A program made the position numbers and the translations under genes. The notes beneath the pieces were generated by a model. It searched no databases. It saw only the letters and a list, made by a program, of their open reading frames with translations, and was not told the origin of the DNA. From a virus, in IMG/VR virus record IMGVR_UViG_3300031578_000340, positions 1 through 23,427 of that record: 23,427 nucleotides of DNA; one strand, 5' to 3'. Positions 1 to 23,427 of this stretch are shown here, one piece after another; positions within the stretch are counted from its first letter, which is position 1, and the number at the start of each line of letters is the position of its first letter.

Positions 1-101
1 ATTTAGTGACAGTTGCACATTATCATTACGATAGGCTATGGTATAATAAATTCTTTAAGAGAGTCCCCGCAGTCCTTATGTTCATTAACGTGTATATAGT
101 T

Positions 102-138
102 GAAGACTCCTGAGTACTATACTTCCTCAAGAGTCTTC
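102..138 (-). other. 13-bp stem hairpin downstream of the TS-like gene
   Basis: On the minus strand GAAGACTCTTGAG (138-126) pairs with CTCAGGAGTCTTC (114-102). This is a 13-bp stem with one T-G wobble and an 11-nt loop. It begins 43 nt past the stop of the thymidylate-synthase-like gene. No T-run follows, so it is not a standard intrinsic terminator; it could be a 3'-end stabilising hairpin or a weak terminator. The remaining bases 1-180 hold no ORF I can support. Confidence 0.5.
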
Positions 139-180
139 TGTTAATATGGAATTCTTAACAATATATATATTCGCATAACT

Positions 181-603
181 TTAATAACCTGTAGGATTCT
201 CTTCAGTTCTTTCGTGAAGGTTAGCAACATTAACATATATTGTAAACATATTCAATTCTAATCTCCTCATTACCTTTGTGCTAAAGTACTTAAGCATATC
301 TGTATCATAAGGTCTACCTAATTTCTGATCTTGGCTTCTAAAGTTTGCTGTAACAATAAGATTATTATTATCTATTTGGAATTGTATTGAGATAAGACAG
401 GCATTGTTAACATTATTGTTGCATACAATGAGTGCCTGCCTTGAGTACTCATCCTTTTTTAATTTTCTAATTACATCAGGTAATCTACTCATTACACGAT
501 AATAATAACAGGTCTCATCTACATATTCATTATACTTAGTAAAGTGAAACCAGTCTACTGTATCATAATGAATTGTGTATTGATAATTAAATATTCTTTC
601 CAT
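181..603 (-). CDS. Half-length thymidylate synthase / dCMP hydroxymethylase-like protein
   Basis: The 140-residue product matches the central and C-terminal core of the thymidylate synthase (TS) fold. Visible landmarks are R55 (phosphate-binding arginine region), C69 in an ACL-x3-QF context that aligns with the catalytic Cys of the PCH-x3-QF motif, the RSxD motif at 89-92, LGRPYD at 95-100 and H130 near the C-terminus. The His after the catalytic Cys is Leu here. The Asn of the LGLPFN motif is Asp (D100), a change known from dCMP hydroxymethylases of the T4 type. Classical TS is about 264 residues; the N-terminal third that binds substrate across the dimer is missing. The ATG at 603 follows an A-rich stretch with no SD. 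It lies about 107 nt downstream of the polymerase-like gene and may be cotranscribed with it. The fold assignment is fairly secure; enzymatic activity is doubtful. Confidence 0.7.
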   Translation of the reverse strand: MERIFNYQYTIHYDTVDWFHFTKYNEYVDETCYYYRVMSRLPDVIRKLKKDEYSRQALIVCNNNVNNACLISIQFQIDNNNLIVTANFRSQDQKLGRPYDTDMLKYFSTKVMRRLELNMFTIYVNVANLHERTEENPTGY

Positions 604-709
604 AACATTCTTTATTTTATAGGGATATTTGTAACTGTTTATAATGTATCTTTAAATGATTAAAAGATAAATACTTATGTCAAATAATACCACATATAGG
701 GGTAATAGA

Positions 710-1891
710 TCAATTAGATATAGTATAATTAATTAAATTAAATAAAGAAAACCTTTCGCTTAAACTCTTTTCGATATCCCTTCGAATTCCCTCGACGAAA
801 TACAAACTATCGTGAACAGACAAACATCCTTCATCTACATATTGATTACAAACATTTATAAATATATCTGACTCTAACTTTTGAAGTGTCAACCAGATTT
901 CTTCATTCCTTTTCTTTTCTTTTATTAATTCATAAACATCAGGAAAATAATCCTGCATTAATAATTGAGCACTATTAGTTCCTCTATTATCTTTATATAA
1001 ATAAGAGAAGAATAACTTCTTAACAAAGATCCTTGACTCTTCTTTAGAATGATATTCAAACCCTCCCCACTTTTCTATTAACCAATCATATAAATCTTGT
1101 TGAGTAACTAAATCATAAAAACGTTTTACTTCTCTATTATCAGGATTCTCTTTTAATAATATAGAAGATAATAGATAAGGTTGAGAAGATTTAAGATCAA
1201 TATGTAATAGAGACTCTCCTTTATATGTACAGAATTCTCTTAATTCTTTCTTCATTATATTAAATGATGTAAAGATTCTTCCTGTTCTTATATCACTTTT
1301 AACTATGATCCTATCTTTATTATAGATAGTTGATATCTCTCTTACAGTTCTAAGAAACCTTTCACCTGTGTATTGTCTTGCAAATTGTTCTGCTTTAACT
1401 AAATCAATATCTAAATCAGATATAGTATTATAATGTTGTAATAGAATAGGATCAGAAGGGAGAGTATAATTCTTATTAATAATATTATAAGTCTTTTCTG
1501 ATATTTCACAGAATTGAAATTCTATTTCTTTATCTATAAGTTTAGAGATAAACTCTTGAGTATACCCATATGATTTACAATAGTTGTTTCCTTGATAATT
1601 AGAATAAGATGTAGAGGTTATTATACTTTTAGACTCACATATTTTAACTAATTCAACAAATTTCCATTTTTGTTTTCCATTAGGTCCATAAGTACCAAAC
1701 CATTTTCTTATATCACGAGGAAGTTCAATTAAATTATTTTCAGAGGAATGTTTTTCTAATAGATAAAATAGATGTAAGAAATCCTCTCTTTTTAAAGAAT
1801 CAGAATAATAATCCTTTAATAATTCATCTATTAAAGTGATAAAACTTTGTGTAAAGTATAAACCATATTTCATATAGGTATTTTTTTTCAT
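710..1891 (-). CDS. Minimal family-A DNA polymerase-like palm protein
   Basis: The protein is 393 residues long. Its C-terminal half carries three motifs in the order and spacing of family A polymerases. IDLKSSQPYLL (D232, SQP 236-238) resembles motif A (DYSQIELR). RIFVKKLFFSYLY (R287, K291, Y297) resembles motif B (RxxxKxxxFGxxYG). LSVHDSLYF (H360, D361) resembles motif C (VHDE). TGRIFTSF at 203-210 precedes motif A as the TGR segment does in T7-type enzymes, and E340 in QKLESDI is a likely further conserved position. No 3'-5' exonuclease domain is visible; the N-terminal 200 residues are unassigned. The expected role is template-directed nucleotide addition in phage or plasmid-like replication, which is inference from motifs. 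The ATG at 1891 sits 16 nt after the stop of a leader peptide; M7 is an alternative start. Expression is probably controlled by the structured leader. Confidence 0.6.
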   Translation of the reverse strand: MKKNTYMKYGLYFTQSFITLIDELLKDYYSDSLKREDFLHLFYLLEKHSSENNLIELPRDIRKWFGTYGPNGKQKWKFVELVKICESKSIITSTSYSNYQGNNYCKSYGYTQEFISKLIDKEIEFQFCEISEKTYNIINKNYTLPSDPILLQHYNTISDLDIDLVKAEQFARQYTGERFLRTVREISTIYNKDRIIVKSDIRTGRIFTSFNIMKKELREFCTYKGESLLHIDLKSSQPYLLSSILLKENPDNREVKRFYDLVTQQDLYDWLIEKWGGFEYHSKEESRIFVKKLFFSYLYKDNRGTNSAQLLMQDYFPDVYELIKEKKRNEEIWLTLQKLESDIFINVCNQYVDEGCLSVHDSLYFVEGIRRDIEKSLSERFSLFNLINYTISN

Positions 1892-2081
1892 TAGTGAAAC
1901 AGTTATTTTAAAGTCTTCTACTCCAGTATTTCAATTGCTGTTTCACGACCAATCTCCATACTGAAGCTTTAGACTTATTCCTTTTAATCATAAACCCTCC
2001 TTTAGTCTCTTCCGTGCAAAAAGATTCTAAAGGAGGGGGTTTTCTGAAACAATTAACAAACTATCTTTATATCGCACGGAA
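1892..2081 (-). promoter_or_regulatory. Structured mRNA leader with SD-sequestering stem and two crossing (pseudoknot) pairings
   Basis: All pairings are read on the minus strand. Stem S1: CCCTCCTTTAG (2037-2027) with CTAAAGGAGGG (2005-1995), 11 bp perfect, burying the SD of the leader peptide. TTCCGTGC (2081-2074) is complementary to GCACGGAA (2017-2010) in the S1 loop, giving an H-type pseudoknot. Stem S2: AAGTCT (1976-1971) with AGACTT (1916-1911). Stem S3: CTTCAGTAT (1966-1958) with ATACTGGAG (1929-1921), 9 bp with one G-U. Stem S4: GTGAAACAG (1946-1938) with CTGTTTCAC (1902-1894), 9 bp perfect. S4 crosses S2 and S3 and covers bases 3 to 11 upstream of the polymerase ATG. The layout fits translational attenuation; function is inferred. 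Confidence 0.6.
1908..1991 (-). CDS. 27-residue basic leader peptide upstream of the polymerase-like gene
   Basis: The ATG at 1991-1989 is preceded by AAAGGAGG with a 4-nt spacer. This is the only strong SD I noticed in a window where starts otherwise lack one. The peptide begins MIKRNKSKASVW and ends KYWSRRL, with nine Lys/Arg residues and two Trp. It stops at 1908-1910, 16 nt before the polymerase-like ATG. Its codons for V-K-Q (GTG AAA CAG) form one arm of a 9-bp pairing with the region just before the polymerase start. Ribosomes translating this peptide would therefore open that block. Peptide coding is supported by SD plus ATG plus position, not by homology. Confidence 0.5.
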   Translation of the reverse strand: MIKRNKSKASVWRLVVKQQLKYWSRRL

Positions 2082-2142
2082 TATATTTTCTTTTTATATA
2101 TATCTCTGTCTTTCAAGAAAAAAAGTGCAGTTAATGTAAGAG

Positions 2143-2313
2143 TTAATCATATCTTGTATGAATTTTAGTAGGTATATTCATTTTAATTTTATCATCATAA
2201 AAATTACCTTTTATAATTACTTCAAGAGTTTTACTTGTATTATTAAATGTAGATAAGATTGCTTTTCTTCTTTCTTCATCTCTTTTATTATAATTATATC
2301 CTATATTATTCAT
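2143..2313 (-). CDS. Small hypothetical protein, 56 residues
   Basis: The ORF starts with an ATG one base after the TAA of the lipoprotein gene (TAA-A-ATG), which suggests translational coupling. The product starts MNNIGYNYNKRDEERRKAIL and ends KIHTRYD. It is hydrophilic, has no membrane segment and matches no family I recognise. It is the last gene of the accessory string before the structured leader of the polymerase-like gene. Support is the coupling and the absence of another use for this stretch. Confidence 0.45.
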   Translation of the reverse strand: MNNIGYNYNKRDEERRKAILSTFNNTSKTLEVIIKGNFYDDKIKMNIPTKIHTRYD

Positions 2314-2314
2314 T

Positions 2315-2530
2315 TTATTTAATATTATTTATTTTTTCAGTACATATAACTTTATGTTCTTTTTCATATTTTCTTATTTCTGAAGGTGTAGCATTACATA
2401 TTTCTAATTTATAGATAACTAATTCATCTAATGTATATCTACAATCCCAACAAAATTTAGGTTCAGGATCTTCTTTAACACAACCTAACAATAGTAGTGT
2501 AATTCCAATTAACAATAATAATTTTTTCAT
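2315..2530 (-). CDS. Small lipoprotein
   Basis: The 71-residue precursor opens with MKKLLLLIGITLLLLGC: two lysines, a hydrophobic core and a lipobox (LLGC) with the lipidated Cys at 17. The predicted mature part is about 54 residues, acidic at first (KEDPEP), with a CWDC pair near residues 27-30 and further Cys at about 45 and 63. Signal peptidase II processing and membrane anchoring follow from the motif. A lysis (spanin-type) role is possible for a phage lipoprotein, but nothing in the sequence demonstrates it. The start carries the shared AACTAAAA...ACTATG leader, which overlaps the TAA of the HNH gene. Confidence 0.7.
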   Translation of the reverse strand: MKKLLLLIGITLLLLGCVKEDPEPKFCWDCRYTLDELVIYKLEICNATPSEIRKYEKEHKVICTEKINNIK

Positions 2531-2548
2531 AGTGTTATATTTTTTTAG

Positions 2549-2896
2549 TTAAAAATTCCATTTTCTATTAACAGGATGAAATGTATGTTGTTTTACATAT
2601 TCACCTCTAAGATGTTGATCATATGTCTTTTTTCCGTGGTGTTTTTTACAAAGAGGTTGAAGATTTGTGAAATCTATACACCTTTCAGGAGCATCTACTA
2701 AATCAATTATATGATCAACATCAACTGCTACTGTATAAATATCTTCTTTTAGGCATTCAACACAATAAGGTTGATGAAATAAAACAATTCTTCTAATAGA
2801 ATACCATTCTGGTGTATTGTAAAATCTTTTTCTTCCATATTGAGATTTAAGATTGATATATTTAATTCCTTTTTTATAATCCTTTTTAATTGGCAT
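2549..2896 (-). CDS. HNH endonuclease
   Basis: The domain is a compact zinc-bound HNH nuclease. Using the ATG at 2896, C45-x2-C48 and C83-x2-H86 form the likely zinc site. D61-H62-I is the first catalytic part, N79 in TNLQPLC the second, and the tail KKHHGKKT contributes the final His. Such enzymes nick or cut DNA and in HK97-type phages often assist terminase; here the gene lies away from terminase among accessory genes. An in-frame ATG at 2944 would add 16 residues (MKLPIKIY...), but that stretch overlaps the better-supported 48-residue membrane ORF, so I prefer 2896, which overlaps the preceding stop by 11 nt. Confidence 0.85.
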   Translation of the reverse strand: MPIKKDYKKGIKYINLKSQYGRKRFYNTPEWYSIRRIVLFHQPYCVECLKEDIYTVAVDVDHIIDLVDAPERCIDFTNLQPLCKKHHGKKTYDQHLRGEYVKQHTFHPVNRKWNF

Positions 2897-3032
2897 TTTT
2901 ATATACGTTATATTTTTTACATAAATCTTTATAGGCAGTTTCACATTCGTATAATCTTTTTCTATAATAAATTGCTTCGCCTATACAATACAAACCTACT
3001 ATTGCTATAATAATAATTGCTAATGTTTCCAT
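2886..3032 (-). CDS. Single-span membrane mini-protein, 48 residues
   Basis: The product begins METLAIIIIAIVGLYCIGEA, a transmembrane helix at about residues 3-19, followed by a charged tail (YRKRL, KKY). The start has the shared leader and is almost identical for 35 bp to the start region of the next upstream gene (3060-3266). The last codons overlap the HNH gene. This looks like a tandem duplicate pair of membrane-anchored small proteins. No function is recognised. Confidence 0.6.
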   Translation of the reverse strand: METLAIIIIAIVGLYCIGEAIYYRKRLYECETAYKDLCKKYNVYKNAN

Positions 3033-3053
3033 AGTTTTTATTTATTTTAGTTT
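3019..3053. repeat. 35-bp direct repeat, copy 1 of 2 (start region of the 48-residue ORF)
   Basis: This copy covers the first codons and leader of the 48-residue membrane ORF. It differs from the copy at 3253-3287 at one base (gctaatG versus gctaatA). The identity of untranslated leader plus first codons points to recent duplication. Confidence 0.7.
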
Positions 3054-3059
3054 ACATCT

Positions 3060-3266
3060 TTAAATTTTTTGTTTCCTCTCTAAATCTTCTTTAAATTGCT
3101 TACAATCTAATAGGAGTTTTTCATTTAAATACTTGATCCTTTCGGTACTTTTTTTAATTCCTTCAATTCTTTCATCCATATCTCTCTTACTACCAATCAT
3201 TAATGGTATATAAGATATAAGACATACTACTATTATTGCTGTTATTAATGTTGCTAATATTTCCAT
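3060..3266 (-). CDS. Single-span membrane mini-protein, 68 residues
   Basis: The N-terminus (MEILATLITAIIVVCLISYI) is a transmembrane helix at about 3-24. It is followed by GSKRDMDER and a charged, probably helical C-terminal segment to residue 68 that could form a coiled coil. It parallels the 48-residue neighbour in N-terminus, leader and topology. Its leader overlaps the TAA of the ankyrin gene. It is too short to classify. A phage membrane-interference role (for example superinfection exclusion) is only a suggestion. Confidence 0.7.
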   Translation of the reverse strand: MEILATLITAIIVVCLISYIPLMIGSKRDMDERIEGIKKSTERIKYLNEKLLLDCKQFKEDLERKQKI

Positions 3267-3287
3267 AGTTTTTATTTATTTTAGTTT
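3253..3287. repeat. 35-bp direct repeat, copy 2 of 2 (start region of the 68-residue gene)
   Basis: It matches 3019-3053 with one mismatch and spans the leader and first codons of the 68-residue membrane gene, reaching the stop of the ankyrin gene. Confidence 0.7.
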
Positions 3288-3658
3288 TACTTTTTAGCTA
3301 TCCAATCTTCAAGAACTTTAACTACTTTAGTACGTCCATATATAGTTGCATATCGTAAAGCCCATTTATCTTTTGCTTGTACATCTGCTCCAGCATCTAA
3401 TAAAAGTTTAACTACTTTAGTATGTCCTCCTATACTTGCTACTAATAAAGCAGCATCACCTTCTGCGTGCACATCTGCTCCAGCTTCAAGTAAAATTTTA
3501 ATTATTTCAGTATATCCAGTATTACTTGCCTCTCGTAAAGGAGCATCATTATCTGCGTGCACATCTGCTCCTGTCTCAAGTAGGGTTTTAACCTGTTCAA
3601 TATATCCATAATGACAGGCTGCTAATAATAACATTTTTGATAATTTTGTTGTTTTCAT
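3287..3658 (-). CDS. Ankyrin-repeat protein with a 30-residue period
   Basis: Of 123 residues nearly all are ankyrin repeats. GADV-type turns begin at residues 31, 61 and 91, and each is followed by ALR/LLVAS then GxTxxxKxLL. The period is 30 rather than the usual 33, because the GxTPLH turn is shortened to APLR, ALL or ALR. This is the form familiar from Mimivirus ankyrin proteins. There is no signal peptide or catalytic domain, so a protein-binding role, perhaps against a host factor, is inferred. At DNA level the three repeats are clearly related, including a recurring ACATCTGCTCC on the plus strand. The start has the shared leader, whose AACTAAAA overlaps the TAA of the nuclease-like gene. 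Confidence 0.85.
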   Translation of the reverse strand: MKTTKLSKMLLLAACHYGYIEQVKTLLETGADVHADNDAPLREASNTGYTEIIKILLEAGADVHAEGDAALLVASIGGHTKVVKLLLDAGADVQAKDKWALRYATIYGRTKVVKVLEDWIAKK

Positions 3659-3672
3659 AGTTTTATATTTTT

Positions 3673-4176
3673 TTAGTTTATTGATATTAAACCTCTTAAA
3701 TCTAAAGAAGGATCATATTGTAACATAATAACTTCTTTAAGAATTTTATCATCTGTTGATAAATAGGTAACTTTATTCATATATTTTTGTATAACTTTTG
3801 GTTTGTTAATTTTCCAATCTTTAATTCTGGGTGATAAATCAAATACGATAAAGTCTTTTATACCCTCAACTTTGTTAGGAAAAAAGTTAATGTAATATAT
3901 TTTATCACTTTTAATCTTTTTTGATTTATTGATTAGTGATACAAGCTTTGAGACTTCGAGTATATAATCATTATAATCATCTATCTTTATATTCCTTACT
4001 TTTATTTCTCCAAGAATAGTTTTATCATTTTGTAATGTAATTAAGGTATCATAACAAACTTTTCCTTCTGTCCAAACCACAGTTTTAATTGTGGGTATTA
4101 AATCAAATAATTTTGTGCCAAGGAATTTTTCAGTTTTTTCATACTGATTTAAGTTTGCGTTCATCTGACGATACAT
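3673..4176 (-). CDS. PD-(D/E)XK nuclease-like protein
   Basis: The central part reads as a PD-(D/E)XK core. D43 lies in CYDTLITL, followed after a short hairpin by GEIKVR (E57, K59), then a helix with Y-x2-E-x2-K (Y71, E74, K77). A YYINFFP strand follows at about 94-100. This order is typical of small restriction-like nucleases found in phages. The substrate is unknown; nucleic acid cleavage is inferred from the fold. The ATG at 4176 overlaps the end of the upstream 109-residue gene by 38 nt; M5 (4164) is an alternative. A 7-bp inverted repeat (TGACGAT 4166-4172, ATCGTCA 4185-4191) spans the start. Confidence 0.55.
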   Translation of the reverse strand: MYRQMNANLNQYEKTEKFLGTKLFDLIPTIKTVVWTEGKVCYDTLITLQNDKTILGEIKVRNIKIDDYNDYILEVSKLVSLINKSKKIKSDKIYYINFFPNKVEGIKDFIVFDLSPRIKDWKINKPKVIQKYMNKVTYLSTDDKILKEVIMLQYDPSLDLRGLISIN

Positions 4177-4468
4177 TATTTTTCATCGTCAAATCATTTG
4201 ATTTGTTTATTTTATTTGAATATAAAGGATTTATATATTCTCCTCTATATAATACATCTAAATCAACTTGAGGTCTTTTGTTAATTATAGGTTTGTGAGG
4301 TGATGATTCAAAATAAATTGTTATATTTCCATCAAGATCACAATCAAGTTCAACATTATCATCTGTGACTTGTCTCATTTTGTTAATAAAATCTTGAAAC
4401 ACATCAAGAATACTACCATCAAGATTAAGAGGTACATTCACTGGCATTCGTCTTTTAAATTTTTTCAT
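4139..4468 (-). CDS. Hypothetical protein, 109 residues
   Basis: I do not recognise a family. The N-terminus is very basic (MKKFKRRMPV), followed by an amphipathic helix (about 18-34) and an acidic strand-rich section (ELDCDLDGNITIYF, 40-53). The C-terminus is polar and partly shared in sequence space with the start of the nuclease-like gene in another frame. Overlap of 38 nt with that gene suggests coupled expression. It is the first gene after the integrase terminator. No promoter of the TAnnTTTG type is visible in 4469-4612. Confidence 0.6.
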   Translation of the reverse strand: MKKFKRRMPVNVPLNLDGSILDVFQDFINKMRQVTDDNVELDCDLDGNITIYFESSPHKPIINKRPQVDLDVLYRGEYINPLYSNKINKSNDLTMKNNVSSDERKLKSV

Positions 4469-4537
4469 ATCTTTAACTTTTTTTTAATATATATTAAAGA
4501 CAAAAAAGATGAAAAGAGCCGATTTTGTAGAAATGAA

Positions 4538-4562
4538 AAAAGACCCTATTTATGAGTCTTTT
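4538..4562 (-). terminator. Intrinsic terminator after the serine recombinase gene
   Basis: On the minus strand AAAAGAC (4562-4556) and GTCTTTT (4544-4538) form a 7-bp stem with an 11-nt loop, running into T residues and then CATTTC. It lies 51 nt past the recombinase stop. The stem is AT-rich, so strength is moderate; the plus-strand reading also ends in T residues. Confidence 0.6.
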
Positions 4563-4612
4563 AATATGAGATATAAGAATATATTACTGATGGTATAAAA
4601 AATGAACCTGTG

Positions 4613-6283
4613 TCATCTGGTGATCTTCTGAATGACATTATTATCAAATGATAATGTACTCTTTTCTTTACTATATTTCATTACATCAAACCAACCAAAA
4701 TAAAATTCAGTATAATATCGTTTTGTCCAAGAAGTTAAAAGTACTTTAATAGGTAAAGGATTGTTAAAAGCAAATAACTCAATATATACAACCTTATCTT
4801 TATTAAAAGCATTTGTATTTCTAACATAACCTTCCCATTTTTTAGTATATTTCTTTAAGTCCTCAATGTCATAATTATCTACATTATAAATGAGTATTTT
4901 GTCAACATACTTTTGAGTATATTCATATTGTGTATCATAATTTGTTTCTTCTTTACCTGCTTTTAATATATCTATAACATTTACATCTTTATATTTCTTA
5001 ATAAAATCTTGTATTTGTTTTATACTATTTTCATTACTTATTAACTCATTTCTTAAAGTAGTTTGTTCTTTATTAAATTCAACCTCTGAAATATATCCAT
5101 TTTTATACATATTATTAACTCTCTTTTTCTTAGCATTAATAATACCTACTTCACCTAAAAAATATTCAAGTTGTTTATTTTTCTCTTCAATATTGATTAA
5201 TTTTTTTTGTTCATCCTTAAAATAACTTTGAGTTTCTACACTTAGACTTTGGTTAAATAGACTTTTATATAAAATATCATCAAGAAATTTACTATCAAAT
5301 TGTCCTCCATCACATTTAACATTCATTGATTTACTATTACAAAAATAAAATGATGGTTGCCCAGGATAACGAGTTTCAGTTCTTGTTTGATATAAATAAC
5401 CACAATTCCCACATAGTATTTTTGTTTTAAAAAGATAATGATATTTTGTTCTTGCTCTATAGCCTATTCGATTTTTTAAAATATCTTGTGCTTTATTCCA
5501 TCTTTCATTGTCAATAATTTGAGGAACTTTTACAATTTCACCTTTGTAATTCCTTTCACCTTTGTAGATAGTATTTCTTAAAATTATATTAATCGAATTA
5601 TTTTTCCAGAGTATTTTAAAGGAATCTCCATTAGCCATCTCTCTCCTTTTTCCAAACGTTGTATGTCTTGTAGGAATACCTTTACTATTAAGATTTATAG
5701 CAATTCTTCTTATTGGAACACCATTAACATAATTATCAAAAATTTCATTAATTATCTTAGATTCCTTTTCATTAATTTGTAAATATCCATCCTTATCAGC
5801 ACTAAAACCATAAGGTAAAAAACAATATCCTGCTCTTTTACCTTTCATTACTGATGAATACCTTCCTCTTGCCATTCTTCCTAATGTTGTATCTCTTTCC
5901 AGTTCAGCAATTGATGATAACAAACTTATAAGAAGTTTATTTGAAGCATCATCAGATAAGGTGTTTAGATTCTCTTTCTTAAAATAAATGTTAATATTCT
6001 TTTTAGAAAAGAAATTTATTTCATTAAGAGTTTGTGAAGTGGATCTCCCAAGTCTTGATAATTCCCAGATTAGAATTTGATTTATGTCATTTTTAATAAC
6101 ATATTCTTTCATTTTATCATACTCTACTCTATCGGCATTGGGATCGTAACCAGAAATGCTCTCACCATAGATTGCCTTAACATCAAAATCATTTGCTTTA
6201 GCATATCTAAGTAAATCTTCTTTTTGGGTTTCAAAATTTTGTTGAACTGTTGAAACTCTACTGTAAATGACACACTTTTTCAT
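4613..6283 (-). CDS. Large serine recombinase, probable phage integrase
   Basis: With the ATG at 6283 the protein is 556 residues. The N-terminal resolvase domain has YSRVST (R9, catalytic S11) and ELSRLGRS (R77, R80), all expected active-site residues. A recombinase domain follows, then a zinc ribbon (CGNCGY, with a later FYFCNS and VKCDGG) and a lysine/glutamate-rich coiled coil. This is the architecture of large serine integrases that join attP to attB without needing long homology. An upstream in-frame ATG at 6346 would add 21 Phe/Tyr/Ile-rich residues before the resolvase fold; I reject it because family members start at the KKCVIYSRVS strand. The gene sits between two terminators, so it is likely its own transcription unit. 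Confidence 0.93.
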   Translation of the reverse strand: MKKCVIYSRVSTVQQNFETQKEDLLRYAKANDFDVKAIYGESISGYDPNADRVEYDKMKEYVIKNDINQILIWELSRLGRSTSQTLNEINFFSKKNINIYFKKENLNTLSDDASNKLLISLLSSIAELERDTTLGRMARGRYSSVMKGKRAGYCFLPYGFSADKDGYLQINEKESKIINEIFDNYVNGVPIRRIAINLNSKGIPTRHTTFGKRREMANGDSFKILWKNNSINIILRNTIYKGERNYKGEIVKVPQIIDNERWNKAQDILKNRIGYRARTKYHYLFKTKILCGNCGYLYQTRTETRYPGQPSFYFCNSKSMNVKCDGGQFDSKFLDDILYKSLFNQSLSVETQSYFKDEQKKLINIEEKNKQLEYFLGEVGIINAKKKRVNNMYKNGYISEVEFNKEQTTLRNELISNENSIKQIQDFIKKYKDVNVIDILKAGKEETNYDTQYEYTQKYVDKILIYNVDNYDIEDLKKYTKKWEGYVRNTNAFNKDKVVYIELFAFNNPLPIKVLLTSWTKRYYTEFYFGWFDVMKYSKEKSTLSFDNNVIQKITR

Positions 6284-6343
6284 ATTTTTATATTTTGAAG
6301 TTATGTAAATATAAAAATAAAAATTTACAGTATAATCAAATAT

Positions 6344-6363
6344 CAATTGATTTTATTCAATTG
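6344..6363. promoter_or_regulatory. Palindrome upstream of the recombinase gene
   Basis: CAATTGA (6344-6350) and TCAATTG (6357-6363) are perfect 7-bp arms around TTTTAT. The site lies 61 bp upstream of the recombinase start in a non-coding gap. It could be an operator or part of attP, because phage attachment sites for serine integrases normally adjoin the integrase gene. The sequence alone cannot decide. Confidence 0.35.
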
Positions 6364-6405
6364 TTTTTTAAATATACTATTAACGTATTCATTTCTAATA
6401 AATTA

Positions 6406-6438
6406 AAAGAGGATTATCATTTTCAAATAATCCTCTTT
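6406..6438 (-). terminator. Intrinsic terminator after the 113-residue gene
   Basis: AAAGAGGATTAT (6406-6417) and ATAATCCTCTTT (6427-6438) are perfect 12-bp arms with a 9-nt loop. On the minus strand the stem runs into TTTTAATTT. It separates the 113-residue gene from the recombinase gene. Bases 6284-6405 beyond it contain the palindrome described separately and no ORF. Confidence 0.8.
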
Positions 6439-6463
6439 AGGTACAAATATGTTTAAAATATAC

Positions 6464-6805
6464 CTACTCAATAACATTTTTAACCTTTTTCTTAGGCTTT
6501 GGTGGTATATATTTACCATATGTTTTTTCAAGATCTGCTAAGTTACTTTCATACACTTCCAATTTTTGTTGAATATCGGTAATATCCATTCCTAAAGATT
6601 CATCTCTTTTTATTTGAGCTTTAGTTTGGTTAACTGATGTATATAATATTTTCATTTTATCTTTATCTTCTTTATCTTTAGAAACAGTCCACTTCTCAGC
6701 CCATTTAGCAAGTTTAACAATTTTTTGAGATTGTTTATTAGATTCCCATTGACTTAAAATGTCATTTAAAAATTTTTTAGCTTCTGATAATGTTCTTTCT
6801 GCCAT
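6464..6805 (-). CDS. Hypothetical helical protein, 113 residues
   Basis: The product is Lys/Glu-rich and predicted helical throughout, with likely coiled-coil stretches at about 60-95 and a basic tail (PPKPKKKVKNV). No catalytic motif or membrane segment is seen, and I recognise no family. The start carries the AACTAAAA...ACTATG leader shared with the accessory genes near 3 kb, although here it does not overlap an upstream stop. It follows the 419-residue gene by 46 nt and is closed by a strong terminator, so it may be cotranscribed with that gene. Confidence 0.65.
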   Translation of the reverse strand: MAERTLSEAKKFLNDILSQWESNKQSQKIVKLAKWAEKWTVSKDKEDKDKMKILYTSVNQTKAQIKRDESLGMDITDIQQKLEVYESNLADLEKTYGKYIPPKPKKKVKNVIE

Positions 6806-6851
6806 AGTTTTAAGTTTTAGTTAAATATAAGTAAAGTTATATTAAAAAAAT

Positions 6852-8111
6852 TTAATTAAACAAATATTTCATTTTTAAAGGAACACTATAATCAGATAAT
6901 CTTAAATAATCATCAATATGTTCCTTTAATACTAAATAAAAAATATAATATGTTACTTTATTATATACCTTAGGAACAAGAACAGAATCAAATAAAGGAA
7001 TAAAAGGTATATCACATTTCTTCATTCTTTTCCAAACATCTCTCATAATGTTAACTATTCTTAATCTAATTACAAGAGGAACTATTTTATAGTAGGCTTG
7101 TCCTCTTTTAAATGCTGGATGATTTTCGCTTATTTTTAACCTAACATCAGATTTTAAAATTTTAGGTTTAATGTTTGAAGCAAACCCTAAAAAATAATCT
7201 ATGTCACTTCTTCCACTTTTAATTTGATATAATTTATCATATGCTTTAGGCCATTTCTTTTGAAATTGTTCTATATGATCATATCCAAAAATAGCTGAAT
7301 AAAAGGTTTTATCATATATTTCATCAAATATGTCATAATCTTTTTCTGATTTAAATAAACTTTTTGAGTATTTACCTTTTCTATAATAACTTGAAAAATC
7401 ATTCTTTCCTATAGTTTTTAATAATTGATCCGCAAGTACTAAAGGAATACTATCATAAAATCCTACTTCCCAAGGATCTACAATACTTGTATAATGTAAA
7501 AGTTCTCTATATTTTGTAAACAAACTTAAATGTTCTCCAGCAAATTTATTATTATCAAATCCAAATCTATTTATATAATAATCTTTTAATGTAGGATCAC
7601 CGTATTCATCAATTACATTTAATATAATTGGATTATAACTATATCTTTCTCTTACATCTTGAGGTAAATCTATTTTAATATATTTATATATAGAATTGTA
7701 ATGATTCATATATTGTCCATTTAATAGATGTAGATGCTCATCAATCCACTTTGTTAATAAATCATCATATAAAATTACCTCATATAAATCCAATAACTTT
7801 CTATTAACTTTATATAAATGGGCATCTTGTTTTTCTGGTTTTGTAAGTCCAGTAGCAATATAATATTGAGTATTCTTATGTGTTGAAGGTAAAAGATCTA
7901 TATATTTATTGTCAATTAAGAATTCAATAATTTTATTTTTATATTTGCTTTCTAATCGTTTAATGAATGAAGCTGGAATATAACTTACATCATACCCTCC
8001 TCTACTAACTACAAATAAATATCCTATAACACCAACACATAATTTAAAAAACGGATTTTGTATTTCCTTGAAATCCAAGATATTATAGTTTTTGTACTTA
8101 ATTTTACTCAT
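6852..8111 (-). CDS. Degenerate polymerase-like palm protein, 419 residues
   Basis: I know no named family. Its plan follows that of the 393-residue polymerase-like protein: an N-terminal segment ending in LYKVNRKLL, then VGFYDSIPLVLADQL (216-230) in the place of motif A, KTFYSAIFG (268-276) in the place of motif B, and IPLFDSVLV (371-379) in the place of motif C. A helix RIVNIMRDVWKRM precedes motif C as in the other protein. The motif A Asp position is Gly or shifted, the TGR segment is lost and the motif C His is Phe. D375 is kept. Catalysis is therefore doubtful; a binding, regulatory or immunity-like role is possible. It has its own host-type promoter and is preceded by a terminator, like a moron gene expressed from the prophage. 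Confidence 0.6.
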   Translation of the reverse strand: MSKIKYKNYNILDFKEIQNPFFKLCVGVIGYLFVVSRGGYDVSYIPASFIKRLESKYKNKIIEFLIDNKYIDLLPSTHKNTQYYIATGLTKPEKQDAHLYKVNRKLLDLYEVILYDDLLTKWIDEHLHLLNGQYMNHYNSIYKYIKIDLPQDVRERYSYNPIILNVIDEYGDPTLKDYYINRFGFDNNKFAGEHLSLFTKYRELLHYTSIVDPWEVGFYDSIPLVLADQLLKTIGKNDFSSYYRKGKYSKSLFKSEKDYDIFDEIYDKTFYSAIFGYDHIEQFQKKWPKAYDKLYQIKSGRSDIDYFLGFASNIKPKILKSDVRLKISENHPAFKRGQAYYKIVPLVIRLRIVNIMRDVWKRMKKCDIPFIPLFDSVLVPKVYNKVTYYIFYLVLKEHIDDYLRLSDYSVPLKMKYLFN

Positions 8112-8116
8112 AAGTA

Positions 8117-8147
8117 CAAATATACTTGATTTTCAATTCTTTACAAA
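8117..8147 (-). promoter_or_regulatory. Bacteroidota-type promoter, nearly leaderless
   Basis: On the minus strand TTTG (8147-8144), a 19-nt spacer and TATATTTG (8124-8117) match the Bacteroidota housekeeping consensus of a -33 TTTG and a -7 TAnnTTTG box. The ATG of the 419-residue gene begins 6 nt after the last G, so the expected transcript starts at or just before the start codon. Confidence 0.65.
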
Positions 8148-8228
8148 TTTTTTCTATTAATATAATATATGGAATTATTTTTTTGAAAAAATCCTGAAAA
8201 TATGGGGGTTACAGAGTAGTTTCAAAAT

Positions 8229-8259
8229 CCCAAATTTGACCTCTCAGAAGCCCAAATTT
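8229..8259. repeat. Two CCCAAATTT direct repeats, 22 bp apart
   Basis: Copies at 8229-8237 and 8251-8259 are spaced by about two helical turns, upstream of the promoter for the 419-residue gene. They could bind a regulator, or be chance in AT-rich DNA. The rest of 8148-8297 shows no ORF and no other structure. Confidence 0.3.
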
Positions 8260-8297
8260 TAATTTAAAATAAAAAGATAAGGTTTCCTATAAACAAA

Positions 8298-8326
8298 AAA
8301 ATAGGGGCTTAAATTGCCCCTATTTT
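8298..8326 (-). terminator. Intrinsic terminator after the 98-residue gene
   Basis: AAAATAGGGGC (8298-8308) and GCCCCTATTTT (8316-8326) are perfect 11-bp arms with a 7-nt loop, and on the minus strand the stem runs into seven T residues. It closes the transcript coming from the virion and lysis side and insulates the promoter of the 419-residue gene. Confidence 0.85.
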
Positions 8327-8345
8327 CATTCTAAAAAATTAAATA

Positions 8346-8642
8346 TTATTTCTCAGAATCTTTTTTCTCCCTTTTTACAGTAGTAGGAAGTTGTTTTTTC
8401 ATTTCATCAATTTTGCTCCTTAATTCCTTAAGATTATTTGTAATATCCTTAGGAACAGGAATCTTAATTTCATCAAGTCTTTTTTGAATATTGAAGAGTT
8501 TGTTGTAATCCCTTTCAGAATTATAAACTTCTCTTCTCATTTGAGTAATGATACCTCTGTTAACTAAATTAAGAACTTTTGCTACTTCTTCTTTTGATGG
8601 ATTAGTGTCCATCCATTCTTGAATACTCTTTAACGTTTTCAT
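8346..8642 (-). CDS. Hypothetical helical protein, 98 residues
   Basis: The product is charged and mostly helical, with a heptad-like stretch at about 62-88 and a basic C-terminus (VKREKKDSEK). No membrane segment, signal peptide or known motif is visible. It begins after a 147-bp non-coding gap with nested inverted repeats, and is followed immediately by a strong terminator, so it may be a separately controlled single gene. Function unknown. Confidence 0.65.
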   Translation of the reverse strand: MKTLKSIQEWMDTNPSKEEVAKVLNLVNRGIITQMRREVYNSERDYNKLFNIQKRLDEIKIPVPKDITNNLKELRSKIDEMKKQLPTTVKREKKDSEK

Positions 8643-8644
8643 TG

Positions 8645-8708
8645 CTAATAATTTAAGTGAATAATAGGTTAATTGAATATGATTATTAGTGTAATATTAT
8701 CAATTAAC
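8645..8708. promoter_or_regulatory. Inverted repeats in the 8643-8789 gap
   Basis: GTTAATTGA (8668-8676) and TCAATTAAC (8700-8708) are perfect 9-bp arms; CTAATAAT (8645-8652) pairs with ATTATTAG (8682-8689), so the two sets cross. The gap lies directly upstream of the 98-residue gene. An operator or promoter region is plausible, but no TAnnTTTG box is present. A further 8-bp hairpin with a 4-nt loop (8775-8794) overlaps the stop of the 72-residue gene. Confidence 0.35.
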
Positions 8709-8789
8709 TATGATTCGAGAACAACGAAAGTGTAGTATTTTACTATATATCAGCTATTTAAATCAATTTCACATAATGAAAATATGTTT

Positions 8790-9008
8790 TCATTCCTTTC
8801 TTTTAAATAATTTATCTAATAATATTTTTATTATATAACCTGTTATAGCACCTATACTTGTTATACATATCATATAAACAATTACTTCCCAATTAGGAAA
8901 CATAGATAATGTATATATTTGTGAAGTAAATGCTCCACCTGCTCCACCGATTACAGGCAAAACATCAGTAGAAGATAAGGAAGTCAATATTTTAGAAATC
9001 ATTTTCAT
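8790..9008 (-). CDS. Holin-like membrane protein, 72 residues
   Basis: The sequence has a glycine-rich hydrophobic stretch (about 15-36) and a clear transmembrane helix (about 42-62), and ends in a positively charged tail (KLFKRKE). Size, two hydrophobic segments and a basic C-terminus match the general pattern of phage holins, and the position after the tail-tip genes fits a lysis gene. There is no recognisable endolysin beside it, which weakens the assignment. It follows the BppU-like gene closely. Confidence 0.55.
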   Translation of the reverse strand: MKMISKILTSLSSTDVLPVIGGAGGAFTSQIYTLSMFPNWEVIVYMICITSIGAITGYIIKILLDKLFKRKE

Positions 9009-9016
9009 AAATTATT

Positions 9017-9316
9017 TTAATATTTAACACCATTTAATATAGATAATGTATCTTTTACTAATGTGTATATTGATGAATCCAATTGAACTGTAATATCATA
9101 AACATAACTACCAACATTTAAAGATGTATCAGTAGAAGAAATATTAAAGATTAATGTTGATGCATCAGAAACAGTTCCTGTATTAGTCATTACAGATGCA
9201 TCAGAAATATTTTTTCTTACAGTAATATATGAATTATAACCTGTAACATCTAAACCACTTACAATACAAGTTACTCGTTTAGTATTATTTTGATATATTT
9301 CAATAGAATTTGCCAT
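9017..9316 (-). CDS. BppU-like baseplate/tail protein
   Basis: The 99-residue product is beta-rich and begins IEIYQNNTKRVTCIVSG, then has paired strands ending SYVYDITVQL and YTLVKDTLSIL. This pattern resembles the N-terminal domain of upper baseplate (BppU-type) proteins, in which a short immunoglobulin-like unit docks receptor-binding parts. It sits directly after the LamG-like adhesin and a membrane protein. The upstream RTGAATATATAA motif ends 17 nt before the ATG and overlaps the TGA of the previous gene. Confidence 0.6.
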   Translation of the reverse strand: MANSIEIYQNNTKRVTCIVSGLDVTGYNSYITVRKNISDASVMTNTGTVSDASTLIFNISSTDTSLNVGSYVYDITVQLDSSIYTLVKDTLSILNGVKY

Positions 9317-9332
9317 TTTATTTTATTTATTT

Positions 9333-9341
9333 TATATATTC
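9333..9341 (-). promoter_or_regulatory. RTGAATATATAA motif copy (BppU-like gene)
   Basis: GAATATATA on the minus strand, within ATGAATATATAA. It overlaps the stop codon of the 60-residue gene and lies 16 nt upstream of the next ATG. One of six copies, each just upstream of a virion-module gene. Confidence 0.45.
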
Positions 9342-9522
9342 ATTCTTTTGAAGAAAAACCTATTAAAGAATCCTTTGCTCTTATAAATGTCATAGCCAAT
9401 GTAATTAAACTTACATAAGAAATTGTATCTATAGTTTTATCTATAAATGTATAGCTACCTATTCCAAAGATTATTAATCCTATAATAGTTGTTATGTAAT
9501 TTTTAAAAATTCTATCTATCAT
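9340..9522 (-). CDS. Two-helix small membrane protein, 60 residues (holin candidate)
   Basis: Transmembrane helices are visible at about 10-27 and 33-47, followed by RAKDSLIGFSSKE. The short N-terminus (MIDRIFKNY) is basic. Small two-span proteins at this place, between tail fibre and lysis genes, are often holins or holin-associated, but the family is not one whose function I can name. It starts 5 nt after the LamG-like gene and is likely in the same operon. Confidence 0.6.
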   Translation of the reverse strand: MIDRIFKNYITTIIGLIIFGIGSYTFIDKTIDTISYVSLITLAMTFIRAKDSLIGFSSKE

Positions 9523-9527
9523 AATCC

Positions 9528-10307
9528 CTATAATGTTTGTAAATAATTATATATTGCTGTTGAATCTGTAACATTATCTTCTACATCTCTACAAACTATT
9601 TCTTTTACATAAGCCCAAATATTCCTGGCTGCATTTAAGTCGCCTGATCTTCCTACTGTTAAACCTGCTAATTGAATCATACCTCCTGATGTTATTTTAT
9701 CACTACCAATTATATTATTTTTATATAATTTTTGTGTTCCATCAGTTACTTTAATAGTTGCTGTATTTTGTTCATTTAATGGAAAAGATACAGAATCTGC
9801 ATAAGTTGCTCCTGTATAAATCTGATAATCAGGCGTTATGGTTCTGTTTCTAAAAATTAAACTTAGATTATTATAGCCATCCAATAAAGTCCTATTTACC
9901 CCCCAAAGAGTAGGTTTAAACACAATATATATTGTGTAAGGTTCTCCATATGTAAATATACTTTGCATATACTCATCAACAGAAAAATATACTCCATCTA
10001 CAGTGTATAAAGGTTTATAAAGATCATTAGTTTGTACTAAATTATGTCCCGTTGCATTTTTATCATTCCAAGAACCTACAAGATTTGCTCCATCTTTTGT
10101 TATAGTAGTCAAATCAGAATAATCATACCAAGCCACTGTATTTGCATCTGTAAGGAGAACATAACCGGGGTCAGGAGTTGATCCAGCTGCAAAAACATCA
10201 AATGTTAATCCTACACTTATTTGTGGAGAAACTGAGACACCACCTAATATATTCAATGGAGTAGTAGTTCCTATTATTTTATCATATGTTACATATCCTT
10301 TTATCAT
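9528..10307 (-). CDS. LamG/concanavalin-like tail adhesin
   Basis: Residues about 65-255 form a jelly-roll lectin-like domain: WYDYSDLTTI, then a SWNDKNATGHN turn, KPLYTVDGVYFS, YTIYIVFKP and a late TVGRSG strand. This is the pattern of LamG-like domains on phage fibres. The N-terminal 60 residues (with ILGGVSVSPQISVG) probably attach the protein to the tail tip. The predicted role is recognition of cell-surface glycan. It follows the 1032-residue tail-tip gene by 13 nt. A GATATATAA variant of the recurring motif lies in that gap. Confidence 0.7.
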   Translation of the reverse strand: MIKGYVTYDKIIGTTTPLNILGGVSVSPQISVGLTFDVFAAGSTPDPGYVLLTDANTVAWYDYSDLTTITKDGANLVGSWNDKNATGHNLVQTNDLYKPLYTVDGVYFSVDEYMQSIFTYGEPYTIYIVFKPTLWGVNRTLLDGYNNLSLIFRNRTITPDYQIYTGATYADSVSFPLNEQNTATIKVTDGTQKLYKNNIIGSDKITSGGMIQLAGLTVGRSGDLNAARNIWAYVKEIVCRDVEDNVTDSTAIYNYLQTL

Positions 10308-10320
10308 ATAATTATATATC

Positions 10321-13300
10321 TTAATATTTTGTATAATTTACTACGCCTTCTATTCCCATATTATTCCCCCTTGTCTTTAAATTTCTTATTGTTCTCAAAG
10401 GTATAAGAACACCATTTTCTGTTTCATTTGTATATGATGTAACATAACCTAAAGATGGATCAACTGAAACATCAATTGGATATTCAAAAGCTTTCATAGA
10501 ACATATATTACTTCGTAAATCATATGAATACTCTTGAATAGTAAATGGAATTGAAACATCATCTCTTTGTATATAATAATCATATAAAACAGATAAAGGT
10601 TTAGGAACTTCATTTATTAGTAAATCTCCATATAAAGTTAATCTTGTTTTATTTGAATTATTATATTTTCCTTTTAATAACATATATGCTAATGCAGATG
10701 TTACAGTTTGATCATCTGGATCCATCCAAGAATAAGTCATAGAATCTGGAGAACTTACATCCAAGTATAAACTATTCTTATAGTTTAAAGAAGAAACATC
10801 ATATATACTATATGTGTAATCTTCTTTTCTTAAAAAATTATTATCTAATGTACAATCATATTTATTTGGTATTTGTCTGGTATTACCAATTGTAACCTCA
10901 AAATCACCGACTATTGGAAAATTTTGATATGTTAATCCTGCACCACCTATATTAACTTTAATAGGCTGAATACCTATAATAAACGTTTGTGTTTTAGGTA
11001 CACTTGTATGATATATTGATCTTAAATTTATATTTTTGTTTATTTCAAATGTTAATCCAACAAGGTCAGGATCATAGTCCTCATAAAATAAATATTCATT
11101 ACCATCATTTGCTGCTCTAATAGATGTATCACCATTAGTATCTTGAAAAATCCATCCATTAGGAATAATAGCATCCTTACCTGCTCTTATAGAAAATTGA
11201 ACCCTACAATTAGTATAGTGATAATTTAAATAATTCCATACAGTAGCTTTATATTTTATATTAAGTGCTTCAGTTGTATTATCAAATGTATCTATGAATT
11301 TGTAAAATAATCTAACGTCTTGAATAGCAGCAGGAGGATTTTGAGCCCAATAAATCCAATTTTTAATTTGAGAACTCTTATTATATCCTGATGTTAATAC
11401 AGTTATTCTATTATTTCCAGTCCAAGTTTTTAATGCTATACTTGAATCATAAGGGTTGTATGAAACATCGATAACAGGCAAATCTGTTAATGTTTTTGCA
11501 CAATTATTTATTATTAGAGATGGTTGAGATTCATCTTGTAAATTAATAATTATATTTTTTGCGCCTGAATTATAACCAATACTTTGAGTTTTATTTGTAT
11601 ATTCAAAATCTTTATCATCTTTAATATAAATTTCTATTCTATTTGTAGAAGGTTGCCCTAATATTAAACTTAATAGATTTAATGAATTTACATTACAGTA
11701 AATTGAAGCATCTATACCTGTACTTAGATCAACTACTGCACCATTTTGTGACCAAGTACCTGGAGGATCATTATATATATATGGCGTTCTTGTTTCTCTT
11801 TGATATACAAAATTCTCTACAACATAAGAATTTTTAAAATATATTTTATCAGTAGGTACATAAATATTTGTATTTAAAGAATTAAAATTTACTACACCTC
11901 CTGTTTGCATTCCTGAATTGTAATTTCCTGTAGTTAATAAATTATCAGCCTTATCATACACATAAGTAGATACATTTAGTCTCCACCAACCTTGTTTTGT
12001 ATAAACAAATGTAGTCTCTTCTTCACCATCATATAAATCTTCTGTTGGTAATGGAATATCTACTGATTTTAAATATCCAAGGTTAACATTATTATTCATT
12101 GTTATACCATAGGTTTTTCCAATAGATGTATCTATTGAAGAAGCATCTGGTTGTAATGAAACATATGATTTTAAATTAGTTTTTGCTTCATTTTGAACAT
12201 ATCTTGAACCTACACTTATATCAGGATATGCAGCACCATTATAAAAGAATATATTTGTTCTATCTGTAGCATTAGTTCCTGTATAATTAGTAAAACAACT
12301 TACATCAGTCCAATATTCTACAGGAAAATAAGTCCAATCTCTATCTCTCATTATATCATTATATCTTTCGATAATCCAATATCCATTATATTGATATAAT
12401 ATACAATTAAAAGATTTTAAAATAGAATTTAATATGTCATATGCATTTTCTGTTTCATTGTCATTATTCCAAAATAAGTCAACGTTTATATATGTTTGTT
12501 CAAATAATGTTTTACCAGTATCTGTATATTGACCAGTATGATAAAGAGCATTATTTATATAAATGGGTAAATATTCTCCACCTGTTGTATATGATAAAAT
12601 ATTGTTTATTATTTCTAATAAAGTTTTTCTAGCATATCTATCAGCAGTAATAATTGAAGGATAAATGTTTGTTAATAATTTTAAATAATCTGTGAATTTT
12701 AAATTAATTATACCATTATTATAGAATGGTTGTTCAATTAAATCACATATTAAATATCCATTAAATAATGTTTTACTATCTCTTGTTATTATGAGTTTAT
12801 ATTCCCTGTCTTCGTTTCTAAATAAATCATCAAATTGTTTGAAATTGCTGAAATTATTAACAAAATTTAAGTCAGCAGATAATGAAATTATATTACCATT
12901 AAAACTATAATTTAAATTAGCAGATTGAGGAGTTAAAGTAGCTGAAGGTTCACCTTGTTTTGCACTTGAAACTATAGAAAAATCAACATTATCTGCTAAA
13001 GCACTCCAAATATATAAATTAACCTCTTCAGAAGCTAAACTATCATAAGTATATGTATTATTACCTGCTAATACTTGCCAAGATGCTAAAGTACCTCCAT
13101 TATCTAAATATAATAATGGTAAAGGTTTAGCATCATATGTAGAAGCATTTAATGTTATTTCAAGTCTTTGGCCATTTATTAAATTAAAATTATTGCTATC
13201 TGCTATTGCTATACCACCAGATGATGTTTTATTAGCACTTACAATATAACTTCCTGATGTTGTAAAAATAGTATAATCTTCAGGATGACTATGATTAGTC

Positions 13301-13419
13301 CAACCTGTTAATAATTCATCACCAAGTTCACTTGTAAAATCCTTTTTGTAAATATTAAATACAATATTGGTATCAAAATGATCATAAAATTGAGTTGTAT
13401 AATTTAATCCATAAGCCAT
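10321..13419 (-). CDS. Tail-tip/hub protein with an inserted N-terminal domain
   Basis: The 1032-residue protein follows the tape measure with a TAATG overlap, the usual place of distal tail and tail-associated proteins. It opens with a short strand segment (about 6-30, YTTQFYDHF, FNIYKKDF) that appears to resume at about 159 (SATLTPQSANL, then KQFDDLFRNEDREYKLIITRD). The intervening 34-156 is Gly/Ser/Asn-rich and beta-stranded like a carbohydrate-binding module, so an insertion is likely. The middle has ILNSILKSFNCILYQYNGYWIIERY, a segment common in Bacteroidota phage tail proteins. The C-terminal half is beta-rich with no catalytic motif. It probably caps the tail and carries receptor-binding parts. 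Confidence 0.7.
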   Translation of the reverse strand: MAYGLNYTTQFYDHFDTNIVFNIYKKDFTSELGDELLTGWTNHSHPEDYTIFTTSGSYIVSANKTSSGGIAIADSNNFNLINGQRLEITLNASTYDAKPLPLLYLDNGGTLASWQVLAGNNTYTYDSLASEEVNLYIWSALADNVDFSIVSSAKQGEPSATLTPQSANLNYSFNGNIISLSADLNFVNNFSNFKQFDDLFRNEDREYKLIITRDSKTLFNGYLICDLIEQPFYNNGIINLKFTDYLKLLTNIYPSIITADRYARKTLLEIINNILSYTTGGEYLPIYINNALYHTGQYTDTGKTLFEQTYINVDLFWNNDNETENAYDILNSILKSFNCILYQYNGYWIIERYNDIMRDRDWTYFPVEYWTDVSCFTNYTGTNATDRTNIFFYNGAAYPDISVGSRYVQNEAKTNLKSYVSLQPDASSIDTSIGKTYGITMNNNVNLGYLKSVDIPLPTEDLYDGEEETTFVYTKQGWWRLNVSTYVYDKADNLLTTGNYNSGMQTGGVVNFNSLNTNIYVPTDKIYFKNSYVVENFVYQRETRTPYIYNDPPGTWSQNGAVVDLSTGIDASIYCNVNSLNLLSLILGQPSTNRIEIYIKDDKDFEYTNKTQSIGYNSGAKNIIINLQDESQPSLIINNCAKTLTDLPVIDVSYNPYDSSIALKTWTGNNRITVLTSGYNKSSQIKNWIYWAQNPPAAIQDVRLFYKFIDTFDNTTEALNIKYKATVWNYLNYHYTNCRVQFSIRAGKDAIIPNGWIFQDTNGDTSIRAANDGNEYLFYEDYDPDLVGLTFEINKNINLRSIYHTSVPKTQTFIIGIQPIKVNIGGAGLTYQNFPIVGDFEVTIGNTRQIPNKYDCTLDNNFLRKEDYTYSIYDVSSLNYKNSLYLDVSSPDSMTYSWMDPDDQTVTSALAYMLLKGKYNNSNKTRLTLYGDLLINEVPKPLSVLYDYYIQRDDVSIPFTIQEYSYDLRSNICSMKAFEYPIDVSVDPSLGYVTSYTNETENGVLIPLRTIRNLKTRGNNMGIEGVVNYTKY

Positions 13420-15116
13420 TATCTGTAACTGTTTATTTTATTCATTTTATTAAGTACACCCACTAATGTGCTACCTTCAATTCTAAATGTTACTTGTCCT
13501 CCTGATCCACCATTATTTATACTATTAAATAACTTTCTTTGTTGAGAACCATTTAATATCATTTCTCCTGAATTTGCCATTATAGGAACTCTATCACCTG
13601 TATAAGATCCTCCACCTACAATACCTCCTTTAGCAAATGATTGTGCTTGGATTGCTGCAACCTGCAATCCAACAGCACCTGCAGCTAATGCAGAAAGAGC
13701 CACAGCAACTACTGGATTAGCAGCCCATTTTTTCCAAACATCACTTACTGCTAAAGCACCATTGATTATTGCCTGAGCAGTATCCATTCTCTTTTGTTTT
13801 TGTGCATATTTCTTTTTTATAGCTATGCTTTGTTCTTCAGTTAAACCTTCTTGTGCTAATTCTTTATTCATAGCAGACATATTATTTTGATACATAAGAT
13901 CTGTTAAAGAATAAGCAAAATTAGCACCTGCTTGTTTTATATCATTAATTGCTTCTTGTTTTTGTTCTTCTGCTCTAAGTTCTTTATTTCTATATCCTGA
14001 TCTTATATCTGCACTTTCTTTAAGTAAAGATTCTAATCCTTGAAGAGCATTTGGAGGTATTAAATCTTGTGTGCCCATAAGAGAACCTAAACCTCCTACA
14101 GATTTTGAATTAATTGAGCTTGTGTCTAAATCTTTTAAAGATACTTCAGGTAAAGGAATTTCTATTTTACCCTCTTTAGCTTCCTTTGCCGCTTGTTTAA
14201 ATATTAAGTTTTTAAGGGTTACTAATTCTTTTTCTGTTTTACCAGGTTGTCCTTCTGCTACTTCAAAATTAACTAAAATCTTTGCTAATTGATCTAAAGG
14301 AGTATCTGCAAGTTTTTCATAAGACATTACTAACTGAGTATTAAACCTATCAATAACGCTTAAACCCTCTAAATATTTTTCCTTTTTAAATGGCTCAAGT
14401 TTAAAAATATTAGACTTTTTTACTGCAGCATCATAATTCTTTTTTGCCTTATTAAATCTTTCTGTATAATCTCCATATGAAGTTAAAATATCTTCAACTT
14501 GATATTCTGTTAGACCACTTATATCAGCAAAATTCTTTAAATATGCATCTTTTAATGATTTAGCATCTTTACTAACCTGTAGATTAAAATCCTCAGCATT
14601 TTTTGAATATTCTTTATAAAATTCTTGTTTTTGTTTGACTGTATAAGTATCAGTCCTATCCATCATTTTAGTATAAAGCGCCATCTGTTTATTATCAAGC
14701 TTAGCTTTTTGAACAGACAAACTTCTTCCTATATCACCAGAAAAATCTAAAGCATCAGCTAAATCCCTTGCACTTTGTGCTGCTTTATTAGCGTTAGAAA
14801 TAAAATCTTTAAAATCTCCTGTAGATAATGCGATAAAAAAACTATTTACATAACTGGTAGTTGTAGCCATTACTCTTGCAAAGGCATCTGCTGTCCCTTG
14901 AGTACTTTGTATTATCTTTTCAGCTATTTTAATTGCTCCTCCAGCAGCAGCAACTGCAGCACCAAGTTTTAACCAAGCACCTTGTACTTGTCTTCCAATA
15001 CTTTCATTTGATCTTTTAAAAGTATCAAGTTTTCTATTAGCATCTGCTAAACCTTGTTTAAGTTCCGCTGCATCTACTTCAAGCTTAAGAGCTAAATCTG
15101 CAAGAATTTTTGCCAT
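13419..15116 (-). CDS. Tail tape measure protein
   Basis: The 565-residue protein is mostly helical with long charged stretches and an Ala-rich segment near the C-terminus (NPVVAVALSALAAGAVG). It ends with the typical tape-measure signature: FAKGGIVGGGSYTGDRVPIM, then NSGEMILNGSQQRKLF. It sets tail length and guides DNA ejection; 565 residues is short and suggests a tail well under 100 nm by the usual rule of about 0.15 nm per residue. It starts one base after the chaperone stop, and its own stop overlaps the tail-tip ATG. Confidence 0.9.
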   Translation of the reverse strand: MAKILADLALKLEVDAAELKQGLADANRKLDTFKRSNESIGRQVQGAWLKLGAAVAAAGGAIKIAEKIIQSTQGTADAFARVMATTTSYVNSFFIALSTGDFKDFISNANKAAQSARDLADALDFSGDIGRSLSVQKAKLDNKQMALYTKMMDRTDTYTVKQKQEFYKEYSKNAEDFNLQVSKDAKSLKDAYLKNFADISGLTEYQVEDILTSYGDYTERFNKAKKNYDAAVKKSNIFKLEPFKKEKYLEGLSVIDRFNTQLVMSYEKLADTPLDQLAKILVNFEVAEGQPGKTEKELVTLKNLIFKQAAKEAKEGKIEIPLPEVSLKDLDTSSINSKSVGGLGSLMGTQDLIPPNALQGLESLLKESADIRSGYRNKELRAEEQKQEAINDIKQAGANFAYSLTDLMYQNNMSAMNKELAQEGLTEEQSIAIKKKYAQKQKRMDTAQAIINGALAVSDVWKKWAANPVVAVALSALAAGAVGLQVAAIQAQSFAKGGIVGGGSYTGDRVPIMANSGEMILNGSQQRKLFNSINNGGSGGQVTFRIEGSTLVGVLNKMNKINSYR

Positions 15117-15117
15117 T

Positions 15118-15510
15118 TTACATTTTTATTTTATCTATAGTTTCTAAAGGTATTATTTTATCTACTTTACCTTCTTTTTTAAATGATGCTTCAAATTCTC
15201 CCCATTCTTCTTCAGTTAAATTTTCTAAATCAGAAGTCTTTTTATCCTTATCATCCCAATGGAATGGCATCATATCTTTAATGAAATTATTCCAATTAAA
15301 TCCTCTTTTTGTATGTGGAGATAATAAAATATATGTTTGTAATCTTATCAATTCATAAATATCTTTTATATCTCTTGATTTGTCTTCATCCCAGATCTTT
15401 GATAATATAATGAACTCTTTAAATGTTAAGAAATTAAATTCCTTTTCATTTATACCAAATCTTAATTTTGATATACATTTTATTTTCAAATAATCATTGG
15501 CTTCAACTAT
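15118..15510 (-). CDS. Tail assembly chaperone extension (frameshift product, gpT-like)
   Basis: This frame has no ATG start. It is open back to the A9 run at the end of the first chaperone gene, where a -1 slip (AAA AAA AAA TAG read as AAA then ATA GTT) would join it to that gene and give about 254 residues in total. The body (for example FKEFIILSKIW, LSPHTKRGFNW, LTEEEWGEF) is acidic and helical like gpT parts of tail chaperones. A TTG at 15489 is the only alternative start in the frame. The first base given is the slip point. It acts with the first chaperone in bringing tape measure and tail-tube protein together. Confidence 0.75.
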   Translation of the reverse strand: MVEANDYLKIKCISKLRFGINEKEFNFLTFKEFIILSKIWDEDKSRDIKDIYELIRLQTYILLSPHTKRGFNWNNFIKDMMPFHWDDKDKKTSDLENLTEEEWGEFEASFKKEGKVDKIIPLETIDKIKM

Positions 15511-15881
15511 TTTTTTTTATCTTCTTCTGAAGCAACTTCTCCACCTACCATACTATAAAAGAACTTAGGTATAATTCCTATAATAACATTAAAGTTATTA
15601 TCAAGGATGTATATATAATCCTTTTCTTTTATCCCTATAAAGGTGCCTGTAGTGACAAGATTATATACCTTCTTTAGAAAAGATGGTGGGCTAATCTCAT
15701 AACCTGTTTTTAATCCTAATTTTAAAATGTATAATAATGATTCACCAAGTGCTAATATATTAGTATTTTCACTTAGTAATTTTGTGAAATCCTCACCTGT
15801 TTGCTCTTGGAACTTTATAAGAGTACTAAAAGCAATTAGAAAAGGATATTTCTTGCCTCGGAATGTAATGTATTCTACCAT
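15507..15881 (-). CDS. Tail assembly chaperone (gpG-like)
   Basis: The 124-residue product begins MVEYITFRGKKYPFLIAFST and continues with KFQEQTGEDFTKLL and ESLLYILKLGLKTG, a pattern of tail-assembly chaperones that lie between tail tube and tape measure. I choose the ATG at 15881 over one at 15920. The earlier ATG belongs to a copy of the RTGAATATATAA motif found upstream of other genes, and the 13 residues it adds (Ile/Tyr/Asn only) are that AT-rich leader translated. The gene ends in GAT AAA AAA AAA TAG, a slippery A9 run right before the stop. Confidence 0.8.
   Translation of the reverse strand: MVEYITFRGKKYPFLIAFSTLIKFQEQTGEDFTKLLSENTNILALGESLLYILKLGLKTGYEISPPSFLKKVYNLVTTGTFIGIKEKDYIYILDNNFNVIIGIIPKFFYSMVGGEVASEEDKKK
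15510..15518 (-). other. Probable -1 ribosomal frameshift site (A9)
   Basis: Nine A residues on the minus strand give the slippery heptamer A AAA AAA in zero frame directly before TAG (15509-15507). The -1 frame continues without stop into the gpT-like chaperone. This is the standard lambda G/GT arrangement. Confidence 0.75.
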
Positions 15882-15909
15882 AATGTAAATTATTTTATTT
15901 TCTATAATG

Positions 15910-15918
15910 TATATATTC
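15910..15918 (-). promoter_or_regulatory. RTGAATATATAA-type motif copy (tail chaperone gene)
   Basis: GAATATATA within ATGAATATATAC. It follows the tail-tube terminator at once and precedes the chosen chaperone ATG by 28 nt, which makes it the best-placed candidate for a promoter among the six copies. Confidence 0.5.
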
Positions 15919-15925
15919 ATAGAAA

Positions 15926-15950
15926 AAAAAGGGTCTTTAAAACCCTTTTT
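15926..15950 (-). terminator. Intrinsic terminator after the tail tube gene
   Basis: AAAAAGGGT (15926-15934) and ACCCTTTTT (15942-15950) pair perfectly over 9 bp with a 7-nt loop, and on the minus strand the stem runs into further T residues. It lies 11 nt past the tail-tube stop and may give an abundant tail-tube transcript. Confidence 0.8.
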
Positions 15951-15961
15951 AATTTACATTA

Positions 15962-16387
15962 TTAACCAGTAGTTTTGATGTATATTACTCCATCTCCAGC
16001 GATTTCAAAGTCGAATGTCATAGCACTACCCACACCACCTGCATAAGTAAATGAACTAAAATATCCAACTCCTTCAAAATATTTATTAGTTGAAGCATTA
16101 GGTAATAATGTCCATAATAGACTTGCATCATTTGTTGAAATTAAGTTTGCTGCTACTTCAGGAATATTATAATCACCTGCTGTTTTACCAATTTCTCTTA
16201 CAACCATTCCACTTCCTGAAAGAGTATAACCATACATATCAGGAACTACTTGTTTTGCGCCTGTTGAACTAAGAACTGCTATATCGATCATATCTTTGTT
16301 AACAGATAAACTAAAATCAGTTGCATAACCAATAGTAGAGCTATCAATCTTAACAGACATTTTTTTACTAAATAAAGGATTTGACAT
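15962..16387 (-). CDS. Major tail tube protein
   Basis: The 141-residue protein begins MSNPLFSKKMSVKIDSSTIG, then has SVNKDMIDI, a central LSGSGMVVRE strand and a C-terminal MTFDFEIAGDGVIYIK strand. This is the TP901-1-like tail tube pattern: two facing beta sheets plus one helix, forming hexamer rings. Position after the tail terminator and before the chaperones agrees. It is flanked by a motif copy upstream and a terminator downstream, so it can be transcribed strongly on its own. Confidence 0.85.
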   Translation of the reverse strand: MSNPLFSKKMSVKIDSSTIGYATDFSLSVNKDMIDIAVLSSTGAKQVVPDMYGYTLSGSGMVVREIGKTAGDYNIPEVAANLISTNDASLLWTLLPNASTNKYFEGVGYFSSFTYAGGVGSAMTFDFEIAGDGVIYIKTTG

Positions 16388-16412
16388 TTTTTTAAATTTA
16401 TTTTATTTATAT

Positions 16413-16421
16413 TATATATTC
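16413..16421 (-). promoter_or_regulatory. RTGAATATATAA motif copy (tail tube gene)
   Basis: GAATATATA within ATGAATATATAA, 25 nt upstream of the tail-tube ATG and just after the tail-terminator stop. As in the copy at 9333, the motif reads ATG AAT ATA TAA, which is also a three-codon minigene. Confidence 0.45.
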
Positions 16422-16428
16422 ATTCAAT

Positions 16429-16812
16429 TTAATTTACATAAAGAACATCATAATTAAGTGTCTTATAATAAACATTCTTTTCAATGTTTAAATCTAAACT
16501 ATCATTTGATAATATTATACTAATTAAATTATCAATACTATAGGAATTTAAATAATCAGTTAACCTATTTGCTGTATCTAAAACAGTTGCAGCTAAAGGA
16601 GAGACTACTTGTATACTTAAATTATAGTTAGAAATTACATTATTATTTCCTAATACACCAGCATTACCAGTATTTGAATATCCAAAAACTATCCAAGTTT
16701 TATTTGTATCGAAATCTACAGGTAGATGTTCAAATACAATTCCACCATCAGCAAAATTATTAGTTGATGTGTCGCCAGACATACAAGTTATAAGATCAGT
16801 TAAAAAAGCCAT
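16429..16812 (-). CDS. Tail terminator / tail completion protein
   Basis: The 127-residue protein lies between the gp10-like gene (with a TAATG overlap) and the tail tube, the fixed place of the tail terminator in HK97-like phages. The sequence has an N-terminal helix (FLTDLITCM), central strands (WIVFGYSNTG, NYNLSIQVVS), a helix (TANRLTDYLNSY) and a terminal strand (YDVLYVN). That order fits the gpU/gp11-like fold that stops tail tube growth and forms the tail-side joint. Assignment rests mainly on position. Confidence 0.65.
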   Translation of the reverse strand: MAFLTDLITCMSGDTSTNNFADGGIVFEHLPVDFDTNKTWIVFGYSNTGNAGVLGNNNVISNYNLSIQVVSPLAATVLDTANRLTDYLNSYSIDNLISIILSNDSLDLNIEKNVYYKTLNYDVLYVN

Positions 16813-17255
16813 TATATTTTTCTTATTTTTTTAAGTCTTCTTTGTAAATTCTTTTCAATTTCATTTCCCAATTCCTCTTGTGTATATTTAATAATTGGTT
16901 CTACTGAATTTAAAACTGTAGGTTCAATTTGTTTTTTACCTGTAATTCTTCCTCTTTTTGATCCTTTCTTTGTTTGTCTTTCTACAGTTCCTTTATCAAC
17001 AAATCTTAATTTATATCCATCTGAAGTTACACCAGCACTTACTGCTAATTTATTTTTTGGATCACTAACAACTTTAATTGTACTTTCTAATTTTGAAGAA
17101 TAATTTAATGTAGTTTTCAATTGATTAACTACAAATTTAGTACCTGCTTTTCTGATAAATGCCTGTAAAATCTTTGCTTGTAATTCAACAGGTAATCCTT
17201 TTAAAGCATCACTTAATTCTTTTAATCCATCTATTTTCCATCCTTTATTCATCAT
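16812..17255 (-). CDS. HK97 gp10-like head-tail joining protein
   Basis: The 147-residue basic protein starts MMNKGWKIDGLKELSDALKG and continues LPVELQAKILQAFIRKAGTK, the usual N-terminal helices of gp10-family proteins. The middle strands include VTSDGYKLRFVDKGT, and the C-terminus is a charged helix. It acts in the connector between head and tail. The ATG at 17255 overlaps the preceding stop in ATGATGAATAA; a GTG at 17267 would add four residues and seems less likely. Confidence 0.8.
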   Translation of the reverse strand: MMNKGWKIDGLKELSDALKGLPVELQAKILQAFIRKAGTKFVVNQLKTTLNYSSKLESTIKVVSDPKNKLAVSAGVTSDGYKLRFVDKGTVERQTKKGSKRGRITGKKQIEPTVLNSVEPIIKYTQEELGNEIEKNLQRRLKKIRKI

Positions 17256-17571
17256 AGAAGTGTACACATATTAGTTTAATTGTCTGCCTATCTTCAGGTT
17301 CATATATTTCAACTATTTTATAGTATTGATCATTATATTTTATTCTATATTTATTGTTAATATATTTTGTTTTATTATTAAAACGAATAGTAAATTCTGT
17401 AGTGAAAAATAATTCTTCATTTTCATTCATTCTAACATCACCTGAACGTATATAAACATTTGCCATAGTAGTAATATACTCACTATAACTTAATAGAGGA
17501 GAACCCACACTTGAAGTTGTAGATGTACCCTTTTCAATATAAATCTTTTTATTTAATGTAGCGCTTATCAT
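17245..17571 (-). CDS. Head closure / head-tail joining protein (SPP1 gp16-like)
   Basis: The 108-residue protein has a beta-barrel pattern seen in head-closure proteins: KKIYIEKGT, EYITTMANVYIRSG, ELFFTTEFTIRF, YRIKYNDQYYKIVEIYEP and a final TIKLICVHF strand. It is expected to form the ring beneath the connector that plugs the DNA channel. It begins next to the connector stop and overlaps the gp10-like gene. Confidence 0.8.
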   Translation of the reverse strand: MISATLNKKIYIEKGTSTTSSVGSPLLSYSEYITTMANVYIRSGDVRMNENEELFFTTEFTIRFNNKTKYINNKYRIKYNDQYYKIVEIYEPEDRQTIKLICVHFYDE

Positions 17572-18105
17572 TTACCATCTTGTTATTTTAAAATAATTTA
17601 AAATTCTTTCAACAGCTTTGATATTCTGTATTCCATTATAAACATAATTAGAACGTGTAACATCAAATAAATTTCCACATTCAATATAAATTGCTTGTTT
17701 TATTTCATCGGGACATTCTCCACTTTCATATCCAGTTGTAAATTCAATTTTCAATGGGTCTTCATCTAATGATGGACTAAATTCTATTGTAAAATATCCT
17801 TTTCCTTCATTAACTAAAGTATAATCTGTTATTAAAGTGCTTGAATCTGAAATAATATTATCAATTGAAACTAAATTACCTTCATCAACTTTTACTGCAC
17901 TTCCTATAAAATCATATATAGTCATAACATTAGATGTTAAAGCAATATCTTCACCAATATAGTTTTCACAAAATTTTGTTGCTGAAGGAATAATTGAATT
18001 TTCAATATATTCATCATCATCAAAATAATTTAAATCAATTCTTAAATGACGTTTAACATCAGTTAAAGTTACAGGATATAAAGACTTAGTTTTTTTGTTT
18101 ATCAT
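17572..18105 (-). CDS. Head-tail connector protein (gp6-like)
   Basis: The 177-residue protein starts with PVTLTDVKRHLRID, then DDDEYIENSIIPSATKFCENYIG, the helices typical of gp6-like connectors. It continues with a beta segment and then IEFTTGYESGECPDEIKQAI, another family hallmark in which the TGY and P-x2-IKQAI elements recur. The ring sits directly under the portal. It follows the capsid terminator and is the first gene of the connector/tail group. Confidence 0.85.
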   Translation of the reverse strand: MINKKTKSLYPVTLTDVKRHLRIDLNYFDDDEYIENSIIPSATKFCENYIGEDIALTSNVMTIYDFIGSAVKVDEGNLVSIDNIISDSSTLITDYTLVNEGKGYFTIEFSPSLDEDPLKIEFTTGYESGECPDEIKQAIYIECGNLFDVTRSNYVYNGIQNIKAVERILNYFKITRW

Positions 18106-18124
18106 AACAATGAAATAATTTTAA

Positions 18125-18153
18125 AAAAGGGAGGAGTTAATCCCCTCCCTTTT
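18125..18153 (-). terminator. Intrinsic terminator after the capsid gene
   Basis: AAAAGGGAGG (18125-18134) and CCTCCCTTTT (18144-18153) are perfect 10-bp arms with a 9-nt loop. On the minus strand the stem runs into TTTTTTAAAA. It lies 23 nt beyond the major capsid stop, so capsid mRNA can be ended here while read-through feeds the connector genes. Confidence 0.85.
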
Positions 18154-18175
18154 GTATTTAAGATTTAATCAACTC

Positions 18176-19315
18176 TTAATAAGTTGAGCAATCAGTACAG
18201 AATGTTATACCTCTTTTGTTAATAACACCTGAGTCTACTAACATAGTTGCAGTAACTTTTAATTGTCCTGAAGCAGCAAGGCTGAAAGGATCAACTATAA
18301 GAGAAATATTATCCCAAGTTCCAACTGCTACTTTATCCCAAGATGCAAGATACATTTCATCAGTTGAGATTTGAGGAACAGAATATGCAGGAATACCATT
18401 CAATTCATTAGCGTTCCAAATAGGAGCACCAGCAGTAGTACCTAAAGCGATAGTACCTTTAAGGTATGCTTTAGTTGTAGGGTTACATACATATGCAGGT
18501 TTGTTCATAAGTAATCCACCTATTGAAGCTTCCATATTAAGAGCATCAGCAAGATTAAATTGATGAGCGACTCTAGCTACAGGTTTTGTAAATGTTTGTG
18601 AAGCAGCGTCTGCTTTTACTTGAGTAAACACATCTTTTACAACTTTATTCCAAAGTCCTGATACAAGATTATCAACAATTGTTTGATATACACCAGGATT
18701 TGTTTGAGCTAATGTTTCGCTAGAAATTGCTTGACTGTGAGTTAATCTACGTGCAGCTAAAGTAACAGATGCACTAGCCATATTTGCAGTTGAACCGTCA
18801 GCAGCTTCATTTACAAAATGAGCTTCTGATTCACCCATTGAAGGTAAAGTAAAATTACCTGTCAAACCTGTAAAAAAAGTAACACCTAAGTTACGTAGGA
18901 ATGCTTCTCCAGGAGATAACATAACATCTATACCAGCAGGATTAACTATTTTTTCAATTATTCCAGTATCAGTACTTGTTATGATAGGATTTGCTCTTTC
19001 TTCAAGAAATATAGAAGAAGTTTTTCCAAGTCTATGTGACTCTTGTACTAAATCTCTAAATCTTACAGCAAAAGGATCTGTTTTAGATTCTTCTTTTTTA
19101 ACAACTGGAGCACCAGTTCTTTTATTTATTTCTTCTAAAGATTCAAACTCTTTAATTTGAGCATCAATAGTTTCAACTTCTTTTTCAAGTTTACTATATC
19201 TTTTAGACTCATCTTCATCTTTAGAACGATTTTCTGAAATTACTTGTTCAACGATAGTTTTCATCTCATCAAGTTTTTCATATCTTTTTTGTTTTAAATC
19301 ATCGATTCTTTTCAT
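18176..19315 (-). CDS. Major capsid protein, HK97 fold
   Basis: The 379-residue precursor opens with a charged coiled-coil delta domain (about 1-65, ending near KRTGAPVV) that serves as internal scaffold and is normally removed by the adjacent protease. The mature part has TSTDTGIIEKIVNPAG, then SPGEAFLRNLGVTFFTG, NEAADGSTANMASASVTLAA, and in the C-terminal half KPAYVCNPTTKAYLKGT and NELNGIPAYSVPQI, all in the order usual for HK97-type capsid proteins. It ends CTDCSTY. The gene follows the protease stop closely and is succeeded by a strong terminator. Confidence 0.93.
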   Translation of the reverse strand: MKRIDDLKQKRYEKLDEMKTIVEQVISENRSKDEDESKRYSKLEKEVETIDAQIKEFESLEEINKRTGAPVVKKEESKTDPFAVRFRDLVQESHRLGKTSSIFLEERANPIITSTDTGIIEKIVNPAGIDVMLSPGEAFLRNLGVTFFTGLTGNFTLPSMGESEAHFVNEAADGSTANMASASVTLAARRLTHSQAISSETLAQTNPGVYQTIVDNLVSGLWNKVVKDVFTQVKADAASQTFTKPVARVAHQFNLADALNMEASIGGLLMNKPAYVCNPTTKAYLKGTIALGTTAGAPIWNANELNGIPAYSVPQISTDEMYLASWDKVAVGTWDNISLIVDPFSLAASGQLKVTATMLVDSGVINKRGITFCTDCSTY

Positions 19316-19317
19316 TA

Positions 19318-19947
19318 TTATTTTATTATTTTATTTAAAATTTGAGCCAATTCTTTTTCTGACTCTATATTTGTATCTTTGAAGTCTGTTATTATTTTAT
19401 CTAATTCCTTAGATAAATTTTCAAATTCTTCATAACCTCTTGCCCAAACAACTGTTTGAGGATAAGCGGCTTTAGTTACTACAGATACATCAAACAAATT
19501 TGAAATTCTCGATATATGTCTAACGGGATCGCCGTCAGCATTTCGTTCCCATTTCTGTCCTTTGTCATCAACAGTAAAAGCGAATGAATTTTCAATAACA
19601 TCACCTCTTTCTACCATTTCATATAAATCTTTTGAAGAAGTTGTATTATTCAAGTTTGCTCTAAAGAACAATCCAGTTTCATCCTCCTTCAATTCTAATG
19701 TTTTGTTAATAGTTCTCGCAAGTATTTTATCTTTTGAATGATTAAATGTTAAATAAACATCATTGTTAATTGTTTCTGAAAATGCTCCTCTTTCTAATAT
19801 TTCAAAAAATGCTTTTCCATTTTCATAAATCAATTTACTTTCAACATCAAATACTGCTGCATATCCTTCTAAAATCATTTGATCACCTTCTTTAAAGGCT
19901 CTGATTTTTAATTCAGGATTATCATAAACTCTATTTTCAATTTTCAT
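19318..19947 (-). CDS. HK97-family prohead protease
   Basis: The 209-residue protein shows the family pattern: LEGYAAVFD near the N-terminus, FNHSKDKILART with the likely catalytic H70, a LYEMVERGDVIENSFAF segment with the likely nucleophile S121, and NLFDVSVVTKAAYPQT, in which D153 may complete the triad. It cleaves the capsid delta domain, and probably itself, during maturation. It sits between portal and capsid as expected. The residues after about 175 are a helical tail that may be processed away. A motif copy lies just before its ATG. Confidence 0.92.
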   Translation of the reverse strand: MKIENRVYDNPELKIRAFKEGDQMILEGYAAVFDVESKLIYENGKAFFEILERGAFSETINNDVYLTFNHSKDKILARTINKTLELKEDETGLFFRANLNNTTSSKDLYEMVERGDVIENSFAFTVDDKGQKWERNADGDPVRHISRISNLFDVSVVTKAAYPQTVVWARGYEEFENLSKELDKIITDFKDTNIESEKELAQILNKIIK

Positions 19948-19965
19948 TATTATAGTTTATTTTAA

Positions 19966-21189
19966 TTATATATTCACATCTTTTTTATTATTGTATTTTT
20001 CAACTGACATCAGGTTTGTCATAAGATAATGCTCGTTTCCGCCTTCATATGCTTTTCCTCCCTCATATTTTAATACATCATTAGGAGTTAAAGCACCAAT
20101 ACTAAATAATTGTTTGTAATTTTCAATTCTTGTTTTACTATCAGTTTCGGTTACAGCCATTGCATTAAATTCTATACTTTTTCCTGCTATTCTTTCTTCA
20201 GTAGTTAATAATTTATGTTCCAATTCTTGTCTATACATTCGAAGAATAGGTCTTAAAGTATTTATTTTATAGTTTAATTGTAATTGTTCAAGATTATTGA
20301 ACTTAGAACTTTCAAAATTTCCTACTAAATGAGGAGGAATCTTATATAAACTTGCTATTTGATCTGCATTAAAACGAATTGTAGCAATAAATTCTGCATC
20401 AGCAAAGTTTAATGTAATATCTTGTAATTCAGTAAATGGAGGTAATGAAATAACTTTACCAGCATTTTTAAACCCACCATATTTTGCTGTAAAATCAGCA
20501 ATTTTTTCTTGCCATTCTTTTGGATTTATACCCTCAGGAATAGATGTTTTTAATGCTTTAGGTGATGTAGCATTATTATCATAGAATTTATCTATAGTAT
20601 GAAATGCTTTATACGTAGTTGATAGATTTAATCTTAATTTTTCTATAGGATTAGTACCCCATATTCCATCATCAGATAAAGTTCTAAAATGTAAAAATTC
20701 ATTAGAGTTAATTAAAGTACCATTTTTATCATTGATATTATCTCTATAAGAATAATACAACTCATTATCTACTATTTTATATGCGAATATCTTCCAAGGA
20801 GCAACTACAGAAAATGATGTAATAAAACCATTACCATCTTTATAAATTCTAGCAAAAGCATTACCTTTTATATTTCGTATATATTCTAATGTAGTAAAAA
20901 ATGTGTTTGAGGTTGTATAATTGTTAGGATTGTAATGAAGTAAAGAATATCTATAATCCTTTTTTTCTAAAGTTTTACTATTATCTTCTTCATTTCTATA
21001 AATGTTTAACGGTAAACTACCTATATCTTCTGCTAATATTTTACAACTTGTATAAACAGTTGAAATATTTTCAGCATAATCTAAATTAAAAGGTGTGTTA
21101 GGAAAGTTTAAATAATCATCTTGTTTTTTTAATTCAGTATTTGTATCACCGACAATAGTCTTTGTGAATAAATTTGAAAAAATGCTCAT
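19966..21189 (-). CDS. Portal protein, HK97 family
   Basis: The 407-residue protein has TVYTSCKILAEDIGSLPLNI at about 44-63, the family's best-known helix, then YRYSLLHYNPN, FFTTLEYIRNIKGNAFARI, FLHFRTLSDDGIWGTNPIE and ADQIASLYKIPPHLVG. These match HK97-type portals throughout. It forms the dodecameric vertex through which DNA is packaged. The C-terminus (KKDVNI) is encoded by a copy of the GTGAATATATAA motif that precedes the protease gene. Confidence 0.93.
   Translation of the reverse strand: MSIFSNLFTKTIVGDTNTELKKQDDYLNFPNTPFNLDYAENISTVYTSCKILAEDIGSLPLNIYRNEEDNSKTLEKKDYRYSLLHYNPNNYTTSNTFFTTLEYIRNIKGNAFARIYKDGNGFITSFSVVAPWKIFAYKIVDNELYYSYRDNINDKNGTLINSNEFLHFRTLSDDGIWGTNPIEKLRLNLSTTYKAFHTIDKFYDNNATSPKALKTSIPEGINPKEWQEKIADFTAKYGGFKNAGKVISLPPFTELQDITLNFADAEFIATIRFNADQIASLYKIPPHLVGNFESSKFNNLEQLQLNYKINTLRPILRMYRQELEHKLLTTEERIAGKSIEFNAMAVTETDSKTRIENYKQLFSIGALTPNDVLKYEGGKAYEGGNEHYLMTNLMSVEKYNNKKDVNI
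19967..19975 (-). promoter_or_regulatory. RTGAATATATAA motif copy (protease gene)
   Basis: GAATATATA within GTGAATATATAA, 19 nt upstream of the protease ATG. It also encodes the last residues and stop of the portal gene, so the DNA motif is kept inside coding sequence. Confidence 0.45.
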
Positions 21190-21207
21190 ATTTATATCTT
21201 ATTTTTA

Positions 21208-21216
21208 TATATATTC
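21208..21216 (-). promoter_or_regulatory. RTGAATATATAA-type motif copy (portal gene)
   Basis: GAATATATA within ATGAATATATAT, located between the large terminase stop and the portal ATG, 18 nt before the latter. Confidence 0.45.
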
Positions 21217-21223
21217 ATTTGAT

Positions 21224-22891
21224 TTAAGAATTCTTTATGAATCTTTCTATGTAATTTGTATTTGATTTTATATATCCAGATATGCTATTTAATAAAGAAA
21301 TTACACCATCAATAGCATCTGCACTCTTATTTTTATTAGGTCTCATATTTCCATTTAAATCTTTATACAATACAATATTTCTAAAATTCCACATCATACA
21401 TTTATTATATTGTATATTGATTATCTTTTCATAAAAACAAGTTTCTACAAATCTCATTGCTGGATCAAAATGTTTAGCAAATGGAGGTACTGCTACACAC
21501 CATATTCCTGCTTGTTTCATATCATTTAATAATCTATCAAAATGCCAGGGATCATAATACAATCCCTTTACATTATATATATTATTTATTTCTAAAAGAG
21601 TTTGTTTAACTAATTCATAATCTATAGTTGGTGTATTACATTCTATAATATATCCTTCTCTTATCCATTGAAGAATATCTATATTTCCTTTTCTTAATGA
21701 ATTATTATCTCCTTTAACAAAATAGAAGTATGGTTTAACATAAAACTTTCCATCTCCTTCAAATAATAATACAATACTTGTTAAATCTCTTGTTGCACTT
21801 AAATCTAATCCAATATAACAAGGAAGGTTTTTGATGTCTTCTTCATTAAATGTTGTAAAGCAAGGTAAAAGAATATCAGTTGGAATCCATTGACTATTTT
21901 CCTGTAAGAATATATTAAATCTTTTTGTTACAAAATCATTAAACAATGAAGGAATAGACTTATTTGTATTAAATTGATCTTTAAATAATCTTAAATCTAA
22001 TATTGTATCTAATCCGGGATTTGCTTTATACCAATTAGTTTCGTTTTCTATATCATCACCTTCTTCAAGTTCATATAACAAATAGAAAAATCTATCATCT
22101 GTTGAAATACCTCTCAATACATTTCTTCCTGTTTCTACTAATTGTGCACAAAAACTATCCATTCCAAAACCTGCTGTTGATATTAGAAATAACATAGGAT
22201 TTAATTTTGTACCTAAAGCATTCTTAATAACATTAAACTTCTGTGCATCTTTATATGTATGTATTTCATCTAAAATACAAGATGTTGGATTTAATCCTTC
22301 TAATCTATCTGTTATTGCTGGAACAGTTTTTGTATATCCATATTTTCTTTTATCTTTAAATACTATTTTATTTGATTGTCTTACTTCAAGCCTCTGGTTT
22401 AATGCTGGTGAACTCATTACTATTTGCCTTAATTCCTTAAAGGCTGTATCATTTGATTGATTCTGTGACCCCGCAACCAATACAGATTGGGGAAATGTAA
22501 CACCATCTGCTAATAAAAAATATAATTGTAAAAAACATACAAATGTAGTTTTACCATTTTTCCTTCCTATAAACAAAAAAGCATATAAATACTTTCTTAT
22601 ATTTGTGTCTTTAAAATATAAACCAAATAAAGCAAGTATAATAAAGCATTGAAATGGTTGTAGATTTAATCTTTCTCCTTTATCTAAATAGATATAATAA
22701 GCAAAATTAAAAACTCTTTCTACCTCATCAGGCCTCCAATCTAAATCATAACGTAATACATCTTCTTCGTGTCTTTTAACTGCTAATCGAATATTTTCAT
22801 TACATATGATTCTACCTTCTTGTACACCTTCACAATAATCCCTTGCTTTATCCCAACAATCTTGTATATATTCTTTTTTACTTAAAATCAT
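21224..22891 (-). CDS. Terminase large subunit
   Basis: Counting from the longer start at 22921, the ATPase domain has Walker A GRKNGKT (119-125) and Walker B CILDEIH (215-221), followed by LFLISTAG as the coupling segment. The nuclease domain has GLDLSATRD (371-379), YYDPWH with D457 and SADAIDG with D535 and D538, the usual acidic metal site. The protein matches HK97-type large terminases. It drives packaging and cuts concatemers. I prefer the ATG at 22891 (555 residues), which gives a 14-nt overlap with the small subunit; starts at 22903 and 22921 are also open. Confidence 0.93.
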   Translation of the reverse strand: MILSKKEYIQDCWDKARDYCEGVQEGRIICNENIRLAVKRHEEDVLRYDLDWRPDEVERVFNFAYYIYLDKGERLNLQPFQCFIILALFGLYFKDTNIRKYLYAFLFIGRKNGKTTFVCFLQLYFLLADGVTFPQSVLVAGSQNQSNDTAFKELRQIVMSSPALNQRLEVRQSNKIVFKDKRKYGYTKTVPAITDRLEGLNPTSCILDEIHTYKDAQKFNVIKNALGTKLNPMLFLISTAGFGMDSFCAQLVETGRNVLRGISTDDRFFYLLYELEEGDDIENETNWYKANPGLDTILDLRLFKDQFNTNKSIPSLFNDFVTKRFNIFLQENSQWIPTDILLPCFTTFNEEDIKNLPCYIGLDLSATRDLTSIVLLFEGDGKFYVKPYFYFVKGDNNSLRKGNIDILQWIREGYIIECNTPTIDYELVKQTLLEINNIYNVKGLYYDPWHFDRLLNDMKQAGIWCVAVPPFAKHFDPAMRFVETCFYEKIINIQYNKCMMWNFRNIVLYKDLNGNMRPNKNKSADAIDGVISLLNSISGYIKSNTNYIERFIKNS

Positions 22892-23210
22892 TGTCAAATT
22901 CATCAGTTGATTGTTCTTCAACTAATTTTAATTTTAATCTATCTGATCTGTTAATACCAAGTTTTGATGATAGTTGATTTATGTTTCTTTGAAACATTTG
23001 ATAGATACCAACTATAGGATTCATCTTAGATAATCTATCCCCTTTAGTTGTATAATAATAACTAACAACACCTTCATCTTTAATTTGATCTAAACATTGT
23101 TTTGATAATTGAATATTTTCAATTAGTTCAATTATCATATAATCATCAACATCAGGGTCATAACTTCCTTTCTTAATAAGGTGTTCAACGATTTGTGTTT
23201 TTATTGACAT
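22878..23210 (-). CDS. Terminase small subunit, P27-like
   Basis: The 110-residue protein has an N-terminal helical region (QIVEHLIKKG, DDYMIIELIENIQL) and the C-terminal signature NPIVGIYQMFQRNINQLSSKLGINRSDRLKL. That matches the NP-x-helix-LGLTPxSR pattern of P27-family small terminases. It recognises the packaging site and loads the large subunit. It overlaps the large-subunit gene, the common arrangement, and follows a 45-residue ORF. Confidence 0.85.
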   Translation of the reverse strand: MSIKTQIVEHLIKKGSYDPDVDDYMIIELIENIQLSKQCLDQIKDEGVVSYYYTTKGDRLSKMNPIVGIYQMFQRNINQLSSKLGINRSDRLKLKLVEEQSTDEFDNDFK

Positions 23211-23219
23211 AATAATATT

Positions 23220-23357
23220 TTAATTTTTACAAAACAATGTACTATCAATTAACATATATCCTTTAAGATAAAGAGCCTGAGTTAAATCTCCCATCTTAAT
23301 AAAGATATATTCATTTTCAAGTTCAATTGTTAATAATTCTTCAGGATCAGGTTGCAT
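23220..23357 (-). CDS. Small hypothetical protein upstream of terminase, 45 residues
   Basis: The ORF starts MQPDPEELLTIELENEYIFI and ends LIDSTLFCKN. It is acidic at the N-terminus, has no membrane segment, and its stop lies 9 nt before the small terminase start. A motif copy 13 nt upstream, as at other virion genes, supports it as the first gene of the late operon inside this window. I recognise no family. Confidence 0.5.
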   Translation of the reverse strand: MQPDPEELLTIELENEYIFIKMGDLTQALYLKGYMLIDSTLFCKN

Positions 23358-23370
23358 AGTAGTTTTTTAT

Positions 23371-23379
23371 TATATATTC
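23371..23379 (-). promoter_or_regulatory. RTGAATATATAA motif copy (first virion-module ORF)
   Basis: GAATATATA within GTGAATATATAA, 13 nt upstream of the 45-residue ORF. It is the most upstream copy in the window. Bases 23380-23427 beyond it are too short to assign. Confidence 0.45.
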
Positions 23380-23427
23380 ACAATTAAAAAATACCAGTAT
23401 GAAAATCGCTGGATGTGCAAAAACGGT

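Follow-up and report, generated by a model that had tools for sequence, protein, structure and literature searches.

In the satellite phage P4, replication genes are silenced in lysogens by the CI RNA, which terminates their transcription and pairs with a target on either side of CI, seqA upstream and seqC downstream (PMC4825925). P1 encodes an antisense RNA, C4, that controls an antirepressor operon and not replication genes (PMC8198154), while gene 32 of T4 carries a pseudoknot upstream of its start (PMC3014915). The leader described here lies before a polymerase-like gene in IMG/VR record IMGVR_UViG_3300031578_000340, a virus record that was analysed over its whole length of 23,427 bases (referred to below as the window). 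With confidence only slightly better than even, we consider this leader to be a member of a group of P4-CI-like RNA control elements that precede phage genes, most often replication genes; the architecture is directly observed, while we infer that it functions as RNA, where this RNA starts and that it is involved in immunity.

The window contains minus-strand head and tail genes of a tailed phage, as well as a large serine integrase. About 30 starts were listed for it, all with AT-rich upstream regions lacking an SD-like motif of at least four bases. Furthermore, a perfect Bacteroidota-type promoter, TTTG-N19-TATATTTG, is found at positions 8147-8117, directly 5' of gene 8111. Taken together, these two features suggest a Bacteroidota host, and the phage probably infects such bacteria; the related phages studied here are likewise judged to be Bacteroidota-type temperate phages. 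Gene 8111 itself encodes a protein of 419 aa, which has no Pfam match above the cut-off and no PHROG match and is absent from the relatives searched. A 140-aa protein encoded at 181-603 partially matches thymidylate synthase (Pfam E 7.9e-7, PHROG E 2.8e-11); a thymidylate synthase-like gene is also located 3' of the polymerase in G002 and G003 and was found in L169. No CI-type repressor was detected among the small ORFs of the window that were tested.

The protein encoded behind the leader has no Pfam match and only a weak PHROG match. A first structure model, made from two sequences, was discarded (pLDDT 36), while a model with six homologues has a pLDDT of 70. A fold search of the latter against the PDB matches Pol I/apPOL, Aquifex Pol I and Taq (best E 9e-4, probability 1.0, TM about 0.35). 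The description of the gene as polymerase-like in an earlier, sequence-only reading of this DNA thus agrees with the model, which points to a family A DNA polymerase fold at a low TM-score. Conserved stretches are GR..(T/S)SFN..K.ELR, DLKSSQ (DLKSSQP), R..K...F and HDS. Distant relatives of the polymerase (22-28% identity) are encoded by the unannotated huge phages LR756511, LR756504 and LR745206, of about 600 kb, and a second, truncated polymerase C-terminus is present at a contig end in G032 (20-106, minus strand; profile 370-398, E 4.5e-6).

The five arm pairs that the sequence-only reading had named in the leader are all present on the minus strand, between positions 2081 and 1894 (Table 1), and they fold better than expected by chance. 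The z-score of the minimum free energy of the leader is -3.8, with none of 300 shuffles being as strong, and the stretch 1908-2097, which covers most of the leader, ranks third of 1550 among the 190-nt windows of the contig. As had been proposed, the 11-bp stem S1 hides the SD-like sequence AAAGGAGG, the mean pairing probability of which is 0.998. The element TTCCGTGC (2081-2074) is able to pair with GCACGGAA (2017-2010) within the S1 loop, with 8 Watson-Crick pairs, or 10 if G-U pairs are included; when the flanks were shuffled 500 times, 2 shuffles attained the score of this loop pairing, UUCCGUGC/GCACGGAA. Codons of the 27-codon frame, GTGAAACAG (1946-1938), form 9 Watson-Crick pairs with CTGTTTCAC (1902-1894), just before the polymerase ATG. 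This start-region pairing, GUGAAACAG/CUGUUUCAC, ranks second among the approximately 30 starts and was not reached in any of 3000 shuffles, so that this part of the earlier reading is borne out as well. A further pairing, which had not been stressed before, is formed between UUGUUUCA (2052-2045) and this strand of the peptide frame, 1946-1938; its UGUUUCA core pairing was reached in 26 of 3000 shuffles. The leader consists of two sets, one made up of R1a and the S1 loop and the other of R1b, the stem A loop and R2b.

Predicted helix energies are -14.4 kcal/mol for UUCCGUGCGA/UUGCACGGAA and -10.8 kcal/mol for GUGAAACAG/CUGUUUCAC. The loop pairings cross the stems in a pseudoknot-like manner, as the sequence-only reading had supposed, and the loop lengths permit both pseudoknots. 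RNAfold predicts seven additional pairs that extend S1 into its own loop; full pairing of TTCCGTGC would therefore have to open some of these pairs, and the two structures compete in part.

Table 1. Coordinates of the leader features in the window, of the downstream gene and of the elements in related phages
Feature	Genome	Position	Strand	Remarks
Promoter-like box GATATATATA	window	2095..2104	-	20 nt 5' of R1a (counted from first base of ATATATA to first base of R1a)
R1a UUCCGUGC	window	2074..2081	-	seqA-like; complements S1 loop; probably near RNA 5' end
R1b UUGUUUCAG	window	2044..2052	-	seqA-like, second set; core of 7 Watson-Crick pairs, UGUUUCA
S1 5' arm CCCUCCUUUAG	window	2027..2037	-	11 Watson-Crick bp with 2005-1995
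Anti-R1a GCACGGAA	window	2010..2017	-	S1 loop, seqB-like
S1 3' arm CUAAAGGAGGG	window	1995..2005	-	contains SD-like AAAGGAGG at 2003-1996
27-codon ORF MIKRNKSKASVWRLVVKQQLKYWSRRL	window	1908..1991	-	ATG 1991, TAA 1910-1908; downstream of SD-like sequence
Stem A 5' arm GCUUCAGUAU	window	1958..1967	-	10 bp including two G-U with 1929-1920
Anti-R b GUGAAACAG	window	1938..1946	-	stem A loop; seqB-like, second set
Stem A 3' arm AUACUGGAGU	window	1920..1929	-	10 bp including two G-U
R2b CUGUUUCAC	window	1894..1902	-	-11 to -3 of polymerase ATG; seqC-like
Polymerase-like gene	window	710..1891	-	393 aa; model resembles family A DNA polymerases in fold (low TM-score); ATG at 1891
Element	window	1995-2037	-	precedes family A polymerase
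Elements	G030 (L179)	7290-7320; 6066-6108		from R1-hairpin-gene scan
Element	L019	17009-17049		precedes DnaD-like helicase loader
Elements	L020	8889-8921; 8275-8304		both precede small genes, function unassigned
Element	L021	1190-1232		precedes replication initiation protein match
Element	L149/L177	11230-11270		precedes DnaD-like helicase loader

It had been proposed that the polymerase start becomes accessible when ribosomes translate the SD-led peptide of 27 codons, comparable to the action of RepY on RepZ in IncI plasmids. In a Bacteroidota host, a variant of this model could be imagined in which it is chiefly ribosomes without bS21 that use the buried SD, and indeed in Flavobacterium strong SDs are favoured only by such ribosomes (PMC9976891). 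The strong SD is, as had been remarked, out of place in a contig that otherwise lacks strong SDs, and it is buried in S1; the 27-codon frame spans the start-pairing strand and its stop codon is located 16 nt 5' of the polymerase ATG. However, a G+C-rich hairpin arm can by itself give rise to an SD-like purine run, and the predicted interaction with a Bacteroidota-type 16S tail amounts to -12.5 kcal/mol, as compared to below -13 for rpsU (PMC9976891). SD and peptide are missing in every relative examined. No SD-led peptide is found in the corresponding place in L012, L013, L169, L173, L019, L020, L021 or L149, and the peptide has no tblastn match among the loci searched. L012 and L013 have a 16-bp hairpin in the corresponding position but no SD-led peptide, and loss of the peptide frame in close relatives is an outcome that the sequence-only reading had itself named as refuting its model; L169 and L173 have leaders with a hairpin and without an SD-led peptide, while L175 has no leader, its upstream ORF ending 4 nt 5' of the polymerase. 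Control of the polymerase start by the peptide is therefore improbable. The strong SD may be a local addition in the phage of the window, where it could still matter. The peptide ends with CTT TAA (1911-1908), and the polymerase frame, at +1, is open from there on to the polymerase ATG; a +1 frameshift at CTT-TAA that fuses peptide and polymerase is thus possible as far as the frames go, but, resting on a single sequence, it is not claimed.

Relatives were gathered in two ways, based on the terminase and on the polymerase, and they form a small and partly fragmentary set. The polymerase-based searches yielded only L012/L013, L169, L173, L175 and the three huge-phage relatives. The nearest of these, L012 and L013, share 65% polymerase identity with the window, and their leaders are identical to each other. 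No close homologue with an alignable leader was found in polymerase-based scans of viral_contigs, in genome scans or by tblastn against phages and plasmids, such as a column-by-column analysis of covariation would require. Searches of the leader against phages with blastn gave chance matches only, and no Rfam family reaches its threshold in the window or in the relatives.

What the relatives have in common is an architecture. Eight elements in six genomes of the family, with unrelated sequences, share the same order of parts: a promoter-like ATATATA box, R1, a hairpin with an anti-R1 loop, and a gene. Hairpins were listed in the relatives if they had at least 10 Watson-Crick pairs. With thresholds fixed only after the first examples had been seen, a loop pairing score of at least 11 is attained by 7 of 34 family hairpins, as compared to 0.40 expected from shuffled flanks, and a score of at least 13 by 5 of 34, with 0.05 expected. 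Control loci, taken from 119 unspecific matches of a loose DNA hairpin pattern over viral_contigs, some on contigs that differ from the family in base composition, contain 2 of 81 hairpins with a score of at least 11 (2.05 expected). A separate scan for the orientation R1-hairpin-gene retrieved eight elements, spread over six contigs of the family. When the whole set was shuffled five times, the scan yielded 2 matches in total; other control viral loci yielded 9 matches in 3.3 times more sequence, and five Flavobacterium/Cellulophaga phage records yielded no element.

Replication genes are located downstream of five of the eight elements, that of the window included. Two of them are family A polymerases (window and L169/L179), another two, in L149 (E 2.5e-13) and L019 (E 1.9e-4), are DnaD-like helicase loaders, and the gene in L021 matches a replication initiation protein (E 1.7e-7). 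The other three elements, two in L020 and one in L179, are followed by small genes that have no family match or are too short to test. The same design thus also occurs before small non-replication genes (L020 8889-8921 and 8275-8304, L179 6066-6108): one of these genes is lipoprotein-like and resembles that at 2315-2530 of the window, two are without assignment, and one of the three elements has 13 perfect R1/loop pairs.

In each element R1 is different, even where two elements occur in one genome (L020, L179). Such private sequences argue against a common binding protein, and therefore against a DNA-level element in which R1, the loop and R2 serve, in direct and inverted orientation, as operators or origin iterons. 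Iteron-like repeats do adjoin the replication genes, but one binding protein gives no explanation for two different R sequences in a genome, nor do operators need the loop of a perfect hairpin; we regard this reading as very improbable. On the other hand, an own R sequence for each element, even with two per genome, is to be expected for a specificity of the immunity type.

Some elements contain a second copy of R1, R2, directly 5' of the start codon. This is the case in L019 (TGACCTTGCA, reached in 2 of 2000 spacer shuffles), in L021 (ACTGGGCA, 21 of 2000) and in set b of the window, where UGUUUCA, GUGAAACAG in the stem A loop and CUGUUUCAC before the ATG follow each other in the same order as in L019 and L021. 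Elements other than these three have no second downstream copy of R1. In L173 an 11-bp pairing involves the start region, and in six of the eight elements the hairpin is only 24-38 nt away from the ATG. These observations are also in line with a leader that acts purely in cis, as a 5' switch or mRNA stabiliser: R1 would pair with the loop of the same molecule, and R1 and R2 would compete and thus set the access to the start codon, with neither a trans-acting RNA nor immunity. The same architecture data fit this main rival. However, unrelated R sequences in every element fit better with specificity between molecules, and in L169 the loop is 7 nt long and fully paired with R1, which is strained in cis and normal for a kissing target. 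A purely cis-acting switch therefore seems rather unlikely, and a P4-CI-like module is favoured.

Alternatively, the hairpin could be an intrinsic terminator, with pairing of R1 to the nascent loop tuning read-through without any RNA in trans. The hairpin of L169 at 3317-3347 passes a terminator scan, and after that of L020 at 8275-8304 there are seven T in a row. In contrast, the window hairpin is followed only by TTTATG and fails the scan, so that S1 was rejected as an intrinsic terminator; L012 and L173 fail it as well, and a clean T run is missing in most elements. Attenuation of this kind has, in our estimation, a low probability.

Each of the eight elements has ATATATA at a distance of 11-28 nt upstream of R1. 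Of the 8 hairpins with loop pairing, 7 have a box within 130 nt upstream; of the 35 hairpins without it, 2 do (Fisher 8.5e-6). In the family, 34 of 140 ORFs have the consensus of the box, TGAATATATA, on their upstream side, most frequently 26-38 nt from the start; in three unrelated Bacteroidota phage records that were checked, no ORF start has it nearby. Since it stands before so many ORFs of the family, it is probably a phage promoter, or else an mRNA signal; with a promoter, R1 would lie no more than about 16 nt from where the RNA begins. The box, which occurs for example at L021 3634, 5709 and 6993 and also in L176 and L020, is mostly in gene orientation and at times directly follows terminator T runs. 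A canonical Bacteroidota promoter (TTTG..TAnnTTTG) does not occur close upstream of the leader and was discarded as a candidate; the family box GATATATA is a better one.

L012 and L013 deviate from this pattern. In the 309-nt stretch of L012 that leads up to the polymerase start, a 20-bp long-range stem (G-U allowed) comes right after a box-like AATATATAATAAAA, and there is also a hairpin with a palindromic loop core, UACGUA. This leader can be regarded as a variant of the element, or as a degenerate one. The loop pairing in L012/L013 is not significant (120 of 500 shuffles), and this weighs against a P4-CI-like module, as do the leaderless polymerase of L175, the absence of an Rfam match, the three elements that precede small genes of unassigned function and the fact that R2 is clear in only two relatives and in set b of the window.

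On the other side, an upstream target, a complementary loop, a downstream target and a replication gene constitute the layout of P4, and this is why a P4-CI-like module is favoured. The large serine integrase of the window, together with the lack of a CI-type repressor among its tested small ORFs, also speaks for such a module. Its operation could be imagined as follows. The promoter-like box would start an RNA whose first bases are R1; a hairpin of arbitrary stem sequence would come next, exposing anti-R1 in its loop, and in some members a second copy, R2, would follow just 5' of the start codon. By analogy with P4, the hairpin part would probably be released as a small RNA, through termination or processing. 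Through its loop, this small RNA would then bind R1 and R2 on newly made leader transcripts, both in cis and in trans, and so keep the replication gene off, and a lysogen would thereby repel phages with the same R type. In the window, it is set b (R1b, stem A loop and R2b) that touches the polymerase start region.

A more far-reaching idea, which we consider doubtful, is that Bacteroidota phages possess sequence-free RNA immunity modules: the replication gene of each phage would be guarded by a leader in which a private recognition word is repeated in the 5' end, the loop and the start region. A few bases would set the immunity group, and the logic of P4 CI would have originated a second time and not by descent. 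Should the leaders indeed be P4-CI-like modules, phages that probably infect Bacteroidota, where repressor systems are poorly known, would use RNA to control their replication genes as P4 does. Furthermore, the recognition word could be read straight from the sequence, and the rule that R1 matches the loop would predict which phages exclude one another. Homology searches miss RNAs of this kind, in which complementarity persists although the bases themselves are free to change; a search by architecture is needed to find them.

Several known systems resemble these leaders in part. The operators of T4 gene 43 and gene 32 are structured leaders of phage replication genes too, but they are bound by the gene's own protein at a defined loop or pseudoknot sequence, whereas the elements described here have private sequences and varied downstream genes. 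With RepZ of the IncI/IncB plasmids, to which the sequence-only reading had likened the leader, there is a leader RNA of a replication gene, a pairing of a loop with the start region and, in the window only, a short peptide frame. The similarity of the start-region pairing stands; control by a peptide is not supported, the peptide not being conserved, and the RepZ design has no R1 close to where the RNA probably begins. The Rfam model PK-repZ (RF01087) gives 11.4 bits for the leader, against a gathering score of 44 (E 4.6). C4 of P1 is also a small antisense RNA of phage immunity, and the operon under its control is the one whose leader encodes it, but that is an antirepressor operon, in contrast to the replication genes found here, and no Rfam match connects the two. 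P4 CI differs in several respects: Rfam detects no sequence similarity, and no common descent is claimed; a family A polymerase or a DnaD-like loader is encoded downstream instead of the alpha protein; most members lack a second target; and the host is probably a member of the Bacteroidota. In common with P4, there is a target upstream and a hairpin with a complementary loop in the leader of a replication operon, a second copy of the target downstream in three cases, and a temperate element that, for the window, has no protein repressor among the ORFs tested. The loop-pairing architecture common to the relatives therefore points to P4 CI with its seqA and seqC, and not to the RepY-RepZ system of IncI plasmids.

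Follow-up and report, generated by a model that had tools for sequence, protein, structure and literature searches.

The divPolA2 proteins are divergent phage PolA proteins, regarded as putative polymerases, of barbaviruses, ICP1-like phages, and Vibrio and Aeromonas phages (Yutin et al. 2024, PMC11348598). They are about 400–450 aa long and have a family-A palm, no exonuclease, and an N-terminal domain replacing the thumb. Their gene neighbourhoods are variable, and two or three paralogues can be found per phage, with no inactivation reported. Conserved broken polymerases are known in archaeal family B, where the inactivated PolB2 group, found alongside active homologues, has broken motifs and retains a single motif C-type Asp (PMC2527604). 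Among the accessory genes of temperate phages, the prophage defence moron BstA carries a putative DNA-binding part (PMC8585504).

Here we describe a phage protein of 419 residues that resembles divPolA2 in size, palm, lack of an exonuclease, replacement of the thumb, and variable gene neighbourhood. It differs in its carrier, a small temperate Bacteroidota-type phage, and in that it most likely lacks the motif A Asp, which the published divPolA2 proteins and every copy that we examined keep together with the motif B Lys. Like the archaeal PolB2 group, it has what are probably broken motifs, a retained motif C-type Asp, and a seemingly active homologue in the same genome, but that group belongs to family B and is widespread and conserved, whereas the 419-aa protein belongs to family A and comes from one phage record. 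Its likeness to BstA, a temperate-phage accessory gene with a putative DNA-binding part, is a functional analogy, and no homology is claimed.

RESULTS

The 419-aa Gene Is an Intact Reading Frame in a Temperate Phage

The window analysed is the whole linear IMG/VR virus record of 23,427 bases. It carries genes for terminase, portal, protease, capsid, tail, and a large serine integrase, together with a small early region. The genome has a G+C content of 27%, and the relatives of its terminase, 66–70% identical, are other uncultured phages. The phage is temperate, small, and of Bacteroidota type. The coordinates of the features discussed below are collected in Table 1.

Table 1. Features of the 419-aa gene, its cassette, and the 393-aa gene in the window
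Feature	Position	Strand	Basis or remark
Divergent divPolA2-like protein (family-A polymerase palm), 419 aa, probably catalytically inactive	6852..8111	-	ORF, profile homology, model
Compact family-A-polymerase-like protein, 393 aa, motifs intact (GR, DLKSSQP, R...K, HDS)	710..1891	-	Kept in sister phages
Bacteroidota-type promoter TTTG-N19-TATATTTG	8117..8147	-	Five bases 5' of the 419-aa ATG
Intrinsic-terminator-like hairpin, upstream, end of preceding unit	8297..8327	-	Hairpin scan
Intrinsic-terminator-like hairpin closing the cassette, after the 113-aa gene	6406..6438	-	Hairpin scan
Charged orphan, 113 aa, second cassette gene	6464..6805	-	Absent from sister phages
Large serine integrase adjoining the cassette	4613..6346	-	Database matches
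Gly217 codon, most likely motif A Asp position	7461..7463	-	Subset realignments
Asp238 codon (NDFSSYY), alternative motif A candidate	7398..7400	-	Subset realignments
D267-K268, motif B lysine position, uncertain by one residue	7308..7313	-	Alignments
FDS (374–376), motif C, Asp375 retained	6984..6992	-	Subset realignments

The 419-aa reading frame starts with ATG and is intact over its 419 codons. Its codon signal (0.198) stands at the level of core genes (0.179 for the 393-aa gene and 0.193 for the integrase), and the remaining two forward frames of the gene contain 41 and 70 stops; we therefore take it to be a genuine coding sequence. Two other genes in the window were noted. One, at 3287–3658, encodes a 123-aa ankyrin-repeat protein that matches the candidate defence model PDC-M72A (E 8.6e-14). 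The other, at 181–603, encodes a 140-aa thymidylate-synthase-like protein that is conserved in sister phages and matches the middle of the profile only (Pfam E 7.9e-7; PHROG 160 E 2.8e-11), consistent with a truncated or repurposed homologue.

Direct searches with the 419-aa protein returned no relative. It had zero matches in Pfam, PHROGs, and NCBIfam, and with PADLOC models it did not register as a known anti-phage defence system (best E 0.13). With tblastn, no relative was found in 50,697 phage records or 72,556 plasmids, and none was present in 395 Bacteroidota genomes searched whole or in ten sister phage records; scanning viral and genome contigs for peptide patterns likewise gave none. 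Two DNA patterns for motif C run on IMG/VR gave unrelated proteins or nothing. A PDB sequence search with the 419-aa and 393-aa proteins as single queries gave nothing, and BLASTP detected no similarity between the two (best E 0.16). Among the data searched, the 419-aa protein is known from one phage record.

The 393-aa Protein Belongs to a Broad Family Related to divPolA2

The family of the 393-aa protein is broad in IMG/VR phages and Bacteroidota genomes, and its GR Arg, motif A Asp, motif B Lys, and motif C Asp are all invariant. Orthologues in G002 and G003, the closest sister phages, are 65% identical. The best PDB match of the family profile was the phage DNA polymerase I structure 7r0k, a weak match (E 0.033) in which the GR, R..K, and HD motifs correspond. 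Chromosomal relatives of about 510 aa occur in many Flavobacteriaceae (e.g. L042–L055), and in two large uncultured phages (L012:2698-5165 and L097:9494-11949) a compact member adjoins a second family-A-like polymerase gene of about 430 aa.

A sister family, reached through weak genomic matches, aligned with the 393-aa family over its full length (hhalign E 4.6e-59). With the reference left out, its profile (seeded with L164, L165, and L167) recovered the published divPolA2 protein AUR84708 at 3e-36, Barbavirus gp036 at 3e-33, and the 393-aa protein at 1e-28; judged by these profile matches, the sister family is the published divPolA2 (PMC11348598). The same divPolA2 profile also finds the 419-aa protein, weakly.

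Profile Comparison Links the 419-aa Protein to Compact Family-A Polymerases

The profile of the 393-aa family alone gave a weak match to the 419-aa protein (hhalign E 6.5e-4; E 5.8e-3 with a cleaned profile), and all 101 shuffled sequences and all 200 unrelated ORFs scored below 27.1. The sister-family profile matched it by hmmsearch at E 2.8e-4 over all fetched ORFs, with 18.0 bits compared with at most 8.7 in 2000 shuffles. The profile-profile alignment with the same family, which the sequence-only reading had proposed as a check, was significant (hhalign score 47.9, E 6.3e-6; range 2e-6 to 6e-6) and stood far above 120 shuffles (≤24.8) and 150 unrelated ORFs (≤23.6). A combined profile in global mode aligned the protein over its full length (E 1.5e-7). 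With clean controls, these comparisons place the 419-aa protein computationally in the superfamily of compact, thumb-less family-A polymerases (divPolA2).

The significance stems from the C-terminal palm segment, approximately residues 321–400, around IPFIPLFDSVLVP; the motif A stretch by itself had no significant profile match. The N-terminal segment aligned with the winged-helix-like part of the family, which would be compatible with a predicted binding function. The 419-aa and 393-aa proteins had originally been thought collinear, and the sister-family and combined profiles partly bear this out, whereas BLASTP found nothing and the 393-aa profile alone was weak. The tree did not place the 419-aa protein, which had the longest branch (3.43); a sister relation of the two proteins was neither supported nor excluded (AU p 0.099), and they may stem from duplication or from separate acquisition.

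The Alignment-Based Model Matches Family-A Polymerases

AlphaFold2 run on the single sequence was useless (pLDDT 34.5); the protein does not fold alone. With an alignment of 82 relatives (A5), the model reached a pLDDT of 70.5 and a pTM of 0.69, and the motif A and motif C regions had a pLDDT of ∼84–95. By VIA-align, 50 of 50 among the matches listed were family-A DNA polymerases (Z 11–12.4), with ∼238–256 residues of the model range 133–419 superposed at an rmsd of 4–4.7; the best match had Z 12.4 and an rmsd of 4.0 over 238 residues. The leading PDB matches by Foldseek were likewise family-A polymerases (best E 4.5e-3). In BFVD, the best match was a 409-aa viral protein (E 1.8e-7), and other top matches include phage entries named "DNA polymerase" of 403–435 aa.

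The polymerase palm that had been predicted is thus found in an alignment-dependent model, in a protein of the length typical of the group (about 400–450 aa) and with no exonuclease. Since this result is carried by the supplied alignment, it supports compatibility with the fold and is not independent proof of it. Compared with the DNA polymerase I family (Klenow, Taq, apicoplast Pol, and Pol theta), which the model matches at Z 11–12.4, the 419-aa protein has neither thumb nor exonuclease, its catalytic residues are changed, and identity does not exceed 14%.

Motif C Asp Is Kept and Motif A Asp Is Most Likely Lost

The motif A Asp is invariant in the relatives (149/149). Three MAFFT modes with 82 relatives and one run with 149 put Gly217 of the 419-aa protein in this column. 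Because one divPolA2-dominated alignment placed Asp238 there instead, we repeated the alignment with 48 random subsets of relatives. Motif C was read as FDS with Asp375 in an identical register in 48/48, so that in these alignments retention of Asp375 is certain. The motif A column was occupied by Gly217 in 40 realignments, by Asp238 in 4, by Asp168 in 3, and by Lys189 in 1. Loss of the motif A Asp, with Gly217 in its place, is most likely; the assignment follows from collinearity, and 8 of the 48 realignments disagree with it. The motif B Lys column held D267 in 25 realignments and K268 in 9, and the GR Arg column E193 in 25 and K189 in 11. An early 149-member alignment had suggested that GR, motif A, and motif B were all replaced; subset realignment softened this view and leaves motif A as the one reasonably firm loss. 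As the protein lacks an Asp at the most likely motif A position, we file it as a derivative of the family and not as a polymerase.

The FDS of motif C was considered as a sign of inactivity and rejected. AUR84708, the published divPolA2 reference, has FDE, three further members have FDS or FDA, and motif A is intact in all of them; since members whose motif A is intact can have Phe or Tyr here, Phe at this position is not damage. The motif C sequences of AUR84708 (L220:25469-26761) and the ICP1 member (L219) read FDE or YDE, not HDS/HDE. The catalytic motifs had been described as ruined from the sequence alone: the GFYDSIPLVLA stretch is found, TGR/GR is absent at its expected place, and the motif A Asp is probably lost, yet FDS, although present, does not count among the damage.

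These residues also bear on whether the 419-aa protein is a still active, very divergent polymerase, with a shifted motif A Asp, either Asp238 (within NDFSSYY) or Asp220 (within GFYDSIP), and with K268 taking over from the motif B Lys and K189 from the GR Arg. Realignments with divPolA2-type relatives only put Asp238 at motif A in 4/16 and K268 at the motif B Lys in 9/16; certain divPolA2 proteins have a motif A similar to DFSS (e.g. LDFSSMH), a Lys occupies the GR position in the ICP1 member, and Phe in motif C is tolerated in other members. However, the 40 realignments favouring Gly217 include all 16 of the mixed sets, and EVGFYDSIPLVLADQLL, compared with vEIDIKNSQPYLLaaLL, retains the Ser, the Pro, and the subsequent leucines. 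The model, which depends on the alignment, has residues 213–218 as a strand and Asp238 in a helix. We consider continued activity unlikely, although it is the best placed of the alternatives.

The Gene Forms a Separate Cassette

The Bacteroidota promoter consensus is taken from PMC7366714. TTTG-N19-TATATTTG occurs three times in the window (1.9 expected), and of these the copy before the 419-aa gene alone is both intergenic and on the coding strand; its spacing implies that the leader of the transcript would be very short or absent. A scan for generic sigma-70 promoters gave 21 where 22 were expected and was uninformative. Two terminator-like hairpins were found in the cassette region where 0.3 were expected. 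The private promoter claimed earlier is accordingly supported, and with terminators on both sides it marks out an own transcription unit.

The cassette, which consists of the 419-aa and 113-aa genes, lies between the late genes and the integrase. No relative of the 113-aa gene was found in sister phages or in the 395 Bacteroidota genomes. With its own promoter and terminator, and missing at that place from close relatives, the gene pair looks like a moron cassette, and its expression in the lysogen may be predicted. Directly upstream, at 8346–8642, lies a gene for a 98-aa protein common to sister phages; in G002 and G003 it is on the opposite strand and the opposite side of the integrase, and it has weak similarity to DndC models.

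The cassette arrangement weighs against the view that an acquired polymerase gene is decaying here and that its functionless remnant has stayed open by chance because the loss was recent. Such a remnant would fit the missing orthologues in the searched data, the long branch, and the absence of several signature residues, but 419 open codons at 27% G+C with a normal codon signal, the own promoter, and the terminator all argue otherwise. Identity to any relative is at most 22%, and divergence so deep with an open frame requires long selection; together with the core-like coding signal, this argues that the protein has long been maintained, and against recent decay. We rate a remnant below a displaced active site in probability.

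No Second Intact-plus-Broken Pair Was Found

Of 50 family-bearing IMG/VR records, two (G456 and G461) hold a second member, and their copies keep motif A. Nine named phages, six of them with two copies, were also surveyed; all copies found keep the motif A Asp and the motif B Lys. No other intact-plus-broken pair was present in these records and phages, so the survey of co-occurrence suggested earlier did not turn up the recurrence it sought. G002 and G003 keep the 393-aa protein and have no 419-aa homologue.

The division of labour put forward in the sequence-only reading finds no backing here: sister phages do without the 419-aa protein, and the two-member phages are intact in every copy examined. 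The DNA-binding, decoy, and superinfection roles suggested in that reading are guesses. The 419-aa protein could still be an inactive subunit or regulator pairing with the 393-aa polymerase, as proposed for the archaeal inactivated PolB (PMC2527604), and the presence of two proteins of one superfamily in one phage is in line with this precedent. Phages that have the 393-aa gene but not the cassette speak against an obligate subunit, the two genes lie in separate transcription units, and the pair did not recur in the surveyed phages. A partnership of the two proteins is unsupported, and we give it a lower chance again than the remnant.

DISCUSSION

That the 419-aa protein is no relative of polymerases, its motif C match convergent and its model an artefact of the supplied alignment, is very improbable: it does not fold from a single sequence and has no BLASTP, Pfam, or PHROG match, but it stands by a clear margin above shuffles and unrelated ORFs and aligns collinearly over its whole length. 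We favour the reading, at a probability of about 0.5, that it is a far-diverged member of the divPolA2 group that has lost the motif A Asp, probably does not polymerise, forms part of an accessory (moron) cassette, and most likely works by binding.

According to this favoured reading, the protein would have kept the family-A fold and the motif C Asp and lost the metal-binding Asp of motif A, and polymerisation is probably gone. The 419-aa and 113-aa genes would be an independently transcribed accessory cassette that a temperate phage carries next to its integrase. The palm and fingers, together with the N-terminal winged-helix-like part, may bind, and not extend, a nucleic acid or replication complex, and the bound target could be, for example, the replication complex of a competing phage. 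That it acts against competing phages is a guess, suggested by where the cassette lies and by the BstA precedent. The fuller proposal, in which a family-A polymerase became a non-catalytic nucleic-acid or replisome binder acting with a small partner against the replication of competing phages, is doubtful, and we hold it far less probable than the favoured reading as a whole.

With the 393-aa gene, the divPolA2 group reaches beyond large phages into small temperate Bacteroidota-type phages, where this gene is conserved in the early region. If our reading of the 419-aa protein is true, a phage polymerase would have turned into a pseudoenzyme within the divPolA2 group, and the protein would offer a natural catalysis-minus counterpart for asking whether divPolA2-type proteins synthesise or bind.
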